From contig JAKPNN010000003.1 in assembly GCA_029548365.1 (NCBI GenBank), positions 1 to 64,000 on the forward strand: a stretch of 64,000 nucleotides of DNA. The letters are read 5' to 3'. How positions within the stretch are numbered: the first letter of the stretch is position 1; the number at the start of each line of letters is the position of its first letter. A program made the position numbers and the translations under genes. Below, piece after piece: positions 1 to 64,000 of the stretch. The notes under the pieces are model-generated. The model had not been told where the DNA came from. It did not search any database and worked only from the letters and a program-made list of their open reading frames with translations. This stretch comes from Chloroflexota bacterium (GTDB lineage: Bacteria; Chloroflexota; Anaerolineae; Anaerolineales; Anaerolineaceae).

Positions 1-18
1 AACAGGTCAGGAGTCACC

Positions 19-435
19 ATGTTGGAAAAAATCCAGAAGTCCGATGCGGAATGGCGAGCCCAGCTCACCCAGGAGCAGTACGCGGTAACGCGTCGCAAAG
101 GCACCGAACCGCCCTTTTGTGGCATATTTTACGATCATCAACAACAAGGAACCTACTCCTGCATGTGCTGCGGTTTGCCGTTGTTCTCGTCAGCCGCCAA
201 ATTCATCTCGAGTTCTGGCTGGCCGAGCTTTTTCTCCCCGATCAATGAAGATCACATTGCCTACCACGCGGATGACAGCCACGGCATGCACCGAACGGAG
301 ATCACCTGCGCCCGCTGTGATGCCCACCTGGGACATGTCTTCAACGATGGTCCCCAACCAACCGGCTTGCGCTACTGCCTGAATTCAGTCTCATTAACTT
401 TCCTACCCAAACAAGATCAGGAGGCAAGCGCATGA
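19..435 (+). CDS. msrB: Peptide-methionine (R)-S-oxide reductase MsrB
   Basis: Reduces the R epimer of methionine sulfoxide in oxidised proteins, in the cytoplasm. The 138-residue length fits a single-domain MsrB. Two Cys pairs of the structural zinc site are visible (CMCCG near residue 48 and CARC near residue 94), together with the family block HLGHVF. The catalytic Cys lies in RYCLNS near residue 123. The stop overlaps the start of msrA by 4 bp (ATGA), so the two are translationally coupled. A GGAGT Shine-Dalgarno lies upstream of the ATG. The identification is secure. Confidence 0.95.
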
Positions 436-902
436 CAGAAAAAATAGCCGCCTTTGCTGCTGGATGCTTTTGGGGCGTTGAAGCCAGCTTTTCAAAAATT
501 GCCGGCGTTCTGGACACCGCCGTTGGTTATACGGGAGGCACCTTCCCGAACCCCAGCTATCAAATGGTCTGCACAGGCAACACCGGACATGCAGAAGCCG
601 TCCAGGTCACCTTTGACCCGCAGAAGATCACCTATACAGATTTGGTCAAAGCCTTTTTCGACCTGCACGATCCCACCACCCGAAACCGCCAGGGTCCGGA
701 TGTGGGGTCTCAATATCGCTCGGTCATCTTCTATCATGACCCGGAACAGCAGAGAATCGCTGAACAGGTCAAATCAGAGTTGGACGCAGCGGGAAAATAC
801 CGCTATTCCATCGTGACTCAAATTGTCCCGGCTGGCGTATTCTACAGGGCTGAAGAATATCACCAACAGTATTATGCCAAACACATCTTGAGGAGATGTT
901 AA
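432..902 (+). CDS. msrA: Peptide-methionine (S)-S-oxide reductase MsrA
   Basis: Reduces the S epimer of methionine sulfoxide and so complements MsrB encoded just before it. The catalytic motif GCFWGVE is at residues 11-17, and a conserved GHAEAVQV block follows. At 156 residues it is a compact MsrA. It ends in CC-less HILRRC, where the C-terminal Cys could serve as a resolving residue. The 4-bp overlap with msrB implies one mRNA. Both epimer-specific activities are therefore made together. The family call is certain; the role of the terminal Cys is inference. Confidence 0.95.
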
Positions 903-976
903 ACTTTGATATTTTAAAACCTCAGATCATTAATCAAAATCGATTTGTTTTTTATGCCTGACAGATCCTGTTAAGG

Positions 977-988
977 TATAATTCTTGT
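977..988 (+). promoter_or_regulatory. Putative -10 box directly before the NYN gene (leaderless start)
   Basis: A perfect TATAAT (977-982) ends 6 bp before the ATG at 989, and no Shine-Dalgarno is present between them. No good -35 box is seen at the normal distance. If it is used, the transcript would begin at or next to the start codon. Confidence 0.45.
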
Positions 989-1753
989 ATGCCAAGAATT
1001 AAAAATCAACCCGAACAAGATAAAATTTTAGATATTGATCGCCGTGTCGCCATTCTCATCGATGGTGATAACGCGCAGGCTTCATTGATCGAACAAATGC
1101 TGGTCGAAGCCGGAAAATTCGGCAACGCGACCATTCGGCGCGTTTACGGTGATTGGACCACTCCCAATATGAACTCGTGGAAAGACACTTTAAACATCCA
1201 CGCCTTTCAACCCATCCAGCAATTCCGCTACAGTGTTGGCAAGAACGCCACCGACAGCGCCATGATCATTGACGCCATGGACATTCTGCACTCAGACCAG
1301 GTCGAAGGTTTTTGCCTGGTTTCCAGTGACAGCGATTACACCCGCCTGGCCACACGGATCCGCGAAAGCGGTTTGCTGGTGGTTGGCATCGGTAAAAAAA
1401 ATACGCCCCGAGCCTTTGTCAGCGCCTGTAATGTGTTTATTTACACTGAAAACCTCAAGCGGCAAAGCCAGAGCAATGGTAACAGCAGTCGCCGGAAAAC
1501 CAATCACCTCAGCGAACAGGAAAGAGAACTGGTCGAACTGGTCAGCCAGGCAATCGACATGGTCGGAACCGACGATGACGGCTGGACCCGTCTCTCAGAG
1601 GTCGGTACAGCCCTGCGTCGGATAGACCCCGGGTTCGACCCGCGTTCTTTTGGCTACCGCCAGCTCAGCCAGTTAGTTAAAGGCAGCAGCCGAGACTTTG
1701 ACATGCGCAAAGTGGCCAATGGCGCCATCATTGAATTACGCCTGAAAGACTGA
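989..1753 (+). CDS. NYN-domain (LabA-like) protein with C-terminal OST-HTH/LOTUS-type domain
   Basis: The N-terminal 160 residues form a NYN/PIN-like nuclease fold. The conserved acidic positions are in ILIDGDNAQ (residues 22-30) and SSDSDYTRLA (about 112-121), where NYN proteins bind metal. A polar linker precedes a C-terminal segment (about 175-254) resembling the OST-HTH/LOTUS domain that often follows NYN and is thought to bind RNA. The likely role is RNA processing or decay, but no substrate can be inferred. The ATG is preceded by TATAAT rather than a ribosome binding site, which suggests a leaderless message. Confidence 0.8.
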   Translation: MPRIKNQPEQDKILDIDRRVAILIDGDNAQASLIEQMLVEAGKFGNATIRRVYGDWTTPNMNSWKDTLNIHAFQPIQQFRYSVGKNATDSAMIIDAMDILHSDQVEGFCLVSSDSDYTRLATRIRESGLLVVGIGKKNTPRAFVSACNVFIYTENLKRQSQSNGNSSRRKTNHLSEQERELVELVSQAIDMVGTDDDGWTRLSEVGTALRRIDPGFDPRSFGYRQLSQLVKGSSRDFDMRKVANGAIIELRLKD

Positions 1754-1828
1754 AACCCATTAACATCACTGGGGCGCGCGAACACGTCCCAGTTTTATAA
1801 CTGAACACAACCAGGAAAAACCAGTCCA

Positions 1829-2446
1829 ATGACCCATCCCTTCAACCTGGATATCATCTTCCAAGCCATTATTTTTGCTACCCGCAAGCACAACGGGCAG
1901 GTTCGCAAAGGCGAGCTGGCTGCGCCGTATATCATCCATCCGCTGGCAGTTGCCCGGGAAATTTTTACCACCGGGCAGGTTGACGATCCCCAGGTTCTGG
2001 TCGCAGCCATTCTGCATGACACCATCGAAGACACGGATACGAAACCCGAAGAAATTTGCGCTCTTTTCGGTGAAGAAGTCTTGAATATTGTGCTCGAGGT
2101 TTCTGATGATAAATTACTGGATAAAATGTGCAGAAAACAACGCCAGGTGATCAATGCACCGCACCTGTCGTACCTGGCCAGGATTGTCAAACTGGCTGAT
2201 AAATTGGTCAATTGCCGCGACATCCTCTATTTTCCGCCCTACAAATGGCCCCTTACACGACGCCAGGAATATATCCAATGGTCGGCAGATGTGATCGCTC
2301 AAATTCGCGGCACCAATGCCAACCTTGAAACTGCTTTTGACGAATTATTAATCAAGGCACAGGCCAGGCTTGAATTCCACCTCGAGCCTTTTGAACTGGT
2401 GGACAACCGTCCCTGGGGGCCTGGCGCCACTGACAAGTGTGCATAG
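1829..2446 (+). CDS. HD-domain protein, RelA/SpoT hydrolase-like (small alarmone hydrolase type)
   Basis: A 205-residue stand-alone HD phosphohydrolase. Metal-binding motifs are visible as HP in the segment with IIHPLAVAREI, then HDTIEDTD (about residues 70-77) and a later KLADKLVNCRDI. These match the (p)ppGpp pyrophosphohydrolase domain of SpoT and of Mesh1-like small hydrolases. No synthetase, TGS or ACT domain is present. It may trim alarmones, but other nucleotides are possible. It stands 75 bp after the NYN gene, and the following DUF2804 gene starts 9 bp after its stop, so the latter two probably share a transcript. Confidence 0.75.
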   Translation: MTHPFNLDIIFQAIIFATRKHNGQVRKGELAAPYIIHPLAVAREIFTTGQVDDPQVLVAAILHDTIEDTDTKPEEICALFGEEVLNIVLEVSDDKLLDKMCRKQRQVINAPHLSYLARIVKLADKLVNCRDILYFPPYKWPLTRRQEYIQWSADVIAQIRGTNANLETAFDELLIKAQARLEFHLEPFELVDNRPWGPGATDKCA

Positions 2447-2455
2447 GAGGAGAAT

Positions 2456-3484
2456 ATGCCATCTGTATACCACGAACCCGAATTGACCCAACCCGTTCAA
2501 CTCTGCGATTCACGCGGCAATCTCAATCCCGACGCTATTGGATGGAGCCGCCACCCGCTGCACGACTGTAATTTGCGCGGGCACTGGCTGCGCAAAAAGC
2601 GCTGGAACTACTGGGCGATCACCAGCCCAACCCACTTTTTTTCCGTCACCCTGTCGAACATTGACTATATGGGCTTGCCCTTCGTTTACTTACTCGATTA
2701 TGAGACCGAAGCATTCTTCGAAAAGACGCTCCTCGTCCCCTTCAGCGCAGGGCTTCGCCTGCCGCCCGAGGCTGATGGCGATATCGTTTATAAGGGGAAA
2801 GCCATGCCCATATCCATGATCAAAACCGAGAGTGGCACCCGGTTGACCGTTGAATGCCCCGATTTTGGGGGAAAGCCGCTCCACGCAGATTTCATTGTGC
2901 ACCGGCCAGCAGGTCATGAGACTCTCAACGTGGTCATCCCCTGGTCTGAAAAACGCTTCCAGTTTACCAGCAAACAGAACACCCTCCCTACAGAAGGTAC
3001 CCTGCGCTGGGGAGACAATCTGGTGCAGTTTGACCTGGCGAACACCTTCGCCTGTCTGGATTTAGGGCGTGGCATATGGCCTTTTGAATCCTTCTGGAAT
3101 TGGTCCAGCTTCTCAACTCGCCTTCCGGATGGTCGTACCGTGGGCAGCAACCTGGGTGCTGGATGGACCGATGGCACCGGCATGAACGAGAATGGACTGT
3201 GCGTGGACGGCCGTCTAACTAAAATAAGCGAAGATGTCAAATTTGATTATGACCGCGAAAATTTCCTTGCCCCCTGGCATTTGCACACAACTGTCACGGA
3301 TCGGGTAGACCTGGTGTTCACTCCCTTTTATGATCGCCATGCAAAAACCGATGCCCTGCTGGTGCGCTCCGAAGTACACCAGATGATCGGTCACTTCAAA
3401 GGCACGCTAAAACCGGATGAAGGCGGTCCCATCCACATCGAAGATGCGGTCGGTTGGGCTGAGGATCATCATGCACGCTGGTAA
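2456..3484 (+). CDS. DUF2804 domain-containing protein
   Basis: A 342-residue soluble protein of the DUF2804 family, recognised by its length and by Trp-rich blocks such as GHWLRKKRWNYW (about residues 42-53) and the central WNWSSFSTRLPDGR segment. The biochemical role of the family is not established; it has a lipocalin-like, beta-rich character. No signal peptide or membrane segment is present. A clear AGGAGGAG precedes the ATG, and the start lies just after the HD-domain gene, so co-expression is likely. Confidence 0.7.
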   Translation: MPSVYHEPELTQPVQLCDSRGNLNPDAIGWSRHPLHDCNLRGHWLRKKRWNYWAITSPTHFFSVTLSNIDYMGLPFVYLLDYETEAFFEKTLLVPFSAGLRLPPEADGDIVYKGKAMPISMIKTESGTRLTVECPDFGGKPLHADFIVHRPAGHETLNVVIPWSEKRFQFTSKQNTLPTEGTLRWGDNLVQFDLANTFACLDLGRGIWPFESFWNWSSFSTRLPDGRTVGSNLGAGWTDGTGMNENGLCVDGRLTKISEDVKFDYDRENFLAPWHLHTTVTDRVDLVFTPFYDRHAKTDALLVRSEVHQMIGHFKGTLKPDEGGPIHIEDAVGWAEDHHARW

Positions 3485-3633
3485 GGCTGTTCTAAATGAC
3501 CGTTAATCACAACCATTTAAGGCCTGTTTCGAATTCAAAGTAGAAAATCCCGGGTTCTGTATTCTTTGAAAAGCAGTGTCCAACAGGTCATACCAAACCA
3601 GTAAAACGTTGTTCCTCTGATAACACGCGCTTC

Positions 3634-4293
3634 ATGGAAACGGACCACATCAACCAGTTACCCATCTTTGCTGGCCTGGCGCAAGAAACCCGGCTGGACC
3701 TTGCCCGGCGGTCGTATATCCGCGCGTTGCCTGCAGGTCACACACTGCTGCTTGAAGGGATGCCGGCTGAATCTGCCTATGTTCTCATCTCGGGCGAGGC
3801 CAGGGCGTTCCGCATGAACCGGGAAGGCCGGGTGCAGATCCTGGCGCGTTTCAAGCCTGGCGACCCTATCAACATCATTTCACTGTTGAATTCAGACAAG
3901 CGCAATCGAGCAACGATTGAAGCCCTGAGCCCGGTAACCGTCCTTGTGATCCGATCAGCAGATTTCGATGCTCTCATCGCCCGGTACCCGGATTTTTCCA
4001 ACATACTCTTGCATCACCTGGCTGATCGCCTGGCAAAGATCACCGATCTGGCGGCGGGGCTGTCGTTATTTGCGGTGCGGGCGCGCCTGGCGCGTTTCCT
4101 GATTGAACTGGCTGATCTCAGCCCGTCTTCATCAGGCTGGACTCAGGATGAAATTGCCGCCCACATCGGCACAGTACGAGATGTGGTCGGTCGCCTCCTG
4201 CGGGATTTTGAGGCTGGAGGCCTGATCCAGCGCCAACGCGGCCAGATCATCCTCTTAGACCGAGAAAAATTGATCCAGGCTGCCCGGGAATAA
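3634..4293 (+). CDS. Crp/Fnr-family transcriptional regulator
   Basis: A 219-residue regulator with an N-terminal cyclic-nucleotide-binding-type beta barrel (about residues 10-120), a dimerisation helix, and a C-terminal winged helix containing TQDEIAAHIGTVRDVVGRLL (about 165-185), the Crp HTH signature. It contains no cysteine, so it cannot carry an FNR-type iron-sulfur cluster. Its signal is unknown; a nucleotide or a heme ligand is possible. It sits 103 bp upstream of a ferredoxin and a hemerythrin/PAS protein. That arrangement suggests control of a redox or nitric-oxide response, which is inference from context. Confidence 0.85.
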   Translation: METDHINQLPIFAGLAQETRLDLARRSYIRALPAGHTLLLEGMPAESAYVLISGEARAFRMNREGRVQILARFKPGDPINIISLLNSDKRNRATIEALSPVTVLVIRSADFDALIARYPDFSNILLHHLADRLAKITDLAAGLSLFAVRARLARFLIELADLSPSSSGWTQDEIAAHIGTVRDVVGRLLRDFEAGGLIQRQRGQIILLDREKLIQAARE

Positions 4294-4396
4294 CAGCACC
4301 CATCCTGAACAACTTTGACGACTTCGATGTGACAAAAGTCTTATGGACCGGTCAGGGTCTTGGGTAAGATCAATCTACACACAATCAGGAATAACC

Positions 4397-4609
4397 ATGT
4401 CTGAACGAACCCTGCCGAGTATCAATCTTTCCCTGTGCACCCGCTGCAACCTGTGCGTTTCGCAGTGTCCTGAGCTGGCGCTGATCATGGCCAATGATGG
4501 CCCCACCTTTGTTGACCTGATCACATGTTCTTATTGCGGTGTGTGCGAAGAACTCTGTCCGACTGGCGCAATCCGGGCACCATCATCTGTCAACTGGAGT
4601 GTTAGCTGA
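4397..4609 (+). CDS. 2[4Fe-4S] ferredoxin-type protein
   Basis: A small electron carrier of 70 residues when started at the ATG at 4397, which begins MSERTLPS. An upstream in-frame ATG at 4343 would add 18 residues without ferredoxin character. Two Cys clusters, CTRCNLCVSQCP and CSYCGVCEELCP, each follow the CxxCxxCxxxCP pattern and would bind two [4Fe-4S] clusters. The gene lies between a Crp-type regulator and a hemerythrin/PAS protein and is probably part of that redox module. The partner enzyme is not visible. Confidence 0.85.
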   Translation: MSERTLPSINLSLCTRCNLCVSQCPELALIMANDGPTFVDLITCSYCGVCEELCPTGAIRAPSSVNWSVS

Positions 4610-4656
4610 AAGAAACACAAACAAACTAACCTGGAATCCATTAACCGGAGGAATCA

Positions 4657-5898
4657 ATGAGCAATCTTATCAATAATGCCGACCAACGCAAACAAGCCCT
4701 GAAAGAAGTTATCCAACGCCTGCATGACGGCGAAACCGTAGAAGAATTAAAGGGAAAGTTCGGTCATGTCATCAGCGGCGCCACCGCCAGCGAAATCGCA
4801 GAAGCCGAACGCGCTCTGATCAGCGAAGGCACATCGGTAGCTGACATCCAGCGCTTATGCGACCTGCATGTGGCTGTCTTCCAGGACGCCCTCGATCAGG
4901 AACCCACCCCAGAATCCCTGCCGGGGCATCCCGTGTACACCTTTCGCATGGAAAACGAGGTCATCCTGCGCTTACTGGAAACAATGGAAGAAACCCTCCA
5001 TAAATGGGAGGACGGCGATCAAAATGCTTTGACATCCTTAATCAAGCAGACTGAAAACCTGGGAGCGATTGAAAAACACTACTCCCGCAAGGAAAATATC
5101 CTCTTTCCTTACCTCGAAAAGAAGGGCTTTGAAGGCCCATCGACGGTGATGTGGGGCGTGGATAATGAAATTCGCGCTGAGATCAAAATATTCAAAGAAT
5201 CCATCCTCGACCCTGAACCGGATGTTATCGAAGCCACCAAGTATTTTGAGACCATGTCTGACAACATTGTCGAGATGGTTTACAAAGAAGAGAAAATTCT
5301 CTTCCCGGCGGCTCTTGATCGGCTTACCGAGCAGGAGTGGGCAGAAATCCGTGACCAGGAAGCTGAGATTGGCTTTGTTGATGTCGATGTCAGCGATGAA
5401 TGGCAGGCGCAAGCCGAAGCTGTTGTTGCAGAACCCGCAGCATCGCCCGCAACCGACCCATCCAATTTAGCACAAGAGTTGATCTCCCTGTCCACCGGTG
5501 CACTGACCCGTGAGCAGATCAACCTCCTGCTGACCCATCTCCCCCTGGACGTGACCCTGGTGGATGAACACGACCGCGTGCGCTATTTCTCTCAGGGTCG
5601 CGAGCGCATCTTCGACCGCTCACCCGCTATCATCGGACGCGAGGTCACCAAGTGTCACCCACCTCAAAGCGTGCACAAGGTCACCATTATCCTGGATGAT
5701 TTTCGCGCCGGAAAGCGAGATGTAGCCGAATTCTGGATCCCGATGGGCGGTCAATTCATTCACATCCGCTATTTCGCCCTGCGCGACGCCGAGGGTACCT
5801 ATAAAGGCACCATTGAAGTTTCTCAAAACGTGACCGATATCCGCAACCTCGAAGGCGAAAAACGCCTGCTGGATGATTCACCCAATTACGACAAATGA
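4657..5898 (+). CDS. DUF438 / hemerythrin HHE / PAS domain protein
   Basis: A 413-residue three-part sensor. Residues about 10-75 match DUF438. Residues about 95-235 form a hemerythrin-like four-helix bundle with His/Glu ligands in segments such as EKHYSRKENILFPYLE and YKEEKILFPA. A low-complexity Ala-rich linker follows, and residues about 285-405 form a PAS-like domain. Hemerythrin domains hold a di-iron site that reacts with O2, NO or peroxide. No output domain is present, so it may act on a partner. A GGAGG ribosome site precedes the ATG, and a strong terminator follows. Confidence 0.85.
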   Translation: MSNLINNADQRKQALKEVIQRLHDGETVEELKGKFGHVISGATASEIAEAERALISEGTSVADIQRLCDLHVAVFQDALDQEPTPESLPGHPVYTFRMENEVILRLLETMEETLHKWEDGDQNALTSLIKQTENLGAIEKHYSRKENILFPYLEKKGFEGPSTVMWGVDNEIRAEIKIFKESILDPEPDVIEATKYFETMSDNIVEMVYKEEKILFPAALDRLTEQEWAEIRDQEAEIGFVDVDVSDEWQAQAEAVVAEPAASPATDPSNLAQELISLSTGALTREQINLLLTHLPLDVTLVDEHDRVRYFSQGRERIFDRSPAIIGREVTKCHPPQSVHKVTIILDDFRAGKRDVAEFWIPMGGQFIHIRYFALRDAEGTYKGTIEVSQNVTDIRNLEGEKRLLDDSPNYDK

Positions 5899-5918
5899 TC
5901 TCTCCCTGGATTAAAACC

Positions 5919-5953
5919 AATCAGGCTGTCCATTTGGCAGCCTGATTTTTTTT
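5919..5953 (+). terminator. Rho-independent terminator after the hemerythrin/PAS gene
   Basis: A perfect 10-bp stem, AATCAGGCTG paired with CAGCCTGATT, with a 9-nt loop, runs directly into a T tract. It lies 21 bp after the stop codon at 5898 and separates this plus-strand block from the convergent mannosidase gene. Confidence 0.92.
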
Positions 5954-6081
5954 ATTCACGAGTGATACGTTAAAGGGCTTCACCTGTCAGCTGCAACCCG
6001 GCTCGATCTTTTAGCATAAGGATTACGTAGTGGAATTTTTAGAATCAGGTTAGATTATTTACCGGTCTTAATGGCATTGTT

Positions 6082-9000
6082 TCACATTTTTATCCGCAGA
6101 GTTTTAATCTCAAAGGGGCGGAATTCCAACGGCAAAACGCCATCAGAAAAATTCAGGCTCTCCAATTCTCTTTCCAGCATGTCTGTGCGGTAAGCCGCCT
6201 TCATCGGCAAGCTGGTGGTCAGCTTAACCCGGGTGCAGGTGCCCATCGCTTCATACAGCCGCAGCACGATCTCACCCAACGAGCCATCCTCTGCCGGCTT
6301 GACCGTCTCGAGGATGATATTCGTCTGGTCCAGGCTGAACAGTGACCGCGATCCTGCCTGTCCCGCAAACACCTGCGGCGGCACATTGAATTGGTATCCC
6401 TGCCGGATCAGATCAGAATTGACAAAGGCGCCCTCCCAAAAATAGAGCGCGTAGGTGAATTCCTGTCGACCTCGGTCGGCACTCATATCCGGTGCCAGTG
6501 AGGATTTCAACAGGGTGAGGTTGATGCTGTTATCCAGCACGTCCACGCCGTACTTACTGTCATTCAAGATTGCAAACCCGCGCCCGGCTTCAACTAGGGC
6601 TGTCCATTTATGGTTGCAGACTTCGAAACGGTCGCGATCCAACTCGCGTGAGCGGTGCGTTGGTCGCTTCAGGTGACCAAACTGGATCTCATGCAGTGCT
6701 TCATGGGCAAAATAATTCACCGGGAAATTCACCTTCAGCAGCTTGTGGCGTTCCTGCCAGTCGATCACCGTGTGAAAATCCACACGCCGGCTGTTCCGGC
6801 GCAGCACGATCGTCTGGGTCATGAGGGAGTGATTTAGTTTTCGCCTGACCACAAGGCTGGCAAACAGCGGACCTTCAGCGAAGATTTCAATGTCAGCCGG
6901 TTCACAGATTTCCACCGGAGTTTGCCGGTACATGGAGTCAAGATCCCAGGCGTCAAAAGCACTGGGGATATCCTGGTACATCACCAATTGATTGCAGATG
7001 CCTTCAGCCAGCTCGCAATCCTTCGCCTTATCATAAATGCTGGTAATTTCCCCGAATTCGTTGAACCCCACCCTGACCAGGTCATTTTCCAACAGATCAT
7101 GTCGCACTTTGAGCGTGTTTTCCGGAATGGATGGCTTCCCGGATGCGAAGCTTTCCCAGCCGCACGCGGGCAGGTTGACTTCTGCAAACGACTTTCCGTT
7201 TGTAGTTTGCAGGGCCATTGATGCGCCATCTCCCGCTTCCAGGCCAGCAACGTCACCAGGGATCTCAACCAGTTCTGTTCGCGGCCACGAGAGGCTGTTA
7301 AACACGCTGATTCCGCCCTGTGATCTCACCAGCGCCTGCCCGATATTTTGCAGCGCATCTTTTGACCAATTAACCACATCCGACAATTGTGCTTCTGCCT
7401 CGTCGTGGACTCTTGCAATCGATGACCCGGGCAAAATATCATGGAACTGGTTCAGCAGCACCGTTTTCCAAGCCGCGTCCCAGGCTTGATAGGGGAATTC
7501 ATAGTCGGTCAGCGCTGTGGCAGCTGCTCCCCACAGCTCCACCTCTCGCAGAGCAAGCTCGCTGAGGCGGTTCAACGCCTTGGTACGCGCCTGTGACGTG
7601 TAGGTACCGCGATGAACCTGGAAGTACAGCTCGCCCACATACCGATCCTCGGGCCACCCGGCCTCATCCTGTACCCTGAAGAACGTCATCGGGTCTTCAA
7701 TCCGAAATTTTGGCGCGCCTTCCAGGTCCTTCAACCGCCGGGCATATTCCAGGTGTTCCCGGGTGGGGCCGCCCCCGCCATCTCCATACCCAAAGGGAAA
7801 CAGGCGGGTTGAGAAGCCCTCTTTTTGCACGCGTTCGTTCCAGCGTTGGATCACCGTCCTTGGCCTGACCTCACTGGTATAATCGTTGTGAAAATGTGCT
7901 TTGACCTGGGAGCCGTCGATGCCCTCCCAGATGAAAGTATTGTAAGGGAAAGCTTCCCCGCCATGGTAAGCCCAAAAGATCTTCTGCGTGGAAAAATACG
8001 ACACGCCACAGCCCCGCATAATCTGCGGCAGCGCGCCTGAATAGCCAAAAACATCCGGCAGCCATAACAGTTCGCAGTCCACACCGAATTCATCCCTGAA
8101 AAAGCGCTTTCCGTGTACCAGTTGTCGGATCAGGCTCTCACCGCTGGATAAATTCGTGTCCGGTTCAACCCAGGCCGCCCCGTCGGGGATCCACTGGCCG
8201 CGTTTGGCTGCCTCCTGGATCTTCTCGTAGAGCTCCGGGTACTTCTGTTTGACCATAACATACAGTTGCGGCTGGCTTTGGAAAAAACGATATTCCGGGT
8301 AACGCTCCATCAACCTGAGCTGGGTGCTGAAGGTGCGCGCACATTTTCGCTCTGTTTCTGCCAGGGGCCACAACCAGGCCACGTCGATATGGGCATTGCC
8401 AAAACCAAACATCTCCGGGGTTGTCGTGCCATTTTTCTTTTCCAGCAGGGGCTTAAGCCGTTCCCGCGCGGTCTGCAAGCTGGTCAGCATAGCTTGATTC
8501 GGCGCTTCAAAATCAGCGATGAGCGTGAAATCTTTTAACCCTTCGTCGATCTCCATCACGCGCAAGGATTCCGGGTCAATGTTCTCACGCAATTCCCACA
8601 GTGTTTCAACGTCAACCGCCAGTTGGAAGGCGACTTCCTGCCAGACACCAAAAGAACTGCGCCCAAGAACGCATTGCCGATCAGGCGGTTCGGGAACCGT
8701 CTCCCGCTCCGGGGGCGTGGGCCCGCTGCGCCACTCCTGCGGACCGTGCCCGGCATAGGCTTCCAGCACAACATCATAAGACCTGCCTGCCTGTGCCACA
8801 TCACTGATCGGGATGAACTGGTGTTCTTTGTCAATCGCTCCCGCGTGGGCGCCGTCGATGAACACGGCTGCCTCTCCTCCCACATCCAGCATAACCGTAA
8901 CCATCTGGCCGTCTGCTGCCTGCGGCAGGGTGAACCCACCCCTGAACCAGCCATACTCCCATTTCGCTCCCCAACGTTCACCGGGCGCGATTGCCGAAAA

Positions 9001-9150
9001 GCTCAATCCTGACTGCGCATCAGCCAGGCGGTATTGATCCTTTGTAAAGCTTGCTTCAAACGAAATTTCGCCCAATGGCAGGTAGAAATGTTTTAGCAGT
9101 TCTTCCCTCCAGGCTATGATCCGGTGTCGCCATTCTAAAGTTAGACTCAT
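6082..9150 (-). CDS. Alpha-mannosidase, glycoside hydrolase family 38
   Basis: A 1022-residue GH38 retaining alpha-mannosidase. Zinc ligands are in HIDVAWLWP (about residues 254-262). The nucleophile Asp is in LLWLPDVFGYSG, and a further zinc-site His is in NQFHDILPGS. N-terminal and C-terminal beta domains flank the catalytic barrel, as usual in the family. There is no signal peptide, so it should act in the cytoplasm on imported or internal mannosides. It faces the upstream plus-strand genes tail to tail. It starts 69 bp downstream of the end of the PFK-like gene on the same strand, so the two could be co-transcribed. Confidence 0.95.
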   Translation of the reverse strand: MSLTLEWRHRIIAWREELLKHFYLPLGEISFEASFTKDQYRLADAQSGLSFSAIAPGERWGAKWEYGWFRGGFTLPQAADGQMVTVMLDVGGEAAVFIDGAHAGAIDKEHQFIPISDVAQAGRSYDVVLEAYAGHGPQEWRSGPTPPERETVPEPPDRQCVLGRSSFGVWQEVAFQLAVDVETLWELRENIDPESLRVMEIDEGLKDFTLIADFEAPNQAMLTSLQTARERLKPLLEKKNGTTTPEMFGFGNAHIDVAWLWPLAETERKCARTFSTQLRLMERYPEYRFFQSQPQLYVMVKQKYPELYEKIQEAAKRGQWIPDGAAWVEPDTNLSSGESLIRQLVHGKRFFRDEFGVDCELLWLPDVFGYSGALPQIMRGCGVSYFSTQKIFWAYHGGEAFPYNTFIWEGIDGSQVKAHFHNDYTSEVRPRTVIQRWNERVQKEGFSTRLFPFGYGDGGGGPTREHLEYARRLKDLEGAPKFRIEDPMTFFRVQDEAGWPEDRYVGELYFQVHRGTYTSQARTKALNRLSELALREVELWGAAATALTDYEFPYQAWDAAWKTVLLNQFHDILPGSSIARVHDEAEAQLSDVVNWSKDALQNIGQALVRSQGGISVFNSLSWPRTELVEIPGDVAGLEAGDGASMALQTTNGKSFAEVNLPACGWESFASGKPSIPENTLKVRHDLLENDLVRVGFNEFGEITSIYDKAKDCELAEGICNQLVMYQDIPSAFDAWDLDSMYRQTPVEICEPADIEIFAEGPLFASLVVRRKLNHSLMTQTIVLRRNSRRVDFHTVIDWQERHKLLKVNFPVNYFAHEALHEIQFGHLKRPTHRSRELDRDRFEVCNHKWTALVEAGRGFAILNDSKYGVDVLDNSINLTLLKSSLAPDMSADRGRQEFTYALYFWEGAFVNSDLIRQGYQFNVPPQVFAGQAGSRSLFSLDQTNIILETVKPAEDGSLGEIVLRLYEAMGTCTRVKLTTSLPMKAAYRTDMLERELESLNFSDGVLPLEFRPFEIKTLRIKM

Positions 9151-9225
9151 CGGTATCCTCTCTTAACACCAAACTTTTTCGTTGTATTTACAATCCTTTT
9201 TTCGCATTCCGTACGGCTGATGCGC

Positions 9226-10347
9226 TCAATCGCCAAAAACAGTGCCAACATTGCGCGCGCTGACCAGCCAGGGATGGTCTAAAGGTACCGGTTTTTCAGA
9301 CTGAACAACGTCTTCAATCGGGACAGTTCCTGTCCTTCCATCGTGGATACCGACCATCACCCCAAACTTATTCTCAAAAACCAGGTCTGCCGCGTACGCC
9401 CCCAATTGCGTAGCCAGGATGCGGTCCGTGGCGGAAGGGGTCCCTCCGCGCAGCAAGTAACCCAAAATCGTAATTCGGCTTTCGATCCCGGTGCTGTTTT
9501 CCAGTCGGTTAGCCAACTTCAGCGTTTCTCCGGTGTACTTGCGTTTCAGTTCAGCCATCCGTTCACGGTGCTCATCAACACTTTGATCTTTATGGGTCTG
9601 CTGGTTCATCTTCATCGAACGCTCGAAGAAATCCACCAATTCGGAAGACTGTGCACCTTCAGCAACTGCCACGATGCTGAAAAGTTTTCCCGCCTGATTG
9701 CGCTTCAATATCGCTTCAGCAAGTTTATTAAGATCATAAGGGATTTCTGGGATCAAAATTACGTCTGCACCGGCGGCAAGTCCAGCAGACAGGGTGAGCC
9801 AGCCAACTTCCCGCCCTAAGAGCTCCACAATGATGATGCGGTGCGTGCTGTTGGCAGTGCTGTGCAAACGGTCAATTGCTTCCGTGGCGATCATCCTGCT
9901 TGTGTCGAAGCCGATGGTGGTATCCGTCAGGGGCATATCATTTACGCCAGATTTCGGCAACGTGATCACATTTAATCCAGCCTGTATCAGGTGCTGTGCG
10001 GCATCCATCGTCTCACGCCCTCCAATACACACCAGCGCATCCAGTTGATTTTCCTTGTAAACCGCTAGAACTTCGCCAGTTTTGTCCAATATCTGGTCAT
10101 CTTCTACAACCTGGTGCGGTACCAATCGACTGGTCCCCAGTATGGTGCCGCCAGCCGTAAGGATATTAGAAAGTGCATCCCCGCTCAGATCAACGGTATG
10201 GTTGGAGAGCAAGCCTTCAAAACCGTCACGAAACCCAATTAATTGCATCCCGTGAACCTGCCTGGCTGTTTTTCCAAACCCGCGGATGGCTGCATTCAAA
10301 CCCGGGCAATCACTGCCAGCGGTCAATATCCCGATTTTCTTTGTCAT
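9226..10347 (-). CDS. Phosphofructokinase-family protein with degenerate active site
   Basis: The start chosen is the ATG at 10347, with AGGAAGG upstream, rather than the ATG at 10374. The 373-residue protein has the PFK fold throughout, including GLNAAIRG (16-23), LLGREVGWL and RGGTPSATDRILA. The nucleotide/Mg motif GGDGS/T is GGRET here (109-113). The catalytic block PKTIDND is PKSGVND (131-137), so the proton-abstracting Asp is replaced by Val. It is therefore unlikely to be a normal ATP- or PPi-dependent PFK. It may be a regulatory paralogue or act on a different substrate. The upstream mannosidase pairing suggests carbohydrate metabolism. Confidence 0.85.
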   Translation of the reverse strand: MTKKIGILTAGSDCPGLNAAIRGFGKTARQVHGMQLIGFRDGFEGLLSNHTVDLSGDALSNILTAGGTILGTSRLVPHQVVEDDQILDKTGEVLAVYKENQLDALVCIGGRETMDAAQHLIQAGLNVITLPKSGVNDMPLTDTTIGFDTSRMIATEAIDRLHSTANSTHRIIIVELLGREVGWLTLSAGLAAGADVILIPEIPYDLNKLAEAILKRNQAGKLFSIVAVAEGAQSSELVDFFERSMKMNQQTHKDQSVDEHRERMAELKRKYTGETLKLANRLENSTGIESRITILGYLLRGGTPSATDRILATQLGAYAADLVFENKFGVMVGIHDGRTGTVPIEDVVQSEKPVPLDHPWLVSARNVGTVFGD

Positions 10348-10386
10348 GGCGGTTTCCTTCCTGATCTCAATCATTCAATCTCCCCT

Positions 10387-10392
10387 ATTATA
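10387..10392 (-). promoter_or_regulatory. Putative -10 box for the PFK-like gene
   Basis: On the minus strand this reads TATAAT, about 40 bp upstream of the chosen start codon. The matching -35 is weak, so the call rests on the -10 and its position. Confidence 0.4.
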
Positions 10393-10703
10393 CTCATTAC
10401 CAGCCTGTGTTCTGAAATTCAAACCCATTTTGAGTTACCTGGCAATCGCACCGACGCAAATACGCACTTTTCAAAAATATCAACTCGCAAAATTTGCCTT
10501 GATAATGCTGATTTTATTACCGTGTGAGCGCCGCTCGATTTGTGAATTGTCAAAATCAATTTTTCAATGCGATATCGTCAACCCGCAGAAGTTTGTCTCG
10601 AGATCATCCCCTGGTATGCACGATAATCAATCCTCAGGCATCGACAATCAACGCAAAATTGCGTGTTTAATTATTTTCTGTTTGTTGAACTGAGTAAATT
10701 GAG

Positions 10704-10732
10704 TTGCAGAAACAATGGGTTCGTTATAAAAT
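10704..10732 (+). promoter_or_regulatory. Sigma70-type promoter of the ECF transporter operon
   Basis: TTGCAG (10704-10709) and TAAAAT (10727-10732) are separated by exactly 17 bp. Transcription would start near 10739, which leaves a 5' untranslated region of about 260 nt before the first gene. The stretch 10393-10703 upstream of it holds no gene that I can support. Confidence 0.6.
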
Positions 10733-10738
10733 AGTAAA

Positions 10739-10997
10739 TGAAATAATATTGCCAGGAAATGAGTGAAAGGAGGCTGAATCGAGAAAGGCGAAAACCAGGG
10801 TCGTTTTTATAGGCTGAAGACAGCCAACCAGATCAAAGGTTTCGGTAACAAGATTTTTTTACCGCACTTCTTATTATTGATCTGAACATTCGCTTTTTTA
10901 TGAAGGATTATTAACCCCGGATCTTTGATAAGTTTTCTTGTCATTGATCAATCGCAACCCTTGCACGTAAACCTTCACATCATATTAAGGAGATTTT
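10739..10997 (+). promoter_or_regulatory. Long structured leader, candidate unassigned riboswitch
   Basis: A predicted leader of about 260 nt before the S-component gene. Visible local hairpins are GGCTG-AAGA-CAGCC (10812-10825), AACC/GGTT just after it, and CGGTAA/TTACCG (10843-10848 with 10859-10864) enclosing a T-rich loop. A Shine-Dalgarno AAGGAG precedes the ATG. The segment does not match the SAM-I, TPP, FMN, purine or cobalamin consensus as I can recall them. A regulatory role is inferred from length, hairpins and the transporter context. Confidence 0.4.
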
Positions 10998-11546
10998 ATG
11001 TTCAAAATTACTACCCGCACAATTGTTGCTATTGGCATCGGTGCTGCACTTTTTATGCTTTTATTCATGTACGTGAAAATCCCTTCACCCATCCCTGAAA
11101 CAAGCTTCATGACCGCTTATGGATTAGGCGCCTTCATGGCAACGGTCTTTGGACCGATTGCAGGCGGTTTAATCCAGTTCATTGGTCACGCATTGTCGGA
11201 TGCCATTCAGTATGGCTCGCCCTGGTGGTCCTGGGTGATTGCCAGCGGCGTGGCCGGTTTTCTGTATGGGTTTGCTTTTAAACGGACCCGTGTCGAAAAA
11301 GGTGAGTTTAAAGGGAAAGACATCCTTACGTTCAATGTGATCCAGATCATCGGCAACGTGATTGCCTGGGTAATTGTTGCACCAGTTCTTGATATCCTCA
11401 TTTATCAGGAGCCTGTCAACCTGGTCATCACGCAGGGCTTAGTAGCCGCACTGATGAACAGCATCAGCGCCGGTGTTTTTGGAACCCTGTTGCTGATTGC
11501 TTATTCAGCCACCCGCACAAAAAAGGGCAGCTTGAGCAAAAGCTAA
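10998..11546 (+). CDS. ECF transporter S component, UPF0397 family
   Basis: A 182-residue membrane protein with about five hydrophobic segments. It matches the UPF0397 family closely, with landmarks including GFIGHALSD-like FIGHALSDAIQYG, PWWSWVIASG and, near the end, ATRTKKGSLSK. S components bind the substrate in the membrane and dock onto a shared energising module. The specificity of UPF0397 proteins is not established; comparative genomics has linked some to methionine or SAM-related regulation. The downstream ATPase, T component and SAM hydrolase form the rest of the operon. Confidence 0.88.
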   Translation: MFKITTRTIVAIGIGAALFMLLFMYVKIPSPIPETSFMTAYGLGAFMATVFGPIAGGLIQFIGHALSDAIQYGSPWWSWVIASGVAGFLYGFAFKRTRVEKGEFKGKDILTFNVIQIIGNVIAWVIVAPVLDILIYQEPVNLVITQGLVAALMNSISAGVFGTLLLIAYSATRTKKGSLSKS

Positions 11547-11732
11547 ATCGATCATCATCTGATTGAAACCATGGATAGCTGCGGTAGACAATCCTCAGCT
11601 ATCCATTATTTAACCACACACCGTCGGTGTGTCGTCAGAACAGCAGGATTCTCGTTATTTGCTGCCCAAACAACGGGGTTATGCAAGTTACCTGGAATTA
11701 TCAACCCTGGACAGCGCCAAAAAAGGTTCAGC

Positions 11733-13442
11733 ATGGATTTACAACCCATTATCGAATTTAAAGATTTTTCATTTCAATACTACAGCCAGGTCGAACCCAC
11801 GCTTTATAATATTAATTTATCCATCCTCCCGGGCGAAAAAATCCTCATTGTTGGGCCCAGCGGAAGCGGCAAAAGCACGCTTGGTAACTGTATCAATGGC
11901 TTAATTCCCTTTGCGTATGATGGCGAAATCACGGGCGAGTTGCTGATCAACCATGCTTCAACCCAGGATAAAAATATTTTCGAATTGTCAAAATGCATCG
12001 GCACAGTACTGCAGGATTCAGACGCTCAGTTTGTCAGCCTGACCGCCGGCGAGGATATTGCCTTTTCGCTTGAAAACGATAATGTACCCAACGCCGAGAT
12101 GCATGAGCAGGTGAAAAAAGTTTCCCGGATGGTCGATATGCAAAACTGGCTGACCTCATCTCCCTTTGAACTTTCGGGCGGGCAAAAACAACGCACAACC
12201 CTGGCCGGGGTGCTTGTCAACGACGTGGATATATTGCTGTTTGATGAACCCCTTGCCAACCTCGACCCCGCCACTGGAAAAACAGCGATTGAGATCATCG
12301 AAGAGATTTGCTCCAGCGTGAATAAAACCATCATCATCATTGAACATCGTCTTGAAGATGTCCTGCATCGATTTGTGGACCGTATCATTGTGATTAATGA
12401 AGGTCGGATCATTGCCAACACAAATGCACATGCACTGGTCAGCTCAAACATCCTGACAAAAACGGGGATTCGTGAGCCTTTATATGTCACGGCATTAAAA
12501 TATGCCGGCGTGCCAATCACGGAAAGTATTCAACCAGGATATATCATAAGTGTAAAAGCCCATCAATGCAAAGACGCTCTGACAACCTGGCAGGCGAGCA
12601 TCCAACCGCCACAGGTCCAGGAAGAAAAACCCACGGTTCTGAAAGTCGAAAACCTGACCTTTTCGTATGATGGCATCAGAAATGTCCTGGAGGAGATTAA
12701 TTTTGAATTAAAAGAGGGCGAAATGGTCTCTCTGATCGGCAAAAATGGGTCCGGTAAGAGCACCCTTTCCAAATTAATCTGCGGTTTTGAAAAACCTGGC
12801 CAGGGAACAATTTCCTACCGTGGCAATGACATCCGGGATAAATCAATTAAGGAGCGTGCTGAAATAATCGGGGTCGTGCTGCAAAATCCCAACCAGATGA
12901 TCTCTAAAAACCTGATTTTCGATGAAGTCGCGCTGGGTTTGCGCTTTCGCAAGGTCCCTGAAGAGGAAATCATTCCCCGGGTAGAAAAGGTGCTGGATAT
13001 TTGCGGTCTGGCCCCCTTCATCGAATGGCCGATTTCTGCCCTCAGCTATGGCCAGCGGAAACGCGTCACCATCGCATCCATCCTGGTTATGGGTCCTGAA
13101 ATCCTGATTCTCGATGAGCCCACCGCAGGTCAGGATTACCGCCATTATACGGAAATCATGGAATTCCTGGTCGAGATCAACAAAATGGGTGTGACCATCA
13201 TGTTGATTACTCACGACATGCATTTGATGCTGGAATATACACCCAGGGCTCTCGTCCTTGCAGATGGGCACCTGATTGCAGACGCCCCTGCATCGTCCGT
13301 CCTCACGGATCTTCAGATTATTCAAAAAGCAAACTTAAAGGAGACTTCTCTTTACCATCTGGCGCAGATGGCCGACATTCCGGATAGTACCGGCTTTGTG
13401 CAGGGTTTTATCAACTATGAAAGGAAACTCAAAAACCGATGA
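11733..13442 (+). CDS. ECF transporter double ATPase (fused A1-A2, YkoD-like)
   Basis: Two complete ABC ATPase domains lie in one chain of 569 residues from the ATG at 11733. An in-frame ATG at 11571 would add 54 residues of non-conserved sequence, and AAAGG lies just before 11733. Domain 1 shows Walker A GPSGSGKS, signature LSGGQKQR and Walker B ILLFDEP. Domain 2 shows GKNGSGKS, a variant signature LSYGQRKR and LILDEP. It powers uptake through the S and T components. The 3' end overlaps the T-component gene by 4 bp. Confidence 0.93.
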   Translation: MDLQPIIEFKDFSFQYYSQVEPTLYNINLSILPGEKILIVGPSGSGKSTLGNCINGLIPFAYDGEITGELLINHASTQDKNIFELSKCIGTVLQDSDAQFVSLTAGEDIAFSLENDNVPNAEMHEQVKKVSRMVDMQNWLTSSPFELSGGQKQRTTLAGVLVNDVDILLFDEPLANLDPATGKTAIEIIEEICSSVNKTIIIIEHRLEDVLHRFVDRIIVINEGRIIANTNAHALVSSNILTKTGIREPLYVTALKYAGVPITESIQPGYIISVKAHQCKDALTTWQASIQPPQVQEEKPTVLKVENLTFSYDGIRNVLEEINFELKEGEMVSLIGKNGSGKSTLSKLICGFEKPGQGTISYRGNDIRDKSIKERAEIIGVVLQNPNQMISKNLIFDEVALGLRFRKVPEEEIIPRVEKVLDICGLAPFIEWPISALSYGQRKRVTIASILVMGPEILILDEPTAGQDYRHYTEIMEFLVEINKMGVTIMLITHDMHLMLEYTPRALVLADGHLIADAPASSVLTDLQIIQKANLKETSLYHLAQMADIPDSTGFVQGFINYERKLKNR

Positions 13443-14278
13443 ACGCAAAGACCAAGTTATTTTCCTATGACATCGTCGATTCGCCCATCCACAGCCTTTC
13501 AGGGTTAACAAAGTTGATTTGCTTCCTTCTGCTCACGTTCGCGGTCATGTATTCCTACGACATCCGAGTCATTTTAGCAGTGATGCTCTTCGCAGCCTTG
13601 ATCATGAAGCTCTCAAAGATCAAGTTCTCTCAAATCAAGCTGATGGTTTTATACGTGTTGATCTTTGTGCTGACCAATGCGGTAATTTCTTTCCTTTTCG
13701 CGCCTGAAATGGGCGTTGAAATTTATGGAACCCGGACGGTCGTTATTGATTTGCCGGGCAAGTTTGACATTACAGCGGAGCAGTTATTATACAGTACCAC
13801 CAAGTTGTTCAAATACACATCGGTCATTCCCTTTGGTATCATCTTCCTGTTAACCACCAACCCGAGCGAGTTCGCATCGTCACTGAACCGAATCAGGGTT
13901 CATTACAAAATCGCTTACGCTGTTGCTTTGACCTTGCGCTATTTCCCCGACGTCCAGAGGGATTACCACGATATCAGCCAGGCGCAGCAGGCTCGCGGTT
14001 TGGAACTTTCACGCAAAGCATCCTTGTTTAACCGGATTAAAAATGGCTTGCTGATCATCATTCCCCTGATTTTTTCCTCACTCGACCGCATCGAAACCAT
14101 CAGCAATGCCATGGATTTGCGCGGGTTCGGGAAAAGTAACACCCGCACCTGGTACACAAGTCGCAAAATGAAAAGCAATGATTATGTGGCAATTTTCATC
14201 TCTGCCTTGATTTTTATTGCAACGGCAAGTGTTTCAATTTTCATCAACAAAAGCCGGTTTTACAACCCCTTCATTTAG
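13439..14278 (+). CDS. ECF transporter T component (energy-coupling transmembrane protein)
   Basis: A 279-residue membrane protein with about five to six hydrophobic segments and the cytoplasmic coupling helices typical of EcfT/CbiQ. The region around AQQARGLELSRKAS (about residues 182-195) corresponds to the conserved Ala-Arg-Gly coupling motif, and AMDLRGFGKS is a second one. The 4-bp overlap with the ATPase gene indicates translational coupling. With the S component and double ATPase, the transporter is complete in this operon. Confidence 0.92.
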   Translation: MNAKTKLFSYDIVDSPIHSLSGLTKLICFLLLTFAVMYSYDIRVILAVMLFAALIMKLSKIKFSQIKLMVLYVLIFVLTNAVISFLFAPEMGVEIYGTRTVVIDLPGKFDITAEQLLYSTTKLFKYTSVIPFGIIFLLTTNPSEFASSLNRIRVHYKIAYAVALTLRYFPDVQRDYHDISQAQQARGLELSRKASLFNRIKNGLLIIIPLIFSSLDRIETISNAMDLRGFGKSNTRTWYTSRKMKSNDYVAIFISALIFIATASVSIFINKSRFYNPFI

Positions 14279-14288
14279 GAGCATTGAT

Positions 14289-15131
14289 TTGAAACCCATT
14301 CTTGTCTATCAAACCGATTTCACCTACAAAGAAGGCGCGGTGTGCGCGATGTATGGCGTGGTAAAAAGTGTGGATCGAGAACTGGAAATCATCGATGGAA
14401 GCCATGAAATCCCCAAATTTGATACCTGGAGCGCTTCCTATCGCCTTTATCAATCCATGCCGTTTTGGCCGCAAGGGACGATCTTCGTCTCTGTTGTGGA
14501 CCCCGGTGTAGGGACGAACCGCCGCGCGTGCGTGGCACGTACCTCAAATGGATATTTCATCGTCACGCCAGACAATGGTTCACTAACCCACGTCAAAACC
14601 GTGTTCGGCATCGATGAAGTGCGCGAAATTGATGAAACCATTAACCGCTTGCGAGGGATGGGCACCGATGACGTTAGCGTGTTCCATGGTCGAGATTTGT
14701 TTTCCTATTGTGCTGCCAGGTTTGCCAGCGGGAAAATCACCTTTGAAGAAATTGGTCCGGCTTACAACCCCGATGAAATCGTCATGCATCCCATTGATGA
14801 ACCAGTTTTTGACGTTGAGCATGCCAGGGGAATTTTCGAGATCAACGACCCCAATTTTGGCAATATCTGGACGAATCTGCCCTTGAAATCGTTCCTGAAT
14901 GCCGGCTTTAAATTTGGCGACCGCTTGCAGGTCTCCATCTTACATCAGGGCAAACCAGTGTTCGACCAGCGATTGCGATTTGAAAAGTCTTTTGGTTACG
15001 CAAAAGCAGGCGAAGCCATGCTTTACAACAACGAACTGATGCGGGTCAGCATCGCTGTTAACCAGGGCAGCTTTGTTGAGCAATTTGGGATTGGTTATGG
15101 CCCGGAATGGGAAATTGAAATTATAAAATAA
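14289..15131 (+). CDS. SAM hydroxide adenosyltransferase (DUF62 SAM hydrolase)
   Basis: Cleaves S-adenosylmethionine to adenosine and methionine, as established for DUF62 proteins related to fluorinase/chlorinase. The block TDFTYKEGAVCAMYGVV is at the N terminus, followed by VVDPGVGTNRRA, TPDNGSLT and FHGRDLF. The preferred start is TTG at 14289 with AGGAG 7 nt upstream. Earlier in-frame starts lie inside the T-component gene. The 281-residue length is normal. Its place at the end of the ECF operon suggests that the imported compound or its control is connected with SAM, methionine or adenosine. That link is inference. Confidence 0.9.
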   Translation: MKPILVYQTDFTYKEGAVCAMYGVVKSVDRELEIIDGSHEIPKFDTWSASYRLYQSMPFWPQGTIFVSVVDPGVGTNRRACVARTSNGYFIVTPDNGSLTHVKTVFGIDEVREIDETINRLRGMGTDDVSVFHGRDLFSYCAARFASGKITFEEIGPAYNPDEIVMHPIDEPVFDVEHARGIFEINDPNFGNIWTNLPLKSFLNAGFKFGDRLQVSILHQGKPVFDQRLRFEKSFGYAKAGEAMLYNNELMRVSIAVNQGSFVEQFGIGYGPEWEIEIIK

Positions 15132-15419
15132 ATATTTTAAACTACTGGCAGCAATCAAACAGGTCAGACCTTTTTTCAAGAGCGAAGCTTTAAAAACCTG
15201 CAGAAGGCAAGGCAAAAGCGAAATTTTAATCGTAATTAGAGAGTGACCCGCTTATCCCTGACAATCAGCAGCACTTTTTGCTCTGGTTTGACAATCATTT
15301 CCCAATATTTTTCATCATCGGCATGAAATGACCTTCTCCACTCAGTTAGGGCGCATAAGCTTGCGCTTCGCAGGTAAAATTAACCTTGAAGCTCAATTTT
15401 CGACGGAAAGGGAATCCTG

Positions 15420-15839
<420 letters not shown>

Positions 15840-15928
15840 AGAAACCCCTCTCCACGGGTAATTCAAAGATCAGTTTTTAGCCGAGGGTGTTGAAAATTGC
15901 TTAGTTTACCATTCAACGTCAAATGTAG

Positions 15929-15988
15929 GGGCAACCCTCCGTGGTTGCCCTGCCCAACGGATACCCTTCGGGTTGGGCAGACACGGAG
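15929..15988. repeat. Compound hairpin element (REP-like)
   Basis: Two adjacent inverted repeats stand in the gap between yjbQ and the radical SAM gene. GGGCAACC (15929-15936) pairs with GGTTGCCC (15943-15950). GCCCAAC (15952-15958) pairs with GTTGGGC (15972-15978). CTCCGTG (15938-15944) can also pair with CACGGAG (15982-15988), so alternative folds exist. The look is that of a dispersed intergenic palindrome, not a terminator, since no T tract follows. No other copy was found in this window. Confidence 0.6.
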
Positions 15989-16123
15989 TCTGCACCGAAA
16001 AATTGATATAATATTAGTCAAAATCGTATTTAATAAAATTTATGATGTTGCTTCATAAACCGATTATTAAACATCATTTGTTTTTCAACACGCTCAAGCC
16101 TTAATCAACGAATTGCAGTTATC

Positions 16124-17839
16124 ATGCCTCAAGCGCCTCAATTTCTCCCCACTACACCTCAAGAGTTGCAGACTCTTGGGTGGAAACAGCTCGATGTGAT
16201 CCTGGTCACCGGCGACAGCTACATCGACAGCTCCTACTCCGGCGTTGCCATCATTGGCAGGGTACTGCACGCGGCCGGCTATACCGTCGGCATCATTGCC
16301 CAGCCAGGCATCCAATCAGCGGATGATATCACCCGCCTGGGTGAGCCGCGCCTTTTCTGGGGTGTGAGCGCGGGCAGCGTCGATTCAATGGTCGCCAACT
16401 ACACCGCCACCGGTCGCCCCCGCCGCGAAGACGACTTCACCCCCGCAGGACGCAATACCAAACGCCCCAACCGGGCGACGCTGGTCTATGCCAACCTGAT
16501 CCGGCGCCACTTTAAGGGCACCGCCCCCATTGTCCTGGGCGGTGTGGAGGCCAGCCTGCGCCGGATTGCCCACTATGATTACTGGTCAGATTCCATCCGC
16601 CGCTCCGTCCTGTTCGACGCCAAGGCAGACTATCTCATCTACGGGATGGCTGAGCGCAGCATCCTCGAGCTCGCCCAGGCTCTCGCGTCCGGGGAAGACC
16701 CTACCCGTATACGCGGATTGTGCTTCATTGCCAAACAACCGCCCGAAGGCTACCGAATCCTGCCCACCTATGAACAGGTCGTTCAGGACAAAGACGCCTT
16801 TACGGACATGTTCCACATCTTTTACCAAAACAATGACCCCATCAGCGCCTCAGGATTGGCTCAACGCCATGGCGACCGCTTCCTGGTGCACAACCCGCCT
16901 GCGCCCTATCTGACAACAGCAGAGCTGGATCGCGTATACAGCCTTAATTTTGCCCGGGCACAGCATCCCTATTATGAGGCTCAGGGGCCTGTCAAAGCGC
17001 TGGAAACGATCCGCTTTTCCATTCCCTCTCATCGCGGCTGTTATGGGGAGTGTAATTTCTGTGCCATCGCCGTCCATGAAGGCCGTACCGTGCGCTGGCG
17101 CAGCGAAGCCTCTATCCTGGCTGAAGCGCAGCACCTCACCCGCCTACCCGATTTCAAAGGTTATATCTTTGACCTCAGCGGTCCGACCGCCAACATGTAT
17201 GGCTTTGAATGTCCGGTTAAACTGCGCCAGGGTCCCTGCCAGGATCAGTCCTGCCTTTACCCTGATATTTGCCCGTCCCTGCCGGTGGATCATCAAGTTC
17301 AAACCCACTTGCTGCAAAAACTACGCCAGGTTGAGGGCGTGAAAAAGGTCTTCATCGGTTCCGGATTGCGCTATGATCTGCTGCTTGCCGATCATGATCA
17401 CGGTGAAGCGTATCTCAAAGCGCTGGTGCAGCATCACACCTCGGGTCAGCTCAAAGTTGCCCCCGAACATACCCAACCGCAAGTTCTGGCTCACATGCGT
17501 AAACCGGGAATTGACAGGCTGCTTGAATTTAAACGGCGCTTTGAAAGCCTCAGCGCAGCAGTGAAAAAGAAGCAGTTCCTCAGTTATTACCTGATCGCCG
17601 CGCACCCGGGCTGCACCCTGGAGGATATGTTCGCGCTTAAACGCTTTGCCAGCCGCGAACTGGGCTTGCTGCCGGAGCAGGTGCAGGTGTTCACTCCCAC
17701 GCCATCCACCTACGCCAGCCTGATGTATTATACTGAAAAAGACCCCTTCACCGGCGAGGCTTTGTTCGTTGAAAAGAACCCGGCCGGCAAACAGCGCCAA
17801 AAAGCGGTTATTACCGGCAGGCGCCAGCCTAAGAAATAA
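16124..17839 (+). CDS. YgiQ family radical SAM protein
   Basis: A 571-residue member of the YgiQ/UPF0313 family. An N-terminal B12-binding-like segment with TGDSYIDSSYSG (about residues 26-37) is followed by the radical SAM cluster motif CYGECNFCAI (about 305-314), which is the CxxxCxxC signature. A Cys-containing segment near SCLYPDICPSL follows. The family function is unknown. The gene is monocistronic with a 46-bp gap to the SMI1 gene. A weak GCCTCAAG precedes no obvious ribosome site at the ATG. Confidence 0.92.
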   Translation: MPQAPQFLPTTPQELQTLGWKQLDVILVTGDSYIDSSYSGVAIIGRVLHAAGYTVGIIAQPGIQSADDITRLGEPRLFWGVSAGSVDSMVANYTATGRPRREDDFTPAGRNTKRPNRATLVYANLIRRHFKGTAPIVLGGVEASLRRIAHYDYWSDSIRRSVLFDAKADYLIYGMAERSILELAQALASGEDPTRIRGLCFIAKQPPEGYRILPTYEQVVQDKDAFTDMFHIFYQNNDPISASGLAQRHGDRFLVHNPPAPYLTTAELDRVYSLNFARAQHPYYEAQGPVKALETIRFSIPSHRGCYGECNFCAIAVHEGRTVRWRSEASILAEAQHLTRLPDFKGYIFDLSGPTANMYGFECPVKLRQGPCQDQSCLYPDICPSLPVDHQVQTHLLQKLRQVEGVKKVFIGSGLRYDLLLADHDHGEAYLKALVQHHTSGQLKVAPEHTQPQVLAHMRKPGIDRLLEFKRRFESLSAAVKKKQFLSYYLIAAHPGCTLEDMFALKRFASRELGLLPEQVQVFTPTPSTYASLMYYTEKDPFTGEALFVEKNPAGKQRQKAVITGRRQPKK

Positions 17840-17903
17840 ACAGCGTCTACCGCGCTGATGTCGTGTGAAATAACAATTCGCGCCTTTGATCAAGGAGATT
17901 GAC

Positions 17904-18554
17904 ATGCCCGCATACCGCCCCGTGACCGAATCCCTGGTTGAACTCATGGATTGGATGCATAAAAATGCACCGGGCGTCGCTTTCAGCCCACCAGCTGATA
18001 CGGCTGCCCTGGCTAACTTTGAAGAAAAGAGCGGGTTAATCATCCCGGAGGATTTGCACCGGCTCCTGATGATTGCCGATGGCGAAACTCGTAACTCAGC
18101 CGGTGCGGTCGGCAATTGGCGCTTCATGTCCATCAATGAAATCCAGGCTGCCTGGGGATGGCTGGCGCAAATATCCGTCAAAGGCGCCTTTGACGGTCTC
18201 ACCCCACAGCTATCGCCCTACTTGCAAAACCATTGGTGGCACCCGGGCTGGATTCCGCTGATCAGCAGCGATACCGGCTGCTATTATTGCCTAGACACTG
18301 CGCCGTCTGAAGTTGAAAGAACCGGGCAGATGCTGCTTTTCTGCCAGGAGCATCCGGCGCGTCCGCTTGTGGCAGCCAGCCTGGCAGCCTGGTTAGATCG
18401 CATCACCCGTGATCTTTCCGCCGGGGTTTACACCTATAACGAAGTTGAGGGCTTCAACGGGGAAGCGTTTTTATGGTCCTCACTGGAAGGCAAACACCTG
18501 CTGGATAAAATACCGGGCCAAATCATCGTCGATGGAGAATATGGCATATGTTGA
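17904..18554 (+). CDS. SMI1/KNR4 (SUKH) family protein
   Basis: The ATG at 17904 has AAGGAG 7 nt upstream and is preferred over one at 17886. The 216-residue protein carries the SUKH fold pattern, with an N-terminal helix followed by FEEKSGLIIPEDLHRLLMI (about residues 35-53) and GDG-like IADGE. The C-terminal part has WHPGWIPLISSDTGCYYCLD. SUKH proteins are often immunity proteins against nuclease or peptidase toxins but also occur as free-standing scaffolds. It overlaps the next gene by 7 bp. Confidence 0.82.
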   Translation: MPAYRPVTESLVELMDWMHKNAPGVAFSPPADTAALANFEEKSGLIIPEDLHRLLMIADGETRNSAGAVGNWRFMSINEIQAAWGWLAQISVKGAFDGLTPQLSPYLQNHWWHPGWIPLISSDTGCYYCLDTAPSEVERTGQMLLFCQEHPARPLVAASLAAWLDRITRDLSAGVYTYNEVEGFNGEAFLWSSLEGKHLLDKIPGQIIVDGEYGIC

Positions 18555-19225
18555 CTTCTCTTCCTAAAATCCTGCACGCCAAAACTGAGGCTGATCTGGC
18601 GGGATACCAGGTTACCCAGGTGGGCAATACCTGTTCCTTCCACGCCATTGGGACCAGTTTGCGCCTGCTGTTAAATGTGGTTATCGACCCCATGGAACTT
18701 TCTGATCAGGTCAATCGCTTGTGGCGACGTGGCCGCTTGATGCGTGTGGCGCCCGATTGGGCGGTAACACCGCGCATGCAGGCGCGTATCGTTCGTTACC
18801 TTACCCACATGCACGGCTGGCCAGTCACCGCCACCTTCCAGCGCGGCAACCCTGAAAGCCTGCCCGATACGTTATCCGACCTGGGCGCGGTTTCCATCAT
18901 CACCCTGATCTGGCCCTGGCGCAAAGCGCCGCCGATTTATCTGGGAGATACCACACGCAACTTCAATGCCTCACGCTCAGCCGGCGGTCACAGCATGATT
19001 TTCGCAGCCTATGACCCCAACCACACCGCTGACAGCGCTTTCACCACTCCCTGGGGTTTCATCAACCCCTGGATGGACAACGCAAAGCAGTTATTCTGGA
19101 TGACCGATGCGGATTTTCGCCGGGCGTGGAGTTTCTGGCTGCCGGGGATTGGGGCTAACCCCCTGGTGCAAATCCGGCTGGAAGATCGGCTTTCCGGAGC
19201 TCTGCCTATCGATTACAACCATTAA
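18548..19225 (+). CDS. Unassigned protein with papain-like Cys/His/Asn pattern
   Basis: A 225-residue protein of no family I can name with certainty. It has the order expected of a papain-like or C39-like cysteine peptidase: GNTCSFHAI with Cys29, GGHSMIFAAYDP with His148, and FINPW with Asn173 (Asp156 is also possible). No signal peptide, secretion motif or membrane segment is evident. It overlaps the SUKH gene by 7 bp and is probably translationally coupled to it. It could be an intracellular peptidase or transglutaminase-like enzyme whose partner is the SUKH protein. Confidence 0.6.
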   Translation: MLTSLPKILHAKTEADLAGYQVTQVGNTCSFHAIGTSLRLLLNVVIDPMELSDQVNRLWRRGRLMRVAPDWAVTPRMQARIVRYLTHMHGWPVTATFQRGNPESLPDTLSDLGAVSIITLIWPWRKAPPIYLGDTTRNFNASRSAGGHSMIFAAYDPNHTADSAFTTPWGFINPWMDNAKQLFWMTDADFRRAWSFWLPGIGANPLVQIRLEDRLSGALPIDYNH

Positions 19226-19313
19226 TAGAAGCGGGAGACAAGCCCGATCGGTGCACAGCAACCTCCCAGGTGACTCACTGTGTCAGCCTGCGCGGGATCA
19301 GGAAAATTCCAGA

Positions 19314-20744
19314 TTATTTTTCTGCGTTTTCCAGCTTTTCAATCCCGGCTTTGATCCGCTTCAGAGTTTCTTCTTTCCCCAATATATCCGCCAGCTCGGT
19401 TGCTCCGCCCGGTGTCACTAAAACGCAAGAAAGCGCAGTACGGATCGGCCACATGACCGTGCCAACTTTATATCCCCGCGCCTGGATAAAGGCCTTCAGC
19501 GCTTGAAGCAGGCTGTCATTGTCCCACACTTCCAGTTCCTCCATCACAGGCAGGACAGCCCGAAGAACATCCAGGCTGATCTGAGGGGTGCACTTCGATT
19601 TTTTATGCTGGTACAAGGATACATCGCATTCCGGTAGTTCAAAAAAGAAAGCCACGGCTTGCGGGATGTCCGTCAATTTTTCAGTGCGCACCTGCATCAG
19701 CCTGCTGATCTTGCGGGTGTCAAATCGTGATAGCGCATCCGGGTAATATATTTCTGCCAGCGTGTGAAATTCATCGCCAGAAAGCGCCCGAATATGTTCC
19801 CCGTTGATCCAGGTCAGCTTGTCAAAAGAGAACGCTGCGCTGGACTTGTTGATATGATCGATGCTGAAGACCTGTTCCAGATCGGCAAGGGTGAAGAACT
19901 CTCGATCATCTCCCGGGCTCCAGCCGAGCAAGGCAATATAATTCACGATAGCCCCCGGCAGGTAGCCCATCCTCACCAGGTCTTCAAAGGAGGGGTCTCC
20001 CAGGCGTTTGCTGAACTTGCTGCCATCGGCTTTGACAATCAAGGGCAGGTGCACATAGATCGGTACCGGCCAGCCGAAGGAATCATACAGCAGGTTGTAT
20101 TTTGGGGTGGACGAGAGATACTCCTGCCCGCGCATCACATGAGTGATACCCATCAAGTGGTCATCAACCACATTGGCAAAATTATATGTCGGAAAGCCAT
20201 CCGATTTCAACAGCACCTGGTCGTCCAGTTGCGTATTTTCAATCGTGATCTCGCCATAGACCTCGTCCACAAAGGTCGTACTCCCGCTTTCCGGGATTCG
20301 TTGCCGGATCACAAATGATTCGCCGGCGCTAATTTTTGTTTCGACCTCATGTTCTGTCAAATTCCGGCATGAGTCTCGGCGGACCGGTTCAGAATCCTCC
20401 TGACCGGTGTCATCTTTTTTGCAAAAGCAGCGGAACGCACCGCCAGAAGCAAGCAGGCGTTCCACATGGGCTTTATAGATGTCCAATCGCTCCGACTGCA
20501 CATAAGGACCATACCCGCCGTCCTTATCCGGTCCTTCATCGTAATCAAGTCCGGCCAGCGCCAGGCTGGCATAAATTGCATCCAGCGCTTCCGGGATATT
20601 GCGTTCCTGGTCAGTATCTTCGACCCGCAGGATAAATACGCCGTTATTACGCCGGGCTGTCAGGTAGGCGAATAATGCCGTACGCAAATTTCCAATATGC
20701 ATGTAACCTGTCGGGCTGGGTGCAAATCGTGTTCGTACGATCAC
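19314..20744 (-). CDS. gltX: Glutamate--tRNA ligase
   Basis: Charges tRNA-Glu, and possibly tRNA-Gln if no GlnRS exists. Class I signatures are PSPTGYMHIGN (HIGH equivalent, residues about 9-19) and KFSKR (KMSKS equivalent). A zinc-binding CFCKK segment is near residue 108. The length of 476 residues is normal. The start is GTG at 20744 with AAAGGAT upstream. It lies downstream of, and on the same strand as, the DUF2298 gene, with 156 bp between them. Confidence 0.96.
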   Translation of the reverse strand: MIVRTRFAPSPTGYMHIGNLRTALFAYLTARRNNGVFILRVEDTDQERNIPEALDAIYASLALAGLDYDEGPDKDGGYGPYVQSERLDIYKAHVERLLASGGAFRCFCKKDDTGQEDSEPVRRDSCRNLTEHEVETKISAGESFVIRQRIPESGSTTFVDEVYGEITIENTQLDDQVLLKSDGFPTYNFANVVDDHLMGITHVMRGQEYLSSTPKYNLLYDSFGWPVPIYVHLPLIVKADGSKFSKRLGDPSFEDLVRMGYLPGAIVNYIALLGWSPGDDREFFTLADLEQVFSIDHINKSSAAFSFDKLTWINGEHIRALSGDEFHTLAEIYYPDALSRFDTRKISRLMQVRTEKLTDIPQAVAFFFELPECDVSLYQHKKSKCTPQISLDVLRAVLPVMEELEVWDNDSLLQALKAFIQARGYKVGTVMWPIRTALSCVLVTPGGATELADILGKEETLKRIKAGIEKLENAEK

Positions 20745-20900
20745 CGTTGATCCTTTCGTTGTTCAATCACCAAAGTCAACCTGCTATCCTCCTGGATAAG
20801 ATGCTTAACGCTGCCTGATTTTCAACCAAATCAACCAGGTGCGATTTATTGATTTAATATAATTAAACGGATAATACTCCAAAATCCAAATATATGACCA

Positions 20901-23315
20901 TTATTGCCTCAGGGATGCCGGCACGACAAAAATTCGCACATCGCCCTGCTCAAACCCGAGGTATAGATTTTGCTCAAATTTCTCAGCCATCAGGTAATAC
21001 GTGGTGCTTTCCAGTGAGCCTACATAGATATACTCAATATCATAGCGCTGGATGATCTCCTGGGCTGTGGCCCACAGCGGGGTTTCGTACAGGGTTTGAA
21101 TATCCGCTTCACGGCTGCCCACTTCCGTGTAACCACCGCGCCATTGCCCCTGATGCCCGGGCCAACCCAGCACCGTCGGCTGACCAGAATGGGTAGATAC
21201 GCGCGCATATCCGCTATACTGTCCACCAACAGCTTCAGCCACCACGCCCAGCGGCGCGTTCGACAGCCAGCGAATGGCTACGGCTTCTTGCGGCTGATTT
21301 TGTTCCAGGTAGGCACTCGCATCCAGGGTATAACCTGCAGCAGGCTGAAATTGATTGGTCTTGGTTGGAAAAGCCAGCATTGGGTACAGTAAACCCAAAA
21401 TAATAACGGCCATAACAAGGCCTTTAGCCAGCCTGCGACCTGCGGTAAACACAATCACTGTTGAAAATGCCGCAGCTAAAGACCACAGCATCCAGGCCTG
21501 GTAATAAAATTTAAAAATCGTGTTCATCCGGGCGCCAAAAACATCGGAGAGATACACAAACTCCGGCGCCAGCACCATCACGCCGCCCAGCAGAATCATC
21601 AATAACACAAACGGCGTCGGCGTATCAGCGTGAGCCTCATCGCCGCTCAGCGAAAAGTTCCCGATCAAATACGCAAGACTGCCAACCAGCAGCAGCGCCA
21701 GCGTCAATAAGCTCACCCCGAACCCTAAGCGGTGCAGCAGGGCAGAAATCAATAACCCGCCAAAGTGGGCTTCGCCCTGCGAGGCGATCAACGCCTGACC
21801 CGCCTCGCCGCGCGCCAGCCCCAAGCCCAACCCGATCGAAGCCAGGTACAGCAACCCGATCAGCGCCGCTACCAAAACCGTCGACCACTTCCAGGCACCA
21901 GGCGTTTTTTGGCGTCGCAGCCAGCCTAAAAATAAGAACATGGGGACTAACAGGGCGCCAAACATCAACCATAAATACAAGCCCCGGGTCGGGTAAACCA
22001 GGTTGGGCAGTATCCCGCCCGCCTGTGATTGAAACCCAATATAAAAAGGCGCATACAAAGCCAGGCTGATGATCCCCAGCGGAATCGCCAATATGAACAG
22101 TTCGGTCAGCCGTGCCCAATCCCACCCTTTTAACCTCACCTGTCGCAAGGCATAAGCGCCTACCAGCAGGGCAAAATAAACCGGCAGGTCCCAGGTGTTA
22201 AGATAGGCAATCCCACCCAGAACAACCCCGCAAAAAAGGAAGACATCGCCTCTATATGGCATGCCAAACCGCTTTTTTTCTGCTGCCATGCCGCCCAGGT
22301 AAATGTTCAATGCCAGGCCGATCAGCAGCATCACGAAGGGAATCACCAGCACATGAGGGTGAAGATCGCCCAGCACGAAAGAAAATGCAGGGAACTCATC
22401 GATGGGTGAAAGCCCGCTTACGTTGCCAGCCAGGTCAATGTCGTGGATCACCCGTGATGCCTGCCACCACCACCAGAAGCGCTGGGGCATCAGCGAGAGC
22501 GGCTGTGTCGGCGGATTGCGCAGGCTGTCGATATTCACCCAGCTCCAAAAACGGGATGAACCGCTTTCCAGGTCCCAACCAACCCCGGCTTGATGCAAGA
22601 TTTCAAAAACAGCTTCTAAATTGCTGACCAACAATAAAAAAACCGGCCCCAAGAGCGCCCAGGCGAGATGATTAATGCGCGCTTTCCAGGTTTTCCCAAA
22701 CTCAGCCAGCAAATTATAGATCACACCGTATGCCCCCGCTGCGCTCAATCCAAACACAGCAGCCAGCGTTAAATTGAATGCCACACCTCCGCTGATCGTT
22801 GTGATTTTGGCCAGCATGGCAGCCAGGATATACCCAAAATGGTAGTAGGAAATAGAATACCCTGAAAGCCAGGGGTCATGCGGTGGCAATCCGGGTGAGT
22901 TGATAATTGCATTAATGAAAGCCAGTTCCATCGGCTTTTCAGTCCCGGTCGCGTCAGGGTCTGCGGAACGCACCAGCGCCATGAAGGCGAAACCAGCCAG
23001 GAAGACAGCTTCTGTGGTGATAACGAGCCGTCGGTTTTCCCTCAGCCAGGAGCAAATTTCCCGCCAGCGCCCCCAACCAGCCCAAATACTCAATCCAGCC
23101 AATAGAAAAAACGCAAACAAAATCCCGCCCGGGTTGTTCTGTAGAAGCCCCAGGTTTCCTAACAACCAGTGAAAAAACCCCCATACCAGCAGCCCCAGCA
23201 CTTTGCTCAGGCTGTAACCGCGCTCCGGGAGCTTCGACAGCAGCCGAAAGGTCAACGGGAAGGATATCCAGCCCAATAAAAGCAGCAAAATATACCAGGA
23301 AAGCAGACTCAACAT
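20901..23315 (-). CDS. DUF2298 polytopic membrane protein
   Basis: An 804-residue membrane protein with roughly a dozen or more hydrophobic segments and a C-terminal soluble stretch. It matches DUF2298, a family of large integral membrane proteins seen frequently in Chloroflexota. Conserved-looking soluble loops include GTEKPMELAFINA (about residues 122-134) and the region with FSFVLGDLHPHVL. These resemble the acidic first loop of GT-C-type glycosyltransferases, so a lipid-linked sugar transferase role is possible but not proven. It starts with ATG near a weak ribosome site. Confidence 0.82.
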   Translation of the reverse strand: MLSLLSWYILLLLLGWISFPLTFRLLSKLPERGYSLSKVLGLLVWGFFHWLLGNLGLLQNNPGGILFAFFLLAGLSIWAGWGRWREICSWLRENRRLVITTEAVFLAGFAFMALVRSADPDATGTEKPMELAFINAIINSPGLPPHDPWLSGYSISYYHFGYILAAMLAKITTISGGVAFNLTLAAVFGLSAAGAYGVIYNLLAEFGKTWKARINHLAWALLGPVFLLLVSNLEAVFEILHQAGVGWDLESGSSRFWSWVNIDSLRNPPTQPLSLMPQRFWWWWQASRVIHDIDLAGNVSGLSPIDEFPAFSFVLGDLHPHVLVIPFVMLLIGLALNIYLGGMAAEKKRFGMPYRGDVFLFCGVVLGGIAYLNTWDLPVYFALLVGAYALRQVRLKGWDWARLTELFILAIPLGIISLALYAPFYIGFQSQAGGILPNLVYPTRGLYLWLMFGALLVPMFLFLGWLRRQKTPGAWKWSTVLVAALIGLLYLASIGLGLGLARGEAGQALIASQGEAHFGGLLISALLHRLGFGVSLLTLALLLVGSLAYLIGNFSLSGDEAHADTPTPFVLLMILLGGVMVLAPEFVYLSDVFGARMNTIFKFYYQAWMLWSLAAAFSTVIVFTAGRRLAKGLVMAVIILGLLYPMLAFPTKTNQFQPAAGYTLDASAYLEQNQPQEAVAIRWLSNAPLGVVAEAVGGQYSGYARVSTHSGQPTVLGWPGHQGQWRGGYTEVGSREADIQTLYETPLWATAQEIIQRYDIEYIYVGSLESTTYYLMAEKFEQNLYLGFEQGDVRIFVVPASLRQ

Positions 23316-23682
23316 GATTAAAATTCCATAATTCTCTCCCGGAACAGCAATCGGGATAGGGTAATTATAACCAGAACCGGTTCAAAAAGAACACCCTGTG
23401 TTGTTGCTCCGGTCTGGAGACTGTCGCAATCGAAGAGCGACCTTGACCGAAGGTCTCCAAGTGCGTCAACCCATGTGATCCACACACCGGGAAAATTGTT
23501 TGCCTTAACAAAATCATGATCATTATCAGGTATGATTGGGTTGGTAGCCTGTTATTCATACTGCAGCGAGAAATGCAGTCTTCTAATTTAACTCAAACTG
23601 CCAACGCTTCGGTCTACCGTTGGAATGATACTTGCACTCATTTAACCGAAAATCGGAACCTTATTAGCACCAAACATGTCTT
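23316..23682. other. Divergent intergenic region, no gene seen
   Basis: The 367 bp separate the minus-strand DUF2298 gene from the plus-strand sensor gene and must carry both promoters. I see a short inverted repeat CCAACG/CGTTGG around 23600-23623 but no terminator, RNA gene or credible open frame. Confidence 0.5.
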
Positions 23683-25806
23683 ATGGTAGCAAATCTTACA
23701 TCACTCTTCAATTTTATTACAACACCGCCGGGTGACCTGATCTATCACCTTGTGACCAATGTCACACTGGTTTTTGTGATCATATATCTGCTGTTCAAGC
23801 GCTGGGAACCAGAACCAAGAGGGCAGGCGCGTCGCTCTCTTGTCGGCTGTATCATCCTCGTGTTGCTTCAACTGAGCCTGTGTGCCCTGCGCTTCATCAG
23901 CACATCAATGAATTTGCATACTGTCGATTTCCCCCCCATATTTGAACGGCTGGTTGCATCATTAACCATCCTGTGGGTAATTTGGACTTTATTCACCGGA
24001 TCGCAACGAAAGACTGTCACAATCATATGCATCACCCTGTCACTGACATTGATCGTTTTAGCCCTGGTTTCGGTCTTTCTCAAGCCACACTTTGTTGTCC
24101 TTTTTCGCATCAATCCCCTGGCGTTGGATTTCATCTGGCAGTTGATCGCCCTGTTAATGATTTTCATCGGCATAATCCTGGCGATCTCTCTTCGCCCACC
24201 CATGATGAAAGTGTTGAACATCAGTCTGCTCGGGTTAGCCTGTGGTCATTTACTTCAAATTTTATTGATCAATGAAATGGATTGGCAGATGGGCGCGGTT
24301 CGCTTAACCCAGATGCTCAGTTTGCCCTGGCTTATAGCAATCATTAAATACCTGTCCTCAGGCGTAACACAGGCGTCATCCGAGGTAAACCTCTCGGAAA
24401 CTGCAGTGATCAAAAATGGCAAGAAGCCCGTACTTGCGAACGCCGAGATGACAGCCGATACAAAGCCTGCCCTGGTCAACCTTTTACTGAAAATCAACAC
24501 CACCCAAACCAAAGATGAAAAATATCAAACCGTGGCGCAGGCACTCAGTCTCAGTGTTGTGGCAGATATCTGCTTTCTGATCAGCAGGTCCAAAGAAGAT
24601 GAGAAAATTCATATCCTGTGTGGATATGACCTGATACGCGAGACGATCCTCAAAGCGGACATCCTTTCCAGGGAAGACCTGCCCGATGTAATCACAGCCT
24701 GGGAGTCCCGGCAAGCCCTCAACCTTTCGTATACTGACGCAAACCAGCGCGATGCACAAACCCTGGCTATGCTGCTCAACTATCACACCATTGGCAGCCT
24801 GTTAGCCTACCCCTTAGAACTGCCTGGTCATCCATGGGTCGGTGGTGTCTTCTTTCTTTCCCCGTATACCGGGAAACGCTGGAACGATAAAACCCTGCAG
24901 CTGATGGATCAGATAAAAGACACCCTGTCCATGGTCCTGTTCGGACCAGACGCATTAGAAGCCGCCAGCCAGGCATCGATCCAGGCTGAAGAAAAAATCA
25001 ATGCGTTACTTCAGGCTGCAGGAAATTTACGCGCGGCGCTCACAGAAAAAGAAAACCTGGTCCGGGAAAAAGATACCTTGCTCAAAGGGTTGAAAGCAAA
25101 ATTCCAGATCGACAGAATGGAGAGTGTCACCCGGCTGGAGGAATTGCAGCAGAGAATTGTTGATCTCACGGCTCAAATTGCGAGCCAACCGGATATCTCT
25201 CCAAAATTGGAACAACTTGAGGAGGATAATCGTCGCTTATCCAGTGAACGCGATCAGCTCCTGCTGGATTTAAACCGGACGAAAAGCATGCTCACTAATC
25301 TGCAGATAGAAGCAGGCCAGACCGGACCGATCCGCCTCTCCCTGGAGAGTCAGATTATCAGCCTGGATTCTATTGCAGCAAATGCTCGTTTGCGAGTGGT
25401 CTCACAATTGCAGGGACGCAATATCGACCTCGAAATTCACAACCCGGACGGTCGTTTGATGATTAAAACCGATCCCGAATTATTGCAGACTGCGCTGTAC
25501 GAATTACTCACAAACGCCATTCTTGCCACTGAATATGGCGGGACAATCCGACTTGAGCAGAAAATATCTCTCGAAATGGGAATGTTAACGATTCAGGTCA
25601 CTGATTTTGGGGCGGGCTTGACACAGACAGAACAAACCGCGTTATTCAGCGCCCAGCATGAAATCATCCCTGGAATTGGAAGCGTCCCGGCCGTGCGCAA
25701 CGCCATCCGGGCGATTCGCGTCCTCAACGGTAAGATTTGGTTAAAGAGCAAGAAGGTGTCTTACACAACATTCCGTTTCCAAATCCCTGTCAGGATCATT
25801 GATTAA
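23683..25806 (+). CDS. Membrane sensor protein with GAF-like and HATPase domains, no clear phosphoacceptor His
   Basis: A 707-residue protein. Residues 1-235 hold about seven hydrophobic helices of the histidine-kinase 7TM sensor type. Residues about 265-420 resemble a GAF domain. Residues about 440-540 form a coiled coil, and residues about 570-705 form a GHKL ATPase with N box YELLTNAI, G1 DFGAGL and G2 GIGSVPAVRNAI. The stretch where a HisKA helix would lie, around RLSLESQIISLDS, lacks the usual phosphoacceptor His. It may be a non-canonical kinase or an ATP-binding sensor. No response regulator gene is adjacent. Confidence 0.8.
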   Translation: MVANLTSLFNFITTPPGDLIYHLVTNVTLVFVIIYLLFKRWEPEPRGQARRSLVGCIILVLLQLSLCALRFISTSMNLHTVDFPPIFERLVASLTILWVIWTLFTGSQRKTVTIICITLSLTLIVLALVSVFLKPHFVVLFRINPLALDFIWQLIALLMIFIGIILAISLRPPMMKVLNISLLGLACGHLLQILLINEMDWQMGAVRLTQMLSLPWLIAIIKYLSSGVTQASSEVNLSETAVIKNGKKPVLANAEMTADTKPALVNLLLKINTTQTKDEKYQTVAQALSLSVVADICFLISRSKEDEKIHILCGYDLIRETILKADILSREDLPDVITAWESRQALNLSYTDANQRDAQTLAMLLNYHTIGSLLAYPLELPGHPWVGGVFFLSPYTGKRWNDKTLQLMDQIKDTLSMVLFGPDALEAASQASIQAEEKINALLQAAGNLRAALTEKENLVREKDTLLKGLKAKFQIDRMESVTRLEELQQRIVDLTAQIASQPDISPKLEQLEEDNRRLSSERDQLLLDLNRTKSMLTNLQIEAGQTGPIRLSLESQIISLDSIAANARLRVVSQLQGRNIDLEIHNPDGRLMIKTDPELLQTALYELLTNAILATEYGGTIRLEQKISLEMGMLTIQVTDFGAGLTQTEQTALFSAQHEIIPGIGSVPAVRNAIRAIRVLNGKIWLKSKKVSYTTFRFQIPVRIID

Positions 25807-25824
25807 TCTCGTTGCGATTTGAGC

Positions 25825-25830
25825 TATAAT
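25825..25830 (+). promoter_or_regulatory. Putative -10 box for the LCP gene
   Basis: A perfect TATAAT, with TTAATC 16 bp upstream as a poor -35, lies 55 bp before the ATG of the LCP gene. Confidence 0.4.
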
Positions 25831-25884
25831 AATGAAATCTGCACGAGAGAATAAACTGAGAAAATCATCAGGTAAACGAAAATT

Positions 25885-26973
25885 ATGGCATCAAGACAAT
25901 TAACTTCCCATTACAAGGGCAAATACATCCCATCAAAGGGGTTCCAGGCTGTCATCGTCTTTGTATTTCTTTTCCTGGTGTGCTTGTTGGGCTTCATCCT
26001 CATCGCCGGTTTTCGATCGAATCATCAGGTCAGCCCTGCATATACTTACGCAATGCAAACACGGGCTGCGCATAACACCGACCCGACACCGACGCCCTTC
26101 CAGCCTGAAGCCTTCGGTTATGTTCCGGATGCAACCCCGGAACCCCTCGCTGCAGCCGATCCCGAAGTCTGGTCAAGCCCTACCGCGCAGGTACGCCTTG
26201 AAAAGCCTGAAGGTCAGGTCAATGTTCTTTTGCTGGGAACCGATCTGCGCGAAAACGAAGGCGGGTTCCGCACAGACACCATCGTGTGGGTGTCATTGAA
26301 CCCCAAGGACGGGTTCGTGAGCGCCATCTCATTCCCGAGAGACCTTTACGTTCAAATTCCAGGTTATGGTGAAAATCGAATCAATACAGCTTTCGGCTGG
26401 GGTGGGTTTTCCCTGCTGGCAGATACCATGGAAATCAATTTCGGTGTGCGCCCCGATAACTACGTTCTGATCCATATGAACGGCTTTAAATCCGTGATTG
26501 ACAGTCTGGGGGGGATCAATGTCGAAGTTAAAGAGAATTTAACCGATAGCTGCGCTTACTGGATCAATGAAAGCGGCTGGTGCAGCGTTGGACCGGGTAC
26601 TGTGAACATGAATGCAGATGTTGCCCTCTGGTATGTACGTTCGCGCTATTCCACCAGTGATGTTGACCGCGCCCGCCGTGCCCAGGAAGTGGTCGTGGCC
26701 ATCTTCAGGCGTTTGATGAGCCTTGACGTGGTCTTCAAGGTGCCTGAACTCTACAATGCTTACACCAGCTACGTCCAGACGGATATCGAGGTGAGCAAAG
26801 TGATCGCCATGCTTCCCCTGGCAAATACCATCTACGAGAATGGCGATATCCGCAATTATGTGGTCGGCTTTGACGAAGCCTATAGTTGGGTCACCACTGC
26901 TGGCGCCAGCGTTCTGGTGCCTGATAAAATTCTAATTCACGAATTGTTAATTGAAGCCTTGCAAATAAAATAG
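25885..26973 (+). CDS. LytR-CpsA-Psr (LCP) family protein
   Basis: A 362-residue membrane-anchored protein. One transmembrane helix (about residues 20-45) is followed by a Pro/Thr-rich linker, then the LCP domain with NVLLLGTD, RTDTIVWVSL, SFPRDLYVQI and, downstream, WYVRSRYSTSDVDRARRAQEVV. The Arg residues that contact the polyprenyl phosphate are present. LCP proteins transfer anionic glycopolymers from lipid carriers to peptidoglycan or other surface acceptors outside the membrane. It lies 79 bp downstream of the sensor gene, so joint control is possible. Confidence 0.93.
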   Translation: MASRQLTSHYKGKYIPSKGFQAVIVFVFLFLVCLLGFILIAGFRSNHQVSPAYTYAMQTRAAHNTDPTPTPFQPEAFGYVPDATPEPLAAADPEVWSSPTAQVRLEKPEGQVNVLLLGTDLRENEGGFRTDTIVWVSLNPKDGFVSAISFPRDLYVQIPGYGENRINTAFGWGGFSLLADTMEINFGVRPDNYVLIHMNGFKSVIDSLGGINVEVKENLTDSCAYWINESGWCSVGPGTVNMNADVALWYVRSRYSTSDVDRARRAQEVVVAIFRRLMSLDVVFKVPELYNAYTSYVQTDIEVSKVIAMLPLANTIYENGDIRNYVVGFDEAYSWVTTAGASVLVPDKILIHELLIEALQIK

Positions 26974-26982
26974 GTACACCAA

Positions 26983-27011
26983 TTGACATTCTGCGGATAT
27001 TGATTTATAAT
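26983..27011 (+). promoter_or_regulatory. Perfect consensus sigma70 promoter
   Basis: TTGACA (26983-26988) and TATAAT (27006-27011) are separated by exactly 17 bp, a perfect match to the housekeeping consensus. It lies 45 bp before the recombinase-like gene, whose GGGGAGG ribosome site precedes the ATG at 27056. Strong constitutive expression is implied. Confidence 0.85.
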
Positions 27012-27055
27012 CATTTTTAAACATTGACTACACGAAAATTATACGGGGAGGTCTG

Positions 27056-28012
27056 ATGACAAACCAATCCAAAGATTCACTTGGCGTGCCTGCCCATTTA
27101 CATGAGCGGACGCATCTCAAGCCGGCTATCCAGGCCTGGAACTATTTTCTGAATGACCAGGGGCGGTCTCCTTACACCATTAAAGCCTTTGTCGCCGATC
27201 TCAACCTGCTCGATGTCTTTCTGCCGCCCGATATCACCATCGGTGAAGTTACCCAGAAAGACCTTGAAAATTTCCTCAACTGGCTCGAAAACGAACGCGG
27301 TATTCCCTGCAGTCCAAAAAGCCTTTCCAGAAGGATCACCTCAGTCAAAAGTTTTTTCCGCTGGTTACAAAGAGGTGGTGTGCTGGTCAACGACCCGGCA
27401 GAAAAACTTCCCCAAAAAACTGTTTCCAGCCCCCTGCCAACGGTGTTGACCCATCCCGAATTAAAAACCGCACTAAAAACTGCGGAAAATATGCGTTACG
27501 GAGATCAACCCGACGCCCGACCTTCCACCCTGCTCATGCTGCTTTTAGAAACTGGAATTAAGAAAGGGGAGTGCATCGAGATCAACCTCAATCACCTCGA
27601 CGTTGAGAATCCACAGGATGCCTTTGTTTTTATTCGGTATACCAACCCCCGCTATCGTTATAAAGAACGCAAACTGCCCCTATCTCCGCAATGGGTTGAG
27701 GTTTTTGAAGAATATGCTCAGCAGTATGCGCTACAGGATCGATTATTCCCCTGGACAGCGCGGCGCCTGGAATACATCCTCGAAGACATCACGGCAGCGG
27801 CTGGCTTCGAGAAACGCATTTCCTTTGATATGTGCCGTTGGACAAGCGTATTGACCGACCTGATCGAAGGTGCCCCCTCTGATAAGATTCGCCAGAAACT
27901 CGGCATCTCGAAGATCCAATTTCGTGAGGTGCGCCAGAAATTGCGCAGCCTTGCCTTGCAACAGGGCTATGAACTTGGTGATGATCCTGAAGAAAGCCCA
28001 GCGGACAATTAG
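27056..28012 (+). CDS. Tyrosine-recombinase-fold protein lacking catalytic residues
   Basis: A 318-residue protein. The N-terminal SAM-like core-binding domain (about residues 20-120) includes YTIKAFVADLNLLDVFL and KSLSRRITSVKSFFRWL. The C-terminal region aligns with the XerC/D catalytic fold, but the first catalytic Arg is Lys (TGIKKGE, 166-172). The HxxRH box reads DMCRW (258-262), and the expected LGH reads LGI. No Tyr stands at the nucleophile position. Only one active-site Arg remains. It probably binds DNA without cutting it. A perfect consensus promoter precedes it and a terminator follows. Confidence 0.8.
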   Translation: MTNQSKDSLGVPAHLHERTHLKPAIQAWNYFLNDQGRSPYTIKAFVADLNLLDVFLPPDITIGEVTQKDLENFLNWLENERGIPCSPKSLSRRITSVKSFFRWLQRGGVLVNDPAEKLPQKTVSSPLPTVLTHPELKTALKTAENMRYGDQPDARPSTLLMLLLETGIKKGECIEINLNHLDVENPQDAFVFIRYTNPRYRYKERKLPLSPQWVEVFEEYAQQYALQDRLFPWTARRLEYILEDITAAAGFEKRISFDMCRWTSVLTDLIEGAPSDKIRQKLGISKIQFREVRQKLRSLALQQGYELGDDPEESPADN

Positions 28013-28038
28013 CCTTACACCCTTATCGGAATTCACAA

Positions 28039-28062
28039 GGCGATCAATGATCGCCTTTTTTT
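28039..28062 (+). terminator. Rho-independent terminator overlapping the 3' end of tilS
   Basis: The stem GGCGAT (28039-28044) with ATCGCC (28050-28055) is followed by seven T residues. It ends the plus-strand recombinase-like gene. On the other strand the same bases encode the last codons and stop of tilS (Lys-Leu-Lys-Lys-Gly-Asp-His-stop), so the T tract is also the Lys codons. Confidence 0.85.
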
Positions 28063-29483
28063 AATTTAATCCTCAGTATTCGCTGTGTATTTTCTGCAAT
28101 TTTAAACGCTTCTGACGGGCGCAAGCCAACGACCCACGCAATCCGCCCCTCAGAAACAACCAGCGGCCAGAATGGGCGCAAATGTGCCGGGACCTTTTGG
28201 TTAACAAACAAATCCTGTAAGCTTTGCGAATGTCCGTCCATGCCCAGGGGTTGGAAACGTTCGCCCTCCGCCGGTCCCCGCACTGTCATTGGCGTCGTCA
28301 CATGGTCATAATCGAGCCAGACCTCATCCGTGGGGATATTTTTGACGTCCTTTAACGGCTCTGCTGGAATTTCCTCAAGAATGTCGGCTTCCAGCCACCA
28401 GCCATGCCTGAGTTTGACGTGTTTCTCGATGTCAAGCGCCGCTTGATAAGATGGCTCGGTCAACAGCGGCATATCAAAATCCGGCAGTTCTGCTGACCAG
28501 GTTTTAATAATCAAAACGTCTCCTACCACCACCAGGTTCAAACGGGCAATCAGGTCGATTTGATCCCCAGAGTTTGCGCCACAGGCAAAATTCAGCCCGC
28601 GGTTGATCGCATCAAAGCCAATATCGCGTAAATCAGGTTGCAATTTTTCAATGGCATGCCGTAATACCCGCCGCTGTAAAGCTTTTGGTTGCTTCAGAAA
28701 ATGTGAAAGCTTGATCTCTATCCAATCTTCTGCCTCTTTGCTCAAACATTCCTGGTACCCCTGAAGACTGAGCTGATCCATCCAGTTCGCCTCCTCATTC
28801 AGTACCTCCGCCATGCGGCGAATCACAACCTTAAGCCGGGGGTTGTAGGTTTCTAATTCCGGGATCAATTCCTGTCTGAGCCGATTCCGATAAAAAGTCG
28901 TATCGAGATTAGAGAGGTCTACACACGGCGTCAGACTTAACGAGTTCACATAAGCCTCAATTTCCTCCCGCCAGAAACCAAGCAGCGGCCTGACCAACGG
29001 GATCTGTGCATCCCATTGGGGCATCAATCTCCAGAAAGCCATCCCCCTTAACCCGGAAAGCGCCGATCCGCGCAGCAAATGCATCAATACCGTCTCGACT
29101 TGGTCATCTGCATGATGCCCAACAGCGACAGCCTGGCATCGCTGCTGCCGCGCCTGTTCGAACAGGAACCGGTAACGAACTTCTCGCGCCGCCTCCTCAA
29201 TCGACAAGCGTTCATTTTGAGCAAATTCGCCCACATCAATTCTCTGGCTGAAAAATTCCCGTCCCTGTAAAGTGGCGATATTTTTCACAAAATCCGCTTC
29301 AGCTCTGGATTCTGGGCGCAAGGCATGGTCAACATGTGCAATCACCAGTGGATACCCCAGAGCCTCCAAACCGAATAGCAAAGCCAGGCTGTCAGCTCCG
29401 CCCGAAACCCCTACAAGGATGGGCGCTTCTTGCTGCAAACCGCATTGAATGGAAGCCGCCTTAGCCAAATTTTCTAGAAACAT
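28044..29483 (-). CDS. tilS: tRNA(Ile)-lysidine synthase
   Basis: Converts the wobble cytidine of the AUA-reading tRNA-Ile to lysidine. The PP-loop ATP site SGGADS is at about residues 29-34. The N-terminal synthetase domain contains HVDHALRPES and VGHHADDQVET, and C-terminal TilS domains follow (the total of 479 residues is normal). The 3' end overlaps the terminator of the convergent gene. The 5' end lies 72 bp from the divergent CoaE-like gene. Confidence 0.94.
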   Translation of the reverse strand: MFLENLAKAASIQCGLQQEAPILVGVSGGADSLALLFGLEALGYPLVIAHVDHALRPESRAEADFVKNIATLQGREFFSQRIDVGEFAQNERLSIEEAAREVRYRFLFEQARQQRCQAVAVGHHADDQVETVLMHLLRGSALSGLRGMAFWRLMPQWDAQIPLVRPLLGFWREEIEAYVNSLSLTPCVDLSNLDTTFYRNRLRQELIPELETYNPRLKVVIRRMAEVLNEEANWMDQLSLQGYQECLSKEAEDWIEIKLSHFLKQPKALQRRVLRHAIEKLQPDLRDIGFDAINRGLNFACGANSGDQIDLIARLNLVVVGDVLIIKTWSAELPDFDMPLLTEPSYQAALDIEKHVKLRHGWWLEADILEEIPAEPLKDVKNIPTDEVWLDYDHVTTPMTVRGPAEGERFQPLGMDGHSQSLQDLFVNQKVPAHLRPFWPLVVSEGRIAWVVGLRPSEAFKIAENTQRILRIKLKKGDH

Positions 29484-29555
29484 ATCCGAATTATAGCACC
29501 CAGCCAGCGATGAGCGCAGGATAAATGAGGTATACTTCAGCGTGGACCGACGAAG

Positions 29556-30665
29556 ATGATTGATTCAAGCTTCATCATTGGCATCACAGGAAATATCGCT
29601 ACGGGAAAAAGCGTGATTCGCCACATGCTGGCTAACGCTGGCCTGTTCGGTCTCGACGCGGATTCCATCGCCAACCGCATGTTGTATCCGGGAACAAGGT
29701 CCTACCAGCAGGTGTTGGATACCTTTGGCCCAGAGATTAAAACCGAGCATGGTCAAATTTCCAACAAAAAACTCGGGCAGATCGTTTTCAACGATCTCCG
29801 CGCATTAGAAAAACTTGAAGCACTCGTCCACCCCGAGGTGACCGAAACCATTTACAATCGGATCCAGACTGCCGGGCATCCGGTGGTCTCCATCGAGGCG
29901 ATCAAACTCATTGAAGCGGGTCTCAGCAGCCATTGCGATAAAATTTGGGTCAGCTATGCTTCTGTTGACCATCAAATGCGACGTTTACGAAGTTCGCGGG
30001 CTCTAACGAATCAAGAAGCAAGAGCCAGGATCAATTCCCAACCCCCGCAAATCGACAAATTCGCTCGCGCCGACGTGATCATTAATACAGAAACAACATT
30101 TAAAGACACCTGGTTAAGGACACAACGGGCGCTTAATGATACAATTCAATCAATAAATAATTTTGCGCCTCTGCACATTAATATTTCAAAGGACTGGTTC
30201 GCCACTTCCGTCAACTCCGTACCTGCAACACAGTTAGAAAGAGCATGGAAGGAACTGACCCGGCAATCTCTCTCTGACCTGTATGAATCCCTTGGGTCAA
30301 AAATGGTTCTTACACTCTCAAAAAATGAGCACATCCAGGCATTCATCCTCTGGGAAAGCTGGAATTTTTCTGGCACCCTGTACAGGGTTTTCCCTGGTGA
30401 ATTCTTCGATGCTCTGCCTTCCCTGGTTTTTAATGCCTTTGAGAAGCATGCTCAATTCCACCAGGTGGAGATCTTGCTGGTTGCCAACAAAATGCTTGAG
30501 GCTGGAGAAATTCACCCCGAACAATTCGCGTTTAATCTTCAGCTTCCTGCTCAAATCACCTACCCGGCCTGGCAAATTGCGGCTCAAAAAGCAGTTTGTA
30601 ACAAACCTACCTCGATCTGGCATAAAGTGTTGGCGCAGCCCTTTGAATCGATCAATGCAGTTTAG
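29556..30665 (+). CDS. coaE: Dephospho-CoA kinase with an extra C-terminal domain
   Basis: The N-terminal 205 residues are CoaE-like, with P-loop GITGNIATGKS (residues 9-19), DADSIANRM, and HPEVTETI further on. The reaction is ATP-dependent phosphorylation of dephospho-CoA, the last step of CoA synthesis. The protein continues for about 165 residues beyond the usual end. The extension, about 206-369, contains ISKDWFATSVN and WESWNFSGTLYRVFPG. I do not recognise it. It ends 21 bp before the diadenylate cyclase gene. Confidence 0.82.
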   Translation: MIDSSFIIGITGNIATGKSVIRHMLANAGLFGLDADSIANRMLYPGTRSYQQVLDTFGPEIKTEHGQISNKKLGQIVFNDLRALEKLEALVHPEVTETIYNRIQTAGHPVVSIEAIKLIEAGLSSHCDKIWVSYASVDHQMRRLRSSRALTNQEARARINSQPPQIDKFARADVIINTETTFKDTWLRTQRALNDTIQSINNFAPLHINISKDWFATSVNSVPATQLERAWKELTRQSLSDLYESLGSKMVLTLSKNEHIQAFILWESWNFSGTLYRVFPGEFFDALPSLVFNAFEKHAQFHQVEILLVANKMLEAGEIHPEQFAFNLQLPAQITYPAWQIAAQKAVCNKPTSIWHKVLAQPFESINAV

Positions 30666-30686
30666 TTTAATTTTTTTAAGTTTCGT

Positions 30687-31583
30687 ATGGCTCAATTCTT
30701 AAACGACCTCTCATTTCTTATCCAGCGCTTTGGTTGGACCGACTTACTCGATATCGTCCTGGTTGGCGCAGTCTTTTTTATCGTTCTGATGTTCCTGCGT
30801 GATACTGAAGCCCTGGTGTTGCTAAGAGGGGTGTTCTTTATCATCGTCCTTCTGGCATTGTTTACCAGCCTGATCGAACTACCGGCTTTCTCCTGGCTGA
30901 TCAGAACGGTTTTGCCAGCCCTGCTGTTTGCCATTCCGGTTATTTTCGCCCCAGAAATTCGGCGCACATTAGAGCGGGTTGGCCGGGCAGGAAATATGTC
31001 TTTCTTGATCCGTACGCGCAACATCACCGAAAGACAATTCCTGGAAACATTGGATGCGGTCATCAAAGCCAGCGGGCGCCTTTCTGAACGCCACCATGGG
31101 GCTCTGATTATCATTCAACGCAACCAGGGGCTGGGCGAGTATGTAAGCACCGGCGTATCATTGAACGCCCAGGTGACGCCCGAATTGCTGTTACAAATTT
31201 TTTATCCCAACACGCCCCTGCATGATGGTGCTGTCATCATCGTCAATGATAGGCTGGTTGCCGCCTCCTGCGTGATGCCGCTCTCATCCAGCGGTGTGCT
31301 CAACCGCTCGCTCGAACACACACTGGGATTGCGCCATCGTGCTGCCCTTGGCATCACAGAAGTCAGTGATGCCGTTGCCGTCGTAGTCTCCGAAGAAACC
31401 GGCAGTATTTCCATCGCCCAGGACGGTAAAATATTTCACCGCCTCAATATGGAACGGTTTCAAAACACCCTGCTGGCATTCTTCCAGGCAGCCGAGTTAA
31501 AGCAAGAAAAAAGCCTGGCAACCCGCTTATTATCCCTGTTCACCACAGGCAAAGGCGCAGATAAAGAGGGTGATGAATTATGA
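30687..31583 (+). CDS. cdaA: Diadenylate cyclase CdaA
   Basis: Makes cyclic di-AMP from two ATP. Three hydrophobic N-terminal helices (about residues 15-95) anchor it, followed by the DAC domain with the essential LHDGAVII (DGA motif) and GLRHRAALG (RHR motif). The length of 298 residues is slightly more than usual, with a short Lys-rich tail. The following gene overlaps by 4 bp and encodes its YbbR-type regulator. Cyclic di-AMP in such bacteria controls potassium and osmotic balance and cell-wall state, as known for the family. Confidence 0.95.
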   Translation: MAQFLNDLSFLIQRFGWTDLLDIVLVGAVFFIVLMFLRDTEALVLLRGVFFIIVLLALFTSLIELPAFSWLIRTVLPALLFAIPVIFAPEIRRTLERVGRAGNMSFLIRTRNITERQFLETLDAVIKASGRLSERHHGALIIIQRNQGLGEYVSTGVSLNAQVTPELLLQIFYPNTPLHDGAVIIVNDRLVAASCVMPLSSSGVLNRSLEHTLGLRHRAALGITEVSDAVAVVVSEETGSISIAQDGKIFHRLNMERFQNTLLAFFQAAELKQEKSLATRLLSLFTTGKGADKEGDEL

Positions 31584-32809
31584 AACACCTTCGCAGGATC
31601 ATTCGCAGCCTCCCCACCCTTCTGACGGCTCTGGTCTTTGCCACCATTGTATGGATCTACGCAGTCACCCTGGCAGACCCCACTGAAACACGTACCTACC
31701 CCAGGCCCCTGCCCATGGAGATCATCGGCCTGGATCCAGATCTGACCATCATCAATGAAATTACTCAACAGGTTCATTTGACAATTCGCGCGCCATCCTC
31801 ATTTCACACACAACTCGAAAATGACATCAACCTGATCGATGTGGTGCTCGACCTATCCGGTCTGGAATCTGGGGTGCATACCCTGACCCCTCAGGTCAAC
31901 CTTGCCCTTTCGCCAGCTGAAATCACGCGCGTAATGCCAGCCAATGTAACCGTTAAATTAGATGCAATCGTCACTGAAAGTTTTCCCATCAACCTGAAGG
32001 TAGTTGGAAACCCAACGATTGGTTTTGAAGCCCAGATGCCAGTATTGAGCGATGAAAACGTGCTCATCTCCGGCCCCAAATCGCTGATTGAAACAATCGA
32101 CCATATCGACGCTGAGATCAATATTTCCGATGCAACCGAAGATGTCCAGCGCATGATCGAACTGACCCCGCTGGATGCAGAGGATGTTCCAGTTACAGGA
32201 ATCAACCTTAACCCAGCCTCCGTACAGGTCACTGTACCGGTCACCCAGCGCGGTGGGTTCAGAACAGTGGTGGTAAAAATTGTCACCAGCGGACAGGTAG
32301 CCCCCGGGTACCGGCTGACCAACATTTTTTCTTCTCCACCGGCTGTAACCATCTTTTCAGCAGATTATGACCTGGTCGATTCTATTCCGGGTTATGTTGA
32401 AACAGCGCCAATCAACCTGAATATGGCCAGCGAAGATATCGAGATCAGGGTTGCTCTGAACCTCCCTGAGGGCATTAACGTGGTGGGCAGCCAGAATGTC
32501 ACCATTCAAATTAGTATCGACCCCATCGAGAGCAGCATCCGCTTTATCAATGTCCCCATACAAATTAGAGGCCTGGGAGCCGGCTTCGTGGTTGAAATTT
32601 CACCTGAAAGTGTGGACATTTTCCTCTCTGGTCCGTTACCGCTGTTGGACGGGCTCAACCTGGAAGACATCTTTGTCCTGATTAACCTTTCAGACCGGGG
32701 ACCGGGGACATACCAATTAGCGCCAACGGTTTTGCTGGAAAATAACCTGATTAGTGTTGATGCCATCCTGCCAAGTTCCATCGAAGTGACTATCACCGAA
32801 GCGGAATAA
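31580..32809 (+). CDS. cdaR: YbbR-domain protein, CdaA regulator (CdaR)
   Basis: A 409-residue surface protein anchored by one N-terminal helix (about residues 10-32). The rest is a chain of about four YbbR beta repeats of near 80 residues each, recognisable by recurrent patterns such as PLPMEIIGLD, FPINLKVVGNPTIG and YVETAPINLN. YbbR proteins bind the membrane-bound cyclase and adjust its activity from outside the membrane. The 4-bp overlap with cdaA and the family pairing make the assignment firm. Confidence 0.92.
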   Translation: MKHLRRIIRSLPTLLTALVFATIVWIYAVTLADPTETRTYPRPLPMEIIGLDPDLTIINEITQQVHLTIRAPSSFHTQLENDINLIDVVLDLSGLESGVHTLTPQVNLALSPAEITRVMPANVTVKLDAIVTESFPINLKVVGNPTIGFEAQMPVLSDENVLISGPKSLIETIDHIDAEINISDATEDVQRMIELTPLDAEDVPVTGINLNPASVQVTVPVTQRGGFRTVVVKIVTSGQVAPGYRLTNIFSSPPAVTIFSADYDLVDSIPGYVETAPINLNMASEDIEIRVALNLPEGINVVGSQNVTIQISIDPIESSIRFINVPIQIRGLGAGFVVEISPESVDIFLSGPLPLLDGLNLEDIFVLINLSDRGPGTYQLAPTVLLENNLISVDAILPSSIEVTITEAE

Positions 32810-32845
32810 GGCATCAAAGTTTGCAAAAATTATTCATTATTTTTG

Positions 32846-32908
32846 AACAGCCGTCTTGTGCTTCTTTTCCAGGTTTTTCAACCTTTTTGAAAGCATAAGA
32901 CGGCTGTT
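32846..32908. terminator. Bidirectional hairpin between convergent transcripts
   Basis: A perfect 12-bp inverted repeat, AACAGCCGTCTT (32846-32857) with AAGACGGCTGTT (32897-32908), can be extended inward by TGCTT/AAGCA with a bulge. It sits between cdaR (plus) and the isomerase gene (minus). T-rich sequence flanks both ends, so it can terminate both transcripts. Confidence 0.75.
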
Positions 32909-32982
32909 TCGATTTCTGATTTACTCTACTCGACCAGAAATTCTGTGTTGAAGGCGAATATTTTTTCAGCCACTCATTAAGT

Positions 32983-34629
32983 TTAAACATCTCCACATAA
33001 ATGGACCTCAATACCCATCTCATTAAACATGGCGGCTTTAACCATCAATGCAAGGTTTGCGTCCTTTGCCGTGGGAGCATAGGCGACATTGATGTGGTTC
33101 GATTTATGCCTGCCCATCAACTGGTCACGGCTAACGCCATGAAGTCGAGCATTCATGATGGGCCATACCTCACTCGTCATCTGCAGCCTTCTCTCAGTTT
33201 CTTCATCAGGTAATTTAACTGAAGTCCCCCGCCCAATATCGGCATGGATCTTGTCGTCTTCCTGATAAACCCTGCTCCAAACGATTTCTCCTTCTTTACA
33301 AACGCCAGAAAGTGTTCCACCACCCATCGGGAAATACATCCGGTCTTGCTGTCTGCTGATTGCACCCTGATACCCGCCTTCAATATGTGCAGGCGGCACG
33401 GATCCCGATATTTCAAACACCCAAACAAAATCATCAATCTCACCACCCTGGTAAGTTTCTCCATAGCGGATATCGTGCAGGGTCGTTTCCGGAGCATAAC
33501 CCATTGCATTCCATACTCGATTAGTTACGAGTGCGTCAACGCCGGCGCCCTCGTCAACCTCATTAAAATGAACAATGGCCTTCCCAGAAAATAATTCTTC
33601 ACCTGTTTTGATATGATACACCGGCGGTCGGTCAACATTGTTGAGCAGACCTTCCACAAGGTCAGAAGCAGGCGCCATATCCTTCAAGCCTTGTTGATAC
33701 TGTATTCCAATAAAATCACACCCAAAGAAATCCGCCATCCTGACTGCAGCAATATACATTTTCATCTGCTCAAGGATATGCCATTCGGTTAAATGCTCAT
33801 CCCTATTAGTCCCTAAATCAAAAGACATTCCCTTATTTTTCAGCCAATCATAAGCCGCTTGTGCTTCCACTTCCGACACACGTTTCATCTCGGCTAACAA
33901 AGCCGATTGGCTCAGGCGCTCTTTGTAGATTCCCATGGGATTGAGGTACTCGTCATCGAAAATGGCATTGTACATCCCCATGCATCCTTCGTCAAAAACT
34001 CCCATAATCGCCTTATCATTTTTCAGTTCCCGTGCTAAGGCTTCTCCCAATTCGCGTTCGGGCGCGGGTATTGCTCGTAAATCCAATTTTTTCACATGGC
34101 TGGCATCTTGGACAATCATTCCGGTTTCAATCCACTCGCTAATTCCAGACAAAAAGAAGGGGTCATCAAAGTTTTTACTCCAAATGGTGCTGTAGGGTAC
34201 TTTCATTTTTGTCAGACACCCATTGAGATTCAATAGCCCTACCAAACCAGGCCATTCACCTTCCCAATTGGCTATGGTCAATATCGGCCCTCTATGGTCG
34301 CGCAAACCTGCCAGCACATGATAGCTGTACTGCCATACAGCAATTGCAATGATGATTCGACAGTCCTTGGGTATCTTTTTGAAGATTTCGATGCCCTGTT
34401 TTTGGGTAGAAATGAATCCGTGCTTTTCGATTGGGTCATACTCGTGCGCGCGGATAACCCTCAAGCCTTTTCTTAATAAAATCTCGGTTAATTTCTCTTC
34501 CAATTTTGCCTGCGCCGGCCAGCAAATTTGGTTTGCCGATAGGCGCAGGTCACCGCTTGCAACCAAAACAACAGCATCTTCAGGGATTGGGTCAGGTTCA
34601 ATGATTTTTGGGTAATCATACATGGTCAT
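32983..34629 (-). CDS. L-fucose/L-arabinose isomerase-like protein
   Basis: A 548-residue protein of the FucI/AraA-type fold. Recognisable blocks are IIAIAVWQYSYHVLAG, GPILTIANWEGEWPGLVGLL and GVFDEGCMGMYN. The C-terminal half holds HFNEVDEGAGVDALVT and VCKEGEIVWSRVYQE. Family members interconvert aldoses and ketoses using Mn2+; the exact sugar is not readable. It is the last gene of the minus-strand island and overlaps the kinase gene by 4 bp (ATGA). A GAGGAG site lies upstream of its ATG. Confidence 0.78.
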   Translation of the reverse strand: MTMYDYPKIIEPDPIPEDAVVLVASGDLRLSANQICWPAQAKLEEKLTEILLRKGLRVIRAHEYDPIEKHGFISTQKQGIEIFKKIPKDCRIIIAIAVWQYSYHVLAGLRDHRGPILTIANWEGEWPGLVGLLNLNGCLTKMKVPYSTIWSKNFDDPFFLSGISEWIETGMIVQDASHVKKLDLRAIPAPERELGEALARELKNDKAIMGVFDEGCMGMYNAIFDDEYLNPMGIYKERLSQSALLAEMKRVSEVEAQAAYDWLKNKGMSFDLGTNRDEHLTEWHILEQMKMYIAAVRMADFFGCDFIGIQYQQGLKDMAPASDLVEGLLNNVDRPPVYHIKTGEELFSGKAIVHFNEVDEGAGVDALVTNRVWNAMGYAPETTLHDIRYGETYQGGEIDDFVWVFEISGSVPPAHIEGGYQGAISRQQDRMYFPMGGGTLSGVCKEGEIVWSRVYQEDDKIHADIGRGTSVKLPDEETERRLQMTSEVWPIMNARLHGVSRDQLMGRHKSNHINVAYAPTAKDANLALMVKAAMFNEMGIEVHLCGDV

Positions 34630-36302
34630 ACTTGCTCCTCTTTTTCTTGAAGAATAAAATTGCGAAAATTGGTTAATCGCTTCATGGGTGATTCAGGATC
34701 TCTGCCAAAATAGGTGAGCAAACGTTCATACTCACGATAAATATGATTGTAATATTCATGCATGCGAGCATTGGGTTCAATCATTCTCGATATTGGCGGT
34801 GTCATTTTCCGTACGGCTTCATGAATGGTCTGATATGCATCCCCAGCTACCGCGCCGAGGATAGCAGCCCCCTGCCCACTGATCAGCTCTGATGGTGATA
34901 TTTCAATCGGCAAATTGGTCACATCAGCATATATTTTCAACAGGAGGTTGTTTTTTATCAATCCGCCTCCTGCACGCAACGTGTTGATCTCAATGCCGCC
35001 ATTTTGAAACAGATCGATGATCATACGGGTTCCAAAGGCAGTTGCCTCAATTAATGCACGATAAATCTCTTCCGGTTTAGTTTGCAAGGTGCATCCCAAA
35101 ATCATTCCGCTCAGGTCAGCATCAACCAGGGGGGTTCGGCACCCATTCCACCAGTCTAAGGCTAACAAACCAGATTCGCCTGGAATTAGTTTTTCCGCTC
35201 TCTTGATGAGCAGGTTATGCAAGTCGCCTTCGTCCAGTTGCTTTCCTCCATAATAATATTGAGGTACACAATGGTTCACAAACCAGCTAAATATATCACC
35301 GACGCCTGCCTGCCCAGCCTCATAGCCAAACAACCCTGGAATGATCCCATCTTCAACCACCCCGGATATGCCTTCAACCAGCACCTCATGTTCAGACAAT
35401 AACATGTGACAGGTTGAAGTGCCCATCATCAGGAGCATCACACCCGGCTCACTGACACCTGCGCCAATTGCCCCTGCATGTGCATCGATAATTCCTGCGC
35501 TAACTGGGCAATCAGGCGCAAGATTTAATCGCTGCGCCCAATGTTTGCTCAGCCCGCCTGCCCGCTGACCCGGTGCCAGAATCGGGCCAGACACTTTTCT
35601 CTCAAACAGGTCTGCTAATCCAGGGTTGATCGAAATTAAAAACTCTTTACCGGGAAATCCCAGCTTTTTCTGCCAGGGCCCCTTATATCCGGAGCAGCAG
35701 GTGTTTCTGGTCAGCTCTCCGGTCAATTGCCAGGTAACCCAATCCGCCCCTTCAATGAAGTAGGTTATTCTCTGATAGATTTCAGGTACCTCTTCCAGGA
35801 TTTCCAGCGCCTTTGGCAATAACCATTCAGAGGATATTTTTCCGCCATAATAGGGCAGCAAATCCCAATTTTGCTCGATCCCAATTTGGTTGATTCGATT
35901 GGCTTGGTCCTGGGCGCCGTGGTGTTTCCACAATTTTACCCATGCATGCGGCTCCTGGCGATATTCAGCCAAAAAACACAATGGTGTACCATCTTCAAGG
36001 GTTGGCACCAAAGTGCAAGCAGTAAAATCAACCCCAATACCGACCAGGCTTTCTGGTGTAATCCCGTGATCTCTCGTGACATCAATGATGACCTTCTCAA
36101 GCCCGTCCAGCCAATCCTGGGGATTCTGCAAGGCCCAATTAGGCCGCAGTTTGATATTCGTTCCAGGCAGATAATCATCGATCACGCCATCAGCATACCT
36201 GGAAACAGAGGAAGCCACAATTTCTCCATCAACCACCCTGGCCAATACAGCCCGAACCGATTCGGTCCCAAAATCCAGTCCTAATGAATATTTATCCTTC
36301 AC
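34626..36302 (-). CDS. FGGY-family carbohydrate kinase, ribulokinase-like
   Basis: A protein of about 558 residues, close to the usual AraB length. The N-terminal ATPase subdomain starts LGLDFGTESVRAVLARV. Further landmarks are GVDFTACTLVP, MMGTSTCHML and RAGGGLIKNNLLLKIYADV in the second domain. It should phosphorylate a ketose made by the partner isomerase. GTG at 36302 is chosen as start because GGGAGG lies 4-5 nt upstream. TTG at 36305 is one codon earlier with too little spacing. No matching ketose-phosphate aldolase or epimerase of the FucA/AraD type is in the cluster. Confidence 0.85.
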   Translation of the reverse strand: MKDKYSLGLDFGTESVRAVLARVVDGEIVASSVSRYADGVIDDYLPGTNIKLRPNWALQNPQDWLDGLEKVIIDVTRDHGITPESLVGIGVDFTACTLVPTLEDGTPLCFLAEYRQEPHAWVKLWKHHGAQDQANRINQIGIEQNWDLLPYYGGKISSEWLLPKALEILEEVPEIYQRITYFIEGADWVTWQLTGELTRNTCCSGYKGPWQKKLGFPGKEFLISINPGLADLFERKVSGPILAPGQRAGGLSKHWAQRLNLAPDCPVSAGIIDAHAGAIGAGVSEPGVMLLMMGTSTCHMLLSEHEVLVEGISGVVEDGIIPGLFGYEAGQAGVGDIFSWFVNHCVPQYYYGGKQLDEGDLHNLLIKRAEKLIPGESGLLALDWWNGCRTPLVDADLSGMILGCTLQTKPEEIYRALIEATAFGTRMIIDLFQNGGIEINTLRAGGGLIKNNLLLKIYADVTNLPIEISPSELISGQGAAILGAVAGDAYQTIHEAVRKMTPPISRMIEPNARMHEYYNHIYREYERLLTYFGRDPESPMKRLTNFRNFILQEKEEQV

Positions 36303-36366
36303 CAATCCTCCCGCAATCCCTAAACAAAAGAACCCGTGCTGTGTTCGAAAAATTAATATTTAACAT

Positions 36367-36831
36367 TTATAAAACAGCGACCTTTAGAATAATTTTTCTT
36401 GCTTCAATGGGATGATCCTTTGAAATTTGAGGTGCATGTGCATCTGAAGGGAAAAGTATCGCGACATCACCCTTCTCTACTGAAAAAAAGTTGAGGTCAG
36501 ATACTTTTTCCACTTTCTTCCATACATCATTGTCCTCATGGTAATCGAAAGAAGCGTCCATCGGGTCAACTGAAGCCCAGGCTATTGTTTCATTGCCAGA
36601 AATCAGGTAATAGATATCGATGTATTTTCTATGCCCTTCTACTTCAACATCATCGATATAGACTGTGGTTGTAAACCTTGAAAAAATCGCGATTACATCC
36701 TGTCCATCAACAAGATAGCGACCATCTGGAATTTCATCGGGGTTTACGGAAGTAAGGTAATCGAGAGCACGTGCAATATTTGGCGATTGATGCGCTTGCT
36801 CTATAACGTCATGCAGTTTTCCAATGATCAT
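36367..36831 (-). CDS. YhcH/YjgK/YiaL family protein
   Basis: A 154-residue cupin-like protein of the YhcH family (start at the ATG at 36831). Conserved features are the N-terminal MIIGKLHDV and EVEGHRKYIDIYYLISG. A Glu/Asp/His-rich centre, YHEDNDVWK, is followed by FPSDAHAPQ. Some members act on sialic acid anomers (NanQ), and others are found in sugar operons without known activity. Its presence beside a CMP-KDO synthetase and an aldolase points to a sugar with a keto-acid or acyl group, which is inference. It starts 7 nt after the kdsB stop. Confidence 0.85.
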   Translation of the reverse strand: MIIGKLHDVIEQAHQSPNIARALDYLTSVNPDEIPDGRYLVDGQDVIAIFSRFTTTVYIDDVEVEGHRKYIDIYYLISGNETIAWASVDPMDASFDYHEDNDVWKKVEKVSDLNFFSVEKGDVAILFPSDAHAPQISKDHPIEARKIILKVAVL

Positions 36832-36838
36832 TTCCAAC

Positions 36839-37573
36839 TCACTTGTTTGATGCGATTATTTTTCTGACTTCCTCAAGATCTTCTTGAGTATCAACACTCA
36901 CCCCGGTATATGGGTATTGCGTTTCGACGACTTTAATCCTGAAACCATTCTCGATTATTCTTAATTGTTCCAGTGATTCAATGACCTCAAGTTTTGATTG
37001 TGGCATCTGAACAAATTTCATCAAAAAATCATGCCGATACACATAAATCCCAATATGTTCATAAGCCTGAAACGTTTCTTTATTTCTCGGGTAAGGAATC
37101 ACCGATCTAGAGAAATAAATACCAAAATCCTGGTAGTCCCTGATCACCTTAACGACATTTGGGTTACTTAGTTTTTCTTCTTGAAGAATTGGTTTGCATA
37201 ATGTCGCTGCCACCAAAGAATCATCATCAATAAGCGGTTGAGATGCCTCGTCAATCAACCTGGGGTCGATGAGCGGCTCATCACCCTGAACATTGATCAC
37301 AATACTCGCTTTTTCGTTGCTCATAACTTCTGCGACTCTGTCGGTACCGCTCTGATGGTCAATCGAAGTCATTCTTGCGATTCCGCCGAATTTTTCAACA
37401 GCTTCAACAATTCTCTCATCATCGGTTGCCACAATAGCACGCTCAACATTTTTTGCCTGTAACACACGTTCATAAACGTGTTGGATCATTGGTTTTCCCC
37501 AAATATCTTTTAACGGTTTCCCTTCAAGCCGGGAAGACCCAAAGCGAGCAGGAATAACAGCAGTGATTTTCAT
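36839..37573 (-). CDS. kdsB: 3-deoxy-manno-octulosonate cytidylyltransferase (CMP-KDO synthetase)-like
   Basis: Transfers CMP from CTP to KDO or a related keto sugar acid. The protein has 244 residues from the ATG at 37573, which has GGAG upstream; an upstream TTG at 37585 overlaps the preceding gene. The match is close: IPARFGSSRLEGKPL (residues about 7-21), SGTDRVAEV, NVQGDEPLID, HIGIYVYR and ESLEQLRI are all intact. Classical use is LPS synthesis, which is not expected in a presumed monoderm. It is embedded in a sugar-uptake island with an isomerase and kinase. Confidence 0.9.
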   Translation of the reverse strand: MKITAVIPARFGSSRLEGKPLKDIWGKPMIQHVYERVLQAKNVERAIVATDDERIVEAVEKFGGIARMTSIDHQSGTDRVAEVMSNEKASIVINVQGDEPLIDPRLIDEASQPLIDDDSLVAATLCKPILQEEKLSNPNVVKVIRDYQDFGIYFSRSVIPYPRNKETFQAYEHIGIYVYRHDFLMKFVQMPQSKLEVIESLEQLRIIENGFRIKVVETQYPYTGVSVDTQEDLEEVRKIIASNK

Positions 37574-37575
37574 AA

Positions 37576-38778
37576 TTAACTCCAATTTCTAGTTTTCTGA
37601 TTTATTTTTTCTATTGAGAAAGGCTTAACGGTATCCACGATCCAATTTCGGAATTGCTGGCCCTCGGGTGTATCTTGTGGATGGCTGATGTAAGACAATT
37701 GAATGCCCAGACGCTCTGCCACCTTGAACCCCAAAATCGGCCAAACCATGCCAATATCGCCGATGATGGGCATGCTGGTTTCCAAGCGTGCAAACCCAGA
37801 CATTTCCATCCTGAAGGGTATGCCGGTCAGTTTGGTTTTTGGCAAACCCTGGTCAATCGCCTTCTGAATGGTTGAACCCGATCTCTCCAGGTCCCAAGCT
37901 CTTTTTAATTGAGGGTCAAGGTCGATTCGAATTAAATGTTTGCCTTTCAACCTTGCCGAAGGTCCGCCGTCCCATTGACTCCAGATGCCATGCCCGGTGA
38001 AGTTCTCTAAGGGGCCGTCATGGATTTCTTGAGTTAGAGCAACAGCCGATTCAATCAACACAGCAGATTCATCAATCATCTTTGCAATTCGCGAACTGCG
38101 TTCAGTGATGGAAATACTATCTCCCAGGCATAAGCCCACCCCGCCGCCGCCGACCAGTTGAGGAACAGTCACCAAAACAGGCAGATTATTCACCGCACCG
38201 GCGCCGAGCATCGTCAAAGGATGACAACCCCAGCCAGCCGCTTGTTCAAATGGGACACCGAACATCTTTGCAAAGGCTAGGATTTCTTTTGAAATCCGCT
38301 CTGTTCTCAGCCCCATGGGGTAAGCCATATTTCCTGCTGCTTTGATAATATCTTTACCATCCAGCTTCATGCCTCGATCAATTAAATCTCGATCTAAAGG
38401 CATTTCTTTTTCCAATTCACTTAAATATTCTTCTGAGAGATGCGTGATTTCGAATATGTCTCCGCGTGGAAGCCGTTCGGTATCAAATCCCAATTCGACA
38501 CCGTTCACCCGGTGAACCTTATCCAGAGTTCCTGCCAATTCGTGGGCGATCACAGCAGAACTTGTGGAAACACCATCGATAATCCCTTTATGCATCAATT
38601 CTGCGATGAAGGTCGTTACACCCTCGTGAAGGTTAGGACCGCTACCGGTAATGACCATTACTTTATGACCCAGTTCTTTTTGGGTCACGATTATTTCAAC
38701 GGCATCATTGACAGCCTGCTGACTTTCTTCAGAAAGCCTGGAATAATATTCATCGATTAATTTTGTAAAGTCTTTCAA
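37576..38778 (-). CDS. Unrecognised 400-residue protein, possibly deoxyhypusine-synthase-like NAD-binding fold
   Basis: I cannot name the family with confidence. Visible motifs are VMVITGSGPNLHEGVTTFI (residues about 39-57), a region GVSTSSAVIAHELAG, a Cys/His patch GWGCHPLTMLGAGAV, the glycine-rich VGGGGVGLCLGDSI, and GHGIWSQWDGGPSARL. The GSGP and (V/A)xAHE patterns recall the DHS-like Rossmann fold of some archaeal and bacterial deaminase/dehydrogenase proteins. There is no signal peptide. The start is TTG at 38778 with AGGAG 7 nt upstream. It is 2 bp from kdsB, so it probably provides or modifies a nucleotide-sugar precursor. Confidence 0.55.
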   Translation of the reverse strand: MKDFTKLIDEYYSRLSEESQQAVNDAVEIIVTQKELGHKVMVITGSGPNLHEGVTTFIAELMHKGIIDGVSTSSAVIAHELAGTLDKVHRVNGVELGFDTERLPRGDIFEITHLSEEYLSELEKEMPLDRDLIDRGMKLDGKDIIKAAGNMAYPMGLRTERISKEILAFAKMFGVPFEQAAGWGCHPLTMLGAGAVNNLPVLVTVPQLVGGGGVGLCLGDSISITERSSRIAKMIDESAVLIESAVALTQEIHDGPLENFTGHGIWSQWDGGPSARLKGKHLIRIDLDPQLKRAWDLERSGSTIQKAIDQGLPKTKLTGIPFRMEMSGFARLETSMPIIGDIGMVWPILGFKVAERLGIQLSYISHPQDTPEGQQFRNWIVDTVKPFSIEKINQKTRNWS

Positions 38779-39073
38779 TGTTTTTCTCCTAATTTTTTAT
38801 TTGGTGAAATGCATGTGAATGCGTAATTTCTAAGTAATTATTATTATGCCTCCTGTTCAAAGGGAACCAAATCAAATTTCTTTTCTGAAGTTTTTCAATT
38901 CTAATTATTTAACCTAACTTAGATCTTTGAGTGATTTTGTATTGAAATTCATAGGCGTTGCTTAACATCATGAACACATTACAAAAATAGCAAGAAAAGA
39001 CTTCAATAACCACACAATAATTAACATTTCTAAAACCTCAACAATCTCTTACTAACAATTGATTGGTGATAAA
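38779..39073. other. AT-rich gap splitting the island
   Basis: About 295 bp of very AT-rich sequence divide the transport/aldolase part from the kdsB/kinase part. No gene or clear terminator is seen. A second promoter for the downstream genes is likely here; on the minus strand TAATAAT-type boxes occur near 38840-38860. Confidence 0.4.
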
Positions 39074-40198
39074 TTAAACTTCTCCCGAAATTCTATCTTT
39101 ATATTTATTACGGATCTTCTCAACTTCTATCAGGACTTGATCTTGAGATGTTTGGAGTTCACGATATGGAAACACACCTTTGCGAGCAGCAAGAAAGGGA
39201 TCATTCACTTGAGTTGAGTATTCAGACAGCTCTTCCAAAACCGCTAACCCGCAAAAGGGGACATATGCTGTGGAATATCCCCCTTCTTGGCAGAGCACTA
39301 ATCTATCTTGACAATGATCTCTTGCCACCTCTTTTAAAATCCTTGTGAATAAGCGATAGTCTTCAGAATAAAGTAACTGGCGACTCAATGGATCAATAAT
39401 ATTTCCATCAAACCCACAAGCAACAATGATTAACTCGGGTTTAAATAAATCAAGCGCAGGTTTGATTATTCGATCAAAGGCAGAAATATAACCACCAGAA
39501 CTTGTGCCCGGCGGAAATGGGATGTTAATATTAAATCCTTCTCCTTTCCCTGCACCAACCTCAGTGGTTAAGCCCATATCTTGAGGGAATAGCCGATCTT
39601 GGTGAATAGAAATTGTTAACACCGTAGGATCCTGGTAAAAAGCTTTTTGATTACCATTGCCATGGTGAACATCCCAATCAACAATTGCTATTTTTTTAAA
39701 TCCTTTAATTCTTTGGGCATATTTAACCGCTATAGCAATGTTGTTGAAAATACAATAGCCTCTACCAAAATCAGGTTCTGCATGGTGGCCTGCTGGCCTT
39801 ACCAAGGCATAAGCATTTTCGACACGGTTATCTGCAACTGCATCTACAGCTTCAATGCATCCACCAACAGCCAAAGCAGCTATCTCATAACTGCCAATTC
39901 CCACTATCGCATTTTCACCCGCATCACCACCTTTGGAGTCACTTAATTTTTTTACTTTTTCGACGTACTCTTTTCCGTGCACCATAGTCAGTTCATCAAT
40001 TGTTGCCTGTCTCGGGGTAATTGAGACAAGGTTACGCAAGATCCCGCTTACTTCAATCAGATTTCGAAAACGTCTTTTTGCAGAAGGATTATCAATATGC
40101 AATTCGGGTTCGACATAACCTCCAGCTGGAATATACGCGGCTGCAGAACCTAAATCATGCCACAAGTAGCTTTCATGAAAAACAAAGCCTGTTTTCAT
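39074..40198 (-). CDS. Histone-deacetylase-fold amidohydrolase
   Basis: A 374-residue member of the HDAC/AcuC/acetylpolyamine amidohydrolase superfamily. The catalytic His pair is in VRPAGHHAEPDFG (His138-His139). Zinc ligands are in VDWDVHHGNG (Asp176 and His178) and in CGFDGNIIDPL. All catalytic positions look intact, so it should remove acyl groups from amides. The natural substrate is unknown. In this operon a sugar-derived N-acetyl or other acylated amine is the obvious guess. It lies 26 bp downstream of the aldolase gene. Confidence 0.88.
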   Translation of the reverse strand: MKTGFVFHESYLWHDLGSAAAYIPAGGYVEPELHIDNPSAKRRFRNLIEVSGILRNLVSITPRQATIDELTMVHGKEYVEKVKKLSDSKGGDAGENAIVGIGSYEIAALAVGGCIEAVDAVADNRVENAYALVRPAGHHAEPDFGRGYCIFNNIAIAVKYAQRIKGFKKIAIVDWDVHHGNGNQKAFYQDPTVLTISIHQDRLFPQDMGLTTEVGAGKGEGFNINIPFPPGTSSGGYISAFDRIIKPALDLFKPELIIVACGFDGNIIDPLSRQLLYSEDYRLFTRILKEVARDHCQDRLVLCQEGGYSTAYVPFCGLAVLEELSEYSTQVNDPFLAARKGVFPYRELQTSQDQVLIEVEKIRNKYKDRISGEV

Positions 40199-40224
40199 CT
40201 ATTCTCTTTTCTATTAGGCAGTTA

Positions 40225-41130
40225 TTACACGTTTGAGCTTGATTGCATCTGAATAACAAATTTCTCAATTAACGCAAATTCATCTTTTGTCAATTCCCTC
40301 ATCGGTGGTCGAACATTTCCTGCTGGGATACCAAGAACCTTTAACGATGCTTTGAAAAAGGCTGGCGTAATACCTGCGCGATGGTTTTTTACAATGTGTG
40401 TTACTGTTTTTTGAAGATTCTGAGCTTTTTCTAGATCACCAAAGTTAAAAGCTTTATAAAGGTCAATGAATGGAGTAGGAAATACATTTGCGTTGCCTGA
40501 GATTTGAGCTTTACTTCCAAAAGCTAATCCAGCTAACATAAGCTCATCGACACCAAAACAGGTAATAAATTCTTCACCACCGGTAGTAACGTAATCCTGG
40601 AACCGAATTAAATCTGAATTGCTTGATTTGATTCCAGCAATATTTGATTTAGCATCTATCAAACGCTTTAGAAGATCAGCAGATATATCATTTTTAGCAT
40701 TCCCTGGGAAAGTATAAATTAGTACTGGCAAAGATTCCGCCGCCTCAGAAATACTTATGAAATGTTGAAATATTTGATTATCATCAAGCGTAAAAAAGTA
40801 AGGGAGTATGGCTGAGATATAGTTTGCCCCAACCTGAAGCGCGTGCTTGGTTAGTTCAATCGTACTTTTTGTATCAATGCAACCTGTATGTGCAATGATT
40901 GGTGTCCTTTTACCTGTAAAGTCAACAACTGATTCGAGTAAATCTTTCCTCTCATTTAGGCTCATTAACATTCCTTCACCAGTTGTCCCTCCAACCATAA
41001 GAGCATTCACCCCTTTATCCAACAAATAGTCTACCAACTTATTCAATGCTGGATAATCGATTTCATCTTTATCATTAAAGGGTGTGAGTATCGGAACGAT
41101 AACGCCATTCAAGTTTTTACAGTTTTTCAT
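40225..41130 (-). CDS. DapA/NanA-family aldolase or synthase
   Basis: A 301-residue (alpha/beta)8 lyase of the dihydrodipicolinate synthase/N-acetylneuraminate lyase family, started at the ATG at 41130 with AAGGAG upstream (TTG-type earlier starts are ignored). Signature residues are GTTGEG (GxTGE), IYTFPGNA with the catalytic Tyr, and GIKSSNSD with the Schiff-base Lys. Members form or split pyruvate-containing keto acids. The operon context, including a CMP-keto-acid synthetase nearby, favours a sugar-acid aldolase over lysine synthesis. The exact substrate cannot be read from these motifs. Confidence 0.85.
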   Translation of the reverse strand: MKNCKNLNGVIVPILTPFNDKDEIDYPALNKLVDYLLDKGVNALMVGGTTGEGMLMSLNERKDLLESVVDFTGKRTPIIAHTGCIDTKSTIELTKHALQVGANYISAILPYFFTLDDNQIFQHFISISEAAESLPVLIYTFPGNAKNDISADLLKRLIDAKSNIAGIKSSNSDLIRFQDYVTTGGEEFITCFGVDELMLAGLAFGSKAQISGNANVFPTPFIDLYKAFNFGDLEKAQNLQKTVTHIVKNHRAGITPAFFKASLKVLGIPAGNVRPPMRELTKDEFALIEKFVIQMQSSSNV

Positions 41131-41249
41131 AATTTGTTTCTCCTTAATTTTGTAATGGTTTTGCAATAATAAATCTCGCAAGATCTAATTTCTTTTTTAG
41201 TGTCAGCTTCCAATAAAATATTTTCACCTATAAATGCTGAAAAGCATAT

Positions 41250-42203
41250 TCAAGGAACGGGGTTTTTAGGTGGTTCTCCACGAATTACCCTGAGCACTTC
41301 TTCTATACTTCGAGTTCGAAGGTCTGTCTCAGCTTCTTCCGAGTACCAGGCAATGTGAGGTGTAATAATTACATTTTTAAAACACAACATTTCACTAGGA
41401 AGATTTGGCTCCCCGTCTAGAACATCTAATGCAGCCCCGGCCACAATTCCTGTTTTCAATGCATTAATTAACGCTGGTTGATCAATAAGGGCACCACGAC
41501 TGACATTGACGATAATTGGTTTTCTTGTAATCTTTTCAAAGACTGTCTTTGAAAGCATATGATAAGTATCCGGTGTCAATGGGCAGTGAAAACTAATTAT
41601 GTCAGATTGTAAAAAAATATCTTCTAAATCTAATCTAATTATTTTCTCTTTAACAAAATAATCATCAGGCATGTATGGGTCGAACGCGAAAATTCTTTGC
41701 GTAAACCCTTTCATTTTGTTGGCAAACCTACGGCCAATTAACCCCAGACCAATAATTCCCAAATTCTGTGTATTTAATCGATGAATATCACCTACTAATT
41801 CTCCATTCCAGATCCCCTTTTTTGTGTAATTATTATGGAGATGAATTTTTCTTTGGAGAGTGAGCAGCAATGCAACTGCATGATCCGCGACTTCTTCAAT
41901 ACAATAATCTGGCACATTGCACACTTCTATTCCTCGTGTTCGGCAAGCTCTTACATCAATCATGTCATAACCTACACCCGCTCTGACAATGACCTTACAT
42001 TTAGTCAAATTATTAGCTACATTTTCCGTGATATTGCAGTAGATGTTTATTATTCCCACAGCGTCTTTAGCTGCAGAAATTGTTTCTTCATCATTATCAC
42101 ATTGAGCAGATACAAATTCATAGCCAGCCTCAGTAAATATTTCTCGTTCCACTTCGGGATCATAATCAGGGTTTAATATTACAATAAGCTCTTTTTTTCT
42201 CAT
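41250..42203 (-). CDS. D-isomer-specific 2-hydroxyacid dehydrogenase
   Basis: A 317-residue NAD-dependent dehydrogenase of the phosphoglycerate-dehydrogenase/CtBP type. The Rossmann motif LGIIGLGLIGRRFANKM is at about residues 148-164. The catalytic Arg is in VNVSRGALIDQ, a Glu in LDGEPNLPSE, and a His in ITPHIAWYS. It oxidises or reduces a 2-hydroxy/2-keto acid. In this operon it could handle pyruvate- or ketoacid-type products of the neighbouring aldolase (inference). It starts 10 bp downstream of the permease stop. Confidence 0.9.
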   Translation of the reverse strand: MRKKELIVILNPDYDPEVEREIFTEAGYEFVSAQCDNDEETISAAKDAVGIINIYCNITENVANNLTKCKVIVRAGVGYDMIDVRACRTRGIEVCNVPDYCIEEVADHAVALLLTLQRKIHLHNNYTKKGIWNGELVGDIHRLNTQNLGIIGLGLIGRRFANKMKGFTQRIFAFDPYMPDDYFVKEKIIRLDLEDIFLQSDIISFHCPLTPDTYHMLSKTVFEKITRKPIIVNVSRGALIDQPALINALKTGIVAGAALDVLDGEPNLPSEMLCFKNVIITPHIAWYSEEAETDLRTRSIEEVLRVIRGEPPKNPVP

Positions 42204-42213
42204 TTGATTTTTA

Positions 42214-43044
42214 TTAGCCTTTCAATCCACCAAGGGACAAACCTGAGACAATATATTTCGATGCAAATATATATATTATTATTACGGGTAATGTAGCAAT
42301 AATAGCTCCGCCCATAATAGCATTCCAACGTGCAACGTCTCCAAATAACATCCCTGACAATCCCAATGGAAGGGTTTTTGTGTTTCCGCTTAAAATTACT
42401 AAAGCAAACAGGTATTCACCCCAACACATCGTGTAAGACATGATTAATGTAGAGACAATCCCTGGTGCTGACAAAGGAATTATCACCTTAATAAGGGCTT
42501 GAAAACGAGAACACCCATCAACAAATGCAGCATCATCGAATTCGGAGTTGATTGATTTAAAGTAACTAATCAACATCCATGTAGCGTAAGGGATTGTTGT
42601 GGAAGGATACACTAACAACAACCCCCAAATAGATCGAGACAAGCCAAATTTTGTCACCATAATGTAGATTGGAATAAACAATAATGTTTGGGGTAAAAGA
42701 TATGCAAGGAGAATAATATTTGCCAATAATTTTCGACCTTTAAAATTCAATCTCGCTAAACCATAAGCAGCCGGTATACTAAAAATCCCGGTAATTAAAG
42801 CTGAGATTAAGGATACTAAAGTGCTATTTATCAACCAAGAAATATATTTTGTATTTTTCAACAAGTACTGGTATCCAGATAACGAAAATGGTTTTGGCCA
42901 AAATGTGGGGTTTAGTGTATAAATATCTCCAAGGGGCTTAAAAGAAGTGATTAACATCCAGTAAATTGGAAATAAAGCCGTGAGCAGAAACACAGCAAGA
43001 AGGCAATAAGTAATGAATTTGTATATGTGATTTTTTCTTCTCAT
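42214..43044 (-). CDS. Carbohydrate ABC transporter permease (MalG type)
   Basis: A 276-residue inner-membrane permease from the ATG at 43044. An upstream TTG at 43071 would overlap the preceding gene. Six hydrophobic segments are visible, and the cytoplasmic EAA loop reads EFDDAAFVDGCSRFQAL, with the conserved DG. It pairs with the adjacent permease and binding protein. No ATPase gene is in this operon, so a shared MsmK/UgpC-type ATPase elsewhere must energise it. There is no Shine-Dalgarno; translation is probably coupled to the upstream stop codon 4 bp away. Confidence 0.92.
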   Translation of the reverse strand: MRRKNHIYKFITYCLLAVFLLTALFPIYWMLITSFKPLGDIYTLNPTFWPKPFSLSGYQYLLKNTKYISWLINSTLVSLISALITGIFSIPAAYGLARLNFKGRKLLANIILLAYLLPQTLLFIPIYIMVTKFGLSRSIWGLLLVYPSTTIPYATWMLISYFKSINSEFDDAAFVDGCSRFQALIKVIIPLSAPGIVSTLIMSYTMCWGEYLFALVILSGNTKTLPLGLSGMLFGDVARWNAIMGGAIIATLPVIIIYIFASKYIVSGLSLGGLKG

Positions 43045-43048
43045 AATT

Positions 43049-43957
43049 TCAAGATTTATCGTTGGGTTCAAATATTAGTCGTGTTACTAAAAATATTAAC
43101 GAAAATATTATCGGTACTGAAGCTACTGAAACAGCAATTCCTTTTGCCAAATAAAGATTAACAAAAGCATAATTATAAGTTAGCGTTGAAAATACCTGCG
43201 TTGCATTGACAGGACCTCCACGTGTTAACACCCATATAATTTGAAAGTCATTGAGAGTCCAAATTGTTGATACTACTGTCACTAAAAGAATTACATTTAA
43301 TATGGATGGGATTGTTATGTATAAAAACTTCTGAATATCATTTGCACCATCTAACACAGCTGCTTCATATTGCTCTGTGGGTATAGTTTGTAGTCCACTG
43401 AGTATACTAATTCCAAAAAAAGGCGTTCCTCGCCAAACGTTAACAAGAATCACAGATATCATAGCCATCGCCGGAGTGCTAAGCCAAGCAATCGGTTCTG
43501 TAATTACTTTAGCTCCCATCAAAATAGTATTAAATATTCCTCCAGTGGAGCTATACATAAATCCAAACATTAACACTGTAACAATAGTTGATATGGTCCA
43601 AGGCAAGAAAAGCAATGCCCTCCATAAATCAACTAAAGCTAGTTTTTGATTTAAAACAATTGCCATGATCATCCCAAAAAACAACTTAAAGATAATCGCA
43701 CTTATTGTAAAAACGAAACTATTAGATACTGTCTTCCAGAATATTGGGTCTTTGGCTAATTCTACGTAATTTCTAAACCAAATAAAATGGCCTTCAATGC
43801 CAATGGTTTTATCAGTTAAGCTTGTAAAGAAGGCATTAAGCAAAGGGTACCCTTGCATAAAAATCAAATATGCAATTGTTGGAACAATAAACACCAGAGC
43901 AGTTAATAGTTTTTTATTTTTAATTGTAATGTTTTTTAACATAAAATCAGAGCTCAC
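43049..43957 (-). CDS. Carbohydrate ABC transporter permease (MalF type)
   Basis: A permease of about 302 residues with six hydrophobic segments and the EAA-type loop QYEAAVLDGANDIQKFL. The start is GTG at 43957; an ATG at 43942 (giving MLKNITIK) is the alternative, and neither has a strong ribosome site. It is the partner of the MalG-type permease downstream. It follows the binding-protein gene, from which a 22-bp palindrome separates it. Confidence 0.92.
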   Translation of the reverse strand: MSSDFMLKNITIKNKKLLTALVFIVPTIAYLIFMQGYPLLNAFFTSLTDKTIGIEGHFIWFRNYVELAKDPIFWKTVSNSFVFTISAIIFKLFFGMIMAIVLNQKLALVDLWRALLFLPWTISTIVTVLMFGFMYSSTGGIFNTILMGAKVITEPIAWLSTPAMAMISVILVNVWRGTPFFGISILSGLQTIPTEQYEAAVLDGANDIQKFLYITIPSILNVILLVTVVSTIWTLNDFQIIWVLTRGGPVNATQVFSTLTYNYAFVNLYLAKGIAVSVASVPIIFSLIFLVTRLIFEPNDKS

Positions 43958-43968
43958 AAAGTTAGGCT

Positions 43969-43990
43969 GAGGGAGCCATATGGCTCCCTC
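43969..43990. promoter_or_regulatory. Perfect 22-bp palindrome between binding-protein and permease genes
   Basis: GAGGGAGCCAT meets its exact inverse at the centre, giving an 11-bp perfect hairpin in RNA with no T tract on the minus strand. It lies 16 bp after the stop of the binding-protein gene. Such hairpins can protect the upstream message from 3' decay, so the binding protein is made in excess over permeases. This is known for maltose-type operons; here it is inference. Confidence 0.75.
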
Positions 43991-44006
43991 GTTTTGTAAA
44001 GGATTA

Positions 44007-45359
44007 TCATTTATGCTTTTCTATCACATCGGTAATATCGATGTGAAGCTGAGTGATCATGTCATCTAAGGCTTGATTATTCACAATCACCTCTTGCAGG
44101 TTGCGAGTAAGAAGAAATGACTTGGTTATTTCACCTGCGGCGGGCGAAAAATCACCTGGATAACCTAAGAATGCATAATAATTAGGAATATCGCAAAATA
44201 CTTTTCCGTATTCATTTTGCCAAAATTCATCTTCGGTTAATTCAGGATATGCGGGAACAATTTGATAGCCACCGTGCGTCATCCATTCTCTTTGCCATTC
44301 CTTGTCCATCATCCAAATCATTAATTGCTGACCCCAATATGGATTTTTGGCATCTTTGAAAACAGCTAACCCATTGCTAATACCGGTAATGAAACGCCCT
44401 TCAGGTCCACCAGGAACAAGAGCTAACTTCGTCTGTTCTTTTAAATCAGGGTAATCATCAGTATTGAAGATAGCATTGTAAACGCTACCAGTGTTAATAA
44501 CCATGGCTGATTGCCCAGAAAGATAAGCTTGGTTATTTCCACCATCATCCCACCCAATTGCTGAAGGAGGATTAATTTTGTTTTCATTGAGGAAAAAGTC
44601 AACAATCCATTGTGATGCTTCCCGAAATTCAGGTTCTTCTACTGCAGAAGATTTGCCATCAGCTGTAAGTAAGGAAGCACCATAACTCCAAAGGATATCA
44701 CGGAACCACCATTCACTATCTGTACAATCCATGCCTATACAAAAACCTGCACCATATACACCGGTATCAGGATCTGTTAAAAGAGTTGCATCATCAATAA
44801 ACTCATCCCATGTTTCTGGAGGAGATTTAATTCCAGCTTCTTCAAAAAGATCAGCACGATAGTATAAGACTGTTGGTTCTGCCCACATGGGGACACCATA
44901 ATACTGTCCACCATATGAAAAACTCGTAAGTAAAGCCGGCGACATCTCTCCATTTATTCTTTGGATTTCGTCAACGGTTTCTGATACATCGAGCATTAAC
45001 CCTCTTGATTGGAAGCCACCAAGGTTGTTGTAATCCATATATGTCAAATCTGGCAAATTCCCTGATTCGACAGCAGCTGACCATCTTGTCATCAAGTCAT
45101 TAATAGCAATCAATTCAAGGTCTACAGGAATACCCGTGGCTTTTGTAAATTCTTCAACCCGAGCTTCTACAGATTCGTTACCCGTGTCAACAAAGATTTT
45201 CATCATCCAGAACGTAATTTTTTCAGGCTTTTCATCAACTGATGATTCAACTTCTACCACCGGTCCTGGCTCTTCCGTATCTGTTGTAACAGGCGCACAT
45301 GCTGAAAACAAACTCAAAATCAGTAAAACCGACATCAACATTAAAACAATTTTTTTCAT
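44007..45359 (-). CDS. Extracellular sugar-binding lipoprotein of an ABC transporter
   Basis: A protein of about 450 residues from the ATG at 45359, which has GGAG 6 nt upstream; ATG and TTG codons lie a little earlier. The signal peptide ends in LFSAC, whose Cys at about residue 21 would be lipid-modified and anchor the protein outside the membrane. The rest matches family 1 solute-binding proteins, with WMMKIFVDTGN near the N terminus, a Gln/Trp-rich lobe, and DDGGNNQAYLSGQSAMVINTG in the centre. It delivers a sugar to the two permeases. The ligand is unknown. Confidence 0.9.
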   Translation of the reverse strand: MKKIVLMLMSVLLILSLFSACAPVTTDTEEPGPVVEVESSVDEKPEKITFWMMKIFVDTGNESVEARVEEFTKATGIPVDLELIAINDLMTRWSAAVESGNLPDLTYMDYNNLGGFQSRGLMLDVSETVDEIQRINGEMSPALLTSFSYGGQYYGVPMWAEPTVLYYRADLFEEAGIKSPPETWDEFIDDATLLTDPDTGVYGAGFCIGMDCTDSEWWFRDILWSYGASLLTADGKSSAVEEPEFREASQWIVDFFLNENKINPPSAIGWDDGGNNQAYLSGQSAMVINTGSVYNAIFNTDDYPDLKEQTKLALVPGGPEGRFITGISNGLAVFKDAKNPYWGQQLMIWMMDKEWQREWMTHGGYQIVPAYPELTEDEFWQNEYGKVFCDIPNYYAFLGYPGDFSPAAGEITKSFLLTRNLQEVIVNNQALDDMITQLHIDITDVIEKHK

Positions 45360-45431
45360 TTTCATCTCCAAAAAGAAGTCTAGTGTATTTATTCAAAGGT
45401 TTATATGTTCAATCTAGAAATAGGCACCTCC

Positions 45432-46439
45432 TTATATTGTTACTAGAGGAAGAACCGACTCCCTGAAAAGTACCTGGGATTCCAGCATGACGGTTGTAAC
45501 AGAGCAATTAATATCCTCTATCCTTCTCATGATCAATTCGGCAGCGATTCTTCCTATCTCATAAGTCGGTTGAGCTACAACTGTGATGCTGGGTTGAACC
45601 AATTCACTCCAGGTGCTATCGTCAAAAGAAACCATTGAAATATCATCAGGTATCTTAAGCCCAAGTTCTTTGATTGCTCTCATGGCTCCTAAAGCCAGTA
45701 AATTATTTCCTGCAAAAATCGCTGTCGGGGGGTCAGCTAACGCGAACAATTCATGCGCCAATTTGTACCCATTTTCTTCCTTGGGCATACTTTGCAAAAT
45801 CAAATTTTCATCCAAAGGAATATTTTTCTCTTCGAAAGCATTTTTCATCCCGAGCAACCTTTCTCGCCCTGTGGTTACATCAGAAGGGCCGAGGATGGCG
45901 CCAATCCTTCGGTGATTCATCGATAGCAAGTGGTCAACCAAGTTTTTAGAAGCGCTCACATTGTCAAGAAGGACAATATCAACATCACAATCCAAAATTC
46001 TGCGGTCTACACATACAACGGGAATTTTATTGTTGATCAATTTTTTAACAGGGCAATTGTATTCCTTGGTTGGTGTAATGATCACCCCCGCTACCCTTTC
46101 AGAAATCATCAAATCAACATTTAATTCTTCTTTCTGAGGATCCTCATCAGCGTTGGCAAGAATTAAGGCGTAATTATTCTCGTGGGCAATATCTTCTACA
46201 GCCCGGACCAACCCGGTGAAAAAAGGGTTTTGAATATCAGAGATGATAAGCCCGATGATGCGAGACTTATTACTGCGCAAACCTCGTGCCAATCGACTTG
46301 GCTTGTACCCCAGCGCATTCATTGCACCCTGCACTTTTTGGCGGGTTTCTTCTTTGATGTAATTACGGTCGTTTAAAACGCGTGAAACCGTTGAACTTGA
46401 AACCCCGGCCAAATCAGCAACATCTTTGATGGTTACCAT
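45432..46439 (-). CDS. LacI-family transcriptional regulator
   Basis: A 335-residue regulator. The N-terminal helix-turn-helix reads TIKDVADLAGVSSSTVSRVL, the standard LacI signature, followed by the hinge helix and a periplasmic-binding-type effector domain (about residues 60-330) with GLIISDIQNPFFTGLV. The start at 46439 has AGGAA upstream. It is the first gene of the island, and its own promoter is overlapped by a large palindrome, so it should control itself and the genes behind it. The inducing sugar is unknown. Confidence 0.93.
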   Translation of the reverse strand: MVTIKDVADLAGVSSSTVSRVLNDRNYIKEETRQKVQGAMNALGYKPSRLARGLRSNKSRIIGLIISDIQNPFFTGLVRAVEDIAHENNYALILANADEDPQKEELNVDLMISERVAGVIITPTKEYNCPVKKLINNKIPVVCVDRRILDCDVDIVLLDNVSASKNLVDHLLSMNHRRIGAILGPSDVTTGRERLLGMKNAFEEKNIPLDENLILQSMPKEENGYKLAHELFALADPPTAIFAGNNLLALGAMRAIKELGLKIPDDISMVSFDDSTWSELVQPSITVVAQPTYEIGRIAAELIMRRIEDINCSVTTVMLESQVLFRESVLPLVTI

Positions 46440-46453
46440 TATGATTTCCTGTA

Positions 46454-46498
46454 ATCGTTATCTGAAATCGATTTCTGAAATCGATTTCTGATAACGAT
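46454..46498. promoter_or_regulatory. 45-bp nested palindromic operator for the LacI regulator
   Basis: Two copies of GAAATCGATTTC (46464-46475 and 46477-46488) stand side by side, flanked by the inverted pair ATCGTTATC (46454-46462) and GATAACGAT (46490-46498). The whole is symmetrical except at three T positions. The central CG with A/T arms is typical of LacI-family operators. It begins 15 bp upstream of the regulator's start codon and its distal end overlaps the -10 box. Confidence 0.85.
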
Positions 46499-46525
46499 TT
46501 TACAAGATGTTTTTCTAATTGTCAA
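46497..46525 (-). promoter_or_regulatory. Sigma70 promoter of the LacI-led operon
   Basis: On the minus strand TTGACA (46525-46520) and TAAAAT (46502-46497) are separated by exactly 17 bp. The -10 box shares its last bases with the distal arm of the operator palindrome, so repressor binding would block RNA polymerase. Confidence 0.85.
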
Positions 46526-46757
46526 GGCTCAATTTGGACAGATTTTATCAAAAGGCCTTTTCCTGAAACCTTCCCAGCCTGTAAGCATCGCAGACCCCGC
46601 CGTCAGGTTATAAATTTTTCTTCTTTCTACATTTTCAAGACGGTGGGAATATTTTAATATCTAAGATTGCACACGCTGAGGCCGGTGCATCATTAAACGA
46701 AAGCGTCCATCAAAGTTAAGCCGTCTCACCCTCTACACCCACCCCTTTTGCGTGAGG

Positions 46758-46771
46758 TATAATCACGACCT
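46758..46771 (+). promoter_or_regulatory. Putative -10 box directly before der
   Basis: TATAAT (46758-46763) lies 8 bp from the ATG at 46772, with no ribosome binding site between and no clear -35 box. This suggests a leaderless transcript. Confidence 0.45.
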
Positions 46772-48142
46772 ATGGGTAAACCTGTTATTGCCCTTGTGGG
46801 CAGACCCAATGTCGGCAAAAGCGCCCTTTTTAATCGCCTGGTCGGTGAACGTCTGGCCATTGTTGATGAGGTTCCCGGCACCACCCGCGATCGCCTCATG
46901 GCAGAAGCAGATTGGAGCGGGTATTACTTCTATGTCATGGATACCGGCGGGATTGACCCCACCAAAGGCAAAGCCCAGGCCCCGCTTTCGATCGGATCTA
47001 AAGCGTTCATCCAGGAAATCCGCGCCCATGCTGAAATGGCCATGGAAGAAGCGGACCTGATCCTGTTCATCGTTGATGGGCAAACAGGAATCACACCGGC
47101 AGACCAGGAAATCGCTGAGATTTTACGCCGCAAACAGCGCACCATCGAGGGGCGACTTTACCCACCGGTCATCCTGGTGGTCAACAAAGCGGAAAGCGCC
47201 AAAATCCGCCAGGTTGCAGCCGATTTTTATCAACTCGGTCTGGGCGATCCCTACGCAATTTCAGCACTACACGGGACCGGCACGGGTGATCTGCTGGATG
47301 AGGTTGTCCGCTTCATTGCTGAATTTGGGGAAGATGCTGAAGAAGATATTTCTACCAAGATCGCCATCGTCGGTAAACCGAACGTGGGCAAATCCAGCTT
47401 GCTGAATAAGATCATCGGCGAAGAACGCGCCATTGTCAGCGAAATCCCCGGCACCACCCGCGATGCCATCGATACCAAGCTTGAATTCCAGGGGTATCCC
47501 ATCACCTTGATTGACACCGCCGGGATCCGTCGGCGGGGTAAGGTTGAGCCAGGCGTTGAAAAATACAGCGTCATCCGCAGTATGAACGCTATTGAACGCG
47601 CCGATGTCGCCATCCTGGTCATCGATGCCACCACCAGCATTACCGCGCAAGACACACATATTGCCGGATATATCAAAGACGCATGGAAAAGCGCTCTTGT
47701 GGTTGTCAATAAATGGGATTTGATCGAAAAAGACACCTACACCATCAACGAATACACTGCACAAATTCGTCAAGAGCTGAACTTTATGCCGTATATCCCG
47801 ATGGTTTTCATCAGTTCACTCACCGGTCAAAGAGTCGACCGGGTGCTCCCCCTCGCGCTCCAGGTTCAGGAAGAGCGCCTGGTACGCCTATCCACATCAC
47901 AAATCAACCGGATTATCCAGGCTGCCCAGGACCGCCATCCTGCCCCATCAAGGTCGGGTCGTCCACTCAGGATTTACTACGGCACCCAGGTGAGAAACGA
48001 TCCACCCACCTTTATGCTGTATGTCAATAACCCTGAATACGCACATTTTTCCTATCTCCGCTTTCTTGAAAACCAGATCCGGAAGGAGTATCTCTTCATT
48101 GGAACGCCCATTCGCCTGGTGCTGAAAAAACGCCGTGAATAA
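46772..48142 (+). CDS. der: Ribosome biogenesis GTPase Der (EngA)
   Basis: Has two GTPase domains in tandem, the hallmark of Der. The first P loop, GRPNVGKS, is at residues 9-16 and the second, GKPNVGKS, at about 206-213. Both DxxG switches and the NKAE and NKWD base-recognition motifs are present. A C-terminal KH-like domain follows. It acts in 50S subunit assembly. The 456-residue length is normal. A -10 box lies just before the ATG, with no Shine-Dalgarno. Confidence 0.97.
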   Translation: MGKPVIALVGRPNVGKSALFNRLVGERLAIVDEVPGTTRDRLMAEADWSGYYFYVMDTGGIDPTKGKAQAPLSIGSKAFIQEIRAHAEMAMEEADLILFIVDGQTGITPADQEIAEILRRKQRTIEGRLYPPVILVVNKAESAKIRQVAADFYQLGLGDPYAISALHGTGTGDLLDEVVRFIAEFGEDAEEDISTKIAIVGKPNVGKSSLLNKIIGEERAIVSEIPGTTRDAIDTKLEFQGYPITLIDTAGIRRRGKVEPGVEKYSVIRSMNAIERADVAILVIDATTSITAQDTHIAGYIKDAWKSALVVVNKWDLIEKDTYTINEYTAQIRQELNFMPYIPMVFISSLTGQRVDRVLPLALQVQEERLVRLSTSQINRIIQAAQDRHPAPSRSGRPLRIYYGTQVRNDPPTFMLYVNNPEYAHFSYLRFLENQIRKEYLFIGTPIRLVLKKRRE

Positions 48143-48217
48143 ATGCCCTTTTAGGTGAGATACGATATAATTAACCCGTGCATAATGGGAATTCAATAAG
48201 CAGAAAAAGAAAGTTTA

Positions 48218-48823
48218 ATGTTAGACACTCTTCAATCCGAACAAACATCAGCAAATCCCGCCGACGAATCCTCAGGTAAATCCAAACGATCCGGCTGTTT
48301 GGGATTTTTCATAGATACCGTTGAGACCATCCTGCTGGCTTTGGTCCTCTTTTTAGCTATCAACGCCCTGTCTGCCCGGGTGCGGGTAGAAAATGTCAGC
48401 ATGAAGCCCACCCTGCAAGAGGGTGAATTCTTATTGGTCAACCGGGTGGCCTATACATTTGGTCAACCCTCCATTGGCGATATCATTGTATTCCATGCCC
48501 CTGGGGCGAGCGACATGGATTATATTAAGCGGGTCATCGGTCTTCCTGGTGACCAAGTTCGCATTACCGATGGCATCGTTTATGTCAACAATCAGCCGCT
48601 CTACGAACCCTATATCGCTGAATCGCCGCGTTACACCGGCACCTGGGATGTTCCACAAAATGAATATTTTGTTTTGGGAGACAACCGCAACAACTCCAGC
48701 GACTCGCATATGTGGGGCTTTGTACCCCATGAAGATATCGTCGGAAGGGCTTTGCTGATTTACTGGCCCCTCTCAGAGATAACCCTGTTACGCAGTTCGG
48801 GTATCGTCTCTGCCATTCAATAA
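48218..48823 (+). CDS. lepB: Signal peptidase I
   Basis: Cleaves signal peptides of exported proteins at the outer face of the membrane. One N-terminal transmembrane helix (about residues 28-48) precedes NVSMKPTL with the catalytic Ser. The catalytic Lys is in DYIKRVIGLPGDQV, and box E GDNRNNSSDS follows. The 201-residue length and order of motifs are normal for the Gram-positive type. It lies 75 bp after der. Confidence 0.95.
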   Translation: MLDTLQSEQTSANPADESSGKSKRSGCLGFFIDTVETILLALVLFLAINALSARVRVENVSMKPTLQEGEFLLVNRVAYTFGQPSIGDIIVFHAPGASDMDYIKRVIGLPGDQVRITDGIVYVNNQPLYEPYIAESPRYTGTWDVPQNEYFVLGDNRNNSSDSHMWGFVPHEDIVGRALLIYWPLSEITLLRSSGIVSAIQ

Positions 48824-48915
48824 AGCAGCCTTGCTAACCGCTTTGACCAGCAACAGGACGTTGATGACTATCTCCTTTTCAAAATACAATTTGGTGATAA
48901 AATCATCGCCAAGGG

Positions 48916-49209
48916 ATGCCCATGCCAACACACTCATCTGAGATTCATGAATCCTATCCATGCCAAAAATGTCAGGGCGGACGCAAGCACCGGCAAACCA
49001 TCACCCTGATGACCTGGCTCGGTGATGACCTGATCACAGTGCCCGACTTCCCCGCCTGGATTTGCGACCTGTGCGGTCACCGGTTGTACGATTCCCACGC
49101 ATTAGCCCAGTTGAGTTTGCTGCTCAACCCGGATGTCGGGACACCTATCCAACATAGATTGATTAACGACCGGAAAAAGCCCACAGCCAATTACCCCCCA
49201 TTAGCCTGA
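48916..49209 (+). CDS. Small YgiT-type zinc-finger protein
   Basis: A 97-residue protein with two Cys pairs, CQKCQGG and CDLCGHRLY, spaced like the YgiT/MqsA N-terminal zinc domain. The region between them, MTWLGDDLITVPDFPAWI, resembles its usual beta strand. No HTH follows, so it is not a complete MqsA antitoxin, and no toxin gene lies next to it. It may be a free zinc-finger protein. GGG and a TAAAAT-like box stand just before the ATG. Confidence 0.65.
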   Translation: MPMPTHSSEIHESYPCQKCQGGRKHRQTITLMTWLGDDLITVPDFPAWICDLCGHRLYDSHALAQLSLLLNPDVGTPIQHRLINDRKKPTANYPPLA

Positions 49210-49432
49210 CCCATCTCATCTGCACACCAACCTGAGTCTCCTGTCGCCGTCCCGGTTTTTTTAAAGAGCCGGTTATTTAAATATCGAACAGCATTCCTTT
49301 TTACTGACGGGTTGCAAATAAAAATCAAATGCCAAGCAAGTCACCTGTTCGATTTTCAAGAAGCGATACTTTGACCGGATGTTTTGAGTTTATTGAGATT
49401 AATCAGTATATTTCATAATTTCAGGCAATAAA

Positions 49433-49461
49433 TTGACTAATTTCGGCCTGCATGTTATTAT
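49433..49461 (+). promoter_or_regulatory. Sigma70-type promoter of the PIN-TRAM gene
   Basis: TTGACT (49433-49438) and TATTAT (49456-49461) are separated by 17 bp, with an extended TG just before the -10 box. The ribosome site AAAAGGAG and the ATG at 49513 follow. The rest of the gap from 49210 holds no gene I can support. Confidence 0.7.
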
Positions 49462-49512
49462 TAATGCAGTTATTATCTATTTTATTTTGCACCTTAAAAG
49501 GAGTCATTTATC

Positions 49513-50592
49513 ATGTCCATTGAACTTATTTCTCGTATTATTGGACTCATTGTTTTTGGAACAGTCGGTACCTTCTTCGGACATAATCTGGGGGTAATGC
49601 TTCAACGTAGCCTGTCCATAGAACCTCAACCGATCATTGTTTATCGAATTGGTTCAGCCATAATTTTTTCAATACTGGGTTTCATCATTACGCCCTGGAT
49701 TACCGTCAAGCCAATTAAATCTCTGCGGAAAAACCTGAGTAACGTTTCAGCTCAAACCCTGATCTTTGGGATAATCGGCCTGGTGGTCGGGCTGGTCCTG
49801 ACCCTCCTGCTTGCCTACCCCATGTCTCTGCTGGGCCCCCCCTTCGGAAATATTTTACCGGTCATCAGTGCAGTCGTTTTGGGCTACCTGGGATTGATCA
49901 CTTTTGTCGCCCGTCAAAAGGAGTTGCGTACCCTTTTCCGGATCGGCAGCCGCAGCCGGACCAGCGATAGTGCGTCTGTTGACTCCACCAAACCCATCGA
50001 CAGCTGCCGCATCCTGGTCGATACCAGCACGATCATCGATGGACGGATTTACGATATCGCTCGCACAGGTTTTCTGCCCGGTCAATTGCTCGTACCGCGT
50101 TTTGTGCTCAATGAATTACAATATGTCAGCGATTCTGCCGACAACCTGCGGCGGCAGCGCGGCCGACGGGGAATGGAAGTCTTATCTGAATTGCAAAAAG
50201 ACCCCAACATTCCCATAACGATCACCGATATCGATGTGGAAGGTGTGCGCGAGGTGGATGATCGCCTGGTGGTCCTCGCCAGGCAATTGAATTGTCCTAT
50301 CCTGACCAATGATTACAACCTGAACCGCATCGCTGAACTGCAAGGCGTGAGCGTTCTGAACATCAATGAGCTGGCTAATGCCGTCAAAGCCATCCTGCTG
50401 CCCGGCGAGTCAGTTGAAATGGCAATTATCCAAGATGGCAAAGAATACGGCCAGGGCGTTGGTTACATGGAAGATGGCACCATGGTAGTGGTTGAGGATG
50501 GCCATGATTTTATCGGTAAAACCATCAGGGTTACCGTCACAAAAGTCCTCCAAACCGCGGCTGGCAGGATGATTTTCGCCAAGCCCGATTGA
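49513..50592 (+). CDS. PIN/TRAM domain membrane protein (YacL-like)
   Basis: A 359-residue protein. Four hydrophobic helices fill residues 1-135. A PIN nuclease-like domain follows (about 155-285), with acidic residues in ILVDTSTIIDGRI and LTNDYNLNRI. The C-terminal TRAM domain (about 295-355) contains GKEYGQGVGYMEDGTMVVVE. The combination is that of YacL/Ycf81-type proteins, which are conserved but without a well-defined function. It lies 44 bp upstream of cysS in the same direction, with a strong ribosome site. Confidence 0.9.
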   Translation: MSIELISRIIGLIVFGTVGTFFGHNLGVMLQRSLSIEPQPIIVYRIGSAIIFSILGFIITPWITVKPIKSLRKNLSNVSAQTLIFGIIGLVVGLVLTLLLAYPMSLLGPPFGNILPVISAVVLGYLGLITFVARQKELRTLFRIGSRSRTSDSASVDSTKPIDSCRILVDTSTIIDGRIYDIARTGFLPGQLLVPRFVLNELQYVSDSADNLRRQRGRRGMEVLSELQKDPNIPITITDIDVEGVREVDDRLVVLARQLNCPILTNDYNLNRIAELQGVSVLNINELANAVKAILLPGESVEMAIIQDGKEYGQGVGYMEDGTMVVVEDGHDFIGKTIRVTVTKVLQTAAGRMIFAKPD

Positions 50593-50636
50593 ACTGACGT
50601 GTTACCTGATCAATACAGCACAGGAGTTTAGCCAAC

Positions 50637-52037
50637 ATGACTTTACGAGTTTACAACACCCTGACCCGCAGCAAGTCTGAATTCAAAACCATCGAAGAGG
50701 GAAAGGTCAGGATGTATGTCTGCGGCCCAACGGTATACGATAGCGCCCATGTTGGACATGCCATGTTTGCCCTGGTTTTTGATATCGTTCGCCGCTACCT
50801 GATTTACCGTGGCTATGAAGTGGACTATGTGATGAACTTCACCGATGTGGATGACAAAATCATCGATCGCGCCAACCGTCTGGGGGTTGACCCCTTTGAG
50901 CTGGCCGAAAAATACATTGAAGAGTTCAAACATAACCTGCGTGACCTTAACATCCTGCCCGCTTCAGAATACCCCCGAGCCACGAATGAAATCGACACCA
51001 TTATTAAAATGGTCAGCCAGTTAATCGAAAAAGGGTCTGCTTACATAGTTGATGGCGATGTGTATTTCCGGGTTGAAACCGCCAGGGATTACGGCAAGCT
51101 TTCAGGGCGTAAGCTGGAAGAAATGAACGCAGGCAGCCGCATTCGTGTGGATGAGCGCAAAGAAAACCCCATGGATTTCGCTGTGTGGAAGAAAGCCAAG
51201 CCTGGCGAACTTGCCTGGGACAGCCCCTGGGGATCCGGCCGACCGGGCTGGCATATCGAATGCTCCGCGATGAACCTCAGCCATCTGGGCGAACAAATCG
51301 ACATTCACGGCGGCGGCAATGATTTAATCTTTCCCCATCATGAAAACGAAATTGCTCAAACGGAAGCCATCACCGGCAAGCCCTTTGCCCGTTATTGGAT
51401 GCACAATGGCATGATGCAGCTCAAGGGCGAAAAGATGTCTAAGTCCACCGGAAACCTGGTTCCGATCAGCGAATTCCTGAACGAGTATTCAGGCGATGTG
51501 CTCCGCTTGCTCGTACTCAGTTCATATTATCGCAGTCCGCTCACCTTCAACAGCGAGGTCGTTGAGGCCAACCAGCGTGCGCTTGAACGCCTTCTTTCTG
51601 CCCTGCGCCCCGCCCAGCCCGGAGCTGCTGGTGCGTCCAAAGCCGTCCTTGATGTGCTGGCTGAACAACTTGAAGCCACACAGCAGGGCTTTGTCGAGTC
51701 GATGGATGAAGATTTCAACTCTGCGGGCGCTCTTGGTCACATTTTTGACCTGGTCAGGGCGATCAACCAGGCCCGTGCAGAACAAGCCACCGATGAACAA
51801 CTGGCGCCTGCACAAACCGGCTTCAAACTGCTGACGGATGTGCTCGGCCTTGAACTCAAAGCAACCGAACTGACCACCACTGGCGCAGACGCGTTTATCG
51901 ACCTGATCCTTGCCCTGCGCAAAGAACTGCGCCAGGAGAAGCTCTACCAGCTATCAGACCATGTGCGAGATAAGCTACTAAAGCTGGGGGTGATCATCGA
52001 GGATACCCCCCAGGGTTCAACCTGGCGATGGGAGTAA
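50637..52037 (+). CDS. cysS: Cysteine--tRNA ligase
   Basis: A class I synthetase of 466 residues. The zinc-linked MYVCGPTVYDSAHVGHAMF carries the HIGH-type motif. The KMSKS motif is in GEKMSKSTGN (about residues 265-274). The Cys in WHIECSAM and the HGGGNDLIFPHHENE block complete the active site. It charges tRNA-Cys. It is followed after 3 bp by rlmB, a pairing common in bacteria. Confidence 0.97.
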   Translation: MTLRVYNTLTRSKSEFKTIEEGKVRMYVCGPTVYDSAHVGHAMFALVFDIVRRYLIYRGYEVDYVMNFTDVDDKIIDRANRLGVDPFELAEKYIEEFKHNLRDLNILPASEYPRATNEIDTIIKMVSQLIEKGSAYIVDGDVYFRVETARDYGKLSGRKLEEMNAGSRIRVDERKENPMDFAVWKKAKPGELAWDSPWGSGRPGWHIECSAMNLSHLGEQIDIHGGGNDLIFPHHENEIAQTEAITGKPFARYWMHNGMMQLKGEKMSKSTGNLVPISEFLNEYSGDVLRLLVLSSYYRSPLTFNSEVVEANQRALERLLSALRPAQPGAAGASKAVLDVLAEQLEATQQGFVESMDEDFNSAGALGHIFDLVRAINQARAEQATDEQLAPAQTGFKLLTDVLGLELKATELTTTGADAFIDLILALRKELRQEKLYQLSDHVRDKLLKLGVIIEDTPQGSTWRWE

Positions 52038-52040
52038 GCC

Positions 52041-52772
52041 GTGGGTGAGTGGATCACCGGGCGCAATCCGATCTACGAGGTCTTGCGGTCCAAACGACGG
52101 CAGATCAACCGCCTGTGGCTGGCAGAAAAACTTCAACCCAGCGACCGCCTGGTCGAAATCATCCACCTTGCCCGCGCTCTACGGATTCCCATCGAACAGG
52201 TCATGCGAGGCAATTTAGATGGCATTGATCCCCATCACCAGGGCGTCGCCCTCAGCGTGAGCAGCTATCCCTATTCAGACCTGGAAAGCATCATTCACAC
52301 TGCCGAAATACGGGGAGAACCGGTGTTTGTTCTCCTCTTAGACCAGGTGCAGGATCCTCAAAATTTGGGCGCCCTGCTGCGCTCTGCAGAAGCCTTTGCC
52401 GTGCACGGTGTTGTCCTGCCCCTGGCCCGATCAGCCGCGGTGACCCCAGCTGTGGTCAGCGCCTCATCGGGGGCCACTGAGCTGCTCCAGATCGCTCAAT
52501 ACAACCTGGTCCAGGCTATGGACCATCTCAAACAGGCTGGCGGTTGGATGATTGGACTGGAGGACAGCCCCAGGGCGCAGCTCCCCGAAAAAGTTGACCT
52601 GAGCGGCGGGATCGGACTGGTGGTCGGCAACGAAGCCAGCGGTTTACGACGCCTGGTCAAAGAGAGATGCGATCTGCTCATGCGGCTGCCCATGCAGGGG
52701 CAGATCGACTCACTTAACGCAGCCGTCGCTGGTTCGATTGCCCTGTACCTTGCCCGCCAGGCACGGGGTTGA
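52041..52772 (+). CDS. rlmB: 23S rRNA 2'-O-methyltransferase RlmB (SpoU/TrmH family)
   Basis: A 243-residue SPOUT methyltransferase. A short N-terminal substrate-binding domain begins ITGRNPIYEVLRS. The knotted catalytic part carries LLDQVQDPQNLGALLRSAEAF, then GLVVGNEASGLRRL and DSLNAAVAGSIALY. The family methylates G2251 of 23S rRNA, although the TrmH fold also serves tRNA. The start is GTG at 52041, 3 bp after the cysS stop. Co-translation with cysS is likely. Confidence 0.92.
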   Translation: MGEWITGRNPIYEVLRSKRRQINRLWLAEKLQPSDRLVEIIHLARALRIPIEQVMRGNLDGIDPHHQGVALSVSSYPYSDLESIIHTAEIRGEPVFVLLLDQVQDPQNLGALLRSAEAFAVHGVVLPLARSAAVTPAVVSASSGATELLQIAQYNLVQAMDHLKQAGGWMIGLEDSPRAQLPEKVDLSGGIGLVVGNEASGLRRLVKERCDLLMRLPMQGQIDSLNAAVAGSIALYLARQARG

Positions 52773-52874
52773 TCTGAAATTCGAAACCCCCAACTGATGC
52801 TCCCTATCCTTTATCTCCGGCAAAAAACGCCGTGATTTTAAATTTATTAAATAATTATGCTTCAGCCCCGAACC

Positions 52875-54152
52875 TTACCCCTCCCGCCTGATCACGGTTT
52901 CCCCGCCCATCAGCGGAAGCAGCACATCAGGGATCACCACCGAACCATCAGCTTGCTGGTAGTTTTCCAACACCGCAATTAAGGTGCGCGGCAGCCCCAA
53001 CCCCGAGCCATTCAGGGTATGTACAAAACGGGTATTCTTTCCATCGGTCGGTCGGTATCGAATACCGGATCGCCGCGCCTGGAAATCGCCAACAATGGAG
53101 ATCGAAGAGATTTCCAGCCACTCCCCGCAACCTGGGGCCCACACCTCAATATCATAGGTCTTATGCGAGCCAAACCCCAAATCGCCCGTGGATTGTAGCA
53201 GTACTCTGTAGGGCATGCCCAACAGAGCCACCGTCTCTTCAGCGTCGCTAACCATGCGCTCAAGTTCAGTTGCTGAATTTTCAGGCAGACAATAGGTGTA
53301 CAGCTCCACTTTGTCGAATTGATGGCCGCGTTTAATGCCGCGTACATCACGCCCAGCGCTGACCTTCTCCCGCCGGAAGCATGCGGTATACGCTGTGTAC
53401 CGCAACGGAAGTTGCTCTTCATCCAAAATCTCGTCCATATGCAACCCGGTCAATGGTACCTCAGCTGTCGGAATCAACCATAGGTCCTCTTCATGATCCT
53501 TATACAGGTTGTCTTTGAACTTGGGCAACTGCCCCGACCCAAACAAAATATCTCCCCTGACCATCAGGGGCGGGTATTTCTCCAAATACCCCTGCCGGAT
53601 ATGCAGGTCAACCATCCAGAAGATCAGCGCGCGCTGCAGGCGCGCACCGGCGCCGCTGAGCACATAAAAGCGCGATCCAGCCAGTTTAACACCCCGCTCA
53701 AAATCGATGATGCCCAATTCCGGGCCCAAATCCCAATGCGGTTTGGGTTCAAAGTCAAATCCTGGTAGGTCGCCCACCGTACGAACAACGATATTATCGC
53801 TGTCATCCACACCCACGGGGACATCAGGGTCAGGGATGTTGGGCAGCTCTGAAACAAGGCTGTTGAGCTTTCCCTCAACCTCTTTCAGCCTGCTGCCAGT
53901 CTCATCAATTTGATCGCCCAGATGGCGCATCGCCTCAATCTTTTCCTTCCGCTGAGCCTGGTCTTTAATTTTTGAAATGTCCTTAGAGACAAGATTACGT
54001 TCAGCTCGCATCTCTTCTACATCCTGGATCAACTGGCGGCGTTGTTCATCCAGCAAAAGAATAGCATCCACCGGTGAGGGGTCCATATGGCGTTTTTCAA
54101 GCGCCTCTCTAATACGTTCCGGTTCCTCCCGGATCAATTTCATGTCCAGCAT
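52875..54152 (-). CDS. serS: Serine--tRNA ligase
   Basis: A 425-residue class II synthetase. An N-terminal long helical hairpin (about residues 30-100), which binds the long tRNA arm, precedes the catalytic domain with [31 protein letters not shown] (motif 2) and [16 protein letters not shown] (motif 3). All are intact. It is convergent with rlmB. The 5' neighbour region, 54153-54528, lies between it and a divergent membrane-protein gene. Confidence 0.96.
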
Positions 54153-54528
54153 TCGACAATAACCTCCGATTTTCTCAATTAGGGCTGATTCTACCTCAAT
54201 ATTCTCATCTCTTCTCGATCATAAAACTGCCAGAATAGAAACCCTCCATCCCACCCAACCTTCCGATCATTAAGTTGATATGCACCGGAATTCCACCACA
54301 TAAATTATGGTATCTTGCATTATAATGAGCAGGGATTCGCGGAGCGTTACCCAAAAGCAACAGATCTGAAACCATAAAGGGATCCATTAATGCCTGGTAA
54401 CACCGCGGGTTACTGCACCTGGCAAATCGATATCATCATCATTCTCTTTTGATGGAGCCAACCTGGTTGAAGCCCATCACTGCCAGTACAAAATTAAATC
54501 AAACCGGAACCAAACAGAAAGGAATGCT
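54153..54528. other. Divergent intergenic region, no gene seen
   Basis: The 376 bp hold the promoters of serS and of the plus-strand membrane-protein gene. TATAAT occurs near 54320 on the plus strand. A short hairpin GTAAC/GTTAC at 54397-54413 encloses ACCGCGG; it is T-box-like in wording only. No open frame is convincing. Confidence 0.5.
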
Positions 54529-55503
54529 ATGCCATCCAAAACCCAGAACAAAAATGCAACAAAAATTTCAGCAGCGGTTGGTTTTATCATTTTAACAATT
54601 ACAGCGACCGTTCTGCTCGTCAATGCCGTTATTCAAAGTTTCTCCATACACCTGGCAGCGGGCATCGCTGTAATTCTTATTGCCATTGGCACATTTTTAA
54701 CGATTTTCACCGAAGGAAAAACGGTCTTCAAGGCTGAATTTGGATCAGTAGGTTTCTCAACAAAACTGTTTGAGTTTATCGCTGTTTTTGTTGGAAGCAT
54801 ATTAAGTTTCTACCTCAACAACAACCTTGGTTTAGGTTTGGTGGTCGGGTCTGCACTGGTCGGTCTACTGGCGGCGGCGGTTGCCCCCAAATACGCTGTA
54901 CCTGCTTATTGCGGTTCTTTCGCAGGCATGTCTTCAGCTGCTTTGTTTCCCGAATACCATGGAATCATTCTAGCCAGCGCCATTGCAGGCCTTATATTTG
55001 TTATCTGCCGGGATGTTTTCGGTGGGTTTGGTGGAAAATTAGGCGCGATGAGCTTTATAAGCGTAATCGCTGCCGGATTGCTGTTGAGCGGAACATTCGC
55101 TACTGCAGCAATTCCAAATTTAAACACCAGCCTTTGGATCCTTCTGACAGCATTAATCGCTGCACCCCTCACCTTCTACCTGAACACCGTTCTCGGCAAG
55201 GGCCCTGTTCTTGCCTCAACTGTAATCAGTTTACTGGCAGGGTTAACTTTGCCGGTGTTGGTTCCAGGAATTGGCGCCCAGCTCGGTGTTGTGGTCATTT
55301 GCTCCAGTTTTACTGGTATGTCAAATGAAAAGCGCAGCCCAAAGTTCTGGTATATGCTGCTTGCCGGGTTATTTACCGGGTTTCTGTTCATTCTCAGCAC
55401 GCCGCTCCTGGGCGGATGTGGTGGAAAGCTGGGCACAACGGCCTTTGTCTCCATTATGGCTGTCAACGGATTAACCAGCCTAGTTAACAAGATGCGCAAA
55501 TAA
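54529..55503 (+). CDS. Membrane protein with a two-fold internal repeat, unknown function
   Basis: A 324-residue polytopic membrane protein with roughly nine hydrophobic segments. It contains the same motif pair twice: CGSFAGMSS (128-136) with GGFGGKLG (165-172), and CSSFTGMSN (258-266) with GGCGGKLG (295-302). The spacing within each pair is 37 residues and between copies 130 residues. Glycine-rich motifs in such paired halves are typical of transport or channel proteins. I do not recognise the family. It stands alone, with an AGAAAGGA site upstream. Confidence 0.65.
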   Translation: MPSKTQNKNATKISAAVGFIILTITATVLLVNAVIQSFSIHLAAGIAVILIAIGTFLTIFTEGKTVFKAEFGSVGFSTKLFEFIAVFVGSILSFYLNNNLGLGLVVGSALVGLLAAAVAPKYAVPAYCGSFAGMSSAALFPEYHGIILASAIAGLIFVICRDVFGGFGGKLGAMSFISVIAAGLLLSGTFATAAIPNLNTSLWILLTALIAAPLTFYLNTVLGKGPVLASTVISLLAGLTLPVLVPGIGAQLGVVVICSSFTGMSNEKRSPKFWYMLLAGLFTGFLFILSTPLLGGCGGKLGTTAFVSIMAVNGLTSLVNKMRK

Positions 55504-55537
55504 ATCTTCTGTCGCGATATCCCCTCTCCCAACAGCC

Positions 55538-55562
55538 CCCTTCTCCCTTGCAGGGAGAAGGG
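55538..55562. repeat. GC-rich hairpin repeat at the left edge of the 112-bp array
   Basis: CCCTTCTCCC and GGGAGAAGGG form a 10-bp stem with a 5-nt loop. The following text, GGGGATGAGGGTCAGCATT (from about 55566), occurs again after the array near 56227-56246. The element therefore brackets the 112-bp repeats as a direct repeat. Confidence 0.8.
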
Positions 55563-55599
55563 TTGGGGATGAGGGTCAGCATTATTATTTCCGCATCCT

Positions 55600-56127
55600 A
55601 ACCAACCCGCGAACAAAGACCCCAGGGGTTTGTGTCGAATCTTCTCAACCCCGCAGTCAAACCCCGGAGGTCTGAAGAATAAAGTTTCATCAATATTTTG
55701 GTCATAACCCCAACCATCCCGCGAACAAAGACCCCCGGGGTTTGTGTCCAATCTTCTCAACCCCGCAATCAAACCCCGGAGGTCTGAAGAATAAAGCTTC
55801 ATCAATATTTTGGTCATAACCCCAACCAACCCGCGAACAAAGACCTCCGGGGTTTTTATCCAATCTTCTCAATCCCGCAATCAAATCTCTGAGGTCTGAA
55901 AAGAAAAAGCGATTCGCTCTTTTGAAATTAACCCCAACCATCCCGCGAACAAAGACCTCCGGGGTTTGTGTCCAATCTTCTCAACCTCGCAATCAAACCC
56001 CGGAGGTCTGAAGAATAAAGTTTCATCAATATTTTGGTCATAACCCCAACCAACTCGCATATTTAGACCCCCGGGGTTTGTGTCCAATTCTCTCAACCCC
56101 GCAATCAAAACCCCGGGGGTCTTAACA
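55600..56127. repeat. Array of 112-bp tandem repeats containing hairpins
   Basis: Five copies start at 55600, 55712, 55824, 55936 and 56048, so the period is exactly 112 bp; the last copy is cut short near 56127. Each contains the arms GACCTCCGGGGTTT and AAACCCCGGAGGTC separated by about 30 nt that read CAATCTTCTCAACCCCGC. Arms differ between copies in ways that often keep pairing (for example CCCCGGGG forms in the last copy). 112 is not a multiple of 3, so the array is not coding. Copy 3 is the most diverged. Confidence 0.93.
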
Positions 56128-56206
56128 GGCAACCTTAATTCCCGGTTTTCACTGTTAGCAGGCTCAAAGTTAAACTCTTCTCTCACGAGTCACACGGATG
56201 AGCCCT

Positions 56207-56260
56207 CCTCACCTAACAGCCCCGCTGGGGATGAGGGTCAGCATTATTCCTCCGCATCCC
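56207..56260. repeat. Right-hand bracketing repeat of the 112-bp array
   Basis: The segment repeats GGGGATGAGGGTCAGCATT and CCGCATCC as found at about 55566-55598. Its hairpin part is shortened to CAGCCCCGCTGGGG. It marks the right boundary of the array and was probably part of the same repeat family. Confidence 0.7.
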
Positions 56261-56312
56261 ATCAAAGAATCTTGAGAAACTGCTGGGCTTTCTCCTTTTC
56301 AGGTAAACAAGC

Positions 56313-56327
56313 TATAATAACCTCACT
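56313..56327 (+). promoter_or_regulatory. Putative -10 box directly before the CAP-LysM gene
   Basis: TATAAT (56313-56318) ends 9 bp before the ATG at 56328. No ribosome site lies between them. The gene is a third example of this arrangement in the window. Confidence 0.45.
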
Positions 56328-57296
56328 ATGCGTGAAAAACCGCAGCAGTTGATCCTGCTGATCCTGTTACTCATCCTGGTGTTTTTTATTCAGCCCCAAC
56401 CGGTACACGCCCAGGCCGGTTCAGCCGCGGATTTGATCAATGCGGTTAACCAGTTGCGTCAGAGCCAGGGGTTGGCTCCCTATACAGTCGATAGCTACCT
56501 GATGGGTTTTGCTCAAAGTCACAGCGATTACATGGCTTCAATCGGGCAATGGACGCACACACGCGCGGATGGGACAACTTCTTTTGACTATGGGATCAAA
56601 GAAAACGTTGCCATGGGCAGCAATATGTCCATCCAGCATTGTGTTTACACCATCTGGTCCGATTGGGTTCATCTGCAGACAATGACAGGTTATGCCTCAG
56701 GCACGGTTGGCGCAGGGGTGTCCAGCGCAAACGGGGTTGTTTATTACACCCTCAACGTTTTGCCAAACGAAACCGTGGTCAGGCAGCCAACCACCGTCAG
56801 CAGTGAAAACCCCCCGGCACAGCCTGCAGATTCCAGTCCATCCAGCCTGCTGGTTTCAGCCTCGCAGGTGGACATCGCCACACCCAACCCGGACGGGAGT
56901 GTCATCCATACAGTTCGCTACGGGGAAACATTGTGGGCGATCTCCGAAGCCTATGGCATCCCGATCGATCAAATTTTAACCAACACCGGATTAAGCCAGG
57001 GAACCACCCAGGTCTTTGAAGGACAGGACCTGGTCATCATTCCCCCGGCAGACCCGACTGCCACACCGACGATCACCGCCACCCCCACCCCATCCACCCC
57101 AACCCCCACCCAGCCGCGACCCACCATGACCCCTTTTCCAACTCGCACCCCCCTGCCAACGCCCACGCCGACCACGCCCCCTTCTGCGCTGCACAGGGCT
57201 CTTAGCAACGGGAAGAACCTCGGCCTGGGGTTAATTCTGGCCAGTGGCTTAGGCATCATCGTCGTTGTATACCTGGGTTTCCTTAAAAAACGATAA
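56328..57296 (+). CDS. Secreted CAP-domain and LysM protein with C-terminal membrane anchor
   Basis: A 322-residue surface protein. A signal peptide (about residues 8-30, cleaved after VHAQA) precedes a CAP/SCP-like domain (about 35-150, with AQSHSDYMASIG, WTHTRADG and ENVAMG). A LysM domain (about 195-240, with YGETLWAISEAYGIPIDQIL) binds peptidoglycan or chitin-like glycans. A Thr/Pro-rich linker follows, and a C-terminal transmembrane helix with basic tail (RR/KKR) anchors it. It therefore probably sits on the membrane and reaches into the wall. The role is unknown. Confidence 0.88.
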   Translation: MREKPQQLILLILLLILVFFIQPQPVHAQAGSAADLINAVNQLRQSQGLAPYTVDSYLMGFAQSHSDYMASIGQWTHTRADGTTSFDYGIKENVAMGSNMSIQHCVYTIWSDWVHLQTMTGYASGTVGAGVSSANGVVYYTLNVLPNETVVRQPTTVSSENPPAQPADSSPSSLLVSASQVDIATPNPDGSVIHTVRYGETLWAISEAYGIPIDQILTNTGLSQGTTQVFEGQDLVIIPPADPTATPTITATPTPSTPTPTQPRPTMTPFPTRTPLPTPTPTTPPSALHRALSNGKNLGLGLILASGLGIIVVVYLGFLKKR

Positions 57297-57312
57297 TCCC
57301 CCCATTTTCCCC

Positions 57313-57340
57313 TTGACAGAACTTAAAAAGCTGTGATACA
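57313..57340 (+). promoter_or_regulatory. Promoter of the GNAT-MFS leader
   Basis: A perfect TTGACA (57313-57318) is followed after 16 bp by GATACA (57335-57340), with TG just before it. Transcription would begin near 57347. It lies 16 bp after the CAP-LysM stop codon and gives a leader of about 370 nt. Confidence 0.7.
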
Positions 57341-57413
57341 CTTTTCCTGTTAATAATCATGCCTGCAGATCAGGCTAATCAGACAGAATTTTTTCAGAAA
57401 GGAAGGCACTCGC

Positions 57414-57512
57414 GTGAACAGAGCTCATTTTGACAATCATGTGTTGCGGTATCGTTCTGCCGATCCTTTCGGACGCGATCGCCAACCGCGGAGTGCGCCT
57501 ATTTTTAAGTAG
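57414..57512 (+). CDS. 32-codon leader peptide
   Basis: GTG start at 57414 with a strong AAGGAAGG Shine-Dalgarno ending 7 nt upstream; the frame runs 32 codons to TAG (57510-57512). The predicted peptide begins MNRAHFDNHVLRYRSADP and ends SAPIFK. It contains two Arg-X-Arg triplets, RYR and RDR, the pattern at which macrolides arrest ribosomes in known resistance leaders. It lies 22 nt before terminator hairpin A. It was not assigned by similarity. Confidence 0.6.
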   Translation: MNRAHFDNHVLRYRSADPFGRDRQPRSAPIFK

Positions 57513-57533
57513 CCTTACCTGAATCAGTACTTG

Positions 57534-57567
57534 GCCACGGGCAAACTCCAAACCCCGTGGCTTTTTT
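57534..57567 (+). terminator. Leader terminator A (attenuator)
   Basis: GCCACGGG (57534-57541) pairs with CCCGTGGC (57554-57561), followed by six T residues. It lies upstream of the first acetyltransferase gene, in the message of that gene. Its right arm together with T residues is also perfectly complementary over 12 nt to AAAAGCCACGGG (57609-57620), so an alternative fold would break it. Confidence 0.8.
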
Positions 57568-57608
57568 ATTCTTAACTCAGGATGAATAACCCAATTAGCC
57601 AGGAAGCC

Positions 57609-57646
57609 AAAAGCCACGGGATGACCCTCAGCTGACTGGCTTTTTT
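57609..57646 (+). terminator. Leader terminator B
   Basis: AAAAGCCA (57609-57616) pairs with TGGCTTTT (57637-57644), with an inner GGG/CCC, and is followed by T residues. Its left arm overlaps the segment that can disrupt terminator A. The three structures 1:2, 2:3 and 3:4 are thus mutually exclusive. Confidence 0.7.
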
Positions 57647-57718
57647 AGTTTTGAAAACGAAATCATGCCAGGCTGAACATAGAAACCATTACCGCTTGAA
57701 ATAGCTGGAGGAGAAATG

Positions 57719-58714
57719 ATGGAATCAAAAACAATCAAACGCCTGCGCCCCTTTACCCTGGCAGATGCACAGGCAGTGACGCACCTGTTTAATACCTGTT
57801 CACGGGCAACTACCGGGCATGATGAATTTGAGCTGGACAGCATGATCAACGACTGGAACACACCAGGTTTCGATTTTGAGAAAACGGTTCGTGTTTTAGA
57901 AAATGAGCAAGGCGAAATTATCGGCTACATTGAAGTTTGGGATAGCTCAGAGCCGCATGTCAACAAGTCCATGTATGGCTTGCTCCATCCTGATCATTGG
58001 GATGATGATCAGTATCGCGCCCTGTTAAGCTGGGCTGAAACCTGCGCCAGAGAACGCATTAGCCTGGCTCCCGATGGATCCCGGGTGGTTATGATGCAAT
58101 ATACACAAAACAAGGATTTGCGTCGTAAAAAAGCAATGGAAGCCTATGGGTTCAGCCTGGTCAGGCATTACTACCGGATGGGAATTGAGCTGGGGAGCAG
58201 TCCTCAATCCCCCATGTTCCCTGAAGGAATCAAGGTCATGACAATTGATATCAACACAGAACTCAAAGCGGCGTTGCTGGCATTGGATGACGGCTTTAAA
58301 GACCATTGGGGTCATGTTGAACGATCCATCGATGATCAACTGGTCCGATGGCAGCACTATTTACAAACCGACAAGGATTTTGACCCTACACTTTGGTTCT
58401 TAGCAAAATCGGAGGGGCAAATTGTGGGCCTCATTCGCTGCAATCCCAGAACTGTCGAGGACCCGCAAATGGGCTGGGTTTCTCAATTATGTGTCCGTCA
58501 GCCGTGGCGGCGCCAGGGCTTGGGGATGGCGTTATTACTGATGGCATTTGCCGAATTTCATCGCCGTGGGAACAAACGCGTCGGACTGATCGTTGATGCC
58601 GCCAGCATGACCAATGCGACTCGCCTGTATGAGAAAGCCGGCATGCACATCGCCCGACAATCCGATGCCTATGAATTTGAACTGCGCCCGGGTGAGCGTT
58701 TGGATACCACTTAG
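57719..58714 (+). CDS. Tandem-GNAT acetyltransferase (mycothiol-synthase-like architecture)
   Basis: A 331-residue protein built of two GNAT domains. The N-terminal one, from RLRPFTLADAQ, is degenerate. The C-terminal one has VSQLCVRQPWRRQGLGMALL, the acetyl-CoA-binding pattern, and a DDGFKDHWGHV motif. ATG at 57719 is preferred to the one at 57716 because GGAGG ends 7 nt upstream. It leads a GNAT-MFS-GNAT-MFS cluster behind an attenuator-like leader. A role in acetylating a drug or other small molecule is plausible but not shown. Confidence 0.82.
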   Translation: MESKTIKRLRPFTLADAQAVTHLFNTCSRATTGHDEFELDSMINDWNTPGFDFEKTVRVLENEQGEIIGYIEVWDSSEPHVNKSMYGLLHPDHWDDDQYRALLSWAETCARERISLAPDGSRVVMMQYTQNKDLRRKKAMEAYGFSLVRHYYRMGIELGSSPQSPMFPEGIKVMTIDINTELKAALLALDDGFKDHWGHVERSIDDQLVRWQHYLQTDKDFDPTLWFLAKSEGQIVGLIRCNPRTVEDPQMGWVSQLCVRQPWRRQGLGMALLLMAFAEFHRRGNKRVGLIVDAASMTNATRLYEKAGMHIARQSDAYEFELRPGERLDTT

Positions 58715-58771
58715 ACAAAACCCGCTATGAACAAAGCGACAAAAGCAAGTCATTAAGGACATTAAAACTTC

Positions 58772-60046
58772 ATGGAAACAACAAACACGACATCACAGAA
58801 GAAAACAAAACAGCGCATCCTTTCCAACACCCTGATTGTGTTTATGGTGGCGATGGTATTCGCCAACATTGCCGGTGAAATGTACATGACCATGCTGCCG
58901 CTGTATATGCGCTACCTGGGCGCAGATGTGGTTCAAATTGGCGTATTCTTCACTGTCTCACAAATTATTCCCCTGATCCTGCAGGTGCTGGGGGGCTGGG
59001 TTTCTGATACCATCGGGCGTTTGCGGAGTGTAGCCCTGGGCAGCGTGATCGGTCTGGGTGCGTACATCAGTCCGATCTTTGTGCCTACATGGCAGTGGCT
59101 CTACCTGACAGAGGGCCTGAATGCCATGACACGTTCGCTGATTGGCCCCAGCTTCGGCGCCTTTATCGCTGAAGAGACCAGTGAAGAGCACCGCGGCAAG
59201 GTTTACGGCATTACCGATACCATCTACTCCGTGGTGACGGTGATCGGGCCTCCGCTGGCAGGCTGGCTGGCGGATACTTATGGATTCCGGATCATGTTGA
59301 CCGTTGCTGCTGGCATTTATGTTTGCGCCACGATCATCCGCGTGTTCCTGTCAAAAATTGCTGGTAAAAGAGATTCGGATATTTCTCGAGAAAGCTTCTC
59401 GTTTAAAACAATGGGAAACAACTTTAAAACCATTTTTGGGTTAGCGATCGCTGGCGGCGTGCTCACTTGGTTGTTGCTCACCGACGGTGTTCGCGATATC
59501 GCCTTTTCACTCTCATTCCGTTTGATGCCGGTTTACCTGGAAGACATCGCTGGTCTTAATTTGCAGCAAATTGGCTGGCTGACCTCCTTCTTTGGCATCG
59601 CCATGATGGTGACCACCATCCCCGCAGGCTGGTTTGCAGACCGGTTCAGCGAGCGTGCCGCCATCGCCCTGGGGTTTATCCTGGAATTCGTGGCGCTGGT
59701 AATGATGATCAACGTGGATGCCTTCATCGGTTTCGCCGCTGCCTGGATCATTTTTGGTGTGGGCGTTGGGTTGCTCTCCCCGGCTTATCAATCGCTGCTC
59801 AGCAAGGCGCTGCCAGAAAGGTTGCTTGGTACAGGATTTGGGCTGATCCACGCCAGCCTAGGCGTTTTCTCTCTACCCGCCCCAGCCATCGGATCCTTCC
59901 TGTGGAAGGCCATCAGCCCGCAAGCGCCCTTTTATATCACGGCTGTTTTTGCCCTCATCACCGTGATCCCGGCATGGCTGAAGTTCAAGCTGAGCGCACA
60001 CGATTTAGAACGAGCAGCACAGGCTAATGGCAATCATCAGCGCTAA
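58772..60046 (+). CDS. MFS transporter, drug-efflux type
   Basis: A 424-residue membrane protein with twelve hydrophobic helices. The loop between helices 2 and 3 has GGWVSDTIGRLRSVALGS, the MFS signature A, and the second half repeats it as AGWFADRFSERAAIALG. A short cytoplasmic tail with EHDLERAAQ-like charge follows. The family exports small molecules using the proton gradient. It lies 57 bp after the first acetyltransferase gene, so they probably form one unit. The substrate is not readable from the sequence. Confidence 0.9.
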   Translation: METTNTTSQKKTKQRILSNTLIVFMVAMVFANIAGEMYMTMLPLYMRYLGADVVQIGVFFTVSQIIPLILQVLGGWVSDTIGRLRSVALGSVIGLGAYISPIFVPTWQWLYLTEGLNAMTRSLIGPSFGAFIAEETSEEHRGKVYGITDTIYSVVTVIGPPLAGWLADTYGFRIMLTVAAGIYVCATIIRVFLSKIAGKRDSDISRESFSFKTMGNNFKTIFGLAIAGGVLTWLLLTDGVRDIAFSLSFRLMPVYLEDIAGLNLQQIGWLTSFFGIAMMVTTIPAGWFADRFSERAAIALGFILEFVALVMMINVDAFIGFAAAWIIFGVGVGLLSPAYQSLLSKALPERLLGTGFGLIHASLGVFSLPAPAIGSFLWKAISPQAPFYITAVFALITVIPAWLKFKLSAHDLERAAQANGNHQR

Positions 60047-60255
60047 AACCGCTTTGAGCATGCTTGTTGGTTCTGCAGGGCTGGACGAAACAGACCTGGA
60101 TCGGGTTGATTGCCCGGGTTGGATTTGTTCCCAAAAACAAGGTGAGGTTTGCCGCTTCCCGGATCGTCAACTCTCCCTGTTCTGTGGGGGTGCCCATCGT
60201 CCAGCCCTGCAGGTTTATTCAAATAATTGTTATGAAAGTAAATGGTGGCATACTG

Positions 60256-61260
60256 ATGAAGAAACTTGAAATTTTAATCGCATCTCCTCCGAAAATCGAC
60301 GGGCTTCGTTTTCGCAAGTTTGACGGCGAGCGTGATTTTCCAGCGATGCTGCACATCATCGAGGCTGCAGCAATTGCAGACCAGCAGAAAATCGGGGAAA
60401 CCCTGGCTGACATTAAACACACCTATACCCACCTGACAAATTGTGACCCTTACCAGGATATGATCATAGCTGAAATTAATGGTGAGCCGGTTGCCTATTC
60501 TCGGGTCGAATGGTGGCAGGAAGAAGATCCAACAGTGCGGGTTTATGGGTATTTCGTCAACCTTCTTCCGGAATGGCGCGGCCAGGGGATTGAGACTGCG
60601 GTTTTCGGTTGGAGCGAAGCACGGCTGAAGGACATTGCGGCTGAGCATCCACAGGAGATGCCAAAGTATTTCCAAATCGGCAGCAGCGAATCCAAAGCCT
60701 GGCTCAACGAGGTCGTAGAATCCCTGGGCTTTGCTGCTGAACGCTATTTTGTCGAGATGTCTCGCACCCTCGAAGATCTCCCCGCAGCCGAATTGCCCGC
60801 CGGTATTGAAGTGCGCCCCGTAATCAAAGGTCAGGAACGGAAAATATGGGAAGCCTCGTGCGAAGCATTCCGTGACCATTGGGGTTATGTTCAACCGGAA
60901 GACCAACATTACCAAGAGTATGCAAGTTCAAAATATTTCCAGCCGGATTTGTGGCAGGTAGCATGGCATGAAGATGAGGTCGTTGCTTGCGTGCTCAACT
61001 ATATCGATCACGACTATAACCAGAAAAATCAGTGCCTGCGCGGATGGACGGAAGATATTTCCACCCAAAGAAAATGGCGTAAACGAGGCATCGCCACTGC
61101 CCTGATCCTGCGCTCTCTGCACATGCACAAAGCTTTGGGTATGACCGAAGTCGCTCTGGGCGTCGATACCAACAGCATCTCCGGCGCGCTTGATTTATAT
61201 CAAAACCTCGGCTATCACATCGATAAGACCTACATCCAGTATCGAAAGCCGCTGGCATAG
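60256..61260 (+). CDS. Second tandem-GNAT acetyltransferase
   Basis: A 334-residue protein from the ATG at 60256, with GGTGG 8 nt upstream. An ATG at 60232 gives 8 more residues, and a longer in-frame extension to 60064 overlaps nothing conserved. Two GNAT domains are present: the first contains VNLLPEWRGQGIETAVFGW and the second STQRKWRKRGIATALILRSL, both acetyl-CoA motifs. The sequence EAFRDHWGYV corresponds to FKDHWGHV in the first acetyltransferase of the cluster, so the two are distant paralogues. Confidence 0.82.
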   Translation: MKKLEILIASPPKIDGLRFRKFDGERDFPAMLHIIEAAAIADQQKIGETLADIKHTYTHLTNCDPYQDMIIAEINGEPVAYSRVEWWQEEDPTVRVYGYFVNLLPEWRGQGIETAVFGWSEARLKDIAAEHPQEMPKYFQIGSSESKAWLNEVVESLGFAAERYFVEMSRTLEDLPAAELPAGIEVRPVIKGQERKIWEASCEAFRDHWGYVQPEDQHYQEYASSKYFQPDLWQVAWHEDEVVACVLNYIDHDYNQKNQCLRGWTEDISTQRKWRKRGIATALILRSLHMHKALGMTEVALGVDTNSISGALDLYQNLGYHIDKTYIQYRKPLA

Positions 61261-61284
61261 AGCGTTGAAAGCACGGGAATCAAA

Positions 61285-61322
61285 AAGTGACGTTCGGGAC
61301 AGCCGCCTGACGGGCGTCACTT
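61285..61322. terminator. Hairpin between the second acetyltransferase and second MFS gene
   Basis: AAGTGACG (61285-61292) pairs with CGTCACTT (61315-61322), with inner CGGG repeats. A pyrimidine-rich tract follows rather than pure T, so termination is uncertain. Confidence 0.45.
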
Positions 61323-61386
61323 CTTCCCCTGACTGTGATCATGGTAGAATCAATTCCGACATTCATAGCAACCACAGCAACAAGCG

Positions 61387-62610
61387 ATGTCCTTTAAATT
61401 AAACCGTAACGCCAAACTGTTTTTATTATCCACACTGCTGTACGGGTTCTCCTTCAGCGTGTGGGAATTGTTTTTTAATCTCTATATCCTCTCCCTGGGA
61501 TTTAACAATGACGTGCTCGGTCTGATCCGCTCAGCGACGCCATTAGCTGCGCTCCTGCTGGGTCTGCCGCTGGGGTTGTTGTCCGATCGGATTGGTCGGC
61601 GGACAAGCATGTTGATCGGTCTGGGCATCGATTTAGTGGGCATGTTCATGCAGATCAGGCTGCCCAACCCGGTCCCGATCTTTTTCTTTGGGATGTTCCA
61701 GGGCGCCGGTTTTATGCTCTACAGCGTCTCACATCCGCCCTTCATGATGACTCTCAGCAAAAAAGAAAACCAGGCCATGATCTTTGGCTTGAATGTTGGC
61801 CTGCTGACCGTGGCAACCACCATCGGCAACCTGGCCGCCGGGCAGATGCCCGCCTTGCTTGAACGCTGGCTGAATATTGCCCAGGACACGCCTGCTTCTT
61901 ATCAGTGGGTGATCACCGCGGGCATTCTGCTGGCTGCCACCAGCCTGGTACCGGTATTCCTTATCAGGGAAAACAAGACGAACGCGAACAACAAGCAATC
62001 CAGGCCCCCGCTAAGCGCAATCATCCGCGAGCTCACCTCCCGGCCGGTCGTCCGCCAGTTGACCATAATCAACCTGATCCAGGGTTTTGGCGCTGCATTA
62101 CTGATACCCTATCTGAACGTGTTTTTGCGCGGCAAATTCAACATCAGTGACGATTTGCTGGGCTTGATCTTTAGTATTTCATCCCTGTTCGTCTTCCTGG
62201 GTACATTGATCTCTCCCTGGTTAGCCAGAATAACCCGCAGCCGGATCATCCCAACAGCAGTCACGCAGAGCCTCAGCCTGGTATTTTTGTTTTCACTGGG
62301 TTTCTCGCCCTTACAATGGCTGGCGGCTGTCAGCTTGCTGTTTAGAAATGTGTTAATGCAAATGGCCACACCCCTGCTGGATAATTTCGCCATGCTCGTC
62401 AGTCAACCTGAAGAGCAGGGGGCAGTTGCCGGCATACGCGGCATCGGGTGGCAGGCGGGGCAGGTTGTCGGGGTATTGATTTCTGGCTTGGTTCAAACAC
62501 GTTTTGGGTTTTCGCCCCTCTTTTTTGCCACCGGGTTGCTTTATGTCATCACCATCATCCTCACCTGGGTATACTTTCGCCCCCTGGAAAAGGATTTACC
62601 CTTCGGGTGA
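61387..62610 (+). CDS. Second MFS transporter
   Basis: A 407-residue protein of about twelve helices, with LGLLSDRIGRRTSMLIGLG as MFS signature A between helices 2 and 3. The central loop is basic and hydrophilic (RENKTNANNKQSRP). No close similarity to the first MFS protein is seen beyond the family. A TAGAAT box lies at 61345-61350 before the ATG, so it may have its own promoter in addition to read-through. The presence of two pumps and two acetyltransferases in alternation is unusual. Confidence 0.9.
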   Translation: MSFKLNRNAKLFLLSTLLYGFSFSVWELFFNLYILSLGFNNDVLGLIRSATPLAALLLGLPLGLLSDRIGRRTSMLIGLGIDLVGMFMQIRLPNPVPIFFFGMFQGAGFMLYSVSHPPFMMTLSKKENQAMIFGLNVGLLTVATTIGNLAAGQMPALLERWLNIAQDTPASYQWVITAGILLAATSLVPVFLIRENKTNANNKQSRPPLSAIIRELTSRPVVRQLTIINLIQGFGAALLIPYLNVFLRGKFNISDDLLGLIFSISSLFVFLGTLISPWLARITRSRIIPTAVTQSLSLVFLFSLGFSPLQWLAAVSLLFRNVLMQMATPLLDNFAMLVSQPEEQGAVAGIRGIGWQAGQVVGVLISGLVQTRFGFSPLFFATGLLYVITIILTWVYFRPLEKDLPFG

Positions 62611-62835
62611 TAAACACAAACCCATCACCTTCAGCGTCGTGCAGATCCGCAAATACCTGGTCGGATCAAAAAGTCTGATCTTCCTGATGGGTTGACAGCA
62701 GTTACTAATTAACCCTCGGCGCCGTCTCCCCGTGTAAGCACAATCACAATCAACCCCAATTTGCAATCCTCACAACTCTGAGGGCATCGTTCAGGCACAA
62801 GGCTGCCCTGATCATGCCTGAACACCCAATAAGGA

Positions 62836-64000
62836 TTAACTTTCGGCAACCACAATGAGTTTGTCCTCCCCGGTAAAACATATGGCTTCGGATTTTTTCG
62901 GGTTCAGCACAATGCCATAGTTTTTTTCCGGGTTATCATGCTCTCGAGTAATGCGATAGCCCATGGCAATTTCGTTTTTACGCTTGGCTGACTCAATCAG
63001 CGTGAAAAAATTAACCGGTGTTTCAAGTACAACATATTGACCTATCGGTTTAAGATATATTTCACTTCCTTCTGGATCGAAGAGATCCGTAAAAACCGCG
63101 TTCAACGCCTTCTGTTCAGCGATTTGAGAGAACATCAAGCTGATCAATTTGTCACTGACAATGAAATCATCAGCCTTCGCAATTTCTGCCAGGTTGCGGT
63201 TTCGCACATCAAGCATTTCGGTTGTGATAGAGTATTTGATTTTCGGGTTTTTCACCGCAATATCCCTGAGATGCAGCAAAGTAATCAGCGTATGCGCATC
63301 CGCCACCTGAGCCGGCAAACATTCAGAATAACAGAGCACAATGATCTCATCAAAGTTTTCTAAAGCCAACTGGTCTAAAAGCGCCCGGTCTGCCGTATCA
63401 CCGACCTGGTGGGAGACGCTTAAGTTTTTACACCCCTCCAGTTCAAACCCTTTCAAACAATCCCCTAAGTCCAAATTGCATACGATCTTCACAATCGATT
63501 GAGGAGCAACATATTGATCCAATTCTTTCACGATGAGCGGTCCACGCCAATTCCAGCCTAAGATCAATATTTTTTCCGGGTCGGCTGGTTGCGGCTCAAT
63601 CGTTACAATTTTCTCTTCTTCAACAAGCGGCTTGATTGAATAATCCGGAAAGATTTGATCATCATCCTCAGCCAGCAGAAACAGTTGATCACCCTCTTCC
63701 AGGATGCCATCCATCTCCGGGTTGAGTTCAGGTATTCTTCCCTTTTTCCACAACCCCATCACCGCATTTTTCTCAAACAAAGGCAAAGTGTCGCCAAATT
63801 TTTTTCCAATCAGTTGCGGATCCTGGTAAAAATAGATTTCATCACCAGCAAAATCCAGTAAATCTGTGTAGATAATCGAAAGCCCTGGTTGCCGGCAGGT
63901 TAGAGCGATAACCTTGGCGATGATATCCCCGGTTAATAGCCACTCAATCTGATCGCCTCCGATCAACTCGGCAACCTGCTTGTTTTTCAGATCATGCAAT
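62836..64000 (-). CDS. CASTOR/POLLUX-type ion-channel NAD-binding protein (truncated at window edge)
   Basis: A partial gene; the N-terminal part, including any membrane channel domain, lies beyond 64000. The visible 387 residues include a Rossmann-like segment EKILILGWNWRGPLIVKEL, then NFDEIIVLCYSECLPAQVADAHTL, and two regulatory-type beta domains. This resembles the C-terminal RCK-like half of CASTOR/POLLUX ion channels or the similar bacterial lipoprotein-like channel proteins. It would sense a nucleotide or ion. Downstream, on the plus strand, the second MFS gene ends convergently with it. Confidence 0.75.
   Translation of the reverse strand, partial: LHDLKNKQVAELIGGDQIEWLLTGDIIAKVIALTCRQPGLSIIYTDLLDFAGDEIYFYQDPQLIGKKFGDTLPLFEKNAVMGLWKKGRIPELNPEMDGILEEGDQLFLLAEDDDQIFPDYSIKPLVEEEKIVTIEPQPADPEKILILGWNWRGPLIVKELDQYVAPQSIVKIVCNLDLGDCLKGFELEGCKNLSVSHQVGDTADRALLDQLALENFDEIIVLCYSECLPAQVADAHTLITLLHLRDIAVKNPKIKYSITTEMLDVRNRNLAEIAKADDFIVSDKLISLMFSQIAEQKALNAVFTDLFDPEGSEIYLKPIGQYVVLETPVNFFTLIESAKRKNEIAMGYRITREHDNPEKNYGIVLNPKKSEAICFTGEDKLIVVAES

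Follow-up and report, generated by a model that had tools for sequence, protein, structure and literature searches.

The array and its setting

The window, the whole stretch of 64,000 nucleotides that was analysed (G000:C19:1-64000), comes from an assembly of 1.65 Mb in 48 contigs at 70.7% completeness, which we infer to be a Brevefilum (Anaerolineaceae) MAG. It carries, between the genes for a predicted membrane protein and a CAP and LysM domain protein, a tandem array of hairpin units with a second repeat on either side:

54529 to 55503, + strand: upstream gene, 324-aa predicted membrane protein with no Pfam match (ORF and Pfam; gene pair kept in relatives)
55523 to 55599, + strand: second repeat, left copy, a CCCTTCTCCCT-TGC-AGGGAGAAGGG hairpin plus TTGGGGATGAGGGTCAGCATTATT (repeat search; genome copies at C1:49.8-50.5k)
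55600 to 56122, + strand: tandem array, 112-bp unit, 4.7 copies (TRF score 762)
55618 to 55672, + strand: hairpin 1, arms 14 nt, loop 27 (arm scan; RNA fold -23.4 kcal/mol, z -2.3)
55730 to 55784, + strand: hairpin 2 (arm scan; RNA fold z -4.0)
55842 to 55896, + strand: hairpin 3, decayed right arm AAATCTCTGAGGTC, spacer unlike that of the other copies (arm scan; RNA fold z -1.6)
55954 to 56008, + strand: hairpin 4, arms perfectly complementary (arm scan; RNA fold z -6.2)
56066 to 56121, + strand: hairpin 5, arms perfectly complementary (arm scan; RNA fold z -5.1)
56207 to 56266, + strand: second repeat, right partial copy (repeat search)
56328 to 57296, + strand: downstream gene, CAP + LysM domain protein (domain search; gene pair kept in relatives)

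The site is intergenic and follows the membrane-protein gene, as the preliminary description had it, the 324-aa protein ending at 55503 and the CAP/LysM protein starting at 56328. That description also gave the array an invariant period of 112 bp, and this holds: TRF on the window reports a period of 112 with 84% matches and 1% indels (score 762, 55600-56122), and the arm scan finds hairpin starts at exactly 112 spacing (55618, 55730, 55842, 55954 and 56066). The five near-identical copies begin at 55600, 55712, 55824, 55936 and 56048. Each contains a hairpin of 55-56 bp, AGACCCCCGGGGTTT-N27-AAACCCCGGGGGTCT, with arms of 14-15 nt close to GACCCCCGGGGTTT / AAACCCCGGGGGTC and a loop of 27-28 nt. 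RNA folding predicts the stem in all five hairpins (-15.8 to -31.1 kcal/mol, z -1.6 to -6.2), with uneven strength and an altered predicted fold in copy 3. A coding repeat is ruled out because the period is not divisible by 3, and an Rfam search of the window returned no family at gathering score. Elsewhere in the window, at 46443-46500, TRF reports a 13-bp palindrome, GATTTCTGAAATC, in 4.4 tandem copies.

The different repeat that had been noticed on both sides of the array is indeed there: its left and right copies share 23 identical nt (55564-55586 and 56226-56248) and a further 17 nt at 88% identity (at 55523 and 56207). The window array looks like a mosaic with remnants of a compound unit on both sides, because its last hairpin has the right flank, TTAACAGGC, of the subtype seen at another site in the same genome, C1:50k, where hairpin and second repeat alternate within one 148-bp compound unit. 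Beside that compound array lies a DUF559-like ORF (assigned by eye; L048:2368-2901), flanked 5' by the second repeat.

Nine syntenic relatives have a gap of 119-186 bp between the same two genes and no array, against ~820 bp in the host genome. Next to the CAP/LysM gene, on the right-hand side of the array, the host shares with the relatives a conserved promoter-like stretch, CTATAATAA. To judge from these sequences, the array was added to the gap, together with its bracket, as a derived, lineage-specific feature, because the gap is short in the relatives and the host keeps the CTATAATAA stretch and yet has ~820 bp. The gap in the relatives is too diverged for placing an exact empty site or junction.

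Copies in the host genome and across the genus

Blastn and pattern searches found the unit at eight further intergenic places in the ~70%-complete host genome, where large ORFs flank the sites and none runs across them. The copy numbers are lower bounds, and several contigs begin or end inside arrays:

C1:50k: array, 3 copies, period 148-149
C1:89k: array, 8 copies, period 112
C1:161k: array, 5 whole and more partial copies, period 113
C15:38k: array, 6 copies, period 70
C15:199k: array, ~13 copies, spacings ~79 and ~102
C15:113k, C11:68k and C48:11.7k: single copies

The arm-pair pattern gave 16-17 matches per strand in this genome and a reversed-pattern control gave 0. At C1:161k (L050:2300-2640), two array units are broken in the loop by unrelated sequence starting GCGCCGGTCTCCAGACCGA / GCCCACCCGTACC, apparently later insertions.

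The unit also occurs, as arrays or single copies, in five other Brevefilum species. The arms are perfect in G003, G004, G006 and G011, and G014 has a near-identical pair; exact-pattern searches found no arms in the other ten members of the genus. The named genomes with the extended arm are Anaerolineaceae MAGs, one of them Brevefilum sp. KA23. A strict pattern with a loop of at most 33 nt matched 0 of 399 other Chloroflexota drawn from the phylum, a result that bounds this form only, the known positive relatives being outside the draw. A first contig pattern with part of the interior fixed gave no matches. Elsewhere in the order, there are similar, non-identical short palindromes (AAACCTCGGAGGTCT) at few copies. 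In trees of the upstream gene and of ClpB, the arm-bearing species cluster (2 changes, against a mean of 4.3 in shuffles). They are no strict clade, since G002 breaks it and, for the ClpB tree, so does the placement of G003. A phage or plasmid origin was rejected: neither a pattern search of viral contigs nor blastn against phage and plasmid collections gave a match.

The preliminary description had suggested searching the genome and its relatives for the unit, and had held that a copy found only here, with no pairing conservation, would be consistent with simple slippage. The exact 112-bp period and the array-specific spacers do mean that local duplication happened. Because the unit recurs in other species and at many more loci, however, it is extremely improbable that local slippage of a one-off sequence, without further significance, is the whole explanation; slippage is retained as the mechanism of local amplification.

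Arms, loops and transcript 3' ends

It had been proposed that the two arms change in step, which suggested selection on pairing. This was not sustained. Over 41 genome copies, pairing stands at 93.0% against 92.8% when shuffled, 147 of 500 shuffles being as high, and the arm pairs with changes on both sides number one against 1.6 expected. Within the window, the arms match perfectly in copies 4 and 5 alone, and the sole informative arm pair is a C-A mismatch in copies 1 and 2. RNAalifold gives 5 pairs only and no compensatory change; on this and the shuffle control, covariation of the arms was rejected.

It is rather the sequence of the arms that is more conserved than the loop. The arms are less variable than the loops in all seven arrays compared, six from the host and one from G011 (0.048-0.139 against 0.119-0.269 differences per site, a contrast somewhat biased by locating the units through their arms), and in most of the seven they are also less variable than the spacers. 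If real, the constraint would act on sequence, with no compensatory change visible. The arms stay identical across loci and species, around interiors of 10 to ~70 nt across species. The interiors in the host are homologous between most arrays and with the array at G011:C67, and those at five G006 loci are unrelated, with no similarity clearly above shuffles. In the arrays read, loop and flank hold the same relative orientation, and an invertible element was rejected.

Each arm is almost palindromic (ACCCCCGGGGT) and varies less than the remainder of the unit, as sites for a DNA-binding protein might be, with the array serving as a binding or nucleoid-organising platform. We consider this very unlikely. 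The arms are inverted in every pair examined, which is needless for a palindromic site, their distance from each other varies from ~22 to 84 nt among loci with no common helical phase, and no candidate protein was found. The protein-binding array proposed earlier is thus not favoured in any form with a fixed geometry.

Another setting is the 3' side of clpB. In G002, G009, G010 and G012, the gene is followed by ordinary short terminator-like hairpins, mostly with T-runs and without arms. In G003 and G014, the arm hairpin lies 8-16 nt past the stop codon, and G006 and G011 have an array at that place. G004 has a separate terminator-like hairpin and then arms. The orthologue of this clpB was not found in the host assembly. 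Because arm hairpins and arrays occupy the place of the terminator-like hairpin, the comparison suggests that the hairpin can serve in place of a 3'-end structure. Inside the G011 array (C67) lies a gene for a PemK/MazF-like toxin (L090:1546-2153; PF02452, E 6e-14), preceded by a small ORF.

Taken further, the hairpins might be mainly mRNA 3'-end elements, either terminators or exonuclease barriers, and the arrays amplified forms of them. The exchange of terminator-like hairpins for arms after clpB speaks for this, as do the strong stems and the position of most host sites downstream of at least one gene. We nevertheless hold it to be fairly unlikely. In the clpB orientation no U-run follows the stem, the T-rich flank, TCTTTGTTTG, being on the other strand, and a gene points towards that flank at only about 4 of 9 host sites. 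One array is placed between the starts of two divergent genes, loops of up to ~70 nt are long for intrinsic terminators, and G004 keeps its separate terminator-like hairpin ahead of the arms. In the window, the + strand reads TGAAGA 3' of the stem and the T-rich flank belongs to the other strand, so that the upstream gene does not read through a stem into a U-run. Across the host genome, the orientation of arrays relative to neighbouring genes follows no consistent terminator rule. These placements make a secondary role at the 3' ends of transcripts plausible, and the array could possibly act as the transcription barrier that had been suggested.

Relation to REPINs and other repeat families

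For Pseudomonas fluorescens SBW25, the excerpted text of PMC3116915 describes REPIN clusters in tandem, flanking sequence included. Like the elements presented there, the Brevefilum repeat consists of two inverted short GC-rich, REP-like repeats that form a hairpin across a short spacer; it is dispersed over extragenic sites, and its ordered clusters are tandem, flanks included. It differs from the REPINs of that excerpt in having unrelated interiors in G006, no RAYT linkage, copies mostly in arrays and a copy number in the tens.

The lack of linkage was seen in several genomes. No arm within 3 mismatches occurs in the 2-3.4 kb around RAYT-type genes of G011, G003, G014 and others, and the repeats at the RAYT loci examined (L109-L111 and L113) are different palindromes, of GTAGGGTG type in most. 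At these four loci the RAYT-type Y1 transposase genes sit amid dense REP palindromes of that type, one locus having 17 copies at ~43-bp spacing. Matches to PF01797 run through most of the genus, with arms present or absent. The only Y1 match in the host is a divergent 234-aa protein with no HUH motif recognisable by eye, in an assembly that is ~71% complete; several relatives are incomplete as well, and a partner gene could be missing. Since the arms are not near RAYT genes, which have other, GTAG repeats, mobilisation by RAYT was rejected, and whatever moves the repeat has no visible tie to the genus's RAYT transposases.

The tags point the same way. Within 10 nt outside the arm, GTAG occurs at 0 of 97 perfect arms and CGTC/GACG at 4 of the 97; an A precedes at least 93. 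Tagged GTAG and CGTC REPs, as surveyed across phyla in the portion of PMC3733652 used here, resemble the Brevefilum arms in being palindromic, often in opposite orientation and mostly not between divergent genes. The Brevefilum arms, however, are without a GTAG tag or a consistent CGTC, and the GTAG REPs of the genus are another sequence, placed around RAYT genes. The repeat is therefore REPIN-like in architecture but falls outside the GTAG REP/RAYT family.

MITEs are likewise short and non-coding, with terminal inverted repeats at many sites. Unlike them, the Brevefilum repeat has in some genomes a loop that is not common to the loci. Neither an autonomous parent with these ends, which was looked for near the arm loci read, nor a target duplication was found; no duplication was obvious by eye at the G006 single copies, and in the relatives the window gap is too diverged to align an exact empty site. 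Integron attC sites are imperfect inverted repeats with conserved ends and a variable middle, in arrays, which is also true of the Brevefilum units. They were rejected because RYYYAAC/GTTRRRY core boxes were not seen at the ends, and there are no cassette genes between units.

Identical arm pairs around unrelated interiors, clear between the G006 loci and seen also beside clpB in different species, raise the thought that the system recognises and propagates nothing but the two 15-nt arms, the DNA between them being arbitrary and exchangeable. This would set the repeat apart from a MITE or a RAYT-driven REP, because neither would give identical arms around unrelated interiors. We think it quite unlikely.

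On balance, the array is probably a cluster produced by tandem amplification of a REPIN/BIME-like hairpin repeat that occurs in one Brevefilum subclade and close to it. Among the three proposals made earlier, a protein-binding array, a transcription barrier and a mobile non-autonomous element, the last fits best, since the unit belongs to a family repeated at many intergenic places and the relatives have a short gap without the array. Against the REPIN/BIME-like reading stand the lack of any transposition event seen directly and of a clean target-site duplication, the unrelated G006 interiors, which are unexpected from a simple copy-and-paste element, and arms without covariation. REPs, moreover, typically number hundreds per genome, and the arm matches here are tens per genome, in MAGs whose contigs often end in arrays.

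For such a repeat, one copy, or a small compound of hairpin and second repeat, would have settled in the gene gap. Unequal recombination or replication slippage, favoured by the hairpin, would then have multiplied it together with its flanks, so that every array acquired a spacer and period of its own and its copies were homogenised. The arms may have been preserved because something recognises their sequence or because the hairpin itself is used, for instance at the 3' ends of mRNAs; loop and spacer would have drifted meanwhile.

Literature searches gave no description of this Brevefilum hairpin-repeat family, and it is apparently new to the literature. It adds a family of hairpin repeats from a poorly studied phylum. 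Two palindromic systems coexist in the genus, one of GTAG REPs that surround RAYT genes and one of untagged arm pairs with no visible link to RAYT, and their coexistence opens a comparison of how REP-like repeats spread and persist without RAYT. The clpB locus, with canonical terminators in some relatives and arm hairpins in others, offers a natural experiment: it may show whether repeats of this kind take over the 3' ends of transcripts.
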